Shown: positions 1 through 64,000 of the stretch, piece by piece | Numbering within the stretch: position 1 is the first letter of the stretch | How the letters are laid out: each line of letters begins with the position of its first letter | Origin: Acidobacteriota bacterium | GTDB lineage: Bacteria > Acidobacteriota > UBA6911 | Direction: 5' to 3' | Assembly: GCA_012729555.1 (NCBI GenBank) | Contig: JAAYCX010000097.1 | Span: 1 to 64,000 of the forward strand | DNA: 64,000 bases | Made by a program: the position numbers and the translations under genes | The notes under the pieces: generated by a model | What the model was told of the DNA's origin: nothing | The model's database searches: none | Seen by the model: only the letters and a program-made list of their open reading frames with translations

Positions 1-472
1 TCCCCTCGCATTCCACCGCCAGCGTCGTGCAGGAGAGCACCGCCCGGCCGTCGATGATGACGGTGCAGGAGCCGCAGGCCCCCCGGTCGCACATCTGCTT
101 CGCCCCCGTGAGGCCGAGCTTGTACTGGAGCGTGCGCTGCAGCGTCCAGTGCGGCTCGATCAGGACTTCGCACTCCTTCCCGTTCACGTCGAGTTTCGTC
201 GTCACCGGCAGCACCCGCCCGGGGTGGGCGGAGGCGAAGTGCCCCTGCAGGGCGGAAAAGGTGGCGAAATCGGCGCTGCAGACGGGGCAGCGGAATTGCG
301 TCAGGGTCGTCGGCGCCACGGTCCCCGGCATCGAGGACGCCTCGGCCGCTCTCTTGCCCAGGGTCAGTCCGGCCCCCAGGGTGCCGCCGGTGACGACCAC
401 CCCCGCGCTCTTGAGGAAATTCCTGCGGTCGAGGCTTCCCCCTTCGCTCCTTTTGGTTTCTTCGTCAGCCAT
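1..472 (-). CDS. Tat-exported [2Fe-2S] protein with an embedded C2H2 zinc finger (partial, C-terminus off window)
   Basis: Translating the minus strand from ATG at 472 (SD GGAGGAG a few bases upstream) gives 157 residues that run off the window edge. Residues 13-40 form a twin-arginine signal (S-L-D-R-R-N-F-L-K, then a hydrophobic stretch). Residues 60-83 match the classical C2H2 finger pattern F-x-C-x2-C-x3-F-x5-L-x2-H-x4-H (C62, C65, H78, H83). Residues 92 onward are a plant-type ferredoxin domain with C128-x4-C133-x2-C136-x11-C148, as in the small subunit of xanthine-oxidase-family molybdenum hydroxylases. The second, all-helical [2Fe-2S] domain and any large subunit would lie before base 1. 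The likely role is the exported electron-transfer subunit of a molybdenum hydroxylase. The ferredoxin and Tat calls are firm; the enzyme assignment is inference. Confidence 0.85.
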   Translation of the reverse strand, partial: MADEETKRSEGGSLDRRNFLKSAGVVVTGGTLGAGLTLGKRAAEASSMPGTVAPTTLTQFRCPVCSADFATFSALQGHFASAHPGRVLPVTTKLDVNGKECEVLIEPHWTLQRTLQYKLGLTGAKQMCDRGACGSCTVIIDGRAVLSCTTLAVECEG

Positions 473-839
473 GGATACTCCTCCTTGAAATTATTGCCTG
501 GTCGGGGGATCCCGGTTTCCGCCCTTCGCAGTTCGGGCGGTTGGGCGGCAGATCCGTCCAGATAGTGAATACTATGACACCCCCCTGGATGTTGCACCGG
601 CTCCGAAATTATTCGTCTGGACCGCCACCCGTAAAAATGGCGCCGAACGGCCCCATTCTAGCCAAAGGGGGGGGCAAACGCCAGCGATTACGCACTCCCC
701 GTGCCTTGCCGTACCATCTGACTCCGAAGACGGACCTTGTGTCAATCTAATTGCCGCCCGCCCCCCCCGTCGGTGGTAGACTGGAGCGGGCGCTTTCTTG
801 GAGGCCGGCGGACGGGCTCCGCAGCCGGAAAGGATACCG
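473..839. other. Divergent intergenic region, no gene seen
   Basis: 367 bases separate the minus-strand Tat protein from the plus-strand gene at 840. Reading frames here are short and look like random open frames. The only notable elements are the SD for the minus gene next to 472 and a GTAGACTGG string at 776-784 that recurs at 12557-12565 upstream of another plus-strand gene. No RNA gene, riboswitch or terminator is recognisable. Confidence 0.5.
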
Positions 840-1223
840 ATGGACATTCCGCTTGCGGAACGCGGGAACTACTACCGGGGGTTGCTGGTGCTGATCCGGA
901 AGGACCGGGTCATCAGCGCCCGGGAACGGGACCTGATGATCCGGCTCGGGCAGGGGCTCGATTTCGACCCGCGCTTCTGCGAGGGGGTGATCGACGAGGT
1001 CCTGAAAAACCCCCATATCAAGAGCAAGCCGATGAAGTTCTCCGATCCCGGCATCGCCCGCCTCTTCGTCCGCGACGCCCTCATGATCGCCGGAATCGAC
1101 GGCGAGATCCATCCCGATGAATGGACCTGGATACGAGCGGTCGCCAGGAAAAACGGGCTGACGGACCGGGAAATCGGGGACGGGGCGGGATCTCCCCCCC
1201 CCGTCGAACCGTTTCCAGGCTAG
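840..1223 (+). CDS. Small hypothetical protein, TerB-like helical fold
   Basis: 127 residues. ATG at 840 is chosen over an upstream in-frame ATG at 798 because AAAGGA sits 5 bases before it and the N-terminus then starts at the structured region. The sequence is alpha-helical and acidic, with a G-I-D-G-E-I-H-P-D-E segment near residue 90 like the acidic loops of TerB-type (tellurite-resistance-like) domains. There are no signal peptide or membrane segments. The last 15 residues are Gly/Pro-rich and overlap the stop of the convergent gene. Function is unknown; the TerB resemblance is a weak fold-level impression. Confidence 0.6.
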   Translation: MDIPLAERGNYYRGLLVLIRKDRVISARERDLMIRLGQGLDFDPRFCEGVIDEVLKNPHIKSKPMKFSDPGIARLFVRDALMIAGIDGEIHPDEWTWIRAVARKNGLTDREIGDGAGSPPPVEPFPG

Positions 1224-1645
1224 AATCGGACCCGGGGGATGCGGTCTTCCTTCATGCTGTCCCCCATCGTCCAGAAATAGGCCTCCCCGGTATGGATCTG
1301 GAACACGGCCAGCAGGGGGTTGTCCGGCTCGGTGATCCCGAAATTCTTCACGAAGGGGCGCTCCTCGATGCATTTCGCCCTCAGCCCCGGGTCATCGATG
1401 AACCGGACCCTGCCCGAGACCCTCATCACCCGGCTGAAGTCCGGCGCGTTGAAATAGGCCTCGACCTTCGGATTCTTCTCCAGCTGCCGGACCATCGCCT
1501 TGACCGTCTGCGCCTGGAAATAGAACCCGGTCTCGTCCGCGTACCACATGCCGAGGCAACGCACCCGGGGCTGGTCCCCCTCGACGGTAGCCAGGTAGCA
1601 GGTCTTGTTCTCGTTCGCAAAATCCGCGTATTCCTTCAGACTCAT
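1220..1645 (-). CDS. Pyridoxamine 5'-phosphate oxidase-like (PPOX) flavin-binding protein
   Basis: 141 residues, the usual size for a stand-alone PPOX split-barrel protein. The N-terminus runs into a beta-barrel pattern (C-Y-L-A-T-V-E-G-D-Q-P-R-V-R) followed by F-Y-F-Q-A-Q-T and a Y-F-N-A segment, typical of the FMN-binding family. Such proteins bind FMN, F420 or heme in the cytoplasm; substrate cannot be read from the sequence. It lies 46 bases downstream of the iron-sulfur protein at 1692-2246 on the same strand, so the two may be co-transcribed. Its stop codon overlaps the convergent gene's stop in the string CTAG. Confidence 0.82.
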   Translation of the reverse strand: MSLKEYADFANENKTCYLATVEGDQPRVRCLGMWYADETGFYFQAQTVKAMVRQLEKNPKVEAYFNAPDFSRVMRVSGRVRFIDDPGLRAKCIEERPFVKNFGITEPDNPLLAVFQIHTGEAYFWTMGDSMKEDRIPRVRF

Positions 1646-1691
1646 ATTCCGCTCCTTGATAAGAGAGGCGAAAACGGGCGCCCGTGACGCC

Positions 1692-2246
1692 TCATTCTTC
1701 CCACAATTTCACGATCTTGTTCATCAGCCTCCCCCCCGGGCAGAACGACATGCACTTCATGTAGACGTCGTAGTCGAAATCCCTTCCCGGCGTGAGGTCG
1801 ATGTCCCGGTGGATGCCCCTTCCCTTGAAATAGACGATGTCGCCCAATCGGGATTCCGCGCAGAACCTGACGCATTTCCCGCACAGGGCGCAGTCGGTGT
1901 TCTCGTTGCCGAACCTGTCCGCCTCGGCGCCGTACTCCTCCGCATATTCGCGCATGTTGGGCCAGGTCAGCTCGATGATCATCTTCCGGATCCTGTCGAT
2001 CCGGCTGTTTCGGGTGCGGACCACCAGCCCCTGTTCGACTTCGTACAGGCAGGCCGCGACCAGCCTCTTTCTATCGCCCCTGGCGACCTCCACCATGCAC
2101 AGCCTGCACCCCCCGTAGGGACGCAGGTTCTCGTCGTTGCAGTGGGTCGGGATCTCGATGCCGTTGGCCCTGGCCGCCTCGAGCAGGGTCGTCCCTCCGG
2201 CCGCCTCGATCGGCTTCCCGTCGATATCAAGGGTGACTGATTCCAT
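1692..2246 (-). CDS. NuoG/HoxU-like [2Fe-2S]/[4Fe-4S] iron-sulfur protein
   Basis: 184 residues from the second of two tandem ATGs (2246), chosen because GGGAGG lies about 6 bases upstream of it. Residues 1-75 form a [2Fe-2S] ferredoxin domain with C36-x10-C47-x2-C50-x15-C66. Residues 119-129 carry C-x2-C-x2-C-x3-C and residues 165-169 C-x3-C-P. This resembles the diaphorase small subunit (HoxU type) of NAD-linked hydrogenases and formate dehydrogenases. The second ferredoxin motif is incomplete (two Cys instead of four), so probably only one [4Fe-4S] cluster forms. The His-ligated cluster motif of true NuoG is absent. No NuoE/NuoF partner is in the window, so the electron partner is unknown. 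Confidence 0.82.
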   Translation of the reverse strand: MESVTLDIDGKPIEAAGGTTLLEAARANGIEIPTHCNDENLRPYGGCRLCMVEVARGDRKRLVAACLYEVEQGLVVRTRNSRIDRIRKMIIELTWPNMREYAEEYGAEADRFGNENTDCALCGKCVRFCAESRLGDIVYFKGRGIHRDIDLTPGRDFDYDVYMKCMSFCPGGRLMNKIVKLWEE

Positions 2247-2366
2247 CATTCCCTCCCATGCTTCAGATAAGCATAAGTGTCCCCGCCGAACATCCAAACA
2301 GAAAATCCCCCGGCGATCAAGGGAATGAAGGCCGGGGGGGGAAGGGCCGTCCGTGGCGGGGGCCGC

Positions 2367-3407
2367 CTATTCGATCGGCTCCAGCGGCCAGCCCATCGTC
2401 TGCGCCCGGGGGCCGACGATGGAGTGGATCAGGTCCACCTTGCCGTCTCTCATCCTGAACATGTGGCAATCCACCAGCCCGCTGCCGGTGGGGTTGTCCT
2501 TGCTCGCGGACGCTCCCCCGCCGAACATCATGAAGCCGATCGAAATCCCCTTTTCCGTATCCACCAGGACGCGCCGCGGACCGTGGTCCATGCTGACGCC
2601 GATCCGCTTCCTGAAAGTCACCGGCGAACAGTCATGGTCCTGTCCCGTCGTCAGGAAGCCGTTCTCCCAGCGGTCGCACACCTCGGCGAAGGGGACGCTG
2701 ACCGTCGAGCCCTCCGCGAACAGGGCGAAATAATTGTTGGCCGCGTCCGCCAGCACCTTGCGCGGCGCGCGCTTCTCCGGGGGAAGGATGGTGTCCCAGT
2801 CCTGGTCCCTCGTGGCGAGGACGGCTTCGGGATTGAACATGAATTCGTTCTCCCGCGCCACGATGGTCTCCACCTCGCTGACCTTATCCTTCTCGACCTT
2901 GAGCCGGGCGGCGAACAGGATCGGCCGGACCGTCCCTTCCGCCGGTCTTGGCTTGGGCTTGGCCGTCGGGACACCCGGGGCGCCCATCGCGCCGCCGGCC
3001 CCGCCGGCCGGCATCCCCTTGGGCTTGGCCGTCGCGCCGCCCGGGGCGCCCATGCCGCCGCCGAAACCTCCCATGCCCGCCTCCCCCACCGTCTTCGAAT
3101 CGAACGGCTCTTCGATGACGGCTATGACGGCCGCGGAGCATTTCGCGGTATCGATCAGGGTCCGCCGGAGCAGGGGCTTGCCCGCCGTCCGCCAGAATCC
3201 TTCCCCGGCGTTTTTGGTCACACCGTTCTCGGTGAACCGGGCCCCCTCCGCGAGCGGCAGCATCGATGCGGAGTGCGCCGCAAGCGATTCAAAATACCTA
3301 TCCACCGTGTCTTCGAGCTGTCCGCGCGAACAGTCGGCCAAGGCATTGGACAGGCTTCCGAAAACCAGCAGCGTAAGAGCGATCATCCACGACACCCTGA
3401 ATTTCAT
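2367..3407 (-). CDS. Secreted protein with two SnoaL/DUF8021-like halves and a Gly/Pro/Ala/Met linker
   Basis: 346 residues beginning with a Sec signal peptide (about residues 1-25, cleavage after A-L-A-D). The mature part starts with C-S-R-G-Q and the pattern of SnoaL-like or DUF8021 domains (V-D-R-Y-F-E-S-L-A-A-H, then A-R-F-T-E-N-G). Residues about 109-157 are a low-complexity linker with two near-repeats of G-A-P-G-x-x-T-A-K-P-K. The second half (about 185-346) repeats the cone-fold style (N-Y-F-A-L-F-A-E-G-S, D-C-H-M-F-R-M). An SD (GGGAGGATT) precedes the ATG. Enzymatic activity is unknown; a periplasmic or cell-surface location is likely. Confidence 0.7.
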   Translation of the reverse strand: MKFRVSWMIALTLLVFGSLSNALADCSRGQLEDTVDRYFESLAAHSASMLPLAEGARFTENGVTKNAGEGFWRTAGKPLLRRTLIDTAKCSAAVIAVIEEPFDSKTVGEAGMGGFGGGMGAPGGATAKPKGMPAGGAGGAMGAPGVPTAKPKPRPAEGTVRPILFAARLKVEKDKVSEVETIVARENEFMFNPEAVLATRDQDWDTILPPEKRAPRKVLADAANNYFALFAEGSTVSVPFAEVCDRWENGFLTTGQDHDCSPVTFRKRIGVSMDHGPRRVLVDTEKGISIGFMMFGGGASASKDNPTGSGLVDCHMFRMRDGKVDLIHSIVGPRAQTMGWPLEPIE

Positions 3408-3452
3408 CCTCGAATCCTCCCGATCGTCATTGCTTTAATTGCTTCAGACACA

Positions 3453-3938
3453 TTACCGAGGCAGAGAGTTCAATCCTATCCTGAGCGCCGCCTGCGCCAG
3501 ACGCAGATCGTACGTGACGATGGCCGACGCTCCCGATAGGCTCGCAAGGGCGAGGTGGAGAGCGTCGGCCGCCCGCAAGGGAACATCGTCAACTGCCAGC
3601 AGAAACCTCTCGGCTTCGCGATGGACTTCCGGCATCAGGTCACTTTTTATGTAGAGCCCGTCCCCGATATCGGCCGAAATCTTCCGGTGTAGGCGCACGC
3701 AGGACACAGCGGCAAGGCTTCCCTCGCGGCGCCGGCGGGAGATGGCGGAGACGATTTCGGTGATGGCCAGATCCGAGACCACGAGATCGCGCCGTCCCCG
3801 AACGGCCGCATCCAGGAGGTCACTTCCCGGTTCGGGCAGGTAGAGTTTGGCCAGTGCGCTGGCATCCAGATATAACGGGCCGATCCAATCCCCTTCTGAA
3901 GGATGGACGGAATCAGAGACGGTCTTCACGATCCTCAC
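3453..3938 (-). CDS. vapC: PIN-domain toxin (VapC type)
   Basis: 161 residues with the PIN-nuclease acidic quartet at D25 (Y-L-D-A-S-A-L-A-K), E61 (A-I-T-E), D125 (R-A-A-D-A-L-H-L-A) and D144 (V-T-Y-D). VapC proteins are Mg-dependent RNases that usually cut tRNA or rRNA when not bound by antitoxin. The start overlaps the antitoxin's 3' end by 26 bases, giving about 20 extra N-terminal residues before the conserved Y-L-D. No better in-frame start is visible. The gene is translationally coupled to the antitoxin at 3913-4149 and shares its operator. Confidence 0.9.
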   Translation of the reverse strand: MRIVKTVSDSVHPSEGDWIGPLYLDASALAKLYLPEPGSDLLDAAVRGRRDLVVSDLAITEIVSAISRRRREGSLAAVSCVRLHRKISADIGDGLYIKSDLMPEVHREAERFLLAVDDVPLRAADALHLALASLSGASAIVTYDLRLAQAALRIGLNSLPR

Positions 3939-4149
3939 AGACGGCTGAAGATAAAGGCGGGCTCAAGGCGGGCATCGATCGCCGGAACGCTGCCCGGCCA
4001 GGGAACGCCCGGGCACTGGACGCCTCCGCAGGCACCAGCCGGGCCACCGGCTTGCCTCGGTCGGTGATCAACACTTCCCTTCCCTTACGCACCATCTCGA
4101 TAAGCTCCGAGATGCTCTGACGCGCTTCCCTGATTCCGGCCCTTTTCAT
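3913..4149 (-). CDS. Phd/YefM-type antitoxin
   Basis: 78 residues. The N-terminal DNA-binding half has the Phd/YefM signature (G-I-R-E-A-R-Q-S-I-S-E-L-I, then V-L-I-T-D-R-G-K-P-V-A-R-L-V-P). The C-terminal part is less conserved and would wrap the PIN toxin encoded next. A perfect 24-bp palindrome starts 6 bases upstream of the start codon and is the obvious autoregulatory operator. Phd/YefM antitoxins typically repress their own operon, more strongly with bound toxin. Confidence 0.9.
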   Translation of the reverse strand: MKRAGIREARQSISELIEMVRKGREVLITDRGKPVARLVPAEASSARAFPGRAAFRRSMPALSPPLSSAVCEDREDRL

Positions 4150-4154
4150 GATGC

Positions 4155-4178
4155 GATTGTGCTACATGTAGCACAATC
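4155..4178. promoter_or_regulatory. Perfect 24-bp palindrome, toxin-antitoxin operator
   Basis: The 24 bases read the same on both strands; the core is GTGCTACATGTAGCAC with GATT/AATC at the flanks. It lies immediately upstream of the antitoxin ATG (4149), where Phd/YefM-family repressors bind their own promoter. Exact symmetry over 24 bp in GC-rich DNA is very unlikely by chance. Confidence 0.85.
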
Positions 4179-4228
4179 TGTCAATCGCCTGCGTGTGCGG
4201 TTCCATTAAAAGAAGAGGGGGGGGATTT

Positions 4229-4302
4229 TGGCTGGGAGACAGGGATTCGAACCCCGATCAGATGGTCCAGAGCCACCCGTCTTACCATTAGACGATCTCC
4301 CA
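4229..4302 (-). tRNA. tRNA-Gln (anticodon CTG)
   Basis: The 74-nt gene folds as a standard cloverleaf on the minus strand. The acceptor TGGGAGA pairs with TCTCCCA, followed by discriminator G and an encoded CCA at 4229-4231. The D-arm is GTCTAATGGTAAGAC. The anticodon arm GGTGG/CCATC has loop CTCTGGA with CTG at 4268-4270. The T-arm CGGGG/CCCTG has loop TTCGAAT. It reads CAG codons. It begins 64 bases downstream of the glnS stop on the same strand. Confidence 0.96.
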
Positions 4303-4366
4303 GCCCTGTCGACATTGTAGGAAAAGCGCCCCCGGGATTCAAGCCCAAAGCGCGCCCCCCGCCCGA

Positions 4367-6103
4367 TCAGGCGGACGCCTTCCTGACGATCTTGGCCCAG
4401 GCGTCCCTCAGCGTCACCGTGCGGTTATATACCGGCTTCCCCGGCCTGGAGTCGGGGTCCATGCAGAAGTAGCCGAGGCGCTCGAACTGGCAGCCGTCCC
4501 CGGGCCGGGCCGCCCCGAGGGACGCCTCGAGCCGGCAGCCGTCGAGGATTTCGAGCGAACCGGGGTTCAGGTGCGCCTTGAAATCCTTCCCTTCCTTGTC
4601 GTCGGCCGGGTTTTCGACCGAAAAGAGCCGGTCGTAGAGCCGGACCTCGGCCGGGAGGGAGTGGGCGGCCGAGACCCAGTGCAGCGTCGCCTTCGCCCGG
4701 GGCAGGTCTTCCGCCTCCCCGCGGGGATAGTACCGGCAGTGGACCTCCACGATCTCCCCCTTCTCGTCCTTGACCACGCCGGTGCAGGTGACGAGGCAGG
4801 CGTAGCGCAACCGCACCGTCCGGCCCGGGGCCAGGCGGAAAAACTTCTTGGGAGGATCCTCCATGAAGTCCTCCCTCTCGATCAGGAGTTCGCGCGAAAA
4901 CGCCACCTCCCGCGTGCCCGATGAGGCGTCCTCCGGGTTATTGACCGCCTGCATCATTTCCACCTTCCCCTCGGGGTAGTTGTCGATGACGAGGCGCAGC
5001 GGGCGCAGCACCGCCATGACCCGGGGGGCGCGGGCGTTCAGGTCTTCCCTCAGGGAGTGTTCGAGCAGCGCCACGTCCACCACGCCGTCTCGCTTGCCCA
5101 CGCCGATCCGCTCGCAGAAGTTCCGGATCGATTCCGGCGTGTACCCCCGCCGCCGCAGCCCGCACAGGGTGGGCATCCGCGGGTCGTCCCAGCCGCGGAC
5201 CAGCCCCTCCTTCACCAGTTGGAGAAGCTTGCGCTTGCTCATGACGGTATAGTTGAGGTTGAGGCGCGCGAATTCGATCTGCCGGGAGCGGAAGGGGAGC
5301 CCGAGGGCCTCCTGGAACCAGTCGTACAAGGGCCGGTGATCCTCGAACTCGAGCGTGCAGATCGAGTGGGTGATCCCTTCGAAGGAATCGGACAGGGAGT
5401 GGGCGAAGTCGTACATCGGGTAGATGCACCACGCCTCCCCCGTCCGGTGGTGGCCCACCCGGCGGATCCGGTAGATCGTGGGGTCGCGCATGTTCAGGTT
5501 CGGCGACGCCATGTCGATCCTGGCCCGCAGCACGTGGCTCCCGTCCTCGAACCCGCCCGCGCGCATCCTGCGGAACAGGTCGAGGTTCTCCTCCACGGAA
5601 CGGTCGCGGTAGGGGCTCTCCTTCCCGGGCTCCGTAAGGGTCCCCCGGTAGGAGCGGATCTCTTCCGCCGTCAGGCTGTCGACGTAGGCCTTCCCCCTCC
5701 GGATCAGCTCCAGGGCGCATTCGTAGAGCCGCTCGAAGTAGTCCGAGGCATAGTAGAGGCGGTCGCCCCATTCGAACCCGAGCCAGCGGACATCCTCCTG
5801 GATCGATTCCACGTACTCCACGTCCTCTTTCGCGGGGTTGGTGTCGTCGAAGCGCAGGTTGCAGCTGCCGCCGAACTCGGCCGCGATGCCGAAGTTCAGG
5901 CAGATGGCCTTGGCATGCCCGATATGGAGGTACCCGTTCGGCTCCGGGGGAAATCGCGTGCACACCTTTCCCCCGTTTTTCCCCGCTCCGATGTCATCCC
6001 TGACCGCCGCCCGAACGAAATCGACCGGCTGCCCGGACCCGGTTTCACCTTCCGGCCCGCCGGCGTCCCGCCCGGGGCCCTCACTGTCGTGGCTCGATTC
6101 CAT
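4367..6103 (-). CDS. glnS: Glutaminyl-tRNA synthetase
   Basis: 578 residues, slightly longer than the E. coli enzyme because of a hydrophilic, low-complexity N-terminus of about 25 residues. The class I signatures are clear: P-N-G-Y-L-H-I-G-H (HIGH at 60-63) and a KMSKS variant V-M-S-K-R-K near residue 290, with the two C-terminal anticodon-binding beta-barrels after residue 350. It charges tRNA-Gln directly in the cytoplasm, so this organism need not rely only on the Glu-tRNA-Gln amidotransferase route. GGAG precedes the ATG. Its cognate tRNA-Gln follows immediately on the same strand. Confidence 0.97.
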
Positions 6104-6451
6104 GATGTCTCCGATGCCCCCCGGCCCGAAGCCGGAATGAAAGCCCGAATCATACCATAATCGGACCCCTTTTCAGGAAAGTCGGGGTGACACCGAAATT
6201 CTCTCGACGATGAAGCCTAAACTATGATTTAATTCGCGTTTGGGGTTGGCGGCCGGCGGGCTCCGATAAATCCCGGAGGCTCCGTCCTTTGCATGCGCCT
6301 GAAACTTTCGGGGAGTGCGCGGCATCTAAGACAGGGGAGGAGATCCCGTTGGCGTCTGTCTGCGGATTGTGGCGGGCACCCCGAGCTTCTAAGGATTTAG
6401 TACGAATCAAGCGGGAGAACCGCCAGGCAGAATCAGGAGGGGGAAACATTG
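6104..6451. other. Divergent region between glnS and the TPR gene
   Basis: 348 bases. The half nearest glnS holds its SD and nothing else recognisable. The half nearest 6452 carries the ECF-type promoter at 6300-6330 and then a leader of about 110 bases rich in short inverted segments. I do not recognise a riboswitch or small RNA in it. Confidence 0.5.
6300..6330 (+). promoter_or_regulatory. ECF-sigma-type promoter for the TPR gene
   Basis: TGAAACTTT at 6300-6308 and CATCTAAG at 6323-6330 resemble the AAC-containing -35 and TCTAA-type -10 boxes of group IV (ECF, RpoE-like) promoters, with spacing in the usual range. It points at the exported TPR gene at 6452. No sigma-70 style hexamers of comparable quality are present nearby. 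Confidence 0.5.
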
Positions 6452-7468
6452 ATGGAACGTACCGGCAAGACCTTTTTTGCAGCCTTTCTCGCGGCGGCTG
6501 TGACTTTCTTCGTCATCGGCGGCGGCACCTCGTTCGCCGCATTGCAGGACCAGGCCGAGGAAGAGGAGACGGAGTACACCGAAGAGGAATACAACGCCTG
6601 GGCGGAGGCCGACAAGGAGCCCGACCCGCTCAAGCGGGGGGCGATGCTCCTGGCTTTCGTGGACAAATACCCGGAATCCAAGCTCATGCCCTACATCAAC
6701 TCCTCCTATGAGCGCCTCCTCTTCGAAACCTCCGAAGCGGAGAAGTACAGCGAGCTCGAGGTCCTGGCGGAGCAGTGGAGCGAGCTCCGGCCGGGCCAGC
6801 TGCAGACCCTGGCCTACCTGGCGAAGGCGACCGAGATCCTCGGGCACGACCAGAAGTGCGTCGAGTGCTACGAGAAAATCTACAAGCTGCGCCCCACGGG
6901 CGGCATCGCCTACCAGATCGCAAGGCTCTACAAGAAGATGGGCAACGACGACAAGTACCTGGAATGGGCCGACTCGGTCATGATGTACCCGGAATATGAA
7001 ACCGACTTCCGGCTGCGCTACGAGATCATGCAGTTCCACGCGGCCAAGAACGACATCGCCAAGGCCGACGCCTTCGCCCGGGAAACGATCAAGGCGGCCG
7101 ACCTGGTGAAGGAACCCGGGGAGGACACCCGGAAACACCTGGCCGTGGCGCGCCACGACGCCTACCACGTGATCGGGGTCCACCTCTACGACCAGAACCA
7201 GTTCGACGAAGCCATCGACGCCTTCCGCAAGGCGATCGAGGCCGAGCGGTACGCCGAGGGCTATTACTGGATCGGCATGTGCGAGTGGGAAAAGAAGATG
7301 GTGGACGAGGCGATCGAATCCTTCGCCAAGGCCGAAGTCCTCGGCGGCGACACCGCCCCCAAGGCCAAGGAGAGACTGGAGCAGCTGTACAAGGCGCTCC
7401 ACAACGACACCACCATCGGCATCGAAAAGGTTTACCGGAGGGCCCGGGAGGAACTGGGGATCGAGTAG
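6452..7468 (+). CDS. Exported TPR-repeat protein
   Basis: 338 residues from ATG 6452 (AGGAGGGGG about 9 bases upstream; the TTG just before it is less likely). A hydrophobic signal segment spans residues 8-28, followed by an acidic stretch rich in E and T. The rest is helical tetratricopeptide repeats, clearest at Y-L-A-K-A-T-E-I-L-G-H, then Y-H-V-I-G-V-H-L-Y-D-Q-N-Q-F-D-E-A-I-D, then Y-Y-W-I-G-M. TPR arrays mediate protein-protein contacts; a periplasmic scaffold role is likely but the partner is unknown. An ECF-type promoter upstream and a strong terminator downstream make it a single-gene transcript, possibly part of an envelope-stress regulon. Confidence 0.85.
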   Translation: MERTGKTFFAAFLAAAVTFFVIGGGTSFAALQDQAEEEETEYTEEEYNAWAEADKEPDPLKRGAMLLAFVDKYPESKLMPYINSSYERLLFETSEAEKYSELEVLAEQWSELRPGQLQTLAYLAKATEILGHDQKCVECYEKIYKLRPTGGIAYQIARLYKKMGNDDKYLEWADSVMMYPEYETDFRLRYEIMQFHAAKNDIAKADAFARETIKAADLVKEPGEDTRKHLAVARHDAYHVIGVHLYDQNQFDEAIDAFRKAIEAERYAEGYYWIGMCEWEKKMVDEAIESFAKAEVLGGDTAPKAKERLEQLYKALHNDTTIGIEKVYRRAREELGIE

Positions 7469-7488
7469 GAACTCCGGGACGGATCGGA

Positions 7489-7528
7489 AGCCGCCGGCGA
7501 GGGGCCATCCTCCGCCGGCGGCTTTTTT
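7489..7528 (+). terminator. Rho-independent terminator after the TPR gene
   Basis: An 11-bp stem (AGCCGCCGGCG at 7489-7499 with CGCCGGCGGCT at 7513-7523) is followed by a run of six T at 7523-7528. It ends 4 bases before the stop of the convergent atpC. Confidence 0.92.
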
Positions 7529-7532
7529 CATG

Positions 7533-7961
7533 TCAGGGACGCGGCCTCCGGACCATCCGGTGCGCCGCGTTGAGCCTGGAAATCGCCTGCATCAGCGCCA
7601 GCTCCGCGCCCCGGAAATCGGTCCCGGGGTCGGTGGACGCCAGCATCTTCTCTGCGCGCGCCTTGGCCTCCTCGGCCCGCCTGACGTCGATGTCGGACGC
7701 CATCTCCGCCGTCTGCGCCAGCAGCACCACGCGGCCGGGGAGCACCTCCAGGAAACCCCAGGAACAGAACATGTAGTCGGTGCCGTCGCCGGTCCGGATG
7801 GAGATCTCGCCGATCCCCAGTTCCGCCAGCAGGGGCGCATGCCCCGGCAGGATCCCCATGTACCCCTGCCGGGCCGGGACCACGACGGAGTCGACGTCGC
7901 CGCTGTAGACCTGCCCGTCGGGCGTGACCACTTCCAGATGAATCGTATCGGGCAATGACAT
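7533..7961 (-). CDS. atpC: F1Fo ATP synthase epsilon subunit
   Basis: 142 residues, normal for the epsilon subunit. The N-terminal beta-sandwich shows the family pattern (L-E-V-V-T-P-D-G-Q-V-Y-S-G-D-V, then G-Y-M-G-I-L-P-G-H-A-P-L-L). The C-terminal helical hairpin (R-A-E-E-A-K-A-R-A-E) is present, so the intrinsic inhibitory element is retained. Epsilon sits in the central stalk with gamma and couples or inhibits rotation. It is the last gene of atpHAGDC, 15 bases after atpD. Confidence 0.96.
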   Translation of the reverse strand: MSLPDTIHLEVVTPDGQVYSGDVDSVVVPARQGYMGILPGHAPLLAELGIGEISIRTGDGTDYMFCSWGFLEVLPGRVVLLAQTAEMASDIDVRRAEEAKARAEKMLASTDPGTDFRGAELALMQAISRLNAAHRMVRRPRP

Positions 7962-7976
7962 GGTTCCCCCGCGCCG

Positions 7977-10278
<2,302 letters not shown>

Positions 10279-10288
10279 GGGCTCCGCC

Positions 10289-11812
<1,524 letters not shown>

Positions 11813-11843
11813 GCCCCATTCCCTCTCTGCGAGCCGTGCGGGT

Positions 11844-12419
11844 TCAGTCCTGCCGCGCCTCCGGCGCGCGCTCCGGCCGCGCATCGGCCAGGCGCCGCTT
11901 CACCTCCGCGAGCCGGGTCCGGATCGAACCGTCGAAGACGGTGCTCCCGATCTCGACGACGCATCCTCCAATCAAATCCGGGTCGGTACGGGGTTCGACC
12001 TGGACGCGGGCGCCCGTGAAGCGGGACAGGCCGGCCTCCACCATTTTCAGTTCCGGCTCCCCGAGCCGCGCGGCCGACGTCACCCGGGCGCGTACCACCC
12101 CCCTGCGCGCATCGACCGCCTTCCCGAACGCATCCAGTATGGGTGAAAAATGACGCATCCGGTTGTTCTGGAGCAGAACGCGCAAAAAATTGGCCGCCAC
12201 CGGGCTGACGGGATAGCGCTCGAGCAGCCCCTCGAGCAGCCTCCCCTTGGCCTCGCGCGCCACGGCGGGGGAATCGAAGGTTTCGAGGACGTCCGGCACG
12301 GCGGCGAAGATCTCCCGGAAGCGCTCGAGGTCCTCGAGCACCCGCGCCTCCACCCTCTCCTCAAACACGACATCGGCCAGCGACCTGGCGTACCTTCCGG
12401 CAACCGCAGAGGAAATCAC
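11844..12419 (-). CDS. atpH: F1Fo ATP synthase delta subunit
   Basis: 191 residues, first gene of the operon, starting with GTG at 12419 (SD GGGAG about 9 bases upstream). The N-terminal six-helix domain pattern ([11 protein letters not shown]) and the C-terminal motif [21 protein letters not shown] are diagnostic. Delta links F1 to the peripheral stalk. Normally atpF (b subunit) and the F0 genes precede it; here the upstream neighbour is an unrelated divergent gene, so F0 must be encoded elsewhere. Confidence 0.95.
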
Positions 12420-12445
12420 CCGTTTTCTCCCGACATAAACCGTTT

Positions 12446-12474
12446 ACGCTATCACAGGCGTACCCGGGCGTCAA
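12446..12474 (-). promoter_or_regulatory. Sigma-70-like promoter of atpHAGDC
   Basis: On the minus strand TTGACG (12474-12469) is followed by a 17-bp spacer and TAGCGT (12451-12446), 27 bases before the atpH start codon. The -35 is near consensus and the -10 weak. Placement at the head of the operon supports it. Confidence 0.5.
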
Positions 12475-12598
12475 GAATGATCGCCCGCCGGAAAACCCGC
12501 ATAGCCAAATACGTCAACAAATTAGACGCACCCCTTCCCCGACGGGGCGCCAGGGAGTAGACTGGCGTAAAGGGCCCGTGCGCACGGGGGGACGCTTC

Positions 12599-13180
12599 AT
12601 GAAAATCGCCGTCTGGGTTTTGTCCGCCGCCCTGGCAACGGCAGCATCGGCAGGGGAAAAACGCTCCGATTTGGGCGGGACCTGGGTCCTCGTCCCCGAA
12701 AAGAGCGAGATGGAGCAGGTGAGGCCGGGATTGCGCAACCTCCGGGTTACCGGGGGGCCCGTCACCACCACCGGGAGCGCCCCGGAGCCGCTCCCCGATC
12801 CCTCCCCCGCCGGCCTCATCACCGACCTGCGCCTCGAGATCACCCAGGCGGAGGACCGGATCCGGGTGGTGCGCCGCTTCACCCTCGAGGGCAGGATGGG
12901 CCTCGTCACCCAGGAGTTCACCTTCGACGGCGGCCGCTGCCTCAATGTCGCCTCCGACGGCCGCGGCGAGTTCGCCTCCCGCTCGGAATGGAAGAAGGGA
13001 AAACTCCTCAACTCCGGGACCCAGACGATCGCGGACGGGCCCGTGCGGGAGGAGCACAACGTCCGGGAGGAATTCTCCCTCTCCCGGAACCGCAAGACCC
13101 TGACCGTCAAGACCCTGATCGCCACCCCCCGGGGACTGGTCAAGCTGAAACAGGTCTTCGCGCCCGATCCCCAACCCTGA
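12599..13180 (+). CDS. Secreted hypothetical protein
   Basis: 193 residues from ATG 12599 (a G-rich SD lies about 8 bases upstream). A short Sec signal (M-K-I-A-V-W-V-L, ending A-A-S-A-G) leads into a beta-strand-rich mature domain: L-G-G-T-W-V-L near its start, then E-I-T-Q-A-E-D-R-I-R-V and V-T-Q-E-F-T-F-D-G-G-R. This lipocalin-like pattern is seen in many small exported proteins of unknown function. It stands alone, divergent from the atp operon. I do not recognise a family. Confidence 0.75.
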   Translation: MKIAVWVLSAALATAASAGEKRSDLGGTWVLVPEKSEMEQVRPGLRNLRVTGGPVTTTGSAPEPLPDPSPAGLITDLRLEITQAEDRIRVVRRFTLEGRMGLVTQEFTFDGGRCLNVASDGRGEFASRSEWKKGKLLNSGTQTIADGPVREEHNVREEFSLSRNRKTLTVKTLIATPRGLVKLKQVFAPDPQP

Positions 13181-13185
13181 GCGAT

Positions 13186-13204
13186 GTCCCTGGACCCCAG
13201 GGAC
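13186..13204. other. Perfect 8-bp hairpin without a T-run
   Basis: GTCCCTGG and CCAGGGAC flank a 3-base loop just after the secreted-protein stop. The lack of a following T-run argues against a classical intrinsic terminator; it could stabilise the transcript's 3' end. Confidence 0.4.
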
Positions 13205-13337
13205 CGGTTCCTGCCCATCGTTCCCGGTTTCGTCGAGGGTGACCTCGTTGTGCGGGCAGGGCGCACCGCCTCCTGACGTTCGGAACCATCGTTGAAAACC
13301 GTCGGCATTCCGTGGGTGGTTACAGTATATTGACCCG

Positions 13338-14633
13338 GTGCGGAAGCGGCTGTGGGAACTCGGGGGGATCGGGGCGGCGCAGGGAGCGGCCTGGGTCGGG
13401 GTCTGTTCGCTCGGGCCGTTGCGGGAGAACACGGCGGCTTTTCTGATTCTGGTTTTTGTCGCCTCCGGTTTGGGGCTCCTGGCGTTTTTCCGCTTTCCCG
13501 AAGGGGTGCGCCATGCCCAGGCGCTGGTGCTCGGGTTCGCCCTCCTCTTCCGCCTCATCGTGCTCCCCGCGCCCCCGTCCCAGAGCGAAGATGTCTACCG
13601 CTACCTGTGGGACGCGCGCATCGCCGCGATGGGGGTCGACCCCTACGCGTACCCCCCCGACGCGCCGGAGCTCGTGCCTTACCGGGATGAAACCATCTAC
13701 CCGATGATCAACTCCAAGCCGTACGTCACGGCCTACCCTCCCCTGTCGCAGGTACTGTTCCGCATCTCCTGGGGGCTGTTCGGACCGAGCGTGACGGCCA
13801 TGAAGGCCCTCTTCGCCCTCTGCGAGTTTCTGGCTTTGCTCGTGACGTGGAGGCTGCTGATCCTGTGGGGGCGGCCGCTCCGGTTTCTCCTCCTCGCGGC
13901 CTGGAACCCGTTTTTCATCTTCGAGTTCGCCCACTCCGGACATTCCGACAGCGCGATGATGCTCCTGATCCTGCTGTCGGTGTGGGCGCTCGCGCGCGGG
14001 AAGAAAGCGTGGGCGATGGCGGGTTACGCGGGGGCCGTGCTGGCCAAGCTCCACCCGGCGCTCTGGTTTCCGCTCTATTGGCGCCGCGCGGGGTGGAAGG
14101 CGCAGGCGGCCGGAATCGGGGCGGGGATCGGGCTCGTGCTGGTCTATTTCAACGTGGAGTCGCTCGGGCGCTACCTCTCCTCGCTCGGCCTCTATTTCCG
14201 GCTCTTCGAGTTCAACGCCTCCGTCCACTACCTCGTCCGGTTCGTGGGGCGCGCCGCCTTCGACCAGTCCTGGGACAAGCTCATCGGCCCCTGGCTCGCG
14301 GCGCTGCTGGTGGCGGTCGCGGCCGGCGTCTACCTGAAATTCCCGCAGCGGGACGCCCGCGATCTCCTTCACGCCGGTTTCTGGCTGATGACGGCCGACC
14401 TCTGCCTGGCCACCACCGTGCACCCGTGGTACCTCTCCTGGGCGGCGCTGGCCCTCCCCTTTTTCCCCTACGCCTTCATGATCTACTGGACCGCGGCGGC
14501 GTTTCTGTCCTACGCCGCCTACGCCTTCCACCCCGTCCACGAGCCGGCCTGGGCGCTGCTGGTCGAGTACGTCCCCATGTACGCCCTGATGGCGTGGGAG
14601 ATCCGCCGGGGGCGCCCCGCGCTCCTCCGCTAA
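13338..14633 (+). CDS. GT-C-fold membrane glycosyltransferase (DUF2029/GT87-like)
   Basis: 431 residues starting with GTG at 13338, directly after a TATATT box and without an SD, so probably leaderless. About ten hydrophobic helices are visible. The first periplasmic loop carries the acidic motif of this family ([12 protein letters not shown] near residue 85, then D-P-Y-A-Y-P-P). Such enzymes transfer mannose or related sugars from polyprenyl-phosphate donors on the outer face of the membrane. Donor and acceptor cannot be deduced. The stop overlaps the convergent folE stop. Confidence 0.8.
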
Positions 14634-15190
14634 CCGTTCCGGTGCCCGTTCTTGAAGACGAGGTCGAGGAACTCCATCCGGGTCTCCACCGACTTGCGGA
14701 AGGTGCCGCGCATCGAGCTGGTGGTGGCGCGCGAGTTCTGCTTCTGCACCCCCCGCATCATCATGCACATGTGCTGCGCCTCGATGATGACGCCGACCCC
14801 GAGGGGCTTGATCGTGTCCTCGATGGTCTTGGCGATCTGGGTGGTCAGCCGCTCCTGGACCTGCAGCCGCCGGCTGTAGATCTCGATGAGGCGCGCGATC
14901 TTGCTGATGCCGATGACCTTCTTGTCGGGCAGGTAGCCCACGTGGCATTTCCCGAAGAAGGGGAGGACGTGGTGCTCGCACATGCTGTAAAAGTCGATGT
15001 TCGACACCACCACCATCTCGTCGTACTGGACCTCGAACAGCGCGTTGTTGAGCACCTCTTCCGGCTTCTGGCCGTAGCCGCTGGTCAGGAAACGGAGCGC
15101 CTGTTCCATGCGCCGCGGCGTCCCCTGCAGGCCCTCGCGGTTCGGGTCCTCCCCGAGTTCCACCAGCATCTTCTCTATCAAGTCCTGCAT
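14630..15190 (-). CDS. folE: GTP cyclohydrolase I
   Basis: 186 residues from ATG 15190 (M-Q-D-L-I-E-K-M), the normal start for type IA enzymes. The zinc ligands are visible as C71 and H74 in M-C-E-H-H-V-L-P-F and C142 in H-M-C-M-M-M-R-G-V. It converts GTP to 7,8-dihydroneopterin triphosphate, the first step of folate and of queuosine-precursor synthesis. queA lies just beyond the next gene, and a pterin-4a-carbinolamine dehydratase is encoded at 51577. Confidence 0.96.
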
Positions 15191-15305
15191 CTGTCCCCCG
15201 CGCGGCCTCGTTCGGGCCGCATGACAGCCGCGGGACCATGGACACCCGTCGCGCACCCCCGCGGCAAAACCTGAAAGTGTACCACATCGAACGGGCGGCG
15301 GCCTA

Positions 15306-15333
15306 TTGTACTTCCACGGCGGGGTGCTATACA
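15306..15333 (+). promoter_or_regulatory. Promoter giving a near-leaderless yihY-type mRNA
   Basis: TTGTAC at 15306-15311, a 16-bp spacer and TATACA at 15328-15333. The ATG at 15343 is only 10 bases after the -10 box and has no SD, so transcription would begin within a few bases of the start codon. Confidence 0.6.
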
Positions 15334-15342
15334 CTCTCAGCC

Positions 15343-16227
15343 ATGGAATCGAGGATCCGCTATTTCCGGCAGATGGGGCGATCGTTTGCCTCGGTCGGCC
15401 GCATGATGCTGCGGCACGAGGCGCCCCGGGACGCCGCGGGGATTTCCTATTTCACCCTGCTGGCCCTCTTTCCCGCCATCCTGGTCATCATCACCCTGGC
15501 CGACACCTTCCTGGGGTGGCTCGACCTTCATAATTTCGTCATCCAGAGCATCGTCGACCTCTTCCCCGGGTCGCACCAGTTCCTCACCTCCAACCTCGAG
15601 GAGATCGTCGCCCCCTCCACACCCGTCCTCGTCGGCTGCATCGTGGTGGTGGTCTGGGCCTCCTCCTGGATTTTCACCTTCATCGAGAGCTCCATCAACC
15701 GCGCCTGGGACATCCCCAACCAGCGCACCTTCTGGGAGAGCCGGCTGCGCACCTTCCTGCTGATGGCCATGGGGGGGATCAGCCTGCTGAGTTCGGCCGC
15801 CATCACCGCCTTCATCAGCGCCGCCCGGGTCCGGGCGGCCGCCCATATCGCCGTCTCCGAACAGGCGTCCTACATTCTCGGCTGGTTCTGGTACTTCGTC
15901 CTGCTCGGGGCGGGGCTGCTGCTGGCCGTGCTCGTCTTCGCCTCGGTGTTCAAATGGACCCCGCACTGCAAGGTTTTCTGGAAGGAGGCTTTCTCGGGGG
16001 CCCTGGTCTCCACCGTCCTCTGGGAAATCGGCAGCATGATTTTTTTGAAGGTGGTCCCGTTCTTCGACTACCAGCGGGTGTACGGCCGGATGGGGGCCGT
16101 CATCGCCCTGCTGGCCTGGGTCTACACGTCCAACCTGATCCTGCTCTACGGCGCCAATTTCTCCGCCCAGTTCCACTGGATCGGGGTCAGCGTATCGGGC
16201 TCCGCCATTGTTTCACCAAGGAAATAG
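15343..16227 (+). CDS. YihY/virulence factor BrkB-family membrane protein
   Basis: 294 residues from ATG 15343. The family hallmark is present near the N-terminus ([15 protein letters not shown]) together with six hydrophobic helices and a C-terminal [10 protein letters not shown] segment. Proteins of this family are inner-membrane and often misnamed ribonuclease BN; the molecular function is unsettled and transport has been suggested. It lies 30 bases before queA on the same strand, possibly co-transcribed. Confidence 0.88.
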
Positions 16228-16257
16228 CGGGGGCTCCCCTCGCCTGACGGCACTCCC

Positions 16258-17295
16258 ATGAGACTCGACGATTTCGACTTCGATTTGCCCGACCGCCTGA
16301 TCGCCCAGCACCCCGCCGCCGAGCGGGACCGGTCCCGCATGATGGTCCTGTGGCGCGACAGCGGGAGGCGGGAACACCTCCGGTTCCGCGACCTGCCCGA
16401 CCTCCTGGGCCCCGGGCATTTTCTGGTCGTCAACAACACCCGGGTGTTCCCCGCCCGCCAGCGGGCCTCCCGCCCCGGGAAAGCGGAGGAGATCGAGGTC
16501 CTGCTGCTGGAGGAGGTACGGCCGGGGGACTGGCTGGCCCTGGTCAAGCCCGGGCGCAAGGCCCCGCCGGGGCAGGAACTGAGGATCGGCCCCCTTTCCG
16601 TCCGCGTCCTGGAGGTGGCGGCCTCCGGCGGGAGGGTGCTGCGTTTTGACCGGGCCGAAGGGGTGCGGGACGTGCTGGAGCGGATCGGGGAGCCCCCGCT
16701 CCCCCCCTATATCCGGAGGGAACGGCACGGCGACCTGGCCGCGGACCGGCTCCGGTACCAGACCGTTTACGCCGACCGGAGCGGGTCGGTGGCCGCGCCG
16801 ACGGCGGGCCTGCATTTCACCCCGGAGGTCCTCGACCGCCTCGCGGCCGGGGGGGTGCCCGTCTGCGAACTCCTCCTGCACGTGGGCTACGGAACCTTCA
16901 AGCCGGTGCGGAGCGAGATCGTGGAAGAGCACCGGATGGAGCCGGAGTACTACAGCATCGACGCCGCCACCGCCGGCCGGATCCGCGCCTACAAGGCGGA
17001 GGGGCGCCGCCTGGTAGCGGTCGGCACCACCTCCACGCGATGCCTGGAATACCTGGCCCGGCGGGAGGAGCCGCTCGGGGGAGAGTCCTCGGGGTACTGC
17101 AACCTTTTCATTTACCCCGGCTTCGAGTTCAGGATGATCGACGGGCTGATCACCAATTTTCACCTCCCCCGCTCCACCCTCTTCATGCTGGTCTGTGCCT
17201 TCGCCGGCAGGGAGCGGATGCTCGACTGCTACCGCGAGGCGATAGCCGCCGAGTACCGGTTTTACAGCTACGGCGACTGCATGCTGATCCTTTAG
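16258..17295 (+). CDS. queA: S-adenosylmethionine:tRNA ribosyltransferase-isomerase
   Basis: 345 residues, full length. It begins with the conserved D-F-D-F-D-L-P-D-R-L-I-A-Q-H-P and contains L-V-V-N-N-T-R-V-F-P-A-R, A-A-P-T-A-G-L-H-F-T and the C-terminal N-L-F-I-Y-P-G-F-E-F and I-T-N-F-H-L-P-R-S-T-L. It makes epoxyqueuosine by transferring the ribosyl part of SAM to the preQ1 base at the tRNA wobble position, an anaerobic-compatible step. folE two genes upstream supplies the pteridine that feeds the same pathway. Confidence 0.97.
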   Translation: MRLDDFDFDLPDRLIAQHPAAERDRSRMMVLWRDSGRREHLRFRDLPDLLGPGHFLVVNNTRVFPARQRASRPGKAEEIEVLLLEEVRPGDWLALVKPGRKAPPGQELRIGPLSVRVLEVAASGGRVLRFDRAEGVRDVLERIGEPPLPPYIRRERHGDLAADRLRYQTVYADRSGSVAAPTAGLHFTPEVLDRLAAGGVPVCELLLHVGYGTFKPVRSEIVEEHRMEPEYYSIDAATAGRIRAYKAEGRRLVAVGTTSTRCLEYLARREEPLGGESSGYCNLFIYPGFEFRMIDGLITNFHLPRSTLFMLVCAFAGRERMLDCYREAIAAEYRFYSYGDCMLIL

Positions 17296-17426
17296 GAGGT
17301 GAAGGTTGCTGTTGATCCCTTTCCCCGTCTGTGGCTAAATGGCTGGCAGCGCTTGAAAAGGAAAGAGGACCGAAATAACGCGCAACCGCCGACGTAGTTC
17401 TTATTTCAGGAGGCGAGGGGGGTCGT

Positions 17427-17891
17427 ATGAAATGCAAAGCCGCACGAGACCTGCTGTTTCGCAAGATCGACGCCGAGCTTTCACGCGACGAGGACGCCCG
17501 GCTGGAAGAACACCTGGCCGGTTGTGCCTCGTGCCGCCGGGAGTACCGGCTGCTCCGGATTCCCTCGCTGGTCGCGCGATCGGGCGCTCCGATCACCCCT
17601 TCCCCCTGGTTCTACCAGGGAGTGCGGGCCCGCATCGAAGAGGAGGCCCCGGGGATGGCCCTCTGGACTTCCGTCCGGATGCTGGCGCACCGGATGATTC
17701 CGGCCATGGCCGGAGTCACGCTCGCGCTGCTCGCGGCCTTCGCCTATCTGCAGATGCGGGCGCCCGACGCGGCGCTGTTCCGGGGCTATGACGGGGTGTA
17801 CCTGTCGGATGATCAGTCGCATCGGATGCTGGTGGCCGAGCAGACGGACATCACCTATGAAAGCGTTCTGACCGCCATCGCCTCACGTTAA
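17427..17891 (+). CDS. Anti-sigma factor-like protein with zinc-binding N-terminus (zf-HC2)
   Basis: 154 residues. The N-terminus has the ZAS/zf-HC2 pattern: an early Cys (M-K-C-K) and H-x3-C-x2-C in E-H-L-A-G-C-A-S-C-R-R-E-Y. One transmembrane helix follows at about residues 90-112 (M-I-P-A-M-A-G-V-T-L-A-L-L-A-A-F-A-Y), then a short outer domain. This is the layout of membrane anti-sigma factors that hold ECF sigma factors at the membrane. No sigma gene is adjacent; the gene upstream is queA. GGAGGCGAGG precedes the ATG. It is paired with the CpxP-like gene 21 bases downstream. Confidence 0.8.
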   Translation: MKCKAARDLLFRKIDAELSRDEDARLEEHLAGCASCRREYRLLRIPSLVARSGAPITPSPWFYQGVRARIEEEAPGMALWTSVRMLAHRMIPAMAGVTLALLAAFAYLQMRAPDAALFRGYDGVYLSDDQSHRMLVAEQTDITYESVLTAIASR

Positions 17892-17912
17892 CGAGTTTGG
17901 GGACCCGATGAG

Positions 17913-18290
17913 ATGAATTCCAGGCTGAGCATCGCGTTGTTATGGTGTCTTTTCTTCGTCATGGGGGGGGTGGCCGGCTGGGTGGGCCACTGCCTGTACC
18001 AGGGGCACCTGCAGCCCGCGAAGACATCCAGTTCGATCACAGCCCAGGAAGTCATGGACGCCATGGCGCGGGAACTCGAACTGAACGCCGCCCAGAAAGA
18101 GGAGCTCAAGTCGATTTTCGAGGAAAGCCGGTCTCAATACCGGGGGCTCAACAAGGAATTCAAGCCCCGGTACGAGTCTATCCGCGACGAGTCGGATGAC
18201 AAGATCCGGGCGATCCTGCTGGGGACCCAGAAGGAGCGGTTTGAGGAGATGCTCAAGAAATACCGCCCCAAGAAAAAGGCCTCCCGCTAA
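17913..18290 (+). CDS. Membrane-anchored CpxP/Spy-like small protein
   Basis: 125 residues. A hydrophobic N-terminal segment (about residues 7-26) is followed by a charged, all-helical domain with the pattern E-L-N-A-A-Q-K-E-E-L-K-S-I-F-E-E-S-R-x3-R and K-E-R-F-E-E-M-L-K-K-Y, as in CpxP, Spy and related heavy-metal-sensor or periplasmic chaperone proteins. Such proteins often accompany ECF sigma/anti-sigma pairs. Here it directly follows the anti-sigma-like gene, suggesting one envelope-sensing unit. The specific signal is unknown. Confidence 0.75.
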   Translation: MNSRLSIALLWCLFFVMGGVAGWVGHCLYQGHLQPAKTSSSITAQEVMDAMARELELNAAQKEELKSIFEESRSQYRGLNKEFKPRYESIRDESDDKIRAILLGTQKERFEEMLKKYRPKKKASR

Positions 18291-18299
18291 GCCCCGCAG

Positions 18300-19082
18300 C
18301 TAGAGAACGGCGCGCGCCGCCGTCAGCACGGAAACCCTCAGGGCGCCCGCCCCGAGGAGCGCCCCGGCCGCGCTCGAGACCGTGGCCCCCGTCGTCATCA
18401 CATCGTCTACCAGCAGGAGGCGCTTCCCCACGACCCCCCGGGGGAGGGTGCACTCGAAGGCGCCCCGGACGTTGGCCCAACGGTCGGCGTCGCCGAGCCC
18501 GACCTGGGGGGGAGTGGGCCTGGTACGGCCGAGGGCGCGGATTCGGGGGATACCGAGGACCCGCCCGAGCGACGCCGCCAGGAGTTCCGACTGGTTGAAT
18601 CCCCGTTCGAGCTTGCGGCTCCGATAGAGCGGCACCGCGACGACACCGTCGAAATCCCCCTTCCGCCACGTTTCGAGAAACGCCGCCGCCATCAGCGGCC
18701 CCAGGCATTCGGCCAGGTTCCGTTTCCCCCCGAACTTGAGTGCGTGGATCACCCCCCGCAGCTGGGCGGAGTAATGGCCCCAGGAGCGCGCCCCCGAAAA
18801 CGGGGGGAGCCGGCGCAGGCACTCGAGGCAGAGGGGGGCGGGATCGGCGTCGAAACCGGGGAGGGGCAACCCGCAGGAGGCACACCGGGGGGGGGCGATC
18901 CGGAGCTCGAGGACCCGGTGCCAGCAACCGCCGCAGAGGCCGTATTCACGGCTGCGCGACAAGGGGGCGCCGCAGAGGACGCACGCTTCCGGGTAGACCA
19001 GGTTGAGCACCCCGTCCAGCAGCTTCCGGATCGCGGAATCGGGCAGGTCCCTGGGTGTCGCCACGCGCGGAATGGAAACCAT
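18300..19082 (-). CDS. comF: ComF-family phosphoribosyltransferase-like protein
   Basis: 260 residues from ATG 19082, preferred over 19133, which would overlap rlmH. The N-terminal zinc-finger-like Cys pairs (C-V-L-C-G, C-G-G-C-W, C-A-S-C-G, C-L-E-C) precede a type I phosphoribosyltransferase domain with the PRPP motif L-L-L-V-D-D-V-M-T-T-G-A-T. In naturally transformable bacteria ComF proteins support DNA uptake across the inner membrane; elsewhere the role is uncertain. It is the last gene of the minus-strand run from obgE. Confidence 0.9.
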   Translation of the reverse strand: MVSIPRVATPRDLPDSAIRKLLDGVLNLVYPEACVLCGAPLSRSREYGLCGGCWHRVLELRIAPPRCASCGLPLPGFDADPAPLCLECLRRLPPFSGARSWGHYSAQLRGVIHALKFGGKRNLAECLGPLMAAAFLETWRKGDFDGVVAVPLYRSRKLERGFNQSELLAASLGRVLGIPRIRALGRTRPTPPQVGLGDADRWANVRGAFECTLPRGVVGKRLLLVDDVMTTGATVSSAAGALLGAGALRVSVLTAARAVL

Positions 19083-19093
19083 GGCCGGTGCGG

Positions 19094-19570
19094 TCAGTCC
19101 CCCCGGTGGTAGGGAACGTTGTGCAGGATGCACAGCGCCCGATAGATCTGTTCCAGCAGCAGGACGCGGCTCATGTCGTGGGTCCAGGTCATCCTGCCCA
19201 GGGACAGCACCCGGTCCGCGCGCCGGGTGAGGGCGCGGTCGAGCCCGGCGGGACCGCCGATCACGAACGAGAGCGCCTGGACACCGGAGTTCTGCTCCGA
19301 TTCCAGCCAGCGCGCGAACTCCCCGGACGAATACCCGGTTCCGGCCTCATCCAGGGCGATGACGCGCCCGGCCGCCGGCAGCCGCCTCGAGATGGCGGCG
19401 CCTTCGCCGGCCACGAGTTCCGCGGGGGAGAGCGACCTCCTCCCGGCGAGATCCCGGATTTCCACGGTCTCGCACGGGAGCCAGCGGCGGATCCTCCCGA
19501 GATAGTCCTCCTGGAGAGACCGCAGGGAAGGATGCCTCGTTTTCCCGACCCAGAAAACCTTGATCTGCAT
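19094..19570 (-). CDS. rlmH: 23S rRNA pseudouridine-1915 N3-methyltransferase
   Basis: 158 residues, exact family size. The SPOUT knot signatures are visible: F-V-I-G-G-P-A-G-L, L-S-L-G-R-M-T-W-T-H and the C-terminal L-L-L-E-Q-I-Y-R-A-L-C-I-L-H-N-V-P-Y-H-R. It methylates pseudouridine in helix 69 of mature 70S ribosomes. The neighbours rsfS, nadD and obgE are its usual partners. Confidence 0.95.
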   Translation of the reverse strand: MQIKVFWVGKTRHPSLRSLQEDYLGRIRRWLPCETVEIRDLAGRRSLSPAELVAGEGAAISRRLPAAGRVIALDEAGTGYSSGEFARWLESEQNSGVQALSFVIGGPAGLDRALTRRADRVLSLGRMTWTHDMSRVLLLEQIYRALCILHNVPYHRGD

Positions 19571-19585
19571 GGCGGATCCGAAGGG

Positions 19586-20008
19586 TCACCCCTGCCCCGG
19601 CGCGCTCTTGCGGCCGGAGCCTCCCGCCGTGCGCGCCCCCTGCCCGGCGGCCCCGGGGGCCGGGTCGGCGAGGAGACGCTCGACGTCCAGCCGCCGGCCG
19701 TCGCGCCACAGCCTCTCGAGGTCGTAATAGGTCCGGGCCGTCCGGGAGAAGATGTGCACGACCAGGTCGCCGTAATCGAGCAGGATCCATTCCGCGTTCC
19801 GGTAGCCTTCCACGTGCTCCGGCCGCACCCCCGCCCCGGCCAGGGTCTTCTCGATCTCATCGGCGATGGCCTGGTTCTGCCGGGAGGAATCGCCGGTAAC
19901 GATCAGGAAACGGCTGGCGAAGGAGGCGATCCCGGAGATATCCAGGGCCACGCAATCGTGCGCCTTTTTGTCATCGGCCGATTTCAGGGCCAGCTTGAGA
20001 GTGTCCAT
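19586..20008 (-). CDS. rsfS: Ribosomal silencing factor
   Basis: 140 residues. ATG 20008 is favoured because GGGGA lies about 6 bases upstream; an ATG two codons earlier (20014) overlaps the nadD stop as ATGA and is an alternative. Family motifs are D-C-V-A-L-D-I-S-G-I-A-S-F-A-S-R-F-L-I and W-I-L-L-D-Y-G-D-L-V-V-H-I-F. RsfS binds ribosomal protein L14 and blocks subunit joining in starvation. The C-terminal 30 residues are a Gly/Ala-rich tail. Confidence 0.93.
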   Translation of the reverse strand: MDTLKLALKSADDKKAHDCVALDISGIASFASRFLIVTGDSSRQNQAIADEIEKTLAGAGVRPEHVEGYRNAEWILLDYGDLVVHIFSRTARTYYDLERLWRDGRRLDVERLLADPAPGAAGQGARTAGGSGRKSAPGQG

Positions 20009-20010
20009 CT

Positions 20011-20718
20011 TCATTCCCCATAGAGCTCGAGCTTGCGTATGTATTCGCGGACCCCGGCCGGAACCATGCGGCCGGGGGTCTTTCCCCGGCGCACCAGCTC
20101 CCGGATTCGGGAGGAGGAGATGTCGGGCGCCTTCGCATCCACGATGTAGATCCTGTTTTCGCCCCCCGGTTCGGCCCCGATCCGGCGGCGGAGCGAAACC
20201 GGCCCGAGCCCGCGCCAGTCGCGCACCTTCCGAAGCACTCCCGGGGGGAGCAACCGCGGGAGCTCGAGAGTCCCGGTTCCCGGGCGGGTGACGAAGATGA
20301 AATCATAGGATTCGAGGAGCTTCCGGCTCTCGCGCCAGGAGTGCACCTCGGCGAGGGAATCCCCCCCGGCGATGAAGTAGAGCCTCTCCCCCGTGCGCCC
20401 GGCCGGACGCGCCAGCTTGCCAAGGGTGTCGATGGTGAAGCCGCTCGCCTTCGGCTCCAGTTCCACCAGGGAGGGGACGAACTCCCTCTCCCCGGCCAGG
20501 GCCAGGCTCACCATCGCGTAGCGGTGCATGAGGGGGATCAGGTCCCCCGGTCGCTTGTGGGGGGGGGCGCAGGCCACGACAAAATGAACCCGGGAAAGCG
20601 AGAACGCGCGCCGCGCGGCCCGGGCGATGTGGAGATGCCCGGCATGGACGGGATTGAACGTCCCCCCGAGCACCCCGATGCGGATCTCGCCCAATCGCCC
20701 CCCCTCCCCGGAAAACAT
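20011..20718 (-). CDS. nadD: Nicotinate-nucleotide adenylyltransferase
   Basis: 235 residues from ATG 20718. The nucleotidyltransferase motif G-G-T-F-N-P-V-H-A-G-H and the C-terminal S-S-S-R-I-R-E are intact. It makes nicotinic acid adenine dinucleotide from NaMN and ATP in NAD synthesis. A TTG a few codons in, after a GGGGAGG stretch, is a possible shorter start. Longer in-frame extension upstream overlaps obgE in another frame and is not coding. Confidence 0.94.
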   Translation of the reverse strand: MFSGEGGRLGEIRIGVLGGTFNPVHAGHLHIARAARRAFSLSRVHFVVACAPPHKRPGDLIPLMHRYAMVSLALAGEREFVPSLVELEPKASGFTIDTLGKLARPAGRTGERLYFIAGGDSLAEVHSWRESRKLLESYDFIFVTRPGTGTLELPRLLPPGVLRKVRDWRGLGPVSLRRRIGAEPGGENRIYIVDAKAPDISSSRIRELVRRGKTPGRMVPAGVREYIRKLELYGE

Positions 20719-20762
20719 CGCTCCTTTATACCAATTCGCGCCGCGACGGCACAAGGCCGCCT

Positions 20763-21767
20763 TTACCCCGCATCCAGGAGCATGCGGTCCAGGACGCCGA
20801 CCAGTTCGCCGATCCCCTCCCCGGTGACGGCCGAAATCTTCACGAAGGGGAGGCCCCGGCGGGTGCACATGGCCTGGAGCCGGCCCAGCGCGCGTTTGTC
20901 GGCCAGCGCGTCCATCTTGGCCGCCACCACCAGCTGCCGGCGCTCCAGCAGTTCCTCGTTGTAGAGCCCGAGCTCCTTGACGATGGCGCGGTAGGCGGCG
21001 ACCGGATCGCGGTCCGGGTTGGACACATCGATGATGTGGGCCAGGACCCGGGTCCGTTCCACGTGCTTCAGAAACTGGTCCCCCAGCCCGTGCCCCTCGT
21101 GGGCCCCCTCGATCAGGCCCGGGATGTCGGCGACCACGAAGGTGCGGTATGCATCCACCCGGACCACCCCCAGGTGGGGGGAGAGAGTGGTGAAGGCATA
21201 GTCGGCGATTTTCGGTTTTGCCGAGCTGATGCGCGAAATGAGGGTGCTCTTGCCCGCGTTGGGGTAGCCCACCAGCCCCACGTCGGCGATGAGCTTGAGG
21301 CTGAGCGACAGGTCCGCCTCCTCTCCCGGCTCCCCCGGATCGGCGCGGCGCGGGGCCTGGTTGGTGGAGGTGGCGAAACGCGCGTTCCCCTTCCCCCCCC
21401 TGCCTCCGGCGGCCACCAGCAGGCGCTCCCCCAGGCGGGCGAAGTCGCAAAGAAGCGCGTGCTCCGGTTCCCGGTAGACCTGCGTCCCCGGCGGCACGAG
21501 GATGACGACGTCCTCCCCCTCCCTGCCGCTGCGCTGGTCCCCCTCCCCGTGCCGCCCGCGCTGGGCCTTGAACACGCGTTTGTACTGGAAGTGGAGGAGG
21601 GTGTTCACCCGGTCGGAGCATTCGATGTAGACATCCCCCCCCTTACCGCCGTCCCCGCCGCTGGGACCGCCCCGGGGAACGAACTTCTCCCTGCGGAAGG
21701 CAAGACAGCCGTTCCCCCCGCCGCCGGCTACGACCCGAATCCTGGCCCGATCAATGAACACGTTCAC
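20763..21767 (-). CDS. obgE: GTPase Obg (ribosome assembly, stress control)
   Basis: 334 residues starting with GTG at 21767 (SD GAGGGA just upstream). The Gly-rich Obg fold ([21 protein letters not shown]) is followed by the G domain with [10 protein letters not shown] and D-I-P-G-L-I-E-G-A. The usual N-K-x-D guanine motif reads A-K-M-D here. Obg acts in 50S assembly and stringent signalling. An intrinsic terminator separates it from rpmA, its usual operon partner. Confidence 0.97.
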
Positions 21768-21783
21768 CGTCCCTCAATGTCGC

Positions 21784-21811
21784 AAAAAAAAAGGACCCCG
21801 CACAGGGGTCC
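21784..21811 (-). terminator. Intrinsic terminator between rpmA and obgE
   Basis: On the minus strand GGACCCC-TGTGC-GGGGTCC is followed by nine T (A-run at 21784-21792). It lies 30 bases after the rpmA stop and 17 before the obgE start, so it should end or attenuate the ribosomal-protein transcript before the obgE group. Confidence 0.92.
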
Positions 21812-21840
21812 CGGCAAGATCGAACCATCGGCTTCGGGCA

Positions 21841-22095
21841 TCAGGCTTCCTGGATGTGAACGAACCGGCCCCCGCGCCCCTTGTCCTGAAATTTCACCAC
21901 TCCCGGTTTCATGGCGAACAGCGTGTCGTCGCTGCCGATTCCCACGTTGACTCCCGGCTTGATCCTGGTACCCCGCTGGCGCACCAGGATGGTGCCGCCC
22001 GTGACAACCTGTCCCGCGAAACGCTTCACTCCGAGCCGTTTGGACTGGCTGTCTCTCCCGTTCCTGGAGCTTCCGACTCCCTTTTTATGCGCCAT
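21841..22095 (-). CDS. rpmA: 50S ribosomal protein L27
   Basis: 84 residues. The start [16 protein letters not shown] is the canonical mature-type L27 N-terminus, without the cleavable extension seen in Firmicutes. [12 protein letters not shown] signature follows. L27's N-terminus reaches the peptidyl-transferase centre. It is 12 bases after rplU. Confidence 0.98.
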
Positions 22096-22107
22096 GACTC
22101 CCTCTCG

Positions 22108-22425
22108 CTAACCTGCTATGTTGATCTTGTCGATGCGGATTTCCGAAAACTGCTGGCGGTGTCCGCGGGTGCGGCGGTACTGTTTCTTCTTCTTGTACTT
22201 GAACACCAGCACGGTGTCGCTTTTCCCCTGGGACTGCAGCACCCCCTGGACCGTGGCGCCCGGCACCAGCGGCTGACCGATAAGGGTCCGGTCCTCGGTT
22301 TTCACCAGGAGCACATCCTTGAATTCCACCGGGGCGCCTAATTCGGCGTCGAGCTTCTCCACCTCGACGACGTCCCCCTCCGATACGCGGTATTGCTTCC
22401 CGCCGGTCATGATTACGGCATACAC
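22108..22425 (-). CDS. rplU: 50S ribosomal protein L21
   Basis: 105 residues starting with GTG at 22425 behind a near-perfect SD (AGGAGGTGAG). The N-terminal Y-A-V-I-M-T-G-G-K-Q-Y-R-V and the K-Y-K-K-K-K-Q-Y-R-R-T-R-G-H-R-Q segment are diagnostic. L21 binds 23S rRNA in early 50S assembly. It is co-transcribed with rpmA. Confidence 0.98.
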   Translation of the reverse strand: MYAVIMTGGKQYRVSEGDVVEVEKLDAELGAPVEFKDVLLVKTEDRTLIGQPLVPGATVQGVLQSQGKSDTVLVFKYKKKKQYRRTRGHRQQFSEIRIDKINIAG

Positions 22426-22528
22426 GGTCTCACCTCCTGGGCCGAAATAGGAGATTTAACCAGTAAGCGCGGAAAAAGGCAACAACAAATGCGCCGGCCC
22501 CGCACTTTTCGGCCCCGCCCGGGCGCCC

Positions 22529-23638
22529 CTACACGTTGAACCGGAAAAGGATGACATCCCCCTCCTGGACCCGGTACTCCTTCCCCTCCAGGCGCAGGAC
22601 CCCCTTGGCTTTCGCCGCCGGGAAGGAGCCGAGCCCGACCATGTCGTCGTAGGCGACGACCTCGGCCTTGATGAATCCCTTCTCGATGTCGGTGTGGATG
22701 ACGCCCGCCGCCTTGACCGCGGTGGTGCCCTTCGGGATAGTCCAGGCGCGGGCCTCCGGCTCGCCGGCGGTGTAGTAGGAAAAAACCCCCAGCAGATCGT
22801 AGGAGTGCTGGATGATGCGGTCCACGGCGTTGTCGGGAAGCCCGAAATCCTCCATGAAGAGGCGGGCGTCCTCGGGGGGGAGAGAGGCGATTTCCGACTC
22901 GATCTTGCCGCAGACGGCCGTGATGCCGACATTGGGCATGGCCGCCTGCTTCTGGAGGCCGAACGCCTCCACCACCCGGTCGATCTTGGCCGCGTCCTGA
23001 TCGCCCACATTGATGACGAGCTGGATCGGCTTCGCCGACAGAAAGGTAAACCCGCGGATCCGCTTCTCCTCCTCCGGCGTGAGTTCGAGTTCGCGCAGGG
23101 GGTGCTCCGATTCCAGGGCCGCCTTGAAACGAAGAAGGATTTCATTTTCCATCTCCAGCTCCTGCGACCGGCCCTTCTTCAGGTCCTTTTCCAGGCGCTC
23201 CAGCCTTTTTTCGATAACGGCCAGGTCCGAAAATATCAGCTCCAGCTCAAAAACCCCGATATCCCGGGCGGGATCCACGGATCCTTCGACATGCGGCAGG
23301 CTGGGATCCTCAAACGCCCTGACCACGTGCAGCAGCGCCTCCACGTTCTTCAGGCTGGCCAGATAGGCGGCCATCTCCTTGCTCCGGCCCTCGAGCGCCG
23401 CTTTCCCTTCCCCGCGGGAAAGTCCCGGGAGATCCACATATTCAACGGTGGCGTAGGTGGTTTTCCGCGGTTTCACGATTTCGGCCAGCCGGTCCAGGCG
23501 CGGGTCGGGCACCTCGGCGATACCGATGTGCGCGTCGCGCCCACCCCCCCAGGAGGAGGTGTCCACCCGCCCCCGGGTCAACAGCGTGAATATCGTGGTT
23601 TTCCCCACCTGCGGCAATCCGACAATTCCCACTTTCAT
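22529..23638 (-). CDS. ychF: Redox-regulated ATPase YchF (OLA1 family)
   Basis: 369 residues. P-loop G-L-P-Q-V-G-K-T-T at residues 7-15, switch region D-L-P-G-L-S-R-G, a coiled-coil middle (about 130-190), and a C-terminal TGS domain (A-G-V-I-H-T-D-I-E-K-G-F-I-K-A-E-V). YchF belongs to the Obg-related GTPases but prefers ATP and binds ribosomes; it is linked to oxidative stress. It stands just upstream of rplU on the same strand. Confidence 0.96.
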   Translation of the reverse strand: MKVGIVGLPQVGKTTIFTLLTRGRVDTSSWGGGRDAHIGIAEVPDPRLDRLAEIVKPRKTTYATVEYVDLPGLSRGEGKAALEGRSKEMAAYLASLKNVEALLHVVRAFEDPSLPHVEGSVDPARDIGVFELELIFSDLAVIEKRLERLEKDLKKGRSQELEMENEILLRFKAALESEHPLRELELTPEEEKRIRGFTFLSAKPIQLVINVGDQDAAKIDRVVEAFGLQKQAAMPNVGITAVCGKIESEIASLPPEDARLFMEDFGLPDNAVDRIIQHSYDLLGVFSYYTAGEPEARAWTIPKGTTAVKAAGVIHTDIEKGFIKAEVVAYDDMVGLGSFPAAKAKGVLRLEGKEYRVQEGDVILFRFNV

Positions 23639-23769
23639 AATTCCGTCCTCGAATTAAGGAATCCGCATGTTACCACAGACTCTGTTCCGCCAGGCGAAAT
23701 CGGGAGGGGATGGGGCCCCGGCCCCCCTCCACGGCACCACCAGGGGAAAAATCCAATAAAGATCACATT

Positions 23770-23848
23770 TATAATCACAATTCGCTTGACACTCCATGAA
23801 TCTGGGGATTATTGTGGTCCAGGGTGGTTCATAGTGGTCAATCGGGAC
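23770..23848 (+). promoter_or_regulatory. mraZ promoter with a five-unit 10-bp-periodic MraZ operator
   Basis: TTGACA at 23786-23791 with an 18-bp spacer to TATTGT at 23810-23815 is one promoter reading; a TATAAT lies at 23770-23775 without a good -35. From 23804 the same five-base position in each 10-bp block reads GGGGA, GTGGT, GTGGT, GTGGT, GGGAC (starting at 23804, 23814, 23824, 23834, 23844). MraZ is known to repress its own operon by binding about three G-rich pentamers on a 10-bp period. The repeats overlap the promoter. Confidence 0.75.
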
Positions 23849-23914
23849 CACGAAATTAAGTTTTCCGCTGAAAATGATAACTCATTTGCGCGTCTGAAGC
23901 AGAGCGGATTCCAT

Positions 23915-24355
23915 ATGCTTTGGGGTAGATATTCGGCGAGGATCGACGAAAAATCGCGCCTTCGATTGCCCGCAAAGTTCCGTCGCGACCTGCCGGACAC
24001 CGAGGACGACACCTACTACGTGACCAGCGACGACGGCCGGTGCGCCCAGATCTATCCGATCCCCGTCTGGAAGCGGATCGCCAAAAAGTTCGAGGAGCCT
24101 CCGCGGATGGACCCGGCGAAGCTGAAACTGGAGCGGTTCACCAGCTACTACGGCCTGGTGTCGCAGATGGACCCCCAGGGCCGCATCCTGATCCCGCAAT
24201 CGCTGCGCGAGGACGCCCAGATATCGGGGGATGTGATCGTCATCGGAAAGATGGATCATCTCGAGGTCTGGAACGACGAGGTGTTCCGTCGAAGCCTCAA
24301 GGAGAGCCCTCTCACCATCGAGGAACGCGAGAAGCTGGCGGAGCAGGGGTTTTAG
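23915..24355 (+). CDS. mraZ: Transcriptional regulator MraZ
   Basis: 146 residues from ATG 23915. Two AbrB-like SpoVT folds are visible: I-D-E-K-S-R-L-R-L-P-A-K-F-R near the start and M-D-P-Q-G-R-I-L-I-P-Q-S-L-R about 70 residues later. MraZ forms a ring that binds repeated boxes in front of the dcw cluster and represses it. The repeat array at 23804-23848 directly upstream is its probable target. It is the first gene of the cluster. Confidence 0.95.
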   Translation: MLWGRYSARIDEKSRLRLPAKFRRDLPDTEDDTYYVTSDDGRCAQIYPIPVWKRIAKKFEEPPRMDPAKLKLERFTSYYGLVSQMDPQGRILIPQSLREDAQISGDVIVIGKMDHLEVWNDEVFRRSLKESPLTIEEREKLAEQGF

Positions 24356-24402
24356 CAGAAACCGGAATTGAGGAAACAGTGGTTGCACCGGCCCGGAATA
24401 CC

Positions 24403-25437
24403 ATGACACTTCACGGCGGACATACGGAAACCGAACACCTTCCGGTGATGCGGCGGGAGGTCTATGACCTGCTCCGGTGCCAGCCCGGCGGGCTTTACGT
24501 CGACGCCACGGTGGGCCTCGGGGGACATTCCCTGGGGATCCTGGAAAGGATCCGGCCGGGCGGGCGGCTGATCGGCATCGATCGGGACAAGGAATCGCTC
24601 GAAAGGGCCTCCCTCCGGCTCGCGCCCTTCGGATCGGGCTTTCGCCTGTTTCACGACAACTACAAGAACCTGCCGCTGATCCTGAACAACCTGGCGCTGC
24701 CGCCCGTGGACGGCATCCTGCTCGACCTGGGGGTGAATTCCTACCAGCTGCTCTCCTCCGAGCGCGGGTTCAGCTTCCAGTCGGACGAGATGCTGGACAT
24801 GCGCATGGACCGGACGCAGCAATGGACGGCGGCCGACCTGGTCAACAACATGTCGGAGACGGAGCTGGCCGATATCATCTATCGCTACGGCGAGGAGCGG
24901 CATTCGCGCCGCATCGCCGCCGCCATCGTGCGGGAGCGGAAGCGGGCCCCGATCACCCGGTGCCTTCAACTGGCGGCCGTCGTCAGCCGCGCCTTCAGGG
25001 TCCGCGGGCATCAGAGCATCCATCCTGCGACCAGGACCTTCCAGGCGCTGCGGATAGCGGTCAACGAGGAGCTGGAAGGGCTGGAAGAGCTGCTCACGGA
25101 TGCCTTCGGATTCCTCAGGCCGGGGGGCAGGATCGTGGTCCTTGCCTTCCACTCCCTGGAAGACCGGATCGTCAAGAGGGCGTTCCGCCGGCTGGCCGGA
25201 CAGTGCGTGTGCGATGCCGCGCCGGAACTGTGCACCTGCCCCAGGACGGAGAGGGGGTGCATCCTCACCCCGCGTCCCCTGACGCCGGGGGAGGAGGAAG
25301 TGCAGACCAACCCCAGGGCCCGCAGCGCGCGGCTGAGGGCCCTGGAGCGAACCGAAGCGCCCGGCCCGGAAACGGGGGCCGGAAACAGATCGCCCGAAGA
25401 AAAACCTGGAGATCACGATGACAGACTGGGCAGCTAG
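24403..25437 (+). CDS. rsmH: 16S rRNA (cytosine-1402-N4)-methyltransferase
   Basis: 344 residues from ATG 24403; a GTG at 24379 behind AGGA is an alternative start. Family motifs are H-L-P-V-M, Y-V-D-A-T-V-G-L-G-G-H-S (SAM binding), I-L-L-D-L-G-V-N-S-Y-Q-L and V-L-A-F-H-S-L-E-D-R-I-V-K. A Cys-rich segment (C-V-C-D-A-A-P-E-L-C-T-C) sits where many homologues have it. It modifies C1402 in the ribosomal P site. It overlaps the next gene by 20 bases. Confidence 0.96.
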   Translation: MTLHGGHTETEHLPVMRREVYDLLRCQPGGLYVDATVGLGGHSLGILERIRPGGRLIGIDRDKESLERASLRLAPFGSGFRLFHDNYKNLPLILNNLALPPVDGILLDLGVNSYQLLSSERGFSFQSDEMLDMRMDRTQQWTAADLVNNMSETELADIIYRYGEERHSRRIAAAIVRERKRAPITRCLQLAAVVSRAFRVRGHQSIHPATRTFQALRIAVNEELEGLEELLTDAFGFLRPGGRIVVLAFHSLEDRIVKRAFRRLAGQCVCDAAPELCTCPRTERGCILTPRPLTPGEEEVQTNPRARSARLRALERTEAPGPETGAGNRSPEEKPGDHDDRLGS

Positions 25438-25858
25438 CATAGAAGCACGCAACTACGGAATCCGGCGCGAAATCGATGCCCGCATGCTGTGGGAAATGCT
25501 CGGCACCATAGCCGCCCTCGCCCTGATCGCGGGAGCCTTTCTCTTCTACTCCTGGGTCCGCGGCCAGATCGTCCATATCGGATACGAAAGCCAGAGCCTG
25601 TTCGCCCGGGAGGAAGCGCTCGTGCGCACGCAGAAGAGGCTGATCCTCGAGGAGGAGACCCTCGCCAGTCCCGAACGGATCGATATCCTCGCCCGCAACG
25701 AACTCGAGATGGCGCCGCTGCGCCCGAACCAGGTCATCCTGCCGTCCGCACGCAGAGCCGAACCGGGGGCCTACGCCCTGGCGCTGGCCGATGCCGGGGA
25801 CACAGGGCCGGGGAAGCTGAACCAGGGACCCCGATCGGGCGGCAACCGCAGCAATTGA
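25418..25858 (+). CDS. ftsL: FtsL-like divisome protein
   Basis: 146 residues, assigned mainly by position between rsmH and ftsI. A single transmembrane helix at about residues 33-48 (L-A-L-I-A-G-A-F-L-F-Y-S-W) is followed by a periplasmic coiled-coil-like stretch (Q-S-L-F-A-R-E-E-A-L-V-R-T-Q-K-R-L) and an R-I-D-I-L-A-R-N-E-L-E-M segment resembling the conserved end of FtsL. In other bacteria FtsL with FtsB and FtsQ activates FtsW/FtsI. The Gly/Ala-rich tail of about 40 residues is unusual. Confidence 0.8.
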   Translation: MTDWAASIEARNYGIRREIDARMLWEMLGTIAALALIAGAFLFYSWVRGQIVHIGYESQSLFAREEALVRTQKRLILEEETLASPERIDILARNELEMAPLRPNQVILPSARRAEPGAYALALADAGDTGPGKLNQGPRSGGNRSN

Positions 25859-25871
25859 AACCCGAAGAGAG

Positions 25872-25930
25872 GATCGACGATCTATGATCGACGATTGACG
25901 CCAGGACCCGCGCGCGCGGGATCGTCGATC
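25872..25930. repeat. Direct and inverted GATCGACGAT repeats between ftsL and ftsI
   Basis: GATCGACGAT occurs at 25872-25881 and 25886-25895, and its inverse ATCGTCGATC at 25921-25930. Between them CCCGCGCGCGCGGG (25907-25920) is itself a perfect palindrome. The element fills most of the only sizeable gap (96 bases) in the first half of the dcw cluster. Confidence 0.75.
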
Positions 25931-25954
25931 GTATCTCGTCCGTCATAAACCGTT

Positions 25955-28048
25955 ATGTCCGACAGCGGCCGCAGCTCCAGGAATTCGAGAATCGCTCTGG
26001 TGATCCTGGGGATTTCCTTCTGGGGCGCTCTCATCCTGCTCCGGCTGGTGCAGCTGCAGGTCTTCGAGCACCCCTCCTACCGCCTCCTGGCCTCCGAGCG
26101 GCAGCAGGTGCGCCGCTCCATCCACGCGCCGCGCGGCGTCATCTACGACAGCCGCATGGCCGAACTCGCCTCCAGCGTGACCGTGAGCACGGCCGTGGCC
26201 GAGCCGCGCAGGATGAAGGACATCCCCGCCGCCGCCCGGCAGCTGGCGTCGATCCTGGAACTGGACCCCCGGCAGCTCCTGGCCCGGATGTCCGATCCCG
26301 CCCACCGGAGCTTCACGATCGTCAAGCGCAGGATCGACCCCCAGGCCGAGGCCCGCATCGAAGCCCTCGACATGGACGGCGTCTATTTCGTGGACGAGAG
26401 CATGCGCGTGTACCCCAACCGGGACCTGGCCAGCCACACGCTCGGGTTCGTCAACATGAACGGGGATGGGGGCGCGGGACTGGAACTCCAGTACGACAGC
26501 GAGCTCAAGGGTTCGGAAGGCGCCTACTCCTTCGATGTCGACGCCCGCCGCCGCTCCTTCAGGGTCAGGGTCGACAAGCCCCCCGTCCAGGGGCGCAGCC
26601 TCGTGCTCAGCATCGACAAATCGATCCAGTACATCGCCGACCGGGAGCTGGCGGCAGGCGTGGAGGCGTCCGGGGCGAAGGCCGGGACCGTCATCGTGAT
26701 GGAGTCGGAGACCGGAAGGATCCTCGCCCTTTCCAACTACCCGCAATTCAACTGCAACAAGTACAACGAGTACAAGGCCGACCACTGGCGCAACCGGGCG
26801 GTCTCGGATATGTTCGAACCGGGGTCCACGTTCAAGGTGGTCGTGGCGACCGCGGCCCTGGAGGCGGGGCTGACGCACCCGGACGAGATGATCGACTGCC
26901 AGATGGGTTCGATCCAGATCGGGGGCCACCGCTTCCGCGACCACAAGGCCTACGGGATGCTGAGCTTCAGCCAGATCCTCGAATTCTCCTCCAACGTGGG
27001 GGTCGCCAAGCTCGGTCTCCGGCTGGGGGAGGAGAGGCTGCACGAGGCGCTCCGCACCTTCGGCTTCGGCTCCAGAACCGGGGTGGACCTCCCGGGCGAA
27101 ATCATCGGCCTGGTGCGCGACTGGCACAAGTGGTCGGGGTTGTCGATCGGCGCGATCTCCTTCGGGCAGGAAGTCGGGGTCACCTCGATGCAGATCCTCG
27201 GCGCCATCAACTCCATCGCCAACGGGGGGTTCCGGGTCCGCCCCTCGGTCGTGGACCGCGTGATCGATGAAAACGGCGACCTCGTCAGGGTGCACGAGCC
27301 CGAGCGGGAGCGGATCATGAGCCCGAGAACGGCGGAGGCGGTGACCCATGCCTTCGAGGGGGTGGTGGTGCGCGGGACCGGGAAACGGGCGGCGCTCGAG
27401 GGGTACCGCGCGGCCGGGAAGACGGGGACGGCCCAGAAAATCGTCAACGGGCGCTACTCCGCCACCCGCTACGTCGCCTCCTTCATCGGGTTCGCCCCGC
27501 TGCCGCGCCCCCGCATCACGGTGCTGGCGCAGCTCGACGAGCCCTCCAGGGGGCACTACGGCGGCGATGTCTCCGCCCCCGTCTTCAAGAGGGTGACCCA
27601 GGAAGTCCTGATGCAGCTCCGGATCCCCCCCGACCCCGGCCTGCCGCTGCCGAAGCCGCAGCCGATGGCCTCGGGTTCCCAGGATTACCGGCCCGACGCC
27701 ACCCCGGTCCGTCCCATGGCCCCCTTCCCCGAGCGGCGCCCGCCCACGCGGGAAACGCCGGGGGTCCTCTCGGTGAGGGTGGACGGGGACTGGGTGCCCC
27801 TGCCCGACTTCCGGGGCCGGTCCAAGCGCGACGTCCTCTACCAGTGCGTCGATATCGGGATCCACCTCGAGGCCAGGGGGTCCGGGATCGCCGTCTTCCA
27901 GTCCCCCGCGCCCGGGACCCGGATCCCCAGGGGAGAGACCTGCAGCGTGACCTTTGTCCAGGCGAACCTCGAAAAAGCGATGGCGGCCGCGGAGGAGCAG
28001 TACGCGGCCGAGCGCGCGGATGCGCAAACGTCGAACGATCGGCCCTGA
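25955..28048 (+). CDS. ftsI: Peptidoglycan D,D-transpeptidase FtsI (PBP3) with C-terminal PASTA domain
   Basis: 697 residues. One N-terminal membrane helix (about 13-35), a non-catalytic PBP dimer domain, and the transpeptidase with S301 in G-S-T-F-K, S-S-N at 346-348 and K-T-G-T at 490-493. A PASTA-like domain occupies about 628-690 after a Pro-rich linker (P-K-P-Q-P, P-F-P-E-R-R-P-P). FtsI cross-links septal peptidoglycan with FtsW. PASTA on a division PBP is seen in several phyla and may sense wall fragments. Confidence 0.96.
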   Translation: MSDSGRSSRNSRIALVILGISFWGALILLRLVQLQVFEHPSYRLLASERQQVRRSIHAPRGVIYDSRMAELASSVTVSTAVAEPRRMKDIPAAARQLASILELDPRQLLARMSDPAHRSFTIVKRRIDPQAEARIEALDMDGVYFVDESMRVYPNRDLASHTLGFVNMNGDGGAGLELQYDSELKGSEGAYSFDVDARRRSFRVRVDKPPVQGRSLVLSIDKSIQYIADRELAAGVEASGAKAGTVIVMESETGRILALSNYPQFNCNKYNEYKADHWRNRAVSDMFEPGSTFKVVVATAALEAGLTHPDEMIDCQMGSIQIGGHRFRDHKAYGMLSFSQILEFSSNVGVAKLGLRLGEERLHEALRTFGFGSRTGVDLPGEIIGLVRDWHKWSGLSIGAISFGQEVGVTSMQILGAINSIANGGFRVRPSVVDRVIDENGDLVRVHEPERERIMSPRTAEAVTHAFEGVVVRGTGKRAALEGYRAAGKTGTAQKIVNGRYSATRYVASFIGFAPLPRPRITVLAQLDEPSRGHYGGDVSAPVFKRVTQEVLMQLRIPPDPGLPLPKPQPMASGSQDYRPDATPVRPMAPFPERRPPTRETPGVLSVRVDGDWVPLPDFRGRSKRDVLYQCVDIGIHLEARGSGIAVFQSPAPGTRIPRGETCSVTFVQANLEKAMAAAEEQYAAERADAQTSNDRP

Positions 28049-28061
28049 GGAGAACGGACCC

Positions 28062-29552
28062 ATGCTGCTGCAGGAAGTGCTCGAACGGATCCCCGGCGTC
28101 AGGTGGAACGGGAGGGGTGATATCCTCATCGGGGGGATCGCATACGACTCGCGCCTGGTGCGGGCCGGGGACCTGTTCGTCGCCATCCGGGGAGAGAAGG
28201 AGGACGGGGCGCGCTTCATCGGCGAGGCCCTGTCCCGGGGAGCCGCGGCCGTGGCTTCCGAGGCGCCGTCCGCCCCCCTCCCGGGAGAGGCGCGCATCGT
28301 CGTCGAAGATGCGCGGGCGTTTCTGGCCGACGTCGCCCGCGTCTGGTACGGCGACCCCTGCGCGTCGCTCCGGCTCGCGGCCGTCACCGGGACCAAGGGG
28401 AAAACCACCTGCACCTACCTCCTCTATTCCATCCTCCGCGGCGCGGGGCTGCGCTCCTGCCTGGCGGGCACCATCGGGATGAAGATCGGCGATGAGGAGT
28501 TCCCGGCGAAGCACACCACCCCGGAAGCCCCCGACCTGTACCGGTTTTTCCGCCGGGCGGTCGACCTGGGGTGCACGCACGGAACCCTCGAAGTCTCCTC
28601 TCACGCCCTGGCGCAGAAAAGGGTCTACGGGGCGCGGTTCGCGGTGGGCGTGTTCATGAACCTGACGCACGACCACCTCGATTTCCACAGGACCATGGAC
28701 GCCTACTTCGAGGCGAAGATGATCCTCTTCACCCCCGGCAACCGCAACCGGCTGGAAACCGCCGTCATCAACATCGATGACACCTGGGGCCGGAAACTCG
28801 CGGCCGCGGCGGGCGCGGGCGTCCTGACCTTCGGCTTCGACCGGGCGGCCGACATCCGTGTCCTCGACTTCCAGAGCGGTTTCGAAGGGACCCGGCTCCG
28901 CCTCGGGACTCCGGCGGGGGAAGCCCGTTTACGGTCCCCCCTGATCGGACGCCCCAACGCCTACAACATCATGGCCGCCACCGGCGCCGCCCTCGGCCTC
29001 GGCCTCGGCCTCGACGACATCGGCGCCGGCGTCGCGGCCCTCGCGGGGGTCCCGGGACGGATGCAGAGGGTCGAGGGGGGACAGGATTTCCTGGTGCTCG
29101 TCGACTACGCCCATTCCCCCGACTCGCTCGAAAACGTCCTGCGCACCGCCCGGGAACTCCCCCGCCGGAGGCTCATCACCGTCTTCGGCTGCGGCGGCGA
29201 CCGGGACCGTGCCAAGCGCCCCGTCATGGGCGCCATCGCCGCGAAATGGAGCGATCGCGTGATCGCCACCAGCGACAACCCGAGAACCGAGGACGCCGAT
29301 TCCATCCTGAGGGAAATCGAACCGGGCCTGGAGGAGGGCCCCGCCCCCTTCGACGTCATCCCCGACCGCCGCGAGGCCATAGCCGCCGCCGTCGCCATGG
29401 CCCGGTCGGGCGACATCGTGGTGATCGCGGGGAAAGGGCACGAGGACTACCAGATCATCGGGACCCGGACCTTCCCCTTCGACGACCGGGAGGTGGCGGC
29501 GCAATGCCTCCGTAACCGCCCGGGAACCGCGCCCGGCGAGGAGGCGCCATGA
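28062..29552 (+). CDS. murE: UDP-MurNAc-tripeptide synthetase, meso-DAP type
   Basis: 496 residues from ATG 28062 (SD GAGGAGA). ATP-binding G-T-K-G-K-T at 110-115 and the substrate motif D-N-P-R at 405-408, which in characterised enzymes selects meso-diaminopimelate over lysine. So the peptidoglycan is predicted to be the DAP type. It overlaps murF in ATGA. Confidence 0.97.
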   Translation: MLLQEVLERIPGVRWNGRGDILIGGIAYDSRLVRAGDLFVAIRGEKEDGARFIGEALSRGAAAVASEAPSAPLPGEARIVVEDARAFLADVARVWYGDPCASLRLAAVTGTKGKTTCTYLLYSILRGAGLRSCLAGTIGMKIGDEEFPAKHTTPEAPDLYRFFRRAVDLGCTHGTLEVSSHALAQKRVYGARFAVGVFMNLTHDHLDFHRTMDAYFEAKMILFTPGNRNRLETAVINIDDTWGRKLAAAAGAGVLTFGFDRAADIRVLDFQSGFEGTRLRLGTPAGEARLRSPLIGRPNAYNIMAATGAALGLGLGLDDIGAGVAALAGVPGRMQRVEGGQDFLVLVDYAHSPDSLENVLRTARELPRRRLITVFGCGGDRDRAKRPVMGAIAAKWSDRVIATSDNPRTEDADSILREIEPGLEEGPAPFDVIPDRREAIAAAVAMARSGDIVVIAGKGHEDYQIIGTRTFPFDDREVAAQCLRNRPGTAPGEEAP

Positions 29553-30979
29553 CCCGGCTTACGGCGGCACAGGTGCAGGCGGGCACGGGCGGGGCGCTGG
29601 TCGCCGGAAGCGGCGGCACGCTCCTCGCCGGGGTTTCGATTGACACCCGGACCCTCCGCCCGGGCGATCTCTTCTTCGCCATCCGGGGACCCAACCAGGA
29701 CGGGCACCGGTTCATCCCGGCAGCGCTCTCCGCGGGGGCGCTGGGGGTCGTAGCGGAGAAAGGCTACCGCCACCCCGGCCCGTTCCCCCCCGAATGCGTG
29801 CTCATCGAGGTCGACGACACCCACCGCGCATTGAAGTCGCTGGCCGGATCGGTGCGCTCACGCTGGTCCGGCACGCTCGTGGCCGTCACCGGGAGCATGG
29901 GCAAGACCACAACCCGGCAGTTTGCGGCCGAGTTGCTCGGAGCGGAGTTCCCCGTGCACCAGACTCCCGGCAACTTCAACAACCTCTACGGGCTCCCGCT
30001 GGCCCTCTGTGGCCTCGGCCCGCATCACCGCATGGGAATCTTCGAGATGGGAATGAGCGCGGCCGGGGAAATCGCCGAGATGTGCCGCATCGCCCGGCCC
30101 CAGGTCGGCATCCTGACCAACGTGGCCCCCGTCCACCTGGAATTTTTCGATTCGGTGGACTCGATCGCCCGGGCGAAGGCGGAGCTGCCGGAAAACCTCC
30201 CCGCCGGTGGGCTCCTCATCTTCAATGCTGATGACGAGCGGGTCCGCGCCATCGCCGGGCGCTACCCCGGGAAGAAGATCTCCTTCGGGCGCTCTCCCGC
30301 CGCGGAGGTCCGCGCGGACGGAATCCGGATCCTCGGCCCGGAGCAGACCGGCTTCGAGCTCACCTGCCCCGGCTATTGCGGCCCGGCCGGGATCCCGTTC
30401 GCCGGCGCCCACTATGTGATGAACGCCCTTCCGGCAGTGGCGCTCGGATGCCGTTACGGCATGAAGCCGGAAAAGATCGTCGCGGGCCTCGGGAAGCTCC
30501 ACCCGGTGGCGATGCGGGGGGGGATCCTCCGCTTCAGGGAGGGGTTCGCGGCGATCGACGACTCTTACAATTCCAATCCCAGGGCGCTCACGCAGATGAT
30601 TGACACCCTGTCGGAAATGCCCTATTTTTCGCGCCGGATCCTGGTCGCGGGCGAAATGCGCGAACTGGGGGAGGGTTCGGCGGGGCTCCATTTCGAGTGC
30701 GGCCTCCACGCCGCGCGCCGGGGGGTGGACCTGGTCGTAGGGGTCGGTGGCGCAGCGGCCGAGATCGTCCGCGCGGCGGTAGAGTCCGGGATGCCCCGGT
30801 CCCGGGCCCGTTTTTTCGGGGACGCCGACGCGGCGGCCGGCTTCGTCACGGAATGTGTGCAGCCGGGGGACCTGGTACTGATCAAGGGCTCGCGCGGCGT
30901 GCACATGGAAAAGATCGTCGGGAGCCTCTGCTCCCTCTTCCCGCTGGCCGACGGCCCGGGCCCGGAGAAGAACGGATGA
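29549..30979 (+). CDS. murF: UDP-MurNAc-tripeptide:D-Ala-D-Ala ligase
   Basis: 476 residues. ATP-binding G-S-M-G-K-T-T, the family pattern N-F-N-N-L-Y-G-L-P, and D-D-S-Y-N-S-N-P in the C-terminal domain are present. It adds D-Ala-D-Ala to the UDP-linked peptide. The start overlaps the murE stop and its stop overlaps the murD start (both ATGA). mraY, which normally follows, is absent. Confidence 0.97.
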   Translation: MTRLTAAQVQAGTGGALVAGSGGTLLAGVSIDTRTLRPGDLFFAIRGPNQDGHRFIPAALSAGALGVVAEKGYRHPGPFPPECVLIEVDDTHRALKSLAGSVRSRWSGTLVAVTGSMGKTTTRQFAAELLGAEFPVHQTPGNFNNLYGLPLALCGLGPHHRMGIFEMGMSAAGEIAEMCRIARPQVGILTNVAPVHLEFFDSVDSIARAKAELPENLPAGGLLIFNADDERVRAIAGRYPGKKISFGRSPAAEVRADGIRILGPEQTGFELTCPGYCGPAGIPFAGAHYVMNALPAVALGCRYGMKPEKIVAGLGKLHPVAMRGGILRFREGFAAIDDSYNSNPRALTQMIDTLSEMPYFSRRILVAGEMRELGEGSAGLHFECGLHAARRGVDLVVGVGGAAAEIVRAAVESGMPRSRARFFGDADAAAGFVTECVQPGDLVLIKGSRGVHMEKIVGSLCSLFPLADGPGPEKNG

Positions 30980-32397
30980 ACTATCGCGGAAAGTCGGTAC
31001 TGGTGGCGGGGGCGGGGAGGAGCGGAGTGGCCGCGGCCCGCTTCCTGCTGTCGCGCGGGGCCCACGTCACCCTCACCGACATCCGGCCGAGGGCGAACCT
31101 GGAACCCGCCCTCGGCGGGCTCGAAGAGCTGGCCGCCCGGTCCGGGGAGCTGACACTGGAACTCGGGGGACACCGGGAGGAGAGCTTCCGCAGCTCGGAC
31201 CTGGTCGTGGTCAGCCCGGGCATCCCCCTGTCGCTCCCCCTCTTCGACGCCAGCCGGGCCGCCGGGGTCCCCCTCATCGCCGAGGTCGAACTGGCCTACC
31301 GCCACATCGAGGGGACGATCATCGGGGTCACGGGTTCCAACGGCAAGACGACGACGACGGCCCTGGTGGCCCACCTGGCCTCCGCCGCCGGACTTCGCTG
31401 CCGCGCCGCCGGCAACATCGGAATCCCCCTCATTAGGTATGCCGGGGACTCCGCTCCCGGAGATCTCTACGCCGTGGAGCTGTCCAGCTTCCAGCTGGAG
31501 GCGATCGACACCTTCCGGCCCGCGATCGGCGCGATCCTGAATCTCACCCCCGATCACCTGGACCGGTACCCCGGGTTCGGGGAGTACGTCGCCGCGAAAC
31601 AGCGCCTGCTCATGAACCAGGGGGCCGGGGACCGGGCGGTGCTGAACGCCGACGACCCGCGCACGGCCGCCATGGCGGCCGCCGTGAGCTCCCGCCCGGT
31701 GCTGTTCAGCCGGCGCCGGTCTCTCGAGCGGGGGGCCTTCGTGCGCGGCGGCCGCGTCCTCTACCGCGACGAGGACGGGGAACGGGACCTCTTCCCCGTC
31801 GAGGCCGTCGGCCTCGTGGGGGGGCACAACCTGGAAAACGTGCTCGCGGCCTGCGCCATGGCGATCCTGGCCGGGGTCCCGGCCGAGGGCCTCGAGGCCG
31901 GCGTCCGCGCCTTCCGGGGGGTGGAGCACCGGATCGAGTTCGTCGCGGAGCTGGACGGGGTGCGCTATTACAACGATTCCAAGGCCACCAACGTGGACGC
32001 GACCGCCAAAGCCCTGGAGGCTTTCCCCGGCAACATCCTCCTGATCGCCGGGGGGCGGGACAAGGAGGGCGATTTCGCCTCCCTGCGCCCCCTCGTCCGC
32101 GAACGTGTCCGGCGCCTCGTGGTGATCGGCGAGGCGTCGGACAAGCTCCGCCGGGCCCTGGCTGACGCGACGGCCGTTTCCGCCGCCGGATCGATGGAAG
32201 AGGCGGTGTCGGCCTGCCGGCGGGCGGCCGGGCCCGGAGACGTGGTCCTGCTGGCCCCCGCCTGCGCCAGTTTCGACATGTTCCGGGATTACGAAGAGCG
32301 CGGGCTCGCGTTCAAGGAAGCGGTCCGCGCCCCGATCCGGGGCGGGCAGGCCGGGCGGCGCCCCGGTCCCAGCGGGGAGGAGTCCCATGGCTTATAA
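30976..32397 (+). CDS. murD: UDP-MurNAc-L-alanine:D-glutamate ligase
   Basis: 473 residues from ATG 30976. N-terminal Rossmann pattern V-L-V-A-G-A-G-R-S-G, ATP motif G-S-N-G-K-T-T, and the conserved N-L-T-P-D-H-L-D-R and Y-N-D-S-K-A-T-N signatures. It adds D-Glu as the second residue of the stem peptide. It overlaps ftsW by 11 bases. Confidence 0.97.
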   Translation: MNYRGKSVLVAGAGRSGVAAARFLLSRGAHVTLTDIRPRANLEPALGGLEELAARSGELTLELGGHREESFRSSDLVVVSPGIPLSLPLFDASRAAGVPLIAEVELAYRHIEGTIIGVTGSNGKTTTTALVAHLASAAGLRCRAAGNIGIPLIRYAGDSAPGDLYAVELSSFQLEAIDTFRPAIGAILNLTPDHLDRYPGFGEYVAAKQRLLMNQGAGDRAVLNADDPRTAAMAAAVSSRPVLFSRRRSLERGAFVRGGRVLYRDEDGERDLFPVEAVGLVGGHNLENVLAACAMAILAGVPAEGLEAGVRAFRGVEHRIEFVAELDGVRYYNDSKATNVDATAKALEAFPGNILLIAGGRDKEGDFASLRPLVRERVRRLVVIGEASDKLRRALADATAVSAAGSMEEAVSACRRAAGPGDVVLLAPACASFDMFRDYEERGLAFKEAVRAPIRGGQAGRRPGPSGEESHGL

Positions 32398-33496
32398 ACC
32401 GAGCAGCGACAAGGTCCTCTTCTTCACCGCCGGGTTTCTGGCCATCTTCGGCCTGGTGATGGTGTATAGCGCGTCCTCGGTCAAAGCCGCGTCCGAACAC
32501 GGCATGTCGTCCTACTTCTTCCTTCGCCAGCTGGCCTTCGCGGCGGGGGGCCTGGTGCTGATGTACGGCATGATGAAGATAGACTACCGCCACTGGCAGA
32601 AACCGAAGGTCCTGGCGGCCTTTCTGTCGGTCTGCGCCGCCCTCCTCCTCTTGGTCCTGACCCAGCCCGAGATCAACGCCGCCCATCGCTGGCTCCACTT
32701 CGGGGGCTTCACCTTTCAGCCCTCGGAAATCGCCAAACTCGCCGTGCTCATGTTCGTCGCCTGGTTCCTCCACCGGCACGAGGGGGAGATCAACCGGTTC
32801 GCCCGCAGGCTGCTCCCGCTGGGATTGGCCGTCGGCTTCTTCGCCGTCCTGATCGCCGTCGAGCCCGACCTGGGGCAGGCCCTCTGCCTCTGCCTGATCG
32901 TCGCCGTGCTCCTGTACGTCGCGGGGCTCTCCTGGCGCTATTTTGCCGGCGCCGCGGCCATGGCCATACCGGCTTTTTACTATTTCGTGGTCAAGGTCCC
33001 CTACCGCTGGGACCGGATCCAGGCTTTCCGGAACCCGTTCGAGGACCCGATGGGTACGGGATGGCAGATCACCCAGTCCCTGATCGCCGTCGGCAGCGGG
33101 GGGCTGACGGGCCTGGGCCTGGGCGCCGGCAGGCAGAAGCTCTTCTACCTCCCGGAGGCGAGCAGCGATTTCATCTTCGCCGTCATCGGGGAGGAGATGG
33201 GCCTGGTCGGCACCACCCTGGTCGTGGCCGGCTTTCTGATCTATTTCCTCCGCGGGACCCGCATCGCCCTCCGCTCCAGGGACCGCTTCGGCTTCTATCT
33301 TGCCCTGGGCATCACCCTCATGGTCACGCTGCAGGGGTTCATCAACATCTCCATGGTGCTGGCGATGACGCCGACCAAGGGGATCGCGCTGCCGTTCATG
33401 AGCCAGGGGGGGAGTTCGCTCTGGCTGAACATGCTGGCCACGGGCGTGTTGCTCAACCTGTCGTACCAGAACAAACTGGCGGAGGGCGCGGGATAG
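32387..33496 (+). CDS. ftsW: Septal peptidoglycan polymerase FtsW
   Basis: 369 residues with about ten membrane helices. SEDS-family motifs: V-M-V-Y-S-A-S-S near the start, [16 protein letters not shown] and a late [11 protein letters not shown]. FtsW polymerises lipid II at the septum with FtsI. murG, which normally follows, is absent; murC begins 2 bases after the stop. Confidence 0.96.
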
Positions 33497-33498
33497 GC

Positions 33499-34860
33499 AT
33501 GTTCCGGAAAATCCAGAGACTGCATTTCGTGGGGATCGGCGGCATCGGCATGAGCGGCATCGCCGAACTTCTCCTCAACCTCGGCTACCAGGTTTCGGGC
33601 TCCGACCTGAAGCCGGGCCCGGCGCTGGACCGCCTGACGGCCCTCGGCGGGAACATCCACCTGGGACACCGGGCGGACCACGTGGCGGGGGCGAACGTGG
33701 TCGTGATCTCCTCGGCCGTCCGGTCCGACAACGTCGAGGTGGCCGAAGCCCGGCGGCTGCAGATCCCGGTGATCCCCAGGGCCGAGATGCTGGCCGAACT
33801 GATGCGGCTGAAATACGGCATCGCCGTCGCCGGGGCCCACGGCAAGACCACCACGACCTCCATGATCGCCACCGTGCTGGTGGCCGGGGGACTGGACCCC
33901 ACCGCCGTCATCGGCGGCAGGTTGAACGCCTTCGGGAGCAACGCGAAGCTGGGAAAGGGTGATTTCCTCGTCGCCGAGGCGGACGAAAGCGACGGCTCCT
34001 TTCTCAAGCTGAATCCCGCCATCGCCGTCGTGACCAACATCGACCGGGAACATCTCGATCACTACGCGGACCTCGAAGAGATCCAGTCCACCTTCGTCGC
34101 CTTCGCGAACAAGGTCCCTTTCTACGGGAGCGTCGTCCTCTGCCTGGACGACCCGAACGTCCAGGCGGTCATTCCGCGCATCGAGCGCCGGACGATCACC
34201 TACGGGACCAGCAGCCAGGCCGACCTCGTCGCCTCCCGCGTCCAGTTCCGCGATTTCGGCTCCGAGTGCCGCATCGGGCGCCACGGCCGGCCGCTCGGCG
34301 TTCTCAAGCTGCAGGTGCCGGGGGTCCACGCGATCCTGAACGCGCTGGCGGCCGTGGCCGTGGCGCTGGAACTGGACATCCCCTTCGAAAAGGCGGCCGG
34401 GGCCCTGGAATCCTTCCAGAACGCGGACCGGAGGTTCCAGGTCCGGGGGAAGAAGGGGGACGTCCTGGTGGTGGACGATTACGCTCACCACCCGACGGAG
34501 ATCGTGGCCACCCTGCGCGCCGCGCGCCAGGCGTGCGACCGCCGCATCGTCGCGGTCTTTCAGCCCCACCGTTACAGCCGGACCCGGGCGCTCGCGGAGG
34601 ACTTCGCCCGCTCCTTCTACCACGCCGACGTGCTTGTCGTGCTCCCCGTCTACGCCGCGGGCGAGGACCCCATCGCGGGGGTGGACGCCGAAAGCCTGGT
34701 CGAGGGGATCAAGAAATTCGGCCACCGGGAGGTCGTGTACGCACCGGACGCCGGGAGCGCGCGGAAACTTCTCGGGCAAAGGCTCCGGGATGGAGATATA
34801 CTGCTGACCCTGGGAGCCGGTGACGTCTGGAAACTGGGAGAGGACTTTTTGAAGACATAG
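33499..34860 (+). CDS. murC: UDP-N-acetylmuramate:L-alanine ligase
   Basis: 453 residues from ATG 33499. N-terminal [16 protein letters not shown] motif [15 protein letters not shown] and [10 protein letters not shown] are all canonical. It adds the first stem-peptide residue. No murB or ddl follows; ftsQ starts 4 bases later. Confidence 0.97.
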
Positions 34861-34864
34861 GGTT

Positions 34865-35806
34865 ATGGAGATCAAGACCAACAGACCTCGGGAAGCGCGT
34901 AACGCCCGGATCGTTCCGCCCCCGGACAGGGCCCGATCCCGCAGAAAGCCCCCCCGGAACCTGGGCCAGGGCCCCATGGCGGGGCGCCGGTTCGCCGCCC
35001 TGCTCCGGACGGCGGGAAGGGGGGGGATCCTCGTGGTCCTCGTCGCGGCGGCGGTTTCGGCCTATGTCTATGCCCTGAACGCCGAAGCCTTCAACCTCGG
35101 CAAGGTCCGGGTCCACGGCTGCCGCGAGCTCGACAGCGCCGGCCTGGAGGCCATGGTCGCCCGGGAGTTCCCGGTGAATACCCTGAAGATCGACCTCGCC
35201 GCGGTCCGGGATCGCATCCGGCGGGAGACCTGGGTGCGGGACGTCGAGGTCCTCCGGGTTCTCCCCTCGGACCTTGTCCTTTACGTCCGGGAGCGCGTCC
35301 CGGCCGTCATCGTGGAAATGAAAGGCGCGCTGATGGTCACGGACAGCGAAGGGATCCTGCTCGACCGCTACGACCCGAGGTTCGGGAAGCTGGACGTCCC
35401 CGTTTTCAGGGGTGTCCTGGGGGAGGACGCGGAAACCTACGAAATGTACCAGGAGGAGAACAGCGCCCGCATCCACCGGGGGATGGAAATGCTGGCGGAG
35501 ATCGCATCGGGATCGCCCCGCTACACCCGGATCATATCCGAGGTGGACATCGCCGACCGCAATAACCTGAAGGTCGTGCTGGTGGACGACACGGCCGAGG
35601 TGATCCTCGGCGAAAAGGACTACCTGAAGCGCTTCAGCAAATTCATCAACAACCCTTCCGAATACCGGAAGCTGAAGGACCAGTACGCCGAGATCGAGCG
35701 CATCGACCTCCGTTTCGACAGCCAGATCGTCTACCGGCTGCGGCAGACCGATCCGCTGAAGGGCAAAACGGCCGGACTTGGAGAGCAGGAGCGGAGGAAC
35801 CCGTGA
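34865..35806 (+). CDS. ftsQ: Cell-division protein FtsQ
   Basis: 313 residues. A basic cytoplasmic tail (about 1-50) precedes one membrane helix (about 54-70), then a POTRA domain (F-N-L-G-K-V-R-V-H-G-C-R-E-L) and the FtsQ beta domain. FtsQ connects FtsL/FtsB to the divisome. The gene overlaps ftsA by ATGA. Sequence conservation is modest, but position and architecture make it clear. Confidence 0.93.
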   Translation: MEIKTNRPREARNARIVPPPDRARSRRKPPRNLGQGPMAGRRFAALLRTAGRGGILVVLVAAAVSAYVYALNAEAFNLGKVRVHGCRELDSAGLEAMVAREFPVNTLKIDLAAVRDRIRRETWVRDVEVLRVLPSDLVLYVRERVPAVIVEMKGALMVTDSEGILLDRYDPRFGKLDVPVFRGVLGEDAETYEMYQEENSARIHRGMEMLAEIASGSPRYTRIISEVDIADRNNLKVVLVDDTAEVILGEKDYLKRFSKFINNPSEYRKLKDQYAEIERIDLRFDSQIVYRLRQTDPLKGKTAGLGEQERRNP

Positions 35807-37029
35807 AAAAAGATCGCATCATCTGTGGACTGGACGTCGGGACCACCAAGACCTGCATGATGATCGCCCGGACCCACCTGGACGGGGGGCTGGAGTTGAT
35901 CAGCACGGGCTACGCCGACAGCGCGGGGCTGCACAAGGGCGTGGTCATCGATCTCGACGCCGCGGCGGCTTCGATCCGCAAGGCGGCCGACGAGGCGGAA
36001 CTGAAGTCGGAGGTCTCGGTGGACTGGGTGATCGTGGGGGCCGCCGGGGATCATTTCCAGAGCTTCAACTCCCGCGGCGCCATCGACATCGGGGGGAACC
36101 GTCACGAGGTCACGGAGGAGGCGAGGACCCAGGTGATCGCCGCCGCCCAGTCGGTGCCGATTTCACCCGACCGCGAGGTCGTCCATGTGCTGCCGCAGGA
36201 ATTTTTCCTGGACGACCGGGGGGGGATCAAAAACCCGGTCGGGCTGTTCGGATCGCAGCTCGACGTCAACATTCACGTCGTGACCTGCCAGATCGCGCTC
36301 AACCAGAACCTGATCAACGCGGTCAACCGCGCACAGATGCGGGTCAAAAAGGTGGTGGCGCAGCCGCTGGCCAGCGCCGAGGCCGTCCTGACCCGGGACG
36401 AAAAGGAACTGGGCACCGCCATCATCGACATCGGGGGGGGCACCACCGACATCGCCGTCTTCCTGGGGGACGCGGTCCATTTCACCAAGGTCCTGCCGGT
36501 GGGGGGGACCCACTTCACCCGCGACCTGGCGATCGGGCTGCAGACCACGATCGAGGACTCGGAGCGCATCAAGAAGGATGCAGGGACGGTGCTCACCGAA
36601 AGGATCCTGGCGGAGGATTCCGTGCTGGTCCCCGGCATGGGAACCCGTGCCGCCCGCAACGTGTCGAGGCGCGTGATCTGCAGCATTCTTCGGGACCGCG
36701 CGGTTGAAATCCTGGAACTGGTCGCCGACCAGCTCAGGAAGGCGCTGGTAAGCCAGAACCTCATCGCGGGGGTGGTCATCACCGGGGGGGGGAGCATGCT
36801 CGACGGCATGGTGGAACTCAGCGAGGAAATCCTGGGCATGCCGGTCCGCCAGGGGCTCCCGCTGGGCATACGGGGCCTCCCCCCCGAACTGTCCCATCCC
36901 GTGTACTCGACCGCGGTGGGCCTGGCCCTTTTCGGGGCCGAAGAGGCCGTGGTCCGCAAAAAGAAGTGGGGGAGGGCGGGCGGCACCCCCTGGCTGCTCA
37001 ACAGGATTCTGTCATTGGCAGGGAATTAG
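35803..37029 (+). CDS. ftsA: Cell-division protein FtsA
   Basis: 408 residues with the actin-like fold: D-V-G-T-T-K-T in phosphate loop 1, I-I-D-I-G-G-G-T-T-D-I in phosphate 2, and V-V-I-T-G-G-G-S-M-L-D-G. The C-terminal end (W-L-L-N-R-I-L-S-L) is amphipathic, fitting the membrane-targeting helix. FtsA tethers FtsZ filaments to the inner membrane. Confidence 0.97.
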   Translation: MKKDRIICGLDVGTTKTCMMIARTHLDGGLELISTGYADSAGLHKGVVIDLDAAAASIRKAADEAELKSEVSVDWVIVGAAGDHFQSFNSRGAIDIGGNRHEVTEEARTQVIAAAQSVPISPDREVVHVLPQEFFLDDRGGIKNPVGLFGSQLDVNIHVVTCQIALNQNLINAVNRAQMRVKKVVAQPLASAEAVLTRDEKELGTAIIDIGGGTTDIAVFLGDAVHFTKVLPVGGTHFTRDLAIGLQTTIEDSERIKKDAGTVLTERILAEDSVLVPGMGTRAARNVSRRVICSILRDRAVEILELVADQLRKALVSQNLIAGVVITGGGSMLDGMVELSEEILGMPVRQGLPLGIRGLPPELSHPVYSTAVGLALFGAEEAVVRKKKWGRAGGTPWLLNRILSLAGN

Positions 37030-37056
37030 CTTCTGGTATCGGAGAGGAGGGAGCAG

Positions 37057-38211
37057 ATGCAAACGGAGAAATTGCGCTTTGAGGAGGAACCCCTGAAATT
37101 CAGGTTCGACGAGGACCGGCAGCCGGCGGCGAGGATCAAGGTCATCGGCATCGGCGGCGCGGGCGGCAACGCCGTCAACCGCATGATCCAGGCGAAGATC
37201 GGGGGCGTCGAATTCATCGCCGCCAACACCGACATCCAGGCGCTCCGGGACTCGCACGCTTCCATCAAGCTGCAGATCGGCACCAAGCTGACCAACGGCC
37301 TGGGCTGCGGCGCCATCCCCGAAAAGGGGCGCCAGGCGGCGCTCGAGGACACCGAACGCATCATCGAACTCCTCGACGGGGCCGACATGGTCTTCGTCAC
37401 CGCCGGGATGGGGGGGGGAACCGGGACCGGAGCCGCCCCCATCATCGCCAGCCTGGCCACCGAACTGGGAGCGCTGACGGTGGGCGTCGTCACCAAGCCT
37501 TTCAATTTCGAGGGGCGGAGGCGCCTGCAGCATGCGGACGAGGGGATCAACGAGCTCAAGGAGGTGGTCGACACCCTGATCACCATCCCCAACGAGCGGC
37601 TGCTCTGCGCCATGGGGGCCGACGCCCTGCTCGAGGATTCCTTCCGCTACGCCGACGACGTACTCTGCCAGGCGGTCCAGGGGATTTCGGACATCATCAC
37701 CATGCCCGGCATCGTCAACGTCGATTTCGCCGATGTCCGCACCATCATGTCCGGCAAAGGGATGGCCCTGATGGGAACCGGGATGGCCGAAGGGGAAAAC
37801 CGCGCCGTCGAGGCCGCCCAGCGGGCGATCTCGAGCCCGCTGCTCGAGGAAACCTCCATCCGCGGCGCCCGGGGGGTGCTTATCAACATCACCGCCACCC
37901 GCGAGAGCCTCCGCCTGCACGAAGTGGCCGCGGCCGCGCAGATCATCGAGGAAGTCGCCGGGGCCGAGGACACGATCTTCGGCGCCGTGTACGACGAGGA
38001 GATGGGGGACCGGATCAAGATCACCGTCATCGCCACCGGTTTCAACCAGGGCGCGGGGGAACGCCCCCGGGGGATCAACGACCACCCCCGGGGCACGGGG
38101 AACGTCATCCCCCTGGCGCCGGCCGATTCGAGCAAGACGATCGACTACCAGCTGGAGTCGCTCAAGGACAACCTCGACGAACCGGCCTTCCGCCGCCGCA
38201 GGGCGGAATAG
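37057..38211 (+). CDS. ftsZ: Cell-division GTPase FtsZ
   Basis: 384 residues. Tubulin signature G-G-G-T-G-T-G within [13 protein letters not shown], and the T7 loop N-V-D-F-A-D-V-R. The conserved C-terminal peptide reads D-E-P-A-F-R-R-R, which binds FtsA and other tethers. A strong purine-rich SD precedes ATG 37057. It is the last gene of the cluster; a convergent gene begins 11 bases past the stop. Confidence 0.98.
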
Positions 38212-38222
38212 CCCGGCCGCGC

Positions 38223-38915
38223 CTATTTCGTCTTGCGGCTGACGCTGAGGCCCGCCGAACCTGGAATGTCCGCGATGGAGGTTTCCAGGTTCGGCAGGCT
38301 GCGGGCGAATTCCAGGAAATCGCCGGCGGGACCGCCGCCGAAGCCCCGTCCGCCCATGCGGCCGCCGCGCGCCGGACGCTGCGACACGTTGTGGGCCGCA
38401 AAGATCCCCCCCACGGTCAGTTTCGGAAGGACGGCCTCCAGATACCTCGCGTACCACTCCTTGTCCGCGTCGCAGAACACAAAATCGAAGGGGCCTTCGA
38501 GCGCCGGCACCACTTCATGCGCGTCCCCCAGCCTCGCGTCGATATACCGGTCCAGCCCCGCGCGGGCGAAATACCCGAGCGCCTCCCTGTGGCGCCCCGC
38601 GTCGATTTCGACGGTGATCAGTTTCCCGCCGGTTTTGGACAGCGCCCAGGCTATCCACATTCCGGAGTACCCGTTCGAGGTCCCGATTTCGAGCGCGCGC
38701 TTGTAGTTGTTCCGGACGATGAGGTCGTAGAGCGCCCTGCCGTCCGCCTCGGGAACGTTCATCCCCCCCCAGGAGCGGTTGTGGCTCTCGAGGGTCTCCC
38801 GCACCCGGGCGTCGAACGCCTCCGTCCCCTCCGTGCCCGCCCCCGGGAGAGACGACATCATGCCGAACGCCAGGAGGGCGCAGAACATCGCCGCGATGAC
38901 GGTGCCTTTTGTCAT
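38223..38915 (-). CDS. Exported O-methyltransferase-like protein
   Basis: 230 residues. The N-terminus looks like a Sec signal peptide (residues 1-26). The rest is a class I SAM methyltransferase of the caffeoyl-CoA/catechol type: motif I E-I-G-T-S-N-G-Y-S at 76-84, D-A-D-K at 149-152 and A-A-H-N at 173-176, the usual metal-binding positions. A Gly/Arg-rich insert (about 180-198) breaks the C-terminal part. Export is odd because SAM is cytosolic, so the hydrophobic N-terminus might instead be a membrane anchor. Substrate unknown. Confidence 0.75.
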   Translation of the reverse strand: MTKGTVIAAMFCALLAFGMMSSLPGAGTEGTEAFDARVRETLESHNRSWGGMNVPEADGRALYDLIVRNNYKRALEIGTSNGYSGMWIAWALSKTGGKLITVEIDAGRHREALGYFARAGLDRYIDARLGDAHEVVPALEGPFDFVFCDADKEWYARYLEAVLPKLTVGGIFAAHNVSQRPARGGRMGGRGFGGGPAGDFLEFARSLPNLETSIADIPGSAGLSVSRKTK

Positions 38916-38974
38916 GAGTCCTTCCTGTGCGGGCAGGCGCCATCCGCCCGCCTGCCCGCGAAATTGGGAGTCGC

Positions 38975-39493
38975 CTACTGAACCCGCTTCGCCACGATTT
39001 CCCGTGGAGCCCGGGGTCCGCCCCCGGGGCCGCCCGGACCGCCCATCCCGCCACCCGGAGGGGGACCGCCCATCCCGCCACCCGGAGGGGGACCGCCCAT
39101 CCCGCCGCCGGGACCGCCCATCCCGCCGCCGGGGCCGCCCATGCCTCCGCCCGGCTGGCCCGAGAATTCCCGGTCGATCGTGAAGGTGATTTCATCTCCA
39201 GCGACCTTGCCGGTGTAGATGGTCTTCATCTCGTTTTCGCCGAACCTGCGCACGACGACAAACCTGATTTCATCCCCGTCCACCTTTCCTTCGGTGATTT
39301 CGCTATCCCCCCTGCGGCCGCTGACGGTCCCGGTCAAGGTGTCCCCGGCCACCGTGAAGTTGAACACGGTCTCTGCCGGTCCCTGCATCCCCTGGGACTC
39401 CGCGACCCATTTCCCGGTCACGTCGGCGCCGGGCGCCGTCCCCACCAGGGCCAGCGCCAGCGCCGCCCCCGCTAAAAGCATCGATCTTCTCAT
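38975..39493 (-). CDS. Secreted protein with C-terminal Gly-Gly-Met-Gly-Gly-Pro repeats
   Basis: 172 residues. Signal peptide at 1-23, then a compact beta-rich domain (D-V-T-G-K-W-V-A-E, F-N-F-T-V-A-G-D-T-L-T-G-T-V-S-G, I-T-F-T-I-D-R-E) of a type common in small exported proteins. Residues about 112-160 are tandem G-G-M-G-G-P(P) repeats. The last residues are charged. It lies 59 bases upstream of the exported methyltransferase on the same strand, possibly one operon. Function unknown. Confidence 0.75.
   Translation of the reverse strand: MRRSMLLAGAALALALVGTAPGADVTGKWVAESQGMQGPAETVFNFTVAGDTLTGTVSGRRGDSEITEGKVDGDEIRFVVVRRFGENEMKTIYTGKVAGDEITFTIDREFSGQPGGGMGGPGGGMGGPGGGMGGPPPGGGMGGPPPGGGMGGPGGPGGGPRAPREIVAKRVQ
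39038..39150. repeat. In-frame coding tandem repeat (27- and 21-bp units)
   Basis: The core ACCGCCCATCCCGCC recurs at 39038, 39065, 39092 and 39113, with a diverged copy near 39134. Spacings are 27, 27, 21 and 21 bp, all multiples of three. They encode the Gly/Met/Pro repeats of the secreted protein at 38975-39493. Units of this kind readily change number by slippage. Confidence 0.85.
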
Positions 39494-39637
39494 GGAATAC
39501 CCTTCCTCCCCGTTTCATTGGTTTCCTTCACTCCTGTGATGACTCTGTTACCGATGATTACGCAGCCGGGACCCGGGTGTTACCTGTTCCGCGGTCGGGA
39601 GGGGGCCAAATAAGGATCAGGATTTCGCTCATGAGAT

Positions 39638-39643
39638 GATAAT
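39638..39643 (+). promoter_or_regulatory. -10-like box just upstream of the patatin gene
   Basis: GATAAT (with TG before it) ends 12 bases before ATG 39656, and there is no SD. Transcription from here would give only a few leader bases. No convincing -35 is seen. Confidence 0.35.
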
Positions 39644-39655
39644 GTATGAAGCATC

Positions 39656-41833
39656 ATGAAGCGTCGCATGCCCGTTCTTCTTTCCCTCCTCGTCCTGCTG
39701 GCCGCCGGGGACCGCCTCGGGGCGCAGCCACAGTCTCCCAGGGTAGGGCTGGTGCTCAGCGGGGGGGGTGCCCGCGGCGCCGCGCACATCGGAGTCCTGA
39801 GGGTGCTCGAGCAGGCAGGGATCCCGGTGGAGTCGATCACCGGAACGAGCATGGGCGCCCTGGTCGGGGGGCTGTACGCCGTGGGGCACAGCCCGGACGA
39901 AATCGAGCGGTTCCTGGAAAGCCAGGACTGGAACAACCTTTTCAGCGACGCGCCGCAGCGCCGCCTCACCCCCCTGATCGAACGGAGCGACACGCGCTAC
40001 CAGGGCCAGGTCACCTTTCGGGGCTGGAATCCCGAACTCCCGAGCGGGTTGTGGGGAGGCCAGCGCCTGACGGAAACGCTGGATATCCTGACCACCCGCC
40101 AGATGCTCGAGGCGGGGTACGACTTCGACCGGCTCCGCGTCCGTTTCCGCGCCGTGGCCACGAACCTCCTCGACGGCACTCCCTACGTGTTCAGGCAAGG
40201 GTCCATGACGCAGGCGCTCCGGGCATCGATGGCGGTCCCGCTCCTGTTCACGCCGCTCCAGCACGAAGGCATGCTGCTGGCCGACGGGGGGCTGGCCAAC
40301 AACCTCCCCACCGACGTCGCCCACGCCATGGGCGCGGACATCCTCATCGCCGTGGACGTCACCTCCCCGCTCCTGGACGCGGAGGACCTCCGGACCTTCT
40401 TCAACGTCATCGACCAGTCGATCAGCCTCCAGATGAGCGACAACGTGCGGGTGAACCGGCGGCTCGCCTCCCTGCTCCTGAAGCCCGACCTGGAGGGGCT
40501 CTCCGGCAGCGATTACGGGAAGATCCCCGAAATCGTCCGCCGGGGGGAGGAAGCGGCCCGGGCGCGCATGGAGGAACTGAAAGAGCTGACCCGGGAATCC
40601 CTCCCGCGGGCGCTCCCCCATTCCCCCCGGTCCGCCCCCCCCGTCATCGGCTCCATCTCCTTCGAGGGGCTGGCGCAGATCCCCGCCTCCCAGCTCCAGG
40701 CGGGGATGCGGGTCCGGCCGGGGGACAGGGCGGACCCGGCCTCCATAGGCGCGGAGGTCAGCCGGCTGTACGCGACCCGGTTTTTCGAGAGCGTCTCCTA
40801 CACCCTCGAGCCGCTGAAGGACGACGCCTATCACCTCAAATTCGTGGTCCGGGAGGCGCTGCTGAACACCCTGGGAGCGAGCCTCCGCTACGACAACGAC
40901 TACCAGTTCGTGGCCCTGGCGGAGTACACCGCGCGCCAGCTCTTTCACACCTCCTCGAAGCTGACGGTCTCGACCCAGTTCGGGGGGCTGGAAAGCCATT
41001 TCGCCTCCCTCCGCATCGTCCCCCCATCGCTCCCGTTTCTCTTCGTGGAGCCGCGGGTCGAGGTCGGCAGGCTGGAGCGGCTGGACATCCGGGAGGAGGA
41101 GCGCATCGACAAGTTCACCGACAAGCGCGAGAGCGGCCAGCTGACCGTCGGCGCCCTCCTCTGCCGCCAGCTGGAACTCTCCGGCGGGTACCGCTTCGAG
41201 CGGGTGCGCATCACCGGCGGCTCCGATCCCTTCCGGGTGGAGGGCTCCTCACGGCATGCGGGGCTCCTCTTCCGCCTTCACTGGGATTCGCTCGATGACG
41301 TCGAATTCCCCCACAGCGGGGTGAGGGTGGATTTGGGGGCTGACCTGCAGGAACGGGAACTCGGCGGGGATTTCGACTATTCCCGCTGGCATGCCGAATA
41401 CCGCCAGCACCTGACCCCCTGGCCCGGGTCCACGCTGCAATTCATGGCCGGCGGCGCGTATTCGGACGGGGATGTCCCCTTCTACGACCTCATTTTCGTC
41501 GGGGGGCACTCGTTCGCGGACGCGGCCTCCCGGCAGTTTCTCGGGCTCCGCAGGGACGAGTTCCGGGTACGCCAACTGGCCGTCGTGGGCGTCGGTTACC
41601 GGCGCCAGATCTTCGCTCGCCCCCTCAACCTGGTCAAGCGCGGCTACCTGACCGCGACCTACAACGGCGCCTTCCTCGGCGAACGCTCCGCCCCCCCCTA
41701 CGATTACCGCTATTTCAACGGGATAGGAGTAGGGCTGGCGGCCGACACCATGATCGGCCCGCTCCACGTCCAGGCCGGGTGGGGGGAGGGGGGGAGGCTG
41801 AACTTCCACCTCTCCTTCGGCCCCAGGTTCTGA
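39656..41833 (+). CDS. Patatin-like phospholipase with POTRA and outer-membrane barrel (type Vd)
   Basis: 725 residues. Signal peptide 1-23; patatin domain 29-330 with oxyanion loop S-G-G-G-A-R-G-A-A-H, nucleophile S65 in G-T-S-M-G and catalytic D210 in A-D-G-G. A POTRA-like domain follows (about 335-405), then a BamA/Omp85-type 16-strand barrel ending in F-G-P-R-F. This matches PlpD-type (type Vd) autotransporters, in which the lipase is carried to the surface by its own barrel. The rhomboid protease gene is convergent 27 bases downstream. Confidence 0.92.
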   Translation: MKRRMPVLLSLLVLLAAGDRLGAQPQSPRVGLVLSGGGARGAAHIGVLRVLEQAGIPVESITGTSMGALVGGLYAVGHSPDEIERFLESQDWNNLFSDAPQRRLTPLIERSDTRYQGQVTFRGWNPELPSGLWGGQRLTETLDILTTRQMLEAGYDFDRLRVRFRAVATNLLDGTPYVFRQGSMTQALRASMAVPLLFTPLQHEGMLLADGGLANNLPTDVAHAMGADILIAVDVTSPLLDAEDLRTFFNVIDQSISLQMSDNVRVNRRLASLLLKPDLEGLSGSDYGKIPEIVRRGEEAARARMEELKELTRESLPRALPHSPRSAPPVIGSISFEGLAQIPASQLQAGMRVRPGDRADPASIGAEVSRLYATRFFESVSYTLEPLKDDAYHLKFVVREALLNTLGASLRYDNDYQFVALAEYTARQLFHTSSKLTVSTQFGGLESHFASLRIVPPSLPFLFVEPRVEVGRLERLDIREEERIDKFTDKRESGQLTVGALLCRQLELSGGYRFERVRITGGSDPFRVEGSSRHAGLLFRLHWDSLDDVEFPHSGVRVDLGADLQERELGGDFDYSRWHAEYRQHLTPWPGSTLQFMAGGAYSDGDVPFYDLIFVGGHSFADAASRQFLGLRRDEFRVRQLAVVGVGYRRQIFARPLNLVKRGYLTATYNGAFLGERSAPPYDYRYFNGIGVGLAADTMIGPLHVQAGWGEGGRLNFHLSFGPRF

Positions 41834-41860
41834 CCCGGCGCGGGGGCCGGAACCAGGGCG

Positions 41861-42583
41861 TCAGTGGATGGTGGGCCCTTTCTTGTTTTCCCGGTCGACC
41901 TTGCGCCGGACGTCGCCGTAGTAGACCTCGAACTGGCGCTTGAGCTGCTCCCGCCGCCGCTGCTCGTTGAACTGGCGGTACCTGTCCCGCCAGTTCCTCC
42001 CCTTCAGCAAGAGGTAGCCGACCACCATGCCGCCCAGGTGGGCGATGTGGGCCACGCCCGGATCGCCGCCCCGGATGGAGGAAAGGAAAGCCATGACGCC
42101 CATGATGAGGACGAGCCACTTGACCTTGACCGGGAAGAGAAAGTTCAGGTAGACGACGCGGTTGGGGTAGGTCACCCCGTAGGCGAGGAGGATGCCGTAG
42201 ACGGCGCCCGAGGCCCCGATGACGATGGCGAAGGAATGCGGGGACACCAGCCAGGAGCAGACCCCGGCCCCGATCCCCGTGATCATGTAATAGCTGAGGA
42301 AACGCCGTGTCCCCCAATACCGCTCCAGCTCGTTGCCGAACATGAACAGGGTCAACATGTTGAAGAAGAGGTGGAACACCCCGCCGTGCAGGAACATGTA
42401 GGTCGCGAACTGCCACACGTGGAAATCGCGGGTGACGCGCAGGGGGACCAGCCCCAGGGCCAGGTCGAGAGCGCGGCTCCCGAGCAAGCCGGCCACCTCC
42501 TGCAGCAGGTAGACCGCGACATTGACGATGATGAGGGTCTTGACCGTGCGCGTCACGGGCCCGCCGAAGAAATAGGTTCGCAT
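41861..42583 (-). CDS. Rhomboid intramembrane serine protease
   Basis: 240 residues from ATG 42583. Catalytic S125 in G-A-S-G-A-V-Y-G and H182 in H-I-A-H-L-G-G, with the H-L-F-F-N motif at 71-75, and six membrane helices. The C-terminal 50 residues are a charged cytoplasmic tail. Rhomboids cut membrane protein helices; substrates cannot be read from sequence. The promoter at 42591-42619 puts the start site on the ATG, so the mRNA is probably leaderless. Confidence 0.93.
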   Translation of the reverse strand: MRTYFFGGPVTRTVKTLIIVNVAVYLLQEVAGLLGSRALDLALGLVPLRVTRDFHVWQFATYMFLHGGVFHLFFNMLTLFMFGNELERYWGTRRFLSYYMITGIGAGVCSWLVSPHSFAIVIGASGAVYGILLAYGVTYPNRVVYLNFLFPVKVKWLVLIMGVMAFLSSIRGGDPGVAHIAHLGGMVVGYLLLKGRNWRDRYRQFNEQRRREQLKRQFEVYYGDVRRKVDRENKKGPTIH

Positions 42584-42590
42584 CGATGCA

Positions 42591-42619
42591 ATGCTAGGAG
42601 AATCGCGGCCCGAATGCAA
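42591..42619 (-). promoter_or_regulatory. Sigma-70 promoter, leaderless rhomboid mRNA
   Basis: On the minus strand TTGCAT (42619-42614), a 17-bp spacer and TAGCAT (42596-42591). The ATG at 42583 lies 7 bases after the -10, where transcription should start. No SD is present. Confidence 0.7.
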
Positions 42620-42666
42620 TCGCCTTTGCGCGCCGAAATCGGCCCGTTCCATTCCCCCGGCGCCGC

Positions 42667-42675
42667 TGGTATCAT
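42667..42675 (+). promoter_or_regulatory. Extended -10 element upstream of rph
   Basis: TGGTATCAT gives an extended -10 (TG-n-TATCAT) about 31 bases before ATG 42707; a weak -35 may lie at 42647-42652. rph itself has a good SD (GGGGGGAG). Confidence 0.45.
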
Positions 42676-42706
42676 GAGGTGCCGATGACGGCACGGGGGG
42701 AGCGCC

Positions 42707-43462
42707 ATGAGACCAAGCGGCCGCAGCCAGGACACGATGCGCGAGGTGCGCATCGAGATGGACTACACCAAGCACGCCAAGGGCTCGGTGCTGATTTCGG
42801 TGGGGGACACCCGGGTGCTGTGCACCTGCAGCGTGGAGGACAAGGTCCCCCCCTTCCTCAACCACATGAACCAGGGGTGGATCACGGCCGAATACGGCAT
42901 GCTCCCGGCGGCCACCCACAGCCGCTCGGCGCGCGAGGCCGTCCGGGGCAAACAGACCGGCCGCACGGTCGAGATCCAGCGCCTCGTCGGGCGCTCGCTC
43001 CGCTCGATCGTCAACCCCTCGCTTTTGGGGACCCGCACCTTCCTGATCGACTGCGACGTGCTCCAGGCCGACGGCGGGACCCGGACCGCCTCCATCACCG
43101 GCGGGTTCCTGGCCCTCTGCTCGGCCGTCATCAGGCTGATGGACCGGAAGCTGCTCCCCGCCTCCCCGCTCCTGGACTGCGTGGCGGCCACGAGCGTCGG
43201 CATCATCGACGGGGTCGCCTGCCTGGACCTCGACTACCGGGAGGACTCCCGGGCCGAGGTCGACATGAATTTGGTCATGACCGGCGCGGGGCGCTACGTG
43301 GAAATCCAGGGGACGGCCGAAAAGACGCCCTTCGGCGAGGATCGGCTCGCCGAGATGAAGCAGCTGGGGCAGCTGGGGATCCGGAACCTGGTCGAAATGC
43401 AGCAATCGATCCTGCAGGCCCGGGCGGACCTCGCCCGCCTCTTTCCCCCGCTCCCGGCATGA
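42707..43462 (+). CDS. rph: Ribonuclease PH
   Basis: 251 residues, with R-P-S-G-R at the start and the phosphate-binding and catalytic regions M-L-P-A-A-T-H-S-R and [15 protein letters not shown]. It trims tRNA 3' ends phosphorolytically. The stop overlaps the rdgB start in ATGA, a common pairing, and a tRNA gene follows. Confidence 0.97.
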
Positions 43463-44082
43463 CTCCCGCCCCCACCCTCGTCGTCGCCACCCGGAACGCG
43501 GGAAAACTGCGTGAATTCCAGGCGCTCCTCCGGCCGCTCGGGTGCGACGTCCGCAGCCTCGCGGACCTGGGCATCACGGAAGAGGTCGAAGAGAACGGCG
43601 CCTCCTTCGCGGAAAACGCGCGCCTGAAGGCCGTCGGTCATTCCCGCCTGGTTCCCTTCCCCGTCCTGGCCGACGATTCGGGGCTGATGGTCGACGCGCT
43701 GGGGGGTCGCCCCGGGATCCACTCGGCCCGCTACGCCGGTCCCGGCGCCACCGACGCCGACCGCATCCGCAGGATTCTCCGGGAACTGGCGGCCGTCCCG
43801 GGGGCGCCGCGCACCGCGCGCTTCGTCTCGGCCCTGGCCCTGGCCCGCGCGGGGAGGACGCTGCTCGAAGCCGAGGGCTCCTGCCGGGGCGTCATCATCG
43901 ACCGGGCCCGCGGGACCAGGGGCTTCGGGTACGACCCCGTCTTTCTCTTCCCCGAACTCGGCAGGACCTTCGCCGAGCTGAACGAAGAGGAGAAGAACCG
44001 GTACAGCCACCGCGCGCGCGCCGTGCGCGCCCTTCTCGCCACCGACAGCCTCTCCGCACTCATCGGGCAGCCCGCCAATTGA
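43459..44082 (+). CDS. rdgB: XTP/dITP diphosphatase (HAM1/RdgB)
   Basis: 207 residues from ATG 43459. Family motifs: [26 protein letters not shown] and G-F-G-Y-D-P-V-F. It removes deaminated purine nucleotides (dITP, XTP) to keep them out of DNA. It is translationally coupled to rph. Confidence 0.96.
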
Positions 44083-44109
44083 TGACTGGCGGCCCGGAGC
44101 GAACTGCGT

Positions 44110-44115
44110 TAAAAT
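44110..44115 (+). promoter_or_regulatory. -10 box of tRNA-Pro
   Basis: TAAAAT lies 18 bases before the mature tRNA 5' end. The matching -35 is not convincing. Confidence 0.4.
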
Positions 44116-44133
44116 ACCCGCTCTTCACCCGGT

Positions 44134-44210
44134 CGGGGCATAGCGTAGCCTGGTAGCGCGCCTGCCTTGGGCGCAGGAGGTCCCCAGTTCAAATCTGGGT
44201 GCCCCGACCA
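44134..44210 (+). tRNA. tRNA-Pro (anticodon TGG)
   Basis: 77 nt. Acceptor CGGGGCA pairs with TGCCCCG, discriminator A, encoded CCA. D-arm GCGTAGCCTGGTAGCGC; anticodon arm CCTGC-CTTGGGC-GCAGG with TGG at 44168-44170; T-arm CCCAG-TTCAAAT-CTGGG. Confidence 0.97.
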
Positions 44211-44401
44211 ATCCCCCTTCAGTGCCGCCCTCCGGGGACCGCGTGCCCCCACCAGGAGCGATTTTTCGTATTTTCGAGTCATTTATTCTCCTATTTTGCG
44301 ATTTTGGGGTATTATTTTTGGGTCTTTTGCGCTCGATCCGCCCGTAGACGCGACGCCGGCCGCAGGAGGACCCCGACAACAACCGCGAAGAGGATGAAGC
44401 C

Positions 44402-47233
44402 ATGAAACTGACAAGACTGACCCTGAAGATCAACGGCGTGGAACGCGCCGCGGTCTGCGATCCCGAAAAAGACACTCTCGCCACCGTCATCCGCCGGCTG
44501 GGCCTGACGGGGACCAAGATCGGGTGCGGCACCGGCCAGTGCGGCGCCTGCTCGGTGCTGCTGGGCGGGAAGGTCGTCCGCTCCTGCACCCGGAAGATGA
44601 AGAGCGTCCCGGAGGGGAGCGAGATCCTCACCATCGAGGGGATCGGGACCCCGCAACACCTCCACCCGCTGCAACAGGCGTGGATCACCCACGGCGGCGT
44701 GCAGTGCGGCTTCTGCTCCCCCGGCTTCATCGTCTCCGCCCACGGGCTCCTCTCCGAAAACCCCTCCCCGAGCCGGGAGGAGGTGCGCGAGTGGTTCCGC
44801 AAGCACCGCAACATCTGCCGCTGCACCGGGTACAAGCCCCTCGTCGACGCCGTCATGGCCGCCGCCCCGGTGGTACGGGGCGAGAGCTCCATGGAGGAGA
44901 TCACCTACCGGGAGTCCGAGGAAAAGGACATCTACGGGTCGGCGCGCCCCAGGCCGACGGCGCTCGTGAAGGTGACGGGCCTGGCCGATTACGGCGACGA
45001 CATCAAGCTCAAGATGCCCGAGGGGACCGCCCACCTGGCCGTGGTCATTTCAAGAGTCCCCCACGCGAAGATCCTCGGCATCGATACCGAAGAGGCCGAA
45101 AAGATGCCGGGCGTGTTCAAGGTGATGACGGCCAGGGACGTCAAGGGGACCAACAACATGGCCTCCCCTGCCGTGATCCCGCGCCAGAAGGGGAAGGGGG
45201 TGACCGATTTCCCCGTCATCGCCGGCACCAAAATCAGCCGGCGCGGCGACGTGGTGGCCCTGGTGGCGGCCGACACCGAGGAGCACGCGCGCGAGGCGGC
45301 CAAAAAGGTGAAGCAGAACCTGGAGGTCCTCCCCGCCTACATGACCTTCCCCGAGGCGGTGATGCCCAACGCCATCCAGCTCCACGAGAGCCTGCCCAAC
45401 TTCTACATGGAGCAGCCGGTCTTCAAGGGGAGGGACACCGCCGAGGTGTTCGAGGAGGCCGCCTTCGTCGCCGAGGGGAGCTTCCACTCGCAGCACGAGC
45501 CTCACCTGCCGATCGAGCCCGACGTCGTGCAGGGATACTGGGGCGTCGACGGCATGCTGACGATCCAGTGCAAGTCCCAGTCGATCACCGAGTCCCGGGA
45601 GGTCGTCTCCATGGCCTGCGGCATCCCGATGGAGAACCTCCGGATGATGCTCAACCACGTCGGCGGGTCCTTCGGGTACTCCACCAGCTCGAACACCTTC
45701 GCCCTGGTCGCCACCGCTGTGCAGAACCTCGGCATCCCCTGCACCCTGACGCTCGGCTACGAGGAGTTCAACCACATGACGGGGAAACGGTCGGCCACCT
45801 TCGCCAACGGCCGCATCGCCTGCAACCGGGAGGGGAAGATCACGGCGGCCGAGTACGACATCGCCCTCGACCACGGCGCCTACGCCGTCGTCGCCGGCCA
45901 CATCTTCAACAACCTGGTCTCCGTCGGCTTCCACGGCTACAACATCCCCAACTTCAAGGCCCTGGCCCGCGGCGGGTCGTCCAACCACGCCTTCAACACC
46001 GCCTACCGCGGCTTCGGCTCGCCCCAGGTCTACACGACCACCGAGGCCCTCATCGACATGCTGGCCGAAAAGGCCGGGATCGACCCGTGGGAGTTCCGCT
46101 ACAGGAACGCCGCCCGCCCCGGCGACCTGACCATCAACAGCCGCCCCTACCACGATTACGTCTATCCCGCCATGCTCGAGCGGATCAAGCCCCACTACGA
46201 CCGCTACAAGGCCGAGGCCGAGGCGGCGCGGGCCGAGGGCCGTCACGTGGGGGTCGGGCTGAGCATGGGAGGGTTCATCATCACCGTCGGCATGTTCGAC
46301 TCGGCCGAGGTGGCGCTCGAGCTGAACCCCGACGGCACGATCACGCACTGGAATACCTGGGAGGACATGGGGCAGGGGGGGGACATCGGCACCCTGACCC
46401 ACACGGTGAAGGCGCTCGCCCCCATGGGCGTCACCGCCGACCGGGTGCGGCTGGTCATGAACGACAGCAAGACCTGCCCCGACACGGGGCTGGCCGCCGC
46501 CAGCCGCTCCCACTACATGGCGGGCAACGCCACCATCGACGCCGCCGGCAAGCTGATGGACTCCATGCGCAAACCGGACGGCTCCTGGCGCACCTACGAC
46601 GAGATGAAGGCGGAAGGGATCCCGACAAAACATGTCGGGCACTACGACCAGTTTCACATCGGCCTCCCCCCGGGACTCGACCCCAACACCGGCGAAGGGG
46701 AGAAGAACCCCACCTACATGTACGGGCTCAACCTCGCCCAGGTCGAGGTCGACGTCAAGACCGGCAAGACCCGGGTACTGAAGTTCACCTGCGTCACCGA
46801 CGTCGGCACCATCGGCAACCGGCTGGCGGTCGAGGGGCAGGGCTACGGCGGCATCTCCCACAGCATCGGTTTCGCCCTCAGCGAGGACTACGACGCCCAG
46901 GACAGGCACGGCAGCATGGTCGGGTGCGGCATCCCCACCATCGACATGATCCCGGACGACTTCAACCTCATCTTCATGGAGACGCCGCGGCCGGCAGGTC
47001 CGCACGGCTCCTGCGGGTGCTCCGAGGTCTTCCAGAGTTCCAACCACATGGCCGTCATCAACGCCATCCGCAACGCCTGCGGCGTCCGCATCTACTCCCT
47101 CCCCGCCACCCCCGACAAGGTCAAGGCGGCCTGGGAGGCGCGGCAGCGGGGGGAGGACCTGACGCCGCCGAAGTACTTCCTCGGTTCCGATTTCGAGGAT
47201 GAACTGGACCTCATCCGGGCCAACCCGCTGTAG
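44402..47233 (+). CDS. Mop-type molybdenum hydroxylase (aldehyde oxidoreductase family)
   Basis: 943 residues, single-chain with no FAD domain and no export signal. Residues 1-80 are a plant-type ferredoxin (C42-x4-C47-x2-C50-x11-C62) and 90-160 the all-helical [2Fe-2S] domain (C102-x2-C105, C139-x-C141). The spacing matches the Desulfovibrio gigas aldehyde oxidoreductase, which carries molybdopterin-cytosine dinucleotide. The large domain has H-G-A-Y, the Gly-rich A-Y-R-G-F-G-S-P-Q and, near the C-terminus, G-P-H-G-S-C-G-C-S-E with the expected active-site Glu. It oxidises an aldehyde or N-heterocycle; the substrate is unknown. First gene of a run of at least five with short gaps. Confidence 0.93.
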   Translation: MKLTRLTLKINGVERAAVCDPEKDTLATVIRRLGLTGTKIGCGTGQCGACSVLLGGKVVRSCTRKMKSVPEGSEILTIEGIGTPQHLHPLQQAWITHGGVQCGFCSPGFIVSAHGLLSENPSPSREEVREWFRKHRNICRCTGYKPLVDAVMAAAPVVRGESSMEEITYRESEEKDIYGSARPRPTALVKVTGLADYGDDIKLKMPEGTAHLAVVISRVPHAKILGIDTEEAEKMPGVFKVMTARDVKGTNNMASPAVIPRQKGKGVTDFPVIAGTKISRRGDVVALVAADTEEHAREAAKKVKQNLEVLPAYMTFPEAVMPNAIQLHESLPNFYMEQPVFKGRDTAEVFEEAAFVAEGSFHSQHEPHLPIEPDVVQGYWGVDGMLTIQCKSQSITESREVVSMACGIPMENLRMMLNHVGGSFGYSTSSNTFALVATAVQNLGIPCTLTLGYEEFNHMTGKRSATFANGRIACNREGKITAAEYDIALDHGAYAVVAGHIFNNLVSVGFHGYNIPNFKALARGGSSNHAFNTAYRGFGSPQVYTTTEALIDMLAEKAGIDPWEFRYRNAARPGDLTINSRPYHDYVYPAMLERIKPHYDRYKAEAEAARAEGRHVGVGLSMGGFIITVGMFDSAEVALELNPDGTITHWNTWEDMGQGGDIGTLTHTVKALAPMGVTADRVRLVMNDSKTCPDTGLAAASRSHYMAGNATIDAAGKLMDSMRKPDGSWRTYDEMKAEGIPTKHVGHYDQFHIGLPPGLDPNTGEGEKNPTYMYGLNLAQVEVDVKTGKTRVLKFTCVTDVGTIGNRLAVEGQGYGGISHSIGFALSEDYDAQDRHGSMVGCGIPTIDMIPDDFNLIFMETPRPAGPHGSCGCSEVFQSSNHMAVINAIRNACGVRIYSLPATPDKVKAAWEARQRGEDLTPPKYFLGSDFEDELDLIRANPL

Positions 47234-47247
47234 AAGGGAGCGGCGCC

Positions 47248-49494
47248 ATGAAGCCCGAGGACGCCCGCGAACACACCGACCGGTGCTTTCGCGGGGAGCC
47301 GGCCACCTGCACCTTCGCCTGCCCCTTCAGGATGGACATCCGGTCCTTCCTGGATAAAGCGGCCCGGGGCAGGTGGCCGGCCGCTTACCGGACGCTGCGC
47401 GACGCCGTCGTCTTTCCCGCCGTCGTCAGCGTCCTCTGCGACCAGCCGTGCCGGGGGGCGTGCCAGCGCACCCTGCTGGGTGACGAGGCCCTCGAACTCA
47501 GGGAACTGGAGGCCGCCTGCCTCCGGAACGTGAAGGAGCGCAAGCCCGAACGCTACGTCATCCCCCCGAAAAAGGAGCGCGTGGCCGTCGTGGGGGCCGG
47601 CCCCTCGGGCCTCGCCTGCGCCCTCGCCCTCGCCCAGAAAAAGTTCCGGGTCACCGTCTTCGAAAGGGGGGAGGGGTGGGGCGGCCGGCTCCGGGAACAC
47701 CCGCGCTTCGCGGAGTTCGACGAGGACATCGGGCTGCAGTTTTCGGCGCTCGAGGCGCAATTCCGATTCGGGGCGGAGGTCGGCGGCCTCGGGGAGCTCT
47801 CGGGGTTCGAGGCGGTCTACGTCGCCACGGGCGCAGGGGGGGACGCGTTCGGGCTCGAGAACTCCTGGAACGACCAGCTCCACTCCACGGCCGATCCGAG
47901 GGTGTTTCTGGGGGGGGAGCTGTGCGGATCCTCCGTGATGGAGGCGCTGGCCGCCGGAACGGAGGCGTCCCGGTCGATCGAGGTCTTTCTCCAGACCGGC
48001 AAGGCGGCCGCCACCTTCGGCCGCTTTCCCCGGGGTTACGGCGGGCACGCGGTGCCTCACGAGGGGGTGCCCCCCGCCCCGGCCGTCCGGCCGGCCGACC
48101 CCTCCGGTTACAGCGGGGAGGAGGCCCGGGCCGAGGCCGCGCGCTGCATGCAGTGCGACTGCAACATCTGCATGGAAGCGTGCGAGATGCTCCGGCTCTT
48201 CCGCAAGGACCCGCACAAGATCGCGGTCGAGGTCTACACCGACACCCACGTCAACGCCCCCTTTTCCAGTCACACCATCACCCGCGAGGCCTACTCCTGC
48301 AACATCTGCGGTTACTGCGGCAGCGTCTGCCCGGTAGGGGTGAACATCGGGCCGCTCCTGCAGCTCTCGCGCCGCGTGCGCGCGAGCGCGGGGGTGCACC
48401 CGGCGGCGCTACACGATTTCTGGCTGCGCGAAATGGATTTCGCCGTTTCCGAGGGGGCCTTCGCCTCCCCCCCCGCGGGACGGGAGGAGTGCGCCTACGC
48501 CTTCTACCCCGGCTGCCAGCTGGGGGCGTCGAGCCCCGAACACGTGCTGAGGTCGTGGGAGTTCCTCGCCGCGCGTCACGACGCCGGCGTCATGCTGGGG
48601 TGCTGCGGCGCCCCCGCCTACTGGGCCGGGGACGACGACCGCCTGCGGGCCAATATCGAGGAAATCGAACGGGCCTGGACCGGGATGGGGCGGCCGGTGC
48701 TCGTGTGCGCCTGCGCCACCTGCCGGACCGTCCTGGCCGGTTTCCTCCCCGGCATCCGGACCGTCTCGCTCTACGAGCTCCTGGCCGAAGCGGAGGAGGT
48801 GCGGCCCGCGCGCCTCTTCCCCGAGGCGGCGGTCTTCGACCCGTGCGCCGCCCGGGGGGCGGACCGGATGGAAGCCGCCGTGCGCACCCTCCTCTCCCGC
48901 TCCGGGGCCGCCTGCGCCGAACTCGCGGAGAAGAACCGCTGCTGCGGTCACGGGGGGCATATCTACCCGGCCAACCCCGCCCTGGCCGAAGAGATCGCCC
49001 GAAACCGCGCGGAAGCGGACGCGCGCCCCTATGTCGTCTACTGCGCCAACTGCCGGGAGGTTTTCGCTTCCCGCGGCAAGGCCTGCGCCCATATCCTGGA
49101 CATGATCTTCGACCTCCCGGTCCGGGAGGGGGTCCCGGGCCTCGACGAAAAGCGGGCGAACAGCCTGGAGGTGAAAAGGGAGCTGATGAAAAGAATAAAG
49201 GGCGCCGACTTCGAGGCCCCGTCGCACCCATGGGACACCCTGACCCTGGTCATCGACGGGGGGCTCCGGCGCACCCTGGACCGGAAGCTCATTTCGGCCG
49301 TCGATATCAAGGAAGCCGTCTGGCGCGCGGAGTCCACCGGGGACAGGTTCCTCGACGAGGGGACCGGCGCCTGTCTCTGCAGCATGGTGAAGGAGGTGAT
49401 CACCTACTGGGTCGAATACCGCGGAATCGCCGACGGAACCTTTGAGATCCTCGACGCCTATACGCATCGCATGCGCTTCACCCGGGGGGAATGA
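47248..49494 (+). CDS. FAD/iron-sulfur/CCG-domain electron carrier (DVU_1558-like)
   Basis: 748 residues. Residues 1-100 resemble the GltD N-terminal two-[4Fe-4S] region (C-T-F-A-C-P, C-D-Q-P-C-R-G-A-C). Residues 112-260 are an FAD-binding fold with one V-G-A-G-P-S-G motif. No second Rossmann motif follows, so the NAD(P)H-binding domain of GltD-type proteins appears to be missing. Ferredoxin-like cysteines lie at 300-312 and 351-361 (C-x2-C-x2-C-x3-C-P). Two heterodisulfide-reductase-type CCG domains follow (C-C-G at 452-454 and 565-567). A conserved-looking C-terminal region (about 640-748) is unrecognised. It probably moves electrons from the molybdenum hydroxylase to a disulfide-type or membrane acceptor (inference). 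Confidence 0.87.
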   Translation: MKPEDAREHTDRCFRGEPATCTFACPFRMDIRSFLDKAARGRWPAAYRTLRDAVVFPAVVSVLCDQPCRGACQRTLLGDEALELRELEAACLRNVKERKPERYVIPPKKERVAVVGAGPSGLACALALAQKKFRVTVFERGEGWGGRLREHPRFAEFDEDIGLQFSALEAQFRFGAEVGGLGELSGFEAVYVATGAGGDAFGLENSWNDQLHSTADPRVFLGGELCGSSVMEALAAGTEASRSIEVFLQTGKAAATFGRFPRGYGGHAVPHEGVPPAPAVRPADPSGYSGEEARAEAARCMQCDCNICMEACEMLRLFRKDPHKIAVEVYTDTHVNAPFSSHTITREAYSCNICGYCGSVCPVGVNIGPLLQLSRRVRASAGVHPAALHDFWLREMDFAVSEGAFASPPAGREECAYAFYPGCQLGASSPEHVLRSWEFLAARHDAGVMLGCCGAPAYWAGDDDRLRANIEEIERAWTGMGRPVLVCACATCRTVLAGFLPGIRTVSLYELLAEAEEVRPARLFPEAAVFDPCAARGADRMEAAVRTLLSRSGAACAELAEKNRCCGHGGHIYPANPALAEEIARNRAEADARPYVVYCANCREVFASRGKACAHILDMIFDLPVREGVPGLDEKRANSLEVKRELMKRIKGADFEAPSHPWDTLTLVIDGGLRRTLDRKLISAVDIKEAVWRAESTGDRFLDEGTGACLCSMVKEVITYWVEYRGIADGTFEILDAYTHRMRFTRGE

Positions 49495-49499
49495 GGCCG

Positions 49500-49697
49500 A
49501 TGGAAACCGGGAAGAGACATTGGAAATGCGCCCGGTGCGACCGGGAGCTGGTACCGAAAAAGACGGTGTTCACCTACATGGGGCTGACGCTGGCCCACGA
49601 GGTCGAGGTCTGCCCGGGCTGCGGCAAGGTCTTCGTCCCCCGCGACATGGCCGAGGGGAAAATGGCGGAGGCGGAACGGCAGCTCGAGGACAAGTGA
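49500..49697 (+). CDS. Small four-Cys protein (DVU_1557-like redox/zinc-ribbon)
   Basis: 65 residues. ATG 49500 is chosen because GGGGGA lies about 9 bases upstream; ATG 49491 overlapping the previous stop is an alternative. Two C-x2-C knuckles (C-A-R-C-D, C-P-G-C-G) are separated by about 27 residues, giving a rubredoxin- or zinc-ribbon-like fold. A metal site, zinc or iron, is likely. Its place directly after the electron carrier suggests a small redox partner or assembly factor. Confidence 0.8.
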   Translation: METGKRHWKCARCDRELVPKKTVFTYMGLTLAHEVEVCPGCGKVFVPRDMAEGKMAEAERQLEDK

Positions 49698-49704
49698 GGA
49701 ACCC

Positions 49705-50109
49705 ATGGCATACGACGCCGAAGACATTATTGCCCTGACCGCCAGGGGGTACTGCTGCAGCCAGATCATGGTCAAGGCGGGGCTCGACGCGCGGGGAGAG
49801 GAGAACGAGCAGCTGCTCGAAGCGGTCGCCGGGCTGTGCGGCGGACTGCATTCGGGCCTCTGCTGCGGCATCCTGACCGGGGCCGCCTGCCTGCTGTCGC
49901 TCTACGACAGCAGCGCCGCGGCGTCCGCCATGATCCCGGAACTGGCGCGGTGGTTCCGTTCGACCTACGGGACGGCCCGCGGCGGCATCGAATGCCGCGA
50001 CATCCTCGGCGACGACCCCCTCGCTAGGAGCGAGCTCTGCCCGGGGATGATGGCCGAGACCCTGTCCCGCTGCAGGGAACTGCTGGCCCCTTTCGGCTAC
50101 GAACTCTGA
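49705..50109 (+). CDS. C_GCAxxG_C_C family protein
   Basis: 134 residues. Cysteines at G-Y-C-C-S-Q near the start, G-L-C-G-G-L-H-S-G-L-C-C-G in the middle with a following G-A-A-C-L-L, and G-I-E-C-R-D later fit the C_GCAxxG_C_C family, often next to redox enzymes. Proposed roles include cluster or disulfide chemistry. Overlap-free tight spacing (7 bases before, 3 after) marks it as part of the molybdenum-hydroxylase run. Confidence 0.85.
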   Translation: MAYDAEDIIALTARGYCCSQIMVKAGLDARGEENEQLLEAVAGLCGGLHSGLCCGILTGAACLLSLYDSSAAASAMIPELARWFRSTYGTARGGIECRDILGDDPLARSELCPGMMAETLSRCRELLAPFGYEL

Positions 50110-50112
50110 CCG

Positions 50113-51474
50113 ATGCCGCGGACGCCGCTCGATGGCTGGATGGCCCGCAGGCTGCGCGCTCACGGGCTGCCGCCCGGAACCGACACCGGGCTGTACCAGT
50201 TGGCCCGGCTCAGGGAAACCCTGGATTACGCCCGATCCCGGAGCCGTTTCTACCGCGACCGCCTCGCACAGATAGACAGCGCCTCCATCCGCAGCCTGGA
50301 CGATGTCGCCCGGCTTCCCTTCACCTTTCCCGAGGATCTCGCCGCCGGGTTCCACGAATTCCTCTGCGTCTCCCCGAGGGAGGTGGAGCGGATCGTCACC
50401 CTCGCGACCTCCGGCACCACGGCCCCGCCCAAGAGGATCGCCTTCGCTTCCGAAGACCAGGAACGGACCGTCGACTTCTTCCATCACGGCATGTCGACCT
50501 TCACGGACCGGACCGACCGCGTGGTCGTCTTCATGCCGGGAGCGGCCGAGGGGAGCGTGGGGGACCTCCTCCGGCGGGCGCTCGCGCGCCTCGGCTGCGC
50601 CGCCGTCGTCTCCGGCCCCGTGTCCGATTACGGGAGGGCGTTCGAAACCCTCCGCCGGTCGGAAGCCACCTGTGTCGTGGGGATCCCCTGCCAGCTCCTG
50701 GCGCTCTCGAGGTACGCCCCGTCGCGCGCGCCGGGAAAACCGGTCCGGCCCAGGAGCGTGCTCCTGAGTTCGGACTATGTCTCCCCGGCGGTCGTGCGGG
50801 CGCTGGAGGCCGCGTGGGGGTGCACGGTGTACGGCCACTACGGGATGACCGAAATGGGGCTCGGGGGCGCCGTCGAGTGCCGCGAGCGGCAGGGGTATCA
50901 CCTGCGGGAGGCCGACCTGCTGTTCGAAGTCGTCGATGGCGCAAGCGGCAGGCCCCTCCCGGACGGGGAATACGGCGAGGTGGTGTTCTCCACCCTGACG
51001 CGCCGGGCCATGCCCCTTATCCGGTACCGGACCGGCGACGCTTCCCGCATCCTGCCGGGAACCTGTTCCTGCGGGTCCCCCCTCCGAAGGCTGGACCGCG
51101 TCCGGGGCCGGATGCGGGAGGCCGTGGGGCTCGAGGGAGGACTCTCCCTGTCGATGGCCGACCTCGACGACGCGCTCCTCGACGACCCCGGCGTGTCGAC
51201 CTTCTCCGCCGCGATGGAGCGCCGGGGGGGGCGCGATCGTCTCCGCCTCCGGGTGCGCACGATCCGGGGGCCGGCCGACCCGCGCCGTTGGGCGGCCCGG
51301 GTCCGCGCCATCCCCGTCGTGGACGACCTGGTCCGCCGCGGCCGCCTGGAGCTCGACATCCTCCCGGGAGCCGCCGCCTTCCCGACGACCGGCACGGCCA
51401 AGCGCCGCATCGCCGATCGCAGGGATCCGGCGCGGTCCGCGAAGCCCCTCGACATCCCGCGGTCGGGGCGTTAA
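50113..51474 (+). CDS. AMP-forming ligase-like protein (DVU_1553/PaaK-like)
   Basis: 453 residues with an ANL/PaaK-type pattern: A-T-S-G-T-T-A-P-P-K (P-loop-like), Y-G-H-Y-G-M-T-E (core motif) and Y-R-T-G-D-A-S-R. A short Cys-bearing loop (G-T-C-S-C-G-S-P-L) in the C-terminal half resembles the PaaK zinc-like element. The C-terminal lid is diverged, so CoA-ligase activity is uncertain. In the Desulfovibrio locus the homologue is annotated as an AMP-dependent CoA ligase. It may activate the acid product of the hydroxylase or help cofactor chemistry; neither is shown. Confidence 0.82.
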   Translation: MPRTPLDGWMARRLRAHGLPPGTDTGLYQLARLRETLDYARSRSRFYRDRLAQIDSASIRSLDDVARLPFTFPEDLAAGFHEFLCVSPREVERIVTLATSGTTAPPKRIAFASEDQERTVDFFHHGMSTFTDRTDRVVVFMPGAAEGSVGDLLRRALARLGCAAVVSGPVSDYGRAFETLRRSEATCVVGIPCQLLALSRYAPSRAPGKPVRPRSVLLSSDYVSPAVVRALEAAWGCTVYGHYGMTEMGLGGAVECRERQGYHLREADLLFEVVDGASGRPLPDGEYGEVVFSTLTRRAMPLIRYRTGDASRILPGTCSCGSPLRRLDRVRGRMREAVGLEGGLSLSMADLDDALLDDPGVSTFSAAMERRGGRDRLRLRVRTIRGPADPRRWAARVRAIPVVDDLVRRGRLELDILPGAAAFPTTGTAKRRIADRRDPARSAKPLDIPRSGR

Positions 51475-51477
51475 TGT

Positions 51478-51506
51478 TTGCTCGCGGGCGCTTTCGCTGT
51501 TATTAG
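51478..51506 (+). promoter_or_regulatory. Internal promoter before the pterin dehydratase
   Basis: TTGCTC at 51478-51483, a 17-bp spacer and TATTAG at 51501-51506, in the first sizeable gap (102 bases) after the ligase gene. The hexamers are moderate. It would drive the dehydratase and cysteine desulfurase. Confidence 0.45.
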
Positions 51507-51576
51507 GTATTCATGAGCAGTTGTTCGGGACGGCGTGGCCGCCCGCACGGGCGGCCCGCGCCGGGAAAGGAATCCT

Positions 51577-51921
51577 ATGAGCGACGAAAAGCCACTGGCT
51601 GAGCGGGAATGCGTCCCCTGCCGCGGGGGGGTACCTCCGCTCGAGGGGGAAACCCTGGCCCGGTACCAGGCCGAACTGGGGGGCGACTGGAAGGTGGTCG
51701 AGGACCAGCGCCTGGAAAAAACCTATAAATTCAGGAATTTCAAGGAGGCGCTCGCTTACACCGTGCGGGTCGGGGAACTGGCCGAAAGCGTCGGCCATCA
51801 TCCCGGCATCCACCTGGCCTGGGGCCAGGTGAAACTCGCCATCTGGACGCACAAGATTTCGGGCCTCTCGGAGGCCGATTTCGTGCTGGCGGCGAAAGCG
51901 GACGAACTCTACCGGTCGTGA
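51577..51921 (+). CDS. Pterin-4a-carbinolamine dehydratase (COG2154)
   Basis: 114 residues from ATG 51577 (SD AAAGGA). The catalytic signature fits exactly: E-x3-H-H-P-x5-W-x9-H-x8-D. The enzyme dehydrates 4a-hydroxytetrahydropterin. No aromatic amino acid hydroxylase is encoded nearby. Placement between a molybdenum hydroxylase locus and a cysteine desulfurase fits the proposed role of one COG2154 branch in molybdopterin-cofactor metabolism. An N-terminal C-V-P-C-R-G-G is an additional Cys pair. Confidence 0.88.
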   Translation: MSDEKPLAERECVPCRGGVPPLEGETLARYQAELGGDWKVVEDQRLEKTYKFRNFKEALAYTVRVGELAESVGHHPGIHLAWGQVKLAIWTHKISGLSEADFVLAAKADELYRS

Positions 51922-51952
51922 GCCGGCATCCGAAGGCGGGCAGAGAAAACAT

Positions 51953-53101
51953 ATGATCTATCTCGATCACGCGGCGACCTCCTGGCCCAAGCCGCCCGAA
52001 GTGCTCCGGGCCATGGCCGCCTTCCTGGAGCGGGCGGGGGGGAACCCCGGCCGATCCGGGCACCGCCTTTCGCTCGAAGCCGGGCGCATCGTCTACGACG
52101 CGCGCGAGGCGGTCGCCTCGCTCTTCGGCGCCCCCGACCCGTTGCGGGTGCTCTTCACCCTGAACGCCACCCAGGCGCTCAACCTCGCCCTCTCGGGCCT
52201 CCTCGGGCCCGGGGACCACGTGGTCGCCACCGGCATGGAGCACAACGCCGTGATGCGCCCCCTGCGCCACCTCGAAAGCGGAGGGGTGCGACTCACGGTG
52301 GTCCCCTGCTCCCGGGACGGGTCCCTGGACCCGGGGAGGATGGCGGCCGCCATCGGCCCGTCGACACGCCTCGTCGTCATGACCCACGCGAGCAACGTCA
52401 CGGGCACCATCCTGCCGGTCTCCGACGTCGCCCGCGCCGCGCACGCGCGCGGGGCGCTCCTGCTGGTGGACGCCGCCCAGACGGCGGGGGTGCTCCCCAT
52501 CGACATGCAGTTGACCGGCATCGACCTGCTGGCCTTCACCGGGCACAAGGGGCTGCAGGGACCGCCCGGCACCGGCGGGCTGATCCTGGGAGAAGGGGTC
52601 CCCGCCTCTCGGATGGCGCCGCTGGTGCGGGGGGGAACGGGCAGCCGCTCGGAGCACGAGATCCAGCCGGAGGACTTCCCGGACAAGTTCGAGAGCGGCA
52701 CCCTCAACGGCCCCGGGATCGCCGGTCTGGGCGCCGGCATCCGCTGGGTTCTCGACCGCGGCATCGACGCGCTGCGTGCCCGTGAACTGGAACTCGCGCG
52801 CGCGCTCGCGGAGGGGATCCGCAACATCGCGGGGGTCGCCGTCTACGGCCCGGAAAACCCGGAGGAGCGCACATCGATCGTGTCCTTCACCGCGGCGGGG
52901 CGCCGCCCCTCCGAGATCGGCCTCCGGCTGGACGACGAGTTCGGCATCCTCTGCCGGGTGGGGCTGCACTGCGCCCCGGCCGCCCACCGCACCATCGGCA
53001 CCTTCCCGGAGGGGACGGTCCGGCTGGCCCTCGGCGCCGCGACGGGGATGGCAGAGGTCGAGGCCGCCGTCGCCGCCGTCCGGAAGGTCCTGCGCGCCTG
53101 A
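51953..53101 (+). CDS. Class V aminotransferase, cysteine desulfurase-like
   Basis: 382 residues starting with Y-L-D-H-A-A-T-S-W-P-K-P. The PLP Lys lies in F-T-G-H-K-G-L-Q-G, and C-R-V-G-L-H-C-A-P-A-A-H holds the conserved persulfide-type Cys segment near residue 345. This places it with the SufS/CsdA-like family. Such enzymes release sulfur from cysteine for Fe-S clusters or for the terminal sulfido ligand of the Mo cofactor. Its position near the hydroxylase suggests the latter, as for NifS4/XdhC systems, but no XdhC is in the window. Confidence 0.88.
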   Translation: MIYLDHAATSWPKPPEVLRAMAAFLERAGGNPGRSGHRLSLEAGRIVYDAREAVASLFGAPDPLRVLFTLNATQALNLALSGLLGPGDHVVATGMEHNAVMRPLRHLESGGVRLTVVPCSRDGSLDPGRMAAAIGPSTRLVVMTHASNVTGTILPVSDVARAAHARGALLLVDAAQTAGVLPIDMQLTGIDLLAFTGHKGLQGPPGTGGLILGEGVPASRMAPLVRGGTGSRSEHEIQPEDFPDKFESGTLNGPGIAGLGAGIRWVLDRGIDALRARELELARALAEGIRNIAGVAVYGPENPEERTSIVSFTAAGRRPSEIGLRLDDEFGILCRVGLHCAPAAHRTIGTFPEGTVRLALGAATGMAEVEAAVAAVRKVLRA

Positions 53102-53135
53102 CCCCCGCCCGGCGAGCCGGCCCCTGAATCTCCCC

Positions 53136-53155
53136 ACGGAGACTCCGTCTTTTTT
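53136..53155 (+). terminator. Short intrinsic terminator after the cysteine desulfurase
   Basis: ACGGA-GAC-TCCGT with six following T (53150-53155). The 5-bp stem is short, so efficiency may be modest. Confidence 0.5.
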
Positions 53156-53171
53156 ATGAGAATTTCGGTAT

Positions 53172-53197
53172 CGTTTGCGCCCGTTTGCGCATACAAT
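53172..53197 (+). promoter_or_regulatory. CGTTTGCGC direct repeat and -10 box before the MFS gene
   Basis: CGTTTGCGC occurs exactly at 53172-53180 and 53182-53190 (10-bp period, one helical turn), followed at once by TACAAT at 53192-53197. No good -35 is present, suggesting an activator-dependent promoter with tandem operator sites. The MFS start is at 53275. Confidence 0.55.
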
Positions 53198-53274
53198 ATC
53201 CCAGCCATGCCGGCGGCCATCCCACGGATCCCCGGCGCCGGACCGGAACCACGAAGCCACGGAGTCTCGAGACC

Positions 53275-54573
53275 ATGAATTACGACCCGCGCGAAACCCT
53301 GGACAAGGCCCCTATGGGGCGGCTCCAGATGTTGATCATCTTCATCATGTTCGGACTCAACGGCATCGACGGGTTCGACGTCCTCTCCATCAGCTACGCC
53401 TCTCCCGGGATCGCGGCCGAATGGAACCTCGACCGCGCCGCGCTCGGCATGATCCTGCCGATGGAACTCATCGGCATGGCCCTCGGCTCGATCCTGTTCG
53501 GCTGGATCGCCGACACCCTCGGGCGGCGCTCCATCTCGCTGCTTTGCCTGGTGATGATGGCCTTCGGCATGCTGATGACTCCCACCTCCGCGAGCGTCGC
53601 ACAGCTGTCGGCCTGGCGCGTTTTCACCGGCTTCGGCCTCGGGGGACTGCTCGCGGCCATCAACGCGCTGACGGCGGAGTATTCGTGCGTCCGGCGCCGG
53701 CACCTGTGCGTCGCGATCATGTCGATCGGCTACCCCGTCGGGGGGATCCTCTGGGGCAAGCTCGCCACCTGGCTGCTGACGCAGTACGAGTGGCGCTCGG
53801 TATTCTACCTGGGATTCGGGGTCACGGCCCTGTTCATCCCGGTGGTCTACTTCCTGGTGCCGGAATCGCCCCACTGGCTCGTGCGCAAGCAGCCCCGCGC
53901 CGCCCTGGAGCGGGTCAGCCGGGCCATGCAGCGTCTGGGCCACCCGCCCGTGGGCGCCCTCCCCGAGGTGTCGCTCGAAATGCGCAGGAAATCGATGGGC
54001 GACCTCTTCTCCCCCGCCCTGCTCCCCATAACCCTGATCGTGACGGTGGCCTATTTCCTGCAGATCACGAGCTATTACTTCATCCTCAAGTGGGTGCCCA
54101 AGATCGTCGCGGACATGGGGTTCTCGGCCGCCTCGGCCGGCGACGTGCTGGTGTTCGCCAACATCGGGGGAGCGGTGGGGGGCGCCACCCTGGGCCTGCT
54201 GACGCTCCGCTTCGATCTCAGGAAACTCACCATCGCCGTGATGGCCCTGGGGGGGGTGTGCATCGCCCTGTTCGGGCAGATGCCGGCCGATCTGACCGCC
54301 ATGTCGGCGGTGGCGGTCCTCTGCGGCCTGTTCGGCAACACGGCCATCGTCGGGATGTTCGCCCTGTTCGCCCAGGCCTTCCCCACCCACGTGCGCGCCT
54401 CCGGGACCGGCTTTTCCGTCGGCATCGGGCGCGGCGGCGCCATCCTCTCCCCCATCATCGCCGGGTTCCTGTTCCAGTGGGGGTTCAGCCTCCCCGCGGT
54501 CAGCATGATCATCAGCACCGGGGCCATCGCCGGGGCCGCCGTCCTCTGCTTTCTCAAGCTCCAGAAGGCCTGA
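53275..54573 (+). CDS. MFS transporter, aromatic acid:H+ symporter (AAHS) type
   Basis: 432 residues, 12 membrane helices, from ATG 53275. AAHS signatures D-G-F-D-V-L-S-I in helix 1 and the loop 2-3 motif G-W-I-A-D-T-L-G-R-R are present, with the loop 8-9 counterpart less clear. Members import benzoate-like aromatic acids. It might feed or relieve the adjacent molybdenum hydroxylase pathway; the direction and substrate are unproven. It has its own promoter with tandem repeats. Confidence 0.87.
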   Translation: MNYDPRETLDKAPMGRLQMLIIFIMFGLNGIDGFDVLSISYASPGIAAEWNLDRAALGMILPMELIGMALGSILFGWIADTLGRRSISLLCLVMMAFGMLMTPTSASVAQLSAWRVFTGFGLGGLLAAINALTAEYSCVRRRHLCVAIMSIGYPVGGILWGKLATWLLTQYEWRSVFYLGFGVTALFIPVVYFLVPESPHWLVRKQPRAALERVSRAMQRLGHPPVGALPEVSLEMRRKSMGDLFSPALLPITLIVTVAYFLQITSYYFILKWVPKIVADMGFSAASAGDVLVFANIGGAVGGATLGLLTLRFDLRKLTIAVMALGGVCIALFGQMPADLTAMSAVAVLCGLFGNTAIVGMFALFAQAFPTHVRASGTGFSVGIGRGGAILSPIIAGFLFQWGFSLPAVSMIISTGAIAGAAVLCFLKLQKA

Positions 54574-54615
54574 CGCCCGGGGCTCCGGGGCCGGGAAGAT
54601 TCCCCGAAACGGCCG

Positions 54616-54644
54616 TTGCACTCGCGGGCGTTTGCTGGGAGAAT
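54616..54644 (+). promoter_or_regulatory. Candidate feoA promoter
   Basis: TTGCAC at 54616-54621, 17 bp, GAGAAT at 54639-54644; 54 bases upstream of the feoA ATG. No clear Fur palindrome is seen. Confidence 0.4.
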
Positions 54645-54698
54645 GTTCACCGCGTCCAACACGCCGACGGGGGGGGCGGAAGGCAAAGGAGAGGGTGT

Positions 54699-54941
54699 AT
54701 GCAGGAGGGGAACCTGGTGACTGCGGCGGAGATGTCTGACGGGCAGAGTGGGATCGTGACCCGCATCGAGGGGGGCCAGAAGATGCAGAGCCGGCTGGAG
54801 GCCCTCGGCATCCGCCCGGGAAGGAAGATCAGGAAAGTGAGTTCCGCTTTCCTGAAGGGGCCCTCCGTGATCGAGGTCGAAGGGTGCTCCATCGCCATCG
54901 GGTTCGGCATGGCCAGCCGCATTTACGCCAGAACGGAATAG
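54699..54941 (+). CDS. feoA: Ferrous iron transport protein A
   Basis: 80 residues, SH3-like FeoA fold with the pattern G-I-V-T-R-I-E-G-G, L-E-A-L-G-I-R-P-G and A-I-G-F-G-M-A-S-R-I. ATG 54699 has AAGGAG upstream; GTG 54717 behind GGAGG is another possible start. FeoA assists FeoB, 7 bases downstream. Confidence 0.92.
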   Translation: MQEGNLVTAAEMSDGQSGIVTRIEGGQKMQSRLEALGIRPGRKIRKVSSAFLKGPSVIEVEGCSIAIGFGMASRIYARTE

Positions 54942-54948
54942 ACCCCTC

Positions 54949-56658
54949 ATGAAGATCCTCCTGGTGGGCAACCCGAACGTGGGGAAGAGCGTCGTGTTTT
55001 CGCGCCTCACGGGGGTCCACGTCCTTTCCTCCAACTACCCCGGGTCCACCGTCAGTTACACCAACGGCTTCATGAAGCTGGGGGAGGAGCAGGTCGAAAT
55101 CACCGACGTTCCGGGCACCTACACCCTGGACCCGACCTGCGAGGCGGAAAAGGTCGCCCGGGAGATGCTGGGGCACGGGGACCTGATCATCGACGTGGTG
55201 GACGCCACCAACCTCGAGCGGAACCTCTACCTGACGCTGCAGCTGCTGGAGCGGAACACCCCGGTGGTGGTGGCGCTCAACGTGTGGGACGACGCCCGGC
55301 ACCATGGGATCGACATCGACCTGGGAAAGCTGGAAGCGGCGCTGGGGGTCCCCGTCATCCCCACCGTGGCGGTCTCCGGCGAGGGAATGAAGCAGCTGGT
55401 GGAGGCGTTGCCGCGCGCCGCGGTCCCCGCCCACCCCGCGCGCTCGAGCGCCGAGCGGTGGATGGCCGTCGGGGAGATCGTCGGGCGCGTGCAGCAGGTG
55501 TCCCACCGACACCACACCTGGAGGGAACGCCTGGCCGACGCCACCCTCCGTCCCGTCTCCGGGGGCCTCATCGCCGCCGCGGTACTGGCCGGGATCTTTG
55601 TCGGGGTCCGGCTCGCCAGCGAAGGCCTCATCGCCCGGGTGATGGACCCGCTCTTCGAGGGGGTCTGGGCCCCGGTGGTCCTCCAGGTCAGCCGGCTCCT
55701 CGGGGGGGGCGGGCTGCTGCACGACATCGTGGTGGGGGACCTCGCCGGGGGAAAGGTCCACTTCGTCGAATCGTTCGGCCTCCTCACCAGCGGGCTCTAC
55801 GTCCCGATCGCCATGGTTTTCCCCTACATCCTCTCCTTTTACCTGGCCCTGGGGCTGCTCGAGGATTCCGGCTACCTGCCGCGCCTGGCGGTCATGCTGG
55901 ATACCCTGATGCACCGGCTGGGGCTGCACGGGTACGCCATCATCCCCACCATGCTCGGTTTCGGATGCAACGTACCCGGGGTCATGGCCACCAGGGTCCT
56001 GGAGAGCCGGCGTGAACGTTTCATCGCGGCCACCCTCATCTCCATAGCCATCCCGTGCGCCTCGCTCCAGGCCATGATCTTCGGCCTGGTCGGCCAGCGG
56101 GGGGGGCGCTACGTGCTGCTCGTCTACGCGGTGCTCTTCCTCGTCTGGATGGGGCTGGGGTTCGTCCTGCGCCGGCTGGTGCGCGGTTTCACCCCCGAAC
56201 TGCTTATCGAGATCCCCCCCTACCGCCTCCCTTCGCCGCGCGCGATCGCGCAGAAACTGTGGGCGCGCGTGCGGGGGTTTTTCGTGGAAGCCATCCCCCT
56301 GGTTCTGGGGGCGGTCCTCGCTGTCAACCTCCTCTATTCCTTCGGCCTCTTCGACGCGATCGCCGACTTCTTCGCCCCGGTGGTGACCACGGTCCTGGGC
56401 CTGCCCAGGGAATCGGTCGCCGCCCTCGCGGTGGGATTCCTGAGGAAGGATGTCGCCCTGGGGATGCTGGCCCCCCTGGGCCTGACAGCGGGGCAACTGG
56501 TGGTCGGGAGCGTGGTGCTGGCGATGTTCTTCCCCTGCATCGCCACCTTCATCGTGCTCCTGAGGGAGATCGGGCTCCGGGGGCTCGCCAAGTCGACCGG
56601 CATCATGCTGGCGGCGACACTGGTGACCGGGGGGATACTGAACCTCCTGCTCGATTGA
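54949..56658 (+). CDS. feoB: Ferrous iron transporter FeoB (short form)
   Basis: 569 residues. N-terminal G domain: G-N-P-N-V-G-K-S, S-N-Y-P-G-S-T and D-V-P-G-T-Y, with the guanine motif region N-V-W-D. The membrane domain has two Gate-type repeats (G-C-N-V-P-G, P-C-A-S-L-Q, then F-P-C-I-A-T-F). It is shorter than the E. coli protein (about 770). Imports Fe(II) under anoxic conditions, which fits the iron-sulfur load of the neighbourhood. Confidence 0.95.
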   Translation: MKILLVGNPNVGKSVVFSRLTGVHVLSSNYPGSTVSYTNGFMKLGEEQVEITDVPGTYTLDPTCEAEKVAREMLGHGDLIIDVVDATNLERNLYLTLQLLERNTPVVVALNVWDDARHHGIDIDLGKLEAALGVPVIPTVAVSGEGMKQLVEALPRAAVPAHPARSSAERWMAVGEIVGRVQQVSHRHHTWRERLADATLRPVSGGLIAAAVLAGIFVGVRLASEGLIARVMDPLFEGVWAPVVLQVSRLLGGGGLLHDIVVGDLAGGKVHFVESFGLLTSGLYVPIAMVFPYILSFYLALGLLEDSGYLPRLAVMLDTLMHRLGLHGYAIIPTMLGFGCNVPGVMATRVLESRRERFIAATLISIAIPCASLQAMIFGLVGQRGGRYVLLVYAVLFLVWMGLGFVLRRLVRGFTPELLIEIPPYRLPSPRAIAQKLWARVRGFFVEAIPLVLGAVLAVNLLYSFGLFDAIADFFAPVVTTVLGLPRESVAALAVGFLRKDVALGMLAPLGLTAGQLVVGSVVLAMFFPCIATFIVLLREIGLRGLAKSTGIMLAATLVTGGILNLLLD

Positions 56659-56695
56659 ACAAGGGCCCGGAACCGGGCGGAAAGGAGCCGACTAA

Positions 56696-57724
56696 ATGGA
56701 ACATGTTCTCCCGGTCATGAGCCACGCCCTGCTGATCACGGGATTCGTGGCCATCATCATGCTGGTCATCGAATATGTCAACGTGATCAGCCAGGGCGCC
56801 TGGCAGGAGAAGCTGTCCAGGCACCGCCTGGGGCAGTACGCGCTGGCGACGCTGCTGGGGCTCACCCCCGGGTGTTTGGGCGCCTTCGCGGTGGTGGCCA
56901 TGTACACCCACCGGCGCCTGACCCTGGGGAGCGTGGTGGCGGCGATGATCGCCACCAGCGGCGACGAATCGTTCGTCATGTTCGCCCTGATCCCCCGCAC
57001 CGCCTTCCTTCTGCACGGGATCCTCTTCCTGGTGGGACTCGCGGCGGGGACCCTGACCGACAAGCTGGCGGGAGCGCGCCTCACCGCGTTCCTCTCCTGC
57101 CGTGAGGATTTCCAGCTCCACTCCGAGGAGCACCGCCGCATGTTTTCCACCGGCCGCTTCCTCGCCGAGTGGAGGAAATGCTCCCCCGCCCGGGGGACCC
57201 TCGCCTTCGCCCTGCTCGGCTTCATGACCCTGGTTTCCCTCGGAAAGATCGGGCCGGAACAGTGGGACTGGGTCCGGGTGACCCTGCTCTTGACCTCGGG
57301 CGTGGGGCTCTTCATCGTGGCGACCGTCCCGGACCATTTCCTGGAGGAACATCTCTGGAAACATGTCGTCCTCCAGCATACCCCCCGCATCTTCTTCTGG
57401 ACGTTCGGCGCCCTCTTCCTCCTGCACCTCATCATTCATTACTGGCGGGTGGGGGAAACGATCCAGGGGAGCCCATGGATCGTCCTGGCGCTCGCCGGCC
57501 TGGTAGGGCTGGTGCCGGAATCGGGCCCCCACCTCATCTTCGTGACCCTCTTCTCCCAGAACCTGGTGCCGTTCGGCACGCTGCTGGCGAGCTCCATCGT
57601 CCAGGACGGGCACGGGATGCTGCCGCTGCTGGCCCACTCGCGCAAGGCCTTCTTCATGGTCAAGCTGATCAACCTGATCGTCGGCCTCGCGGTCGGGGCC
57701 GTCTTCCTGGCGCTCGGGTCCTGA
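56696..57724 (+). CDS. Putative 10-TM heavy-metal/manganese exporter (PF11449-like)
   Basis: 342 residues with about ten membrane helices in two halves. The pattern L-G-L-T-P-G-C-L-G-A-F in the first half and G-L-V-P-E-S-G-P-H-L in the second gives paired conserved Cys/Pro/Gly loops, typical of the family annotated as putative manganese transporter or arsenic efflux. It follows feoB by 37 bases, so it is likely co-transcribed. The metal is not certain. Confidence 0.82.
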   Translation: MEHVLPVMSHALLITGFVAIIMLVIEYVNVISQGAWQEKLSRHRLGQYALATLLGLTPGCLGAFAVVAMYTHRRLTLGSVVAAMIATSGDESFVMFALIPRTAFLLHGILFLVGLAAGTLTDKLAGARLTAFLSCREDFQLHSEEHRRMFSTGRFLAEWRKCSPARGTLAFALLGFMTLVSLGKIGPEQWDWVRVTLLLTSGVGLFIVATVPDHFLEEHLWKHVVLQHTPRIFFWTFGALFLLHLIIHYWRVGETIQGSPWIVLALAGLVGLVPESGPHLIFVTLFSQNLVPFGTLLASSIVQDGHGMLPLLAHSRKAFFMVKLINLIVGLAVGAVFLALGS

Positions 57725-57741
57725 CTCCGGCCGGGCGCCGG

Positions 57742-58743
57742 CTACACCTCGAAGGACAGTTCCCGGAGCACTCCCTCTCCCAGGAGGTCGAGGAGTTCCC
57801 CGTCGTACTCCTCGATCCTGCCGCCGTCGCACAGCGCCGCCAGCTTCGGGTCGATGGGGATCCGCGCCAGCAGCGGAGCCCCTGTCTCGCGCGCGATCTC
57901 CTCGGCGCGGCTGGGGCCGAAGATCTCGATCTTCTTGTCGATCTCGGGGACGTAGAGGTAGCTCATGTTCTCGACCACGCCGAGGAGGCGCTTTTCCATC
58001 TCCGCCACCATGTTGACCGACTTGCGCACGATCATCTCCACCAGGCTCTGCGGGGTGAAGACGACGACGGCGCCCGTGACCGGGAAGGACTGCATCAGGG
58101 TGAGCGGTACGTCGGCCGTGCCCGGGGGAAGATCGACGATCAGGTAATCCAGGTTCCCCCAGAGGACATCCTCGCCGAACTGCTTGATGGTGTTGGCGAT
58201 CAGCGGCCCCCGCCACATGACCGCCACGTCCTCGGCCTCCAGCATGAGGTTGATCGAGATGATCCCGATCCCCGATCCGGACACGACGGGGAGGATGCCG
58301 CTTTCGTCCCCGCCGGGGGGGAGATAGGCGCCGAACATCCTGGGGATGCTAGGCCCCGTGATATCGGCGTCGAGGATCCCCACTTCGTGCCCGCGGCGCC
58401 TGAGTGCGATGGCCAGCAGGCCGGAAACGAGCGATTTCCCCACCCCCCCCTTGCCGCTCATGACGGCGATGATGCGGCCCACCCTGTTCAGCTCCTTCGC
58501 CTTGAAAGCACGGTATTCGACCTCGACCCCGTCGACCCCCTCGAGCGGCTCCAGGGCCTCCCGGACCCGGTCGGCGATCCAGTTCCGCGCGCCCGGGATC
58601 AGCCCGGTCGACGCCAGCAGGACCTTCGCCCTGCCCCCCTCCAGCTCGACGCCACGCACCAATCCCATCGCCCCGATGCCGCGCCCGACGCCCGGCACCA
58701 CGACCCCGTCCAGGCTCCTCAGGATCCGTTCCTCGATTTCCAT
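57742..58743 (-). CDS. Mrp/ApbC-family P-loop ATPase, without the CxxC cluster motif
   Basis: 333 residues from ATG 58743. An N-terminal MIP18/DUF59-like domain (1-85) precedes a MinD-type ATPase with deviant Walker A S-G-K-G-G-V-G-K-S and D-L-P-P-G-T-A-D. Mrp proteins carry Fe-S clusters on a C-x2-C following E-N-M-S. Here that stretch reads E-N-M-S-Y-L-Y-V-P-E-I-D-K-K with no Cys. It may use another ligand or have another role. It ends 17 bases from the convergent metal exporter. Confidence 0.9.
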   Translation of the reverse strand: MEIEERILRSLDGVVVPGVGRGIGAMGLVRGVELEGGRAKVLLASTGLIPGARNWIADRVREALEPLEGVDGVEVEYRAFKAKELNRVGRIIAVMSGKGGVGKSLVSGLLAIALRRRGHEVGILDADITGPSIPRMFGAYLPPGGDESGILPVVSGSGIGIISINLMLEAEDVAVMWRGPLIANTIKQFGEDVLWGNLDYLIVDLPPGTADVPLTLMQSFPVTGAVVVFTPQSLVEMIVRKSVNMVAEMEKRLLGVVENMSYLYVPEIDKKIEIFGPSRAEEIARETGAPLLARIPIDPKLAALCDGGRIEEYDGELLDLLGEGVLRELSFEV

Positions 58744-58763
58744 AAACCCTTCCCTTTCCAATT

Positions 58764-60467
58764 TCAGGCCCGCTGCGGCTTCCAGGAGGCGAAGCGGTCC
58801 AGCGATTCGGTGTCCCCCACGAGGATCAGCTCGTCGTCCTCGTGCAGGATCTCGGAGGGCTCGGGGTTGACCGTCATTCCCCCGTCATGCTTGACGGCGA
58901 TGATGCTGCAGCCGGTCTGCTCGCGGACCGAAAGCTGCAGGAGCGAGCGGTTTTTCAGGCGTCTTCCGGCGCGGGCGACGAAAACACTCACGTTCTCCGA
59001 CAGCATGACCAGGCTTTCCGGCCGGAGGAGGTTGACGATGGTGGAGCTGGTGATGGTCCCGTAGGACATCACCCGGCTGGCGCCGGCGCGGTAGAGGGTC
59101 TTGACGTTCCGGTCCAGGCTGGCCCGGCTGATGATCTGGGCGTCGGGGCGCAACCGGCGGCAGTAGATGGTGAGGAAGACGTTCAGGTCGTCCTCGTGCG
59201 TGGTCACGATGATGGACGGCGTCTGCCCGATCCCCGCCTCCTCCAGCGTTTCACGATCCGCCGCGCTCCCCACGATGACCCGGGCGTTCCCCTTGCGGAT
59301 GTTTCCGCGTTTTTCCACGATCCGGTAATCGATCCCCCGTTCCTCCAGCGTCTCGGCCACCGCCTGGCCCACGCGTCCCCCGCCCAGGATCAGCACCGGC
59401 CCGTCCTGCCGGTCCTGCCGGTCCGGGGGGCGCACCAGCCGCTCGAAACGGCCCAGCTGCTCCGCGGTCCCCGCGAGCACCAGGACCATGGAGCTTTCGA
59501 TACGGGTGTCGGGCGTCGGGAGCCTCAGTTCCCCCTTCCCCCAGAGTCCGACCACGTTCACCCCCACCCGGCTGCGCAGGCGGCTCTCGGCCAGCGTCTG
59601 TCCCCCCAGCGTGGTGGCCGCGGCGGGAACCTCCGCGATCCTGAGCGCGCCGAAGCGCCCGATCACGTTGGGTTCGAGGCTGGTGCCGAGCACGCGCCGC
59701 GCCATCGCCCTCCCCAGCAGCTTGTGGAACTGAAACACGTGGGTGCTGCCGGCCAGCTCGAGGATGTCGAGGGAATCGTCCTGGTCGGCGTTGGTCACCG
59801 TCACGACGTGCTCGCACCGCTCCCGGATGGTGTAGATGATGTTGGTGCTGGCCAGGTCGTTGTTCAGGACGACGACCAGTGCCGCCTGGTGGACCTGCAG
59901 GTCGCGGTAAGTGTCCGGGTTGTTCAGTTCGCCGACGACCACCTGGTAGCCGCGGTCGAACAGTTCGAGCGCCTGCCGGAAATCGGGCACGAGCACCACG
60001 GCGGGGATGCCCAGTTGCCGCAGCCGCCCGACCAGGTTGGCGGCCGAATTGTTGAAATGGGTCAGGATCACGTGGCCGCGGGTCCCGGGGGGGAGCCGGC
60101 GCGGCGCGCGCGCCCGGTTCTGCGCCTCCAGCCACGGGGCGTAGAAGAAGTGGATGAAAGCGAAGGGGAGCACCACCAGGAGGGAAAGGATGCCGCTCAG
60201 GAGGACGACGACGGAGAAGGCGCGCCCCAGATCGCTCGAGAAGGTGATGTCCCCGAACCCCAGGGTCGACATGACCGTGAGCGTCCAGTAGACGCCCGTG
60301 ATCCAGGAATACTGCCGGCCCTCCATCAGCATGAGAGCGTGAAAGGCGGCGCTGTAGAGGATGATGATGGCGGCCAGGAGCCCGAGGTAACGTCCCAGCA
60401 TCCGGAGGTCGCTCTTGCCCCCGGCACCGTGCATCAGGGAAACAGTCTGGGATATCAGGGATTTCAT
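58764..60467 (-). CDS. Two-TM potassium channel with two RCK domains
   Basis: 567 residues. Two membrane helices (about 27-47 and 85-110) flank the pore helix and filter T-L-G-F-G-D (a variant of T-V-G-Y-G-D). Two tandem RCK units follow. The second has an intact V-L-I-L-G-G-G-R-V-G and a TrkA-C domain at the C-terminus. The first reads V-I-L-T-H-F-N-N-S-A-A-N-L, lacking the Gly-rich loop, so it may not bind a dinucleotide. Ligand-gated K+ flow is likely. Confidence 0.9.
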   Translation of the reverse strand: MKSLISQTVSLMHGAGGKSDLRMLGRYLGLLAAIIILYSAAFHALMLMEGRQYSWITGVYWTLTVMSTLGFGDITFSSDLGRAFSVVVLLSGILSLLVVLPFAFIHFFYAPWLEAQNRARAPRRLPPGTRGHVILTHFNNSAANLVGRLRQLGIPAVVLVPDFRQALELFDRGYQVVVGELNNPDTYRDLQVHQAALVVVLNNDLASTNIIYTIRERCEHVVTVTNADQDDSLDILELAGSTHVFQFHKLLGRAMARRVLGTSLEPNVIGRFGALRIAEVPAAATTLGGQTLAESRLRSRVGVNVVGLWGKGELRLPTPDTRIESSMVLVLAGTAEQLGRFERLVRPPDRQDRQDGPVLILGGGRVGQAVAETLEERGIDYRIVEKRGNIRKGNARVIVGSAADRETLEEAGIGQTPSIIVTTHEDDLNVFLTIYCRRLRPDAQIISRASLDRNVKTLYRAGASRVMSYGTITSSTIVNLLRPESLVMLSENVSVFVARAGRRLKNRSLLQLSVREQTGCSIIAVKHDGGMTVNPEPSEILHEDDELILVGDTESLDRFASWKPQRA

Positions 60468-60489
60468 GTCCTGTCCCCGGTCGGGCGCG

Positions 60490-60834
60490 TCATCGTCCGG
60501 GCTGCGCCCCCCCCTCCGGCTCTTCGGCGCCGAGAATCTCTTCCGCCCAGTACAGGGCGTCCATCATCATCGGCAGCCCGATCGCGGTCGGTGCCAGCAG
60601 GATGGCGTGGCGGATCTCCCCGGGCGCCACCCCCAGGTCCAGGGCCTTGCGCACCTGGGACTTGACCGAGCCTTCGGCGTTGCTCCCTATGGCGATGCCT
60701 AGTTTGATCAGCACCCGTTCCCGGTCGCCCAGGGGGCCCGCCCGGTGGCACGCTCCCGCGTATTCCTCGTAGGCCCTGGCGACGGCCGGATAACGCCGCA
60801 CGAACTTCCAGAATTTCTCCGGTACCTTGCTCAT
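60490..60834 (-). CDS. Carboxymuconolactone decarboxylase/AhpD-like protein lacking the Cys pair
   Basis: 114 residues, all-helical CMD fold (F-W-K-F-V-R-R-Y-P, K-L-G-I-A-I-G-S, P-G-E-I-R-H-A-I-L-L-A). The redox motif C-x2-C-x3-H of AhpD-type members is replaced by A-E-G-S-V-K-S-Q. The peroxide/disulfide activity is therefore unlikely; a CMD-type or scaffolding role is possible. It lies 22 bases upstream of the K+ channel gene on the same strand, possibly co-transcribed with it. Confidence 0.82.
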   Translation of the reverse strand: MSKVPEKFWKFVRRYPAVARAYEEYAGACHRAGPLGDRERVLIKLGIAIGSNAEGSVKSQVRKALDLGVAPGEIRHAILLAPTAIGLPMMMDALYWAEEILGAEEPEGGAQPGR

Positions 60835-60878
60835 CCCGATCTCCTGCCGAAGGCGCGGCCGTGAAGACGGCCGGCGGG

Positions 60879-61196
60879 TTATTCCGCGGTCACGGCCGTG
60901 CCGCTCGCGCTCACCATCAGCATCGTCCCCTTGCCGATGGTCTCGTAATCCAGGTCGACGCCGACCACGGCGTTGGCCCCGAGCCGCGCGGCCTCCCCCT
61001 CCATCTCCCTGAGGGCGATCTCCTTCGCCTTGCGCAGTTCCTGTTCGTAGGCGGCGGAGCGGCCGCCGACGATGTCGCGGATCCCTGCAAAGAGATCCTG
61101 GAAGATGTTGGCGCCCAGGATCGCCTCGCCGCTGACCAGGCCGTGATACTTCAGAATTTTCTTCCCCTCCAGAGACGGAGTCGTCACCGTAAGCAT
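60879..61196 (-). CDS. YbjQ-family heavy-metal-binding-domain protein (UPF0145)
   Basis: 105 residues from ATG 61196. The family pattern [12 protein letters not shown], then [23 protein letters not shown] is clear. It forms a pentameric dodecin-like beta-barrel in structural studies of relatives; the function is unknown. Driven by the extended -10 at 61221-61229. Confidence 0.9.
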
Positions 61197-61220
61197 GGGT
61201 CCCCCCTTTCTTGACCAGCT

Positions 61221-61229
61221 ACTATACCA
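61221..61229 (-). promoter_or_regulatory. Extended -10 promoter of the YbjQ gene
   Basis: On the minus strand TGGTATAGT (61229-61221), 25 bases before the ATG at 61196. The -35 region is poor, as expected for an extended -10 promoter. Confidence 0.55.
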
Positions 61230-61451
61230 CCCGGGAGGGGGAATCGGGTTGAAGTTGAACAAAAACAGGGATGCCGGGAAGGAAACTGCGGAAGGGCCGG
61301 GGTCGCTCAGAGCCCCATGCTCTGCCGGCCCTCCGCTCTCCAATGGCTAGAGATGGCACCATATTACATCAGACATAATCGGAAAACTAGTTATTTTTTG
61401 TTAATTTTTGTTATCTCCGCCCGGAGATCCAGGCGGCCATGACAGGAGCCC

Positions 61452-61504
61452 AAAAAAGAACGGCCGCGGGATGCGGAGGCTCACGCCCCCGCCCCCCGCG
61501 GCCG
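61452..61504 (-). terminator. Intrinsic terminator of the TonB-dependent receptor
   Basis: On the minus strand a 10-bp stem, CGGCCGCGGG with CCCGCGGCCG (61461-61470 and 61495-61504), is followed by a T-rich run (A-run at 61452-61457). Confidence 0.75.
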
Positions 61505-61526
61505 GCCGTCCGTCATCGCGGCCGAA

Positions 61527-63923
61527 TCAGAACTTGTAGCGCATGTTGAAATACCAGTTACGGCCGGCTTCCGGGTAGCCCGGGGTGTAGTAGTAGTTCC
61601 GGTCGAAAAGGTTCTTCAGCCCGACCTGCAGCGACATCCCGCCGTAGATGGGCGCCACCGCCCCGAGGTCCACGGTGCCGAAGGATGTGGAGTTGATCGG
61701 GGGGGCGACCCGCGGCGTTTCGGGATCGCCGTCATGATCGACGCTGTCGTTGGTGTCCTGCATGTGAAGCCCCCCTTCGAACCGCCAGGTCCCCAGCAGC
61801 AGGATGTCGAGCGGCAGGTTGAGGGCCGCGTTGGCGATGAGCTTGTGCTTGGGGAGGGTGGGCAGGATCATGTAGTCGGGGTCGAACAGCTGGATATCGG
61901 GACTGATGGTGATGCTGCGCTCGAGGTAGCTGTAGCTCCCGTCCAGGGTCAGGCGCGAAAAGGGGGTGCTGCGGAGGCTCACCTCCACCCCGTAGTGATC
62001 CTCTTCGGCCACGTTGGCGAACTGCTCGCAGGCGCCCGGGACGTCGCTGTCCCAGCAGAACTCGCCCGGGTCGGCGACGAAGACGTCATTGATGGCGTCC
62101 CGCATGTCGCTGCGGAAGAACTCGACCTGTCCCATGGTTTTCGACGAAAAGACGTGGGACCAGCCGAAATTCCAGTTGCGGCTGTGTTCGGGATCGAGGT
62201 CGGGGTTGGGCAGCCTCTGCCCCAGGCCCGCGGTGTAGAGCTCCTTCATCAGCGGGAAACGGCCCCGGTCGGAGAAGGTGGCGAACAGCTTGTCGTTCTG
62301 GGTGAAGCTGTAGGAAAGCGAGACCTGGGGGCTGAAGACCCAGGCGTCGGGCGTACAGCCCGCGAAGCTGTCGTTGTCCGGGTTGGACTCGCAGATGATG
62401 GGCCGGGTCGACAGTTCGTCGTCGGTCAGTTCCATCGTCTGCAGCCCCTTCAGGTGATCGACGTTGAAGCCGACGATGGCCTGCACCTTGGGGGTGATCG
62501 TGATCACGTCCTGGAACCCGAAGGAGAAGGTCTGGATCCGGTCCAGCGTGGTGGCGGTCCGGAAGGGGACCAGGTCGGTGGACTTGTGCGTGTCGTCCTT
62601 GAAGAAGAAGGAGGCGCTGATGTTGTTGCGCGGCAGGAGCCGGGTATTGAACTCGGCCGAGGCGCCGCCGGCGTGGTCGTCATAGACGGAGAAGAAGGCG
62701 TACCTTCGCGTCAACGTCGTGTAGGTGTCGTCGTCGTAGCTCCCCAGCGAATTCTTGAACTGGTCGTAGTAGAGGCGCAGCTTGATGGAGCTCGCGTCGC
62801 CGATCCCGGTGTTGGTGATGACGTAGTAGCTGGTCTTGTTCCATTCCGGCCATCTCCAGTAGCGGTTGCGGGCGTTGGCCCCGTAGCCGGTGTAGAGCGG
62901 CTGCCCCTTCTCCCCCTTCTGGTTGATGTAGCTGAAGACGTACTGGTCCTCGCCCCGCGGGGTGAAACCGATGCGGCCGCTGTACTTGGCGTCGCGCGAA
63001 TCGGAATGGTTGAGCTTATAGTCGGGCTGGTTGGGCGCCGGCGCCGCAAAATCGCCCGAAAGGGGGATGTAGTCCTTCTGGTTCCAGTCGAGCGAGCCCT
63101 GGAGGTAGAACTTTTCCCAGCGGGAGCCGAGGCGCATCGAGGCCAGCAGGGCGTCCCCGGAGCCGGTCCCGATCATGGCCTCCCCGTCGAGCTTGTCCTC
63201 CGGCTGCTTGGTCACCAGGTTGATCGACCCGCCGAGGTTGTTGGCCCCCATCAGGGGGGAGGAGTACCCCTTGGCCACCTGGATCTCGGAGATGTCGCCG
63301 GTCAGGAAACGGCTGAAATCGAGGGTCCCGTCATAGGGCACCTGGATCGGGATGCCATCGAGGTAGAGGGGGATCTGCCCGCGGTTGGAAAAGCCGCGCA
63401 GGCGGATCTGGGCCTCGTTCCGGTTGGCGCTCCGGTCGAGCGACACCCCGGGCACGTAATCGAGCGCCGTCCCCACGTTGGTCAGGTTGAGCTGCTCCAG
63501 CTTCTCCTGGTCGACGCTCTCGGCGATCGGGGAGAGGGGGGAGGCCTCGGAAGTCACGCTCACCGTGGTGACGCCGAGCTGGAAGGGGCGGGCAGGGTCT
63601 TCGGCGAGGATGGCCGTCACCGCCGTCTTCAGGTCCGTGACCTGGCTCCGCAGCGCGGCCGCGTCCCAGGGGCGGGCCGGGGCGGCCTGGAGAGTCACCG
63701 CCGTCTCGGGGTGCATCCGGATCCAGAGCTCCACCGCGGAGCGGATCTGTTCGATCCCGTCGGCCTCCCGCGCCAGGTCTTCATCGGCGACCCGTTCGAG
63801 ATAGTTGAGGTCCTGCACCCAGGTCATGAACTGCTTGGTCTGCGCCTGGAGACCGCCCCCCGCCGCGAGGACGAGCAGGCACGCGAGCACCAGGCAGGAT
63901 CCCATCTTCATTTTAAGACTCAT
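61527..63923 (-). CDS. TonB-dependent outer-membrane receptor with N-terminal helical extension
   Basis: 798 residues from ATG 63923 (SD AGGAGAG). Signal peptide 1-28. Residues 29-115 are a helical, charged extension of unknown type where many homologues have a carboxypeptidase-like domain or nothing. A TonB-box-like stretch (V-T-T-V-S-V-T-S-E, 118-126) precedes the plug (about 145-250; I-R-L-R-G-F-S-N-R-G, G-G-S-I-N-L-V-T) and a 22-strand barrel ending in Phe (N-M-R-Y-K-F). Substrate could be an iron chelate, cobalamin or sugar; nothing decides. Inverted repeats at 63944-63984 may regulate it. Confidence 0.93.
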   Translation of the reverse strand: MSLKMKMGSCLVLACLLVLAAGGGLQAQTKQFMTWVQDLNYLERVADEDLAREADGIEQIRSAVELWIRMHPETAVTLQAAPARPWDAAALRSQVTDLKTAVTAILAEDPARPFQLGVTTVSVTSEASPLSPIAESVDQEKLEQLNLTNVGTALDYVPGVSLDRSANRNEAQIRLRGFSNRGQIPLYLDGIPIQVPYDGTLDFSRFLTGDISEIQVAKGYSSPLMGANNLGGSINLVTKQPEDKLDGEAMIGTGSGDALLASMRLGSRWEKFYLQGSLDWNQKDYIPLSGDFAAPAPNQPDYKLNHSDSRDAKYSGRIGFTPRGEDQYVFSYINQKGEKGQPLYTGYGANARNRYWRWPEWNKTSYYVITNTGIGDASSIKLRLYYDQFKNSLGSYDDDTYTTLTRRYAFFSVYDDHAGGASAEFNTRLLPRNNISASFFFKDDTHKSTDLVPFRTATTLDRIQTFSFGFQDVITITPKVQAIVGFNVDHLKGLQTMELTDDELSTRPIICESNPDNDSFAGCTPDAWVFSPQVSLSYSFTQNDKLFATFSDRGRFPLMKELYTAGLGQRLPNPDLDPEHSRNWNFGWSHVFSSKTMGQVEFFRSDMRDAINDVFVADPGEFCWDSDVPGACEQFANVAEEDHYGVEVSLRSTPFSRLTLDGSYSYLERSITISPDIQLFDPDYMILPTLPKHKLIANAALNLPLDILLLGTWRFEGGLHMQDTNDSVDHDGDPETPRVAPPINSTSFGTVDLGAVAPIYGGMSLQVGLKNLFDRNYYYTPGYPEAGRNWYFNMRYKF

Positions 63924-63943
63924 TGTGGACTCTCCTAATTATC

Positions 63944-63984
63944 GGTTTTGCTTACACAAAACCACAATTAATAACAAATTATTA
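63944..63984. promoter_or_regulatory. Two perfect inverted repeats upstream of the TonB receptor
   Basis: GGTTTTG-6-CAAAACC (63944-63963) and TAATAA-4-TTATTA (63969-63984), in an AT-rich stretch just before the receptor's SD. They are candidate operators or a 5' hairpin. Neither is a clear Fur box. Confidence 0.5.
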
Positions 63985-64000
63985 CCGGATTGCAATAGCT

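Follow-up and report, generated by a model that had tools for sequence, protein, structure and literature searches.

Three proteins of unrelated fold encoded in the window (the whole analysed stretch of 64,000 nucleotides) bear a signal-like start and a Gly-rich insertion in one loop, and these insertions, old in the genus, probably arose through tandem repeats that expanded time and again in exposed and permissive loops of ordinary exported domains. The first one, P1 (2367-3407, minus strand), is an exported-looking protein of 346 aa and a member of a family expanded in the genus. Its loop (2934-3086, minus strand; aa 108-158) is rich in Gly, Met, Pro and Ala and is located between two strands of domain 1. 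P2 (38223-38915, minus strand; 230 aa) joins a signal-like segment to an O-methyltransferase domain, and its Gly/Arg-rich loop (38322-38372, minus strand; aa 182-198) follows a strand ending in HNV. P3 (38975-39493, minus strand; 172 aa), the gene of which adjoins that of P2, is an exported-looking 8-strand barrel of avidin-like geometry with a (GGGMGGP)n loop (39005-39160, minus strand; aa 112-163) between strands 7 and 8, and a 27-bp tandem repeat (39036-39113; 2.9 copies, 96% matches) lies inside this loop. The stretches are a lineage trait, and nothing points to a new molecular machine. The same kind of Gly-rich loop in three unrelated exported folds of one genus, with the DNA mechanism visible in two of them, offers a case for testing whether low-complexity loops in bacteria are under selection or simply tolerated.

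The ORFs of all three proteins were recognized as genes by the codon model. Their N-termini are hydrophobic and signal-like, our simple export rule scores all of them as exported, and hydrophobic N-termini were also seen by eye in the orthologues. An assembly or frame artefact was ruled out, as the loops are found again in frame in independent genomes. When 701 genes from 840 kb (window included) were ranked by Gly density (Gly count in 20-residue stretches holding no more than two of ILVFYW), P3 was 1st, P1 5th and P2 tied 6th-11th. Three of the 11 genes with at least 9 Gly fall among the 61 genes of the window, a clustering that can only be called suggestive because the Fisher p is 0.06. The initial annotation had described signal-like starts and Gly-rich stretches in three proteins of otherwise different folds; ORFs, rule scores and coordinates agree with this, and the folds do differ (NTF2-like for P1, O-methyltransferase for P2, avidin-shaped barrel for P3). 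It had also called the stretches linkers. That reading was dropped and between-domain linkers were ruled out, because the models of P1 and P3 and the position of the P2 stretch after HNV make each of them an insertion in one loop inside a folded domain.

Concerning P1, the structure model (pLDDT 84.7) drew on 28 relatives taken from named records. Domain 1 has the cone-shaped alpha+beta NTF2-like fold and aligns with NTF2, with ketosteroid isomerases and with further proteins of this fold at Z 10.0-10.9 over 98-125 residues (best alignment Z 10.9, 98 residues, 2.3 Å). To judge by how helices and strands follow one another in the model, domain 2 probably has the same fold; the structural matches listed span model residues 1-171 only, so they barely reach it. 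The best Foldseek match of the whole chain is the two-domain Lsd19, and it is a poor one (E-value = 1.4e-4, TM-score 0.30, rmsd 17 Å). Model residues 89-122 (aa 112-145), between strands 68-78 and 137-149, have a pLDDT below 50; the Gly-rich stretch sits there in a hairpin of domain 1, at which many paralogues in a 23-member alignment have few residues. P1 is thus like the NTF2 and ketosteroid isomerase fold in domain 1 and differs by this long hairpin insertion, and it differs from NTF2-like families in having no Pfam match: P1 matched 0 Pfam and 0 NCBIfam families at E 0.1, and its relatives L052 and L053 matched 0 Pfam families at E 10. The family may resemble the fungal family DUF8021 (PF26061).

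Within the taxonomic family, 10 of 15 genomes have matches to the P1 family, and all ten belong to one genus. Each has 5 to 53 matches, the window's own genome 38, counts in which two halves of one protein may score separately. The matches listed for the own genome occupy at least 16 distinct places. In a sample of 149 phylum genomes, four were matched, all of the same genus (E 1e-6). Named records gave 29 loci, all from metagenome-assembled genomes, of which 19 are titled Acidobacteria, Acidobacteriota or Acidiferrales, six Deltaproteobacteria, one Gammaproteobacteria and three Bacillota or Firmicutes; on account of those outside the genus, the family is genus-centred and not confined to it. 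As an observation in its own right, 20 or more matches occur in 9/10 genus genomes, and the three members scanned of this exported-looking NTF2-like expansion gave no Pfam match.

P2 scores 84.3 bits against Methyltransf_3 (PF01596; curated cut-off 22) with an E-value of 9.4e-24 over the catalytic domain, and by this profile match it is a class I O-methyltransferase. It shares the catalytic domain of that family and differs by its signal-like N-terminus and its Gly/Arg loop. The signal-like N-terminus recurs in orthologues, and the supply of S-adenosylmethionine to an exported enzyme would be a puzzle. A second exported-looking methyltransferase (L120:15914-17899, minus strand) is fused to an FGE-sulfatase-like domain, and a Gly-rich stretch lies between the two.

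The model of P3 was built from a single sequence (mean pLDDT 74.6, most core blocks 83-94) and is an 8-strand antiparallel barrel whose geometry, in the model, is that of avidin. In a structural second look, 47 of the 50 listed matches were titled avidin or streptavidin, a count to be read against the very many streptavidins in the PDB; the titles of the other three (6auo, 5f2b, 6uc3) are silent on avidin. The best of these matches has Z 12.6 over 97 residues at 2.4 Å with 20% identity. Foldseek was weak, with no match at E 0.001 or below: its best match was another barrel, NHBA-C3 (E-value = 8.5e-3), and its best avidin had an E-value of 0.022. Membership of the avidin family by sequence was rejected, as the profile tests came out against it. 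Specifically, the Avidin profile PF01382 had no match in the own genome (E 1) and was absent from the 19 families matched by 25 P3 relatives (E 5), and the 16 PDB sequences matched by the P3 family profile up to E 10 included no avidin. P3 therefore shares the barrel geometry of avidin and streptavidin and differs from avidin by the Gly-rich insertion in the 7-8 loop, where model residues 91-142 are poorly modelled, and by the lack of a match to the avidin sequence family. No papers joining "avidin fold" and Acidobacteria were found. The P3 family was matched in 27/149 phylum genomes, representing 16 of the 99 sampled genera. Two families with no Pfam match emerge here: exported NTF2-like proteins, whose expansion is largely centred on one genus, and an exported barrel of avidin shape that occurs across the phylum. 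Two P3-family barrels of the own genome, L007 (C3:11639-11938) and L008 (C97:93471-93824), look circularly permuted by eye: the ELTAKR-like last strand is found at the N-terminus and the Gly-rich loop forms the end of the chain, and in L008 the barrel comes after an esterase-like domain. The loop table holds no rows for these two.

All genus orthologues of P1, P2 and P3 that were examined carry a Gly-rich loop at the corresponding position, and the relatives outside the genus are short there. Genomes with a Gly-rich-loop orthologue number 6/10 for P1, 9/10 for P2 and seven for P3, the search for the latter having covered part of the ten genus genomes. The Gly-type P1 loop is represented by seven sequences from G000, G007, G008, G010, G011 and G012; together with three from named records, these loops have 34-83 residues and 21-50% Gly. 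In the remaining four genus genomes, P1 has as its best match a paralogue whose loop is short or rich in Pro and Ala. Among P1 paralogues, six have a loop of 28-29 residues, mostly Pro/Ala-rich, and six others one of 2-7 residues. For P2, ten sequences from nine genomes have loops of 16-35 residues with 5-16 Gly (P2 was not found in G014 at E 1e-20). In two other genera, four sequences from three genomes have loops of 6-10 residues that contain 0-4 Gly, but two of these four are just 36-42% identical and perhaps not orthologues. For P3, the seven orthologues have 36-69 residues where the automatic pattern caught the loop alone; in the window's P3 and in L193 the pattern started too early, so that the 86 and 82 residues given for them take in the strands before the loop. 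An additional P3 fragment is present in G012. The insertion is absent, by eye, from 10/10 non-genus rows of alignment A5. P3 paralogues in the genus include three with Gly-rich loops (L002, L003, L190) and five with short loops that are not Gly-rich (L004, L005, L006, L168, L191). The suggestion of a lineage habit holds for these three families, but that of a recognition feature does not, since motif, length, charge and Met content vary among orthologues and no motif is conserved. The stretches are Gly-dominated, repetitive and not conserved in sequence, as low-complexity Gly-rich regions are, though no repetition of the DNA was seen in P2.

The recurrence of the loop in three unrelated folds could also be taken as the mark of a shared functional module, in which exported proteins of the genus would use flexible Gly/Met/Pro or Gly/Arg segments to attach to one another, to the envelope or to a shared partner, the neighbouring P2 and P3 being an example. 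P3 adjoins P2 in 6/10 genus P2 loci and in 0/4 outside loci, contig ends cutting some loci, and this adjacency within the genus leaves room for a functional link; the exported look of nearly all real GGMGGP proteins (see below) also fits. However, the orthologues keep no motif, length or charge in common, the P2 loop is Arg-rich whereas the P3 loop is nearly uncharged, and G007 has a P2 with the loop and no P3 beside it, so that we regard such a module as quite unlikely. Binding of copper or silver by Met-rich exported loops, or absorption of oxidants, would agree with the regular Met spacing of P3 and L020. It was rejected as highly improbable because Met is not kept in the orthologue loops: L164 has two Met in 69 loop residues, L195 two in 50, and 7/10 genus P2 loops have none.

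At the DNA level, most P1 and P3 genes among the 14 examined harbor tandem repeats inside the loop, and the period varies between genomes. For P3 it is 27 bp in the own genome and G011, 42 in G008, 24 in G009 and G010, and 18 and 9 in G014, with 12 bp in one paralogue; for P1 it is 45 bp in G011, 21 in G010, 12 and 24 in G008, and 12, 18 and 24 in G012. The periods of both families are multiples of three, except for one short period-13 row in the window's P3. Under tandem-repeat expansion, low-complexity insertions would enter exposed loops of otherwise ordinary exported domains and would then change in length as short GC-rich DNA units are duplicated in tandem and in frame, a process shown by the differing repeat periods for most P1 and P3 family genes examined and presumed for P2. 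The low-confidence modelling suggests that the loops are flexible, as they may also be in the cell, and the orthologues suggest that they are old in the genus (for P1, from 6/10 genomes). Selection appears to keep flexibility and composition and not sequence, and exported beta-rich domains may tolerate insertions best. The loops are probably tolerated and not functional.

Several observations count against this account. Free neutral slippage would predict less constancy than a loop that is Gly-rich in every genus orthologue examined. The window's P1 gene has just two 9-bp copies and no tandem repeat was found in the loop of its P2 gene; besides the period-13 row, some repeat rows contain indels; several genus P3 paralogues have short, non-Gly loops; the Gly-type P1 orthologue was found in only 6/10 genus genomes; and some proteins classified as cytoplasmic have Gly-rich windows too. 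Additionally, the 58 Gly codons of the three loops (GGC 36, GGG 9, GGT 9, GGA 4) depart from general Gly usage in the sample (47% GGG, 39% GGC), a comparison in which copied codons are not independent. One could also see in the loops a selected surface device: hypervariable, repeat-built Gly loops placed on ligand-site-like loops of unrelated folds (the avidin-like 7-8 loop, the NTF2 hairpin and the methyltransferase loop), tuning binding or an envelope association of P2 with P3, with slippage as the length dial. We find this joint reading, sites included, distinctly improbable.

Whether export matters was addressed with our own strict export rule and a lenient version, the latter added because the strict rule misses some Tat and lipoproteins; p values are nominal and many thresholds were tried. 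The strict rule is crude and called exported what appears by eye to be ATP synthase beta (window 7977-9386). For pattern scans, real-gene status and export of the ORFs were judged by eye. GGMGG gave 26 matches in 16 ORFs of the own genome, seven of them wrong-frame and nine real. Seven of these nine proteins look exported or periplasmic (the esterase lipoprotein L009, three P3-family proteins, L020, the TonB protein L026 and the NrfA-like L028); the other two are the Wzc-like inner-membrane L029 and the cytoplasmic GroEL. GGMGGP gave 26 matches in 18 ORFs across the 15 family genomes, three wrong-frame and 15 real, and 14 of the 15 real proteins look exported. Ten of those 14 belong to the P3 family, one being known from its 3' end alone, and one comes from another genus (G001); the non-exported protein is xanthine-dehydrogenase-like and cytoplasmic. 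Counted by family, 5/6 look exported (binomial p 0.0016, with 20% exported assumed). In the genus, GGMGGP has 25 matches in 8/10 genomes against two in a backward control, several matches lying within one repeat, and in five other-genus genomes it has one match (control one). A GGxGGxGG scan of the DNA (108 matches, control 108) was uninformative, as that pattern reads identically backwards and its control is the pattern itself. The proposed enrichment over cytoplasmic proteins is supported for the Gly/Met/Pro type, with the GGM tail of GroEL and the xanthine-dehydrogenase-like protein as counterexamples, but not for generic Gly windows. For the latter, with the three founders left out of the own genome, the strict rule at 8 or more Gly found 3/103 exported and 11/468 cytoplasmic proteins (p 0.48), and p exceeded 0.1 in 10/10 tests under both rules.

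These generic windows are what plain slippage driven by GC content would lead one to expect: in a genome of 66% GC, Gly/Ala/Pro segments would be everywhere, the three proteins would be the visible tail and export would be irrelevant. In line with this, the strict rule finds no enrichment in G014 of the same genus (one exported and six cytoplasmic proteins at 9 or more Gly), overall Gly content is alike in exported (9.6%) and cytoplasmic (9.5%) proteins, and PMC6821194 reports that Gly, Pro and Ala show the strongest enrichment in the low-complexity regions of bacteria. On the other hand, GGMGGP occurs mainly in the genus and mainly in proteins that look exported, and the insertions occupy particular loops. 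The own genome with its three founders reaches p 0.02 at 9 or more Gly, and two of the five thresholds applied with the lenient rule to the own genome plus G014 give p 0.044 and 0.012. G005, of another genus and with a lower GC content (59%), has 3/50 exported against 0/171 cytoplasmic proteins (p 0.011); because of this enrichment, the data suggest that an export bias of generic windows, if any, is not special to the genus. On balance, we consider plain slippage unlikely.

Prokaryotic Gly-rich low-complexity regions, as portrayed in PMC6821194, are alike in Gly/Pro/Ala enrichment, GGC prevalence and slippage as a considered source; the present case differs in that one particular loop within a folded domain carries the insertion throughout a genus, that this holds for three unrelated folds, and that the repeat period varies from genome to genome. 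Literature searches for Gly-rich low-complexity loops in Acidobacteria or in exported proteins found nothing to the point. GroEL, which carries a Gly/Met-rich tail also in the own genome, offers a second likeness, and PMC12571646 reports that this C-terminal GGM tail adopts polyproline II and is not wholly disordered. However, that tail is C-terminal in a cytoplasmic protein, whereas the segments described here are internal loops of exported-looking ones. Apart from these families, the exported-looking L253 of G012, assigned by eye, begins like a carboxypeptidase-regulatory protein and has a long GGGMGGPGGGGG stretch.

Follow-up and report, generated by a model that had tools for sequence, protein, structure and literature searches.

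A GltD-type protein lacking the NAD(P)H domain and bearing heterodisulfide-reductase-type CCG domains is a probable redox partner of a MOP-type molybdenum aldehyde oxidoreductase

The open reading frame at positions 47248–49494 (+) of the 64,000-nucleotide stretch of Acidobacteriota DNA analyzed here (contig JAAYCX010000097.1; hereafter the window) encodes a 748-amino-acid protein in which a GltD-type module without its NAD(P)H domain is joined to a dicluster ferredoxin domain, two CCG domains and a C-terminal domain. The reading that we prefer, at a probability of roughly 0.6, is that this protein is the dedicated redox partner of a MOP-type molybdenum aldehyde oxidoreductase (AOR), whose gene ends 14 bp upstream, and that it passes electrons to an Hdr-type site and not to NAD(P)H. 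The protein is a member of the known but uncharacterized family NF045663 (diclust_near_Sec, pyridine nucleotide-disulfide oxidoreductase/dicluster-binding protein), from which it shows no difference; the match of 656.2 bits (cut-off 530) covers residues 4–744, that is, 741 residues or the full length. We found nothing published on the function of this family in the accessible literature. The new points are that the nicotinamide domain has been lost throughout the family, that its ligands are of the Hdr type, that it pairs one-to-one with MOP-type AORs, and that there are clues to the identity of the C-terminal domain. The protein is not peculiar to its source genome, as family members occur in other genomes too.

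Pfam places Fer4_20 at residues 2–96, one NAD_binding_8/FAD Rossmann match at 114–163, Fer4_17 at 299–365, and two CCG domains, and an AlphaFold2 model of the chain (m8ccadd09d2b9) has a pLDDT of 89 and a pTM of 0.74. All features lie on the forward strand. The Fer4_20 match is a GltD/NfnB-type [4Fe-4S] domain (47251..47535) with invariant cysteines 13, 21, 25, 64, 68 and 72; model and alignment together define a single Rossmann domain at residues 111–251 (47578..48000), in which the two FAD half-folds are joined directly; and the Fer4_17 match is a dicluster ferredoxin domain (48142..48342) with nine invariant cysteines. CCG domain 1 occupies residues 416–495 (48493..48732), CCG domain 2 residues 528–603 (48829..49056), and a C-terminal domain, whose predicted fold resembles RelE/BrnT/DUF4258, residues 655–748 (49210..49491). 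The single Rossmann motif and the two CCG domains listed in the sequence-only reading were thus borne out, but Fer4_20 at the N-terminus, the dicluster domain and a small gene at 49500–49697 were missing from that list. The idea of a truncated pseudogene finds no support, as the gene encodes 748 residues with all ligands intact and has relatives of the same length at 39–84% identity, nor does that of an assembly artefact, as the architecture is repeated in more than 50 genomes. Linker residue 265 is glycine here and cysteine in 27 of 32 relatives.

That a GltD-like protein has here lost its NAD(P)H domain, leaving the halves of the FAD fold contiguous, had been claimed before and is confirmed by a paralogue match, by alignment, by the AlphaFold2 model and by 58 relatives. 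A GltD-like open reading frame elsewhere in the same genome (contig C53) matches family positions 10–201 and 202–310 with about 156 aa between them, while in the 748-aa protein these two segments are contiguous. Direct alignment shows that the paralogues carry an NADPH domain with the motif GGGNSAxD, which is missing from the 748-aa protein. The site where GltD has its NAD(P)H domain (about 150–160 aa) corresponds to residues 198–219 (47839..47904). The model contains a single Rossmann unit (E111–115, H119–130, E134–139 ... E189–192, E219–221, H230–250) and no second dinucleotide-binding fold within residues 112–290, which is where such a fold would have spoken against the loss. Among the relatives the NAD site measures 0–31 aa and the FAD region corresponding to residues 111–251 measures 104–168 aa, so that the domain is absent from all 58. 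Because this domain is gone, the conclusion that the protein should be unable to use NAD(P)H is well supported at the level of sequence and model. The second, NAD(P)H-binding Rossmann domain that marks GltD and the pyridine nucleotide-disulfide oxidoreductases is lacking, and this contradicts the family name, which implies a pyridine-nucleotide enzyme; the name thus points to the wrong chemistry and should be read with that warning. The family also offers a case of a nicotinamide flavoprotein turned into a nicotinamide-free Hdr-type device, of which a relative with the lost domain survives (below).

The CCG domains contain the ligand sets C423, C452-C453 and C489-A-T-C492 (domain 1) and C533, C565-C566 and C599-A-N-C602 (domain 2). 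In EtfD a threonine replaces one cysteine and a histidine in a CxHC motif closes the noncubane cluster, which makes it non-catalytic, while HdrB keeps the CC pair and has no EtfD-type histidine (PMC13083937). In our family C452-C453 and C565-C566 are invariant, and residue 491 is threonine or serine, rarely alanine or tyrosine, and never histidine. Each domain therefore has the C, CC and CxxC elements of HdrB/HdrD, and the EtfD hallmarks (threonine for the second cysteine of the CC pair, histidine in CxHC, transmembrane helices) are absent; we saw no membrane or TM-like segment in the AlphaFold2 model. Judged by these residues both CCG domains are of the heterodisulfide-reductase type and not of the EtfD relay type, and such a ligand set speaks for a predicted reactive site of the disulfide type more than for a relay that hands electrons to quinone as EtfD does.

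The ligands of the iron-sulfur clusters and those of the flavin have fared differently across the family. All 25 Fe-S cysteines (6 N-terminal, 9 dicluster, 10 CCG) are invariant in every member that spans them. Of the FAD motifs (GxGxxG, E, GG, ATG and GD), the 748-aa protein has all but the GD aspartate, which is E224 here and is unconserved in NF045663 (G, E, A, P, L, M and others), and several of them are eroded elsewhere: the last glycine of GxGxxG is found in 42 of 58 relatives, the ribose-binding Glu/Asp in 42 of 58, the ATG threonine in 32 of 57 and the second glycine of FxGG in 39 of 58, with L139–L143 among the motif-eroded members; G116 is invariant (58/58). The 748-aa protein and its close relatives retain GAGPSG, E139, GWGG, ATG and FxGG. 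FAD is therefore likely to be bound in the 748-aa protein and may have been lost in other branches, where the flavin may be dispensable, since its signature residues erode there while the Fe-S cysteines are all kept. The label "flavoprotein" given earlier is less certain than had been assumed, given the unconserved GD aspartate and the signature residues lost in several lineages. At the N-terminus six cysteines are conserved, and E88, at the position of the conserved glutamate of the NfnB motif, is present in 57 of 58 relatives; the second cysteine of that motif (RCx2Cx4Cx3CP) is replaced in all 58 (G16 here), and because of this loss one of the two N-terminal clusters is probably either missing or bound through an unusual ligand. 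One genus member, G067, has two diverged flavoproteins (L075:6005-8266 and L076:7903-10311), each beside its own Mo-AOR, and in the L075 protein the second FAD half-fold is largely missing.

The gene upstream (44402..47233, +) encodes a Mo aldehyde oxidoreductase with two [2Fe-2S] clusters and Moco. It matches NF045668, the Desulfovibrio MOP type, at 1155 bits (cut-off 1100) and contains Fer2, Fer2_2, Ald_Xan_dh_C and MoCoBD_1/2 but no FAD domain, and these two features make it a MOP-type enzyme. Its best match in the PDB is the D. desulfuricans AOR 1dgj (E=2e-260), followed by the D. gigas structures 1sij/1vlb, so that it is the same type of enzyme as in those systems. MOP-type enzymes require an external electron acceptor (PMC3877041), as must this one since it has no FAD domain; that of the D. 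gigas AOR has been "proposed to be a flavodoxin" (PMC3877041). The D. gigas enzyme is among the best-studied molybdenum hydroxylases, and yet its natural acceptor is only proposed (PMC3877041); a gene that lies next to that of the AOR in several phyla and equals it in copy number makes the acceptor question directly testable.

The two genes travel together. AOR is present in 29 of 30 flavoprotein-bearing genomes, and in the genus of the source genome five genomes have both and four have neither. Using class labels assigned within our analysis, the Clostridia comprise 16 genomes with both genes and 375 with neither, and no genome has a single one (16/16 of those having either), with equal copy numbers throughout (2:2 in eight genomes and 1:1 in eight); the Desulfovibrio class comprises 30 genomes with both, one with AOR only, one with the flavoprotein only and 31 with neither (Fisher p=1e-15, where the cells count genomes, which are not independent events). 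A related AOR subfamily (740–825 bits) does not track the flavoprotein. In all 36 adjacent pairs the AOR gene comes first, and genome G363 has, beside a flavoprotein gene on the same contig and strand, an AOR gene whose product scores 1337 bits against D. gigas 1sij. The distance matrices of AOR and flavoprotein correlate at r=0.94, a value that in part reflects species history, since those of AOR and TrsS (0.88) and of flavoprotein and TrsS (0.93) also correlate highly.

Downstream, also on the forward strand, are genes for a 65-aa DVU_1557-family CxxC...CxxC zinc ribbon (49500..49697; NF045645, 78.9 bits, cut-off 60), a DVU_1555-family C-GCAxxG-C-C protein (49705..50109; NF045669, 124.6 bits, cut-off 103) and a DVU_1553-family AMP-dependent ligase (50113..51474; NF045666, 457.9 bits, cut-off 300). 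A pterin-4a-carbinolamine-dehydratase-like protein (51535..51921; PF01329, E=5e-26) may be a further member of the cluster, and an EF2568-type cysteine desulfurase or Sec-lyase-like protein (51953..53101; TIGR01977, 447 bits, cut-off 377) is a possible Moco sulfur donor. A DVU_1557 match lies directly 3' of the flavoprotein gene in 28 of 31 relative loci as well as in the window.

If the 748-aa protein is indeed the redox partner of the AOR, aldehyde would be oxidized at the Mo site and electrons would leave through the two [2Fe-2S] clusters of the AOR, as is established for its homologue. They would then enter the N-terminal [4Fe-4S] region of the flavoprotein, cross the Rossmann domain (by way of FAD in members that still bind it), pass the dicluster ferredoxin and end at the two Hdr-type CCG clusters, which could deliver them to a two-electron acceptor of disulfide/thiol or similar type; under other conditions the direction might reverse. 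The C-terminal domain and the DVU_1557 protein encoded downstream would form a docking or assembly module common to the TrsS guild. The sequence-only reading suggested electron transfer linking the Mo enzyme to an acceptor of disulfide or quinone type and not to NAD(P)H; of this, the exclusion of NAD(P)H stands and the linkage to the Mo enzyme proved very strong, while the acceptor is only plausible, the CCG ligands favoring a disulfide over a quinone. Against a partner role stand the unconserved GD aspartate and the fact that just three cysteine ligands are evident for one of the N-terminal clusters.

The tight linkage to AOR could by itself also mean that the protein is a maturation or activation factor, supplying electrons or a reduced thiol or persulfide to build or reactivate the AOR Moco together with TrsS, a methyltransferase, the AMP ligase, the C-GCAxxG protein and the cysteine desulfurase, since the operon holds several maturation-like genes. 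The conserved Desulfovibrio-class order is AOR-FLAVO-DVU1557-MTase-CGCA-TrsS-AMPlig, XdhC-like and MocA-like genes (recognized by eye) occur in some loci such as L011, and the C-terminal domain also exists as a stand-alone protein encoded before DVU_1557-TrsS. We nevertheless think this unlikely: TrsS and the stand-alone domain persist in genus members that have neither AOR nor flavoprotein, while the flavoprotein tracks AOR one-to-one in copy number; a maturation factor would have no need to be present once for every copy of the enzyme, and in adjacent pairs the flavoprotein gene is invariably next to that of the enzyme. The protein might instead, like EtfD/GlpC, feed electrons to the quinone pool or to a complex in the membrane, with the CCG clusters as non-catalytic wires. 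In favor of this, EtfD is the closest match to the CCG part among solved structures (E=6e-9), but such a relay appears quite improbable given the missing EtfD threonine and histidine ligands, the lack of a membrane segment in the model and of an obvious membrane-partner gene adjoining.

Two further readings concern the flavin. In at least part of the family the Rossmann domain could be vestigial and the protein a pure Fe-S wire without FAD, which would be compatible with a partner role; the eroded FAD residues set against 25 invariant cysteines and the truncated second half-fold of L075 speak for this, while the motifs kept in the 748-aa protein and its close relatives, the universal G116 and a Rossmann unit that AlphaFold2 predicts intact with high confidence speak against it, and we regard it as a tentative possibility. 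Alternatively, an FAD positioned with the N-terminal clusters on one side and the Hdr module on the other could support electron bifurcation or confurcation as in NfnB/HdrA, as the bifurcating NfnB among the Foldseek relatives, the Hdr-type CCG pair and the glutamate at position 88 might suggest. StnC has a GltD/NfnB-like fold without obligatory bifurcation (PMC10482914), however, so that this fold need not bifurcate, and with no gene for a second flavin or ferredoxin partner identified and the FAD motifs eroding, we hold bifurcation to be very unlikely.

Foldseek matches the front of the protein to NfnABC/StnABC, NfnB, GltD and DPD and its rear to EtfD. With GltD, NfnB and StnC it shares the N-terminal Fer4_20 domain and the FAD fold (E about 1e-13 to 1e-7), differing in the deleted NAD(P)H domain and in the one replaced Fe-S cysteine of the N-terminal motif. 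With HdrB/HdrD and EtfD it shares the dicluster and paired CCG domains (profile matches to 9ojn EtfD and HdrB chains); its ligands are those of HdrB and not of EtfD, and it differs from these proteins in the fused GltD-type front. The relative in which the lost domain survives is a GltD-HdrD fusion of the P0003 type from Clostridia (L171:4972-7563, 864 aa), which shares the N-terminal C-x7-C-x3-C, the FAD fold, the dicluster and the two CCG domains but retains the GD aspartate as well as an NAD(P)H domain with the motif VVGGGDVAMD, has no C-terminal domain and no adjoining AOR, and at 454 bits falls under the NF045663 cut-off; its layout looks like the ancestral one. Clostridia also encode stand-alone HdrD-like proteins (L169:5594-6700, L170:6690-7847 and L173:5525-6694) that score up to about 275 bits against NF045663, and their neighbors, ABC-transporter and small membrane-protein genes, give no hint of an electron acceptor.

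The C-terminal domain, called unrecognised in the sequence-only reading, indeed has no significant Pfam match, either alone or across 23 members, but it is covered by NCBIfam NF045663. By Foldseek its model resembles RelE/BrnT/HigB (BrnT 3u97, probability 1.0, TMt 0.66, E only about 0.02), and an hhalign comparison with DUF4258 (P=1.2e-4, probability 54%, 45 columns) is suggestive; DVU_1557 weakly resembles MqsA/YgiT fingers. These likenesses to type II toxin-antitoxin systems hint that the C-terminal domain and DVU_1557 could be a domesticated toxin-antitoxin-like interaction pair, with the differences that the domain is here fused to a redox enzyme and that there is no evidence of toxicity. 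A stand-alone homologue of 151 aa with a conserved SRREF Tat-like N-terminus is encoded elsewhere in this genome, on contig C11, immediately 5' of a DVU_1557 gene, trsS and a DVU_1553 ligase gene and near a tungsten-type AOR gene. Loci for this small protein (about 150 aa) are L040:7212-7667 (-), L074 and L077–L080; it heads a DVU_1557-trsS-AMP ligase mini-operon wherever the flanks could be read, and it is present in all nine matching genus members, four of which have no Mo enzyme. One could go further and suppose that for the textbook MOP-type AORs, D. gigas included, the native acceptor is such a one-chain, "HdrABC-like", nicotinamide-less partner and not flavodoxin or NAD(P), that it couples aldehyde oxidation to a disulfide, and that it docks through this toxin-antitoxin-like pair, which would also serve the tungsten-AOR/Sec-radical-SAM guild; we consider this rather doubtful.

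The family name further implies a Sec radical-SAM neighbor, trsS, which is on a separate contig, C11, in this genome and close by in most relatives. The trsS gene (G000:C11:147712-149001; L040:5689-7020 (-)) contains an in-frame TGA, which aligns with a cysteine of the close genus relative L077 (FIPPG*EESHC vs FIPPGCEESHC), and because of this position the C11 gene very probably encodes a selenoprotein; an Rfam search at the TGA returned no known RNA element. We found nothing on function in the literature on DVU1559 and TrsS; Haft & Tolstoy 2025, which according to a review (PMC13188914) describes TrsS, was outside our coverage. In the window, the gene cluster is followed by a gene for an aromatic-acid-type MFS transporter (53185–54573) and then by FeoA-like and FeoB iron-uptake genes (54700–56658). 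The source genome (G000) and eight genus members show a strong expansion of tungsten-type aldehyde ferredoxin oxidoreductases, each having between a dozen and about thirty stretches that match.
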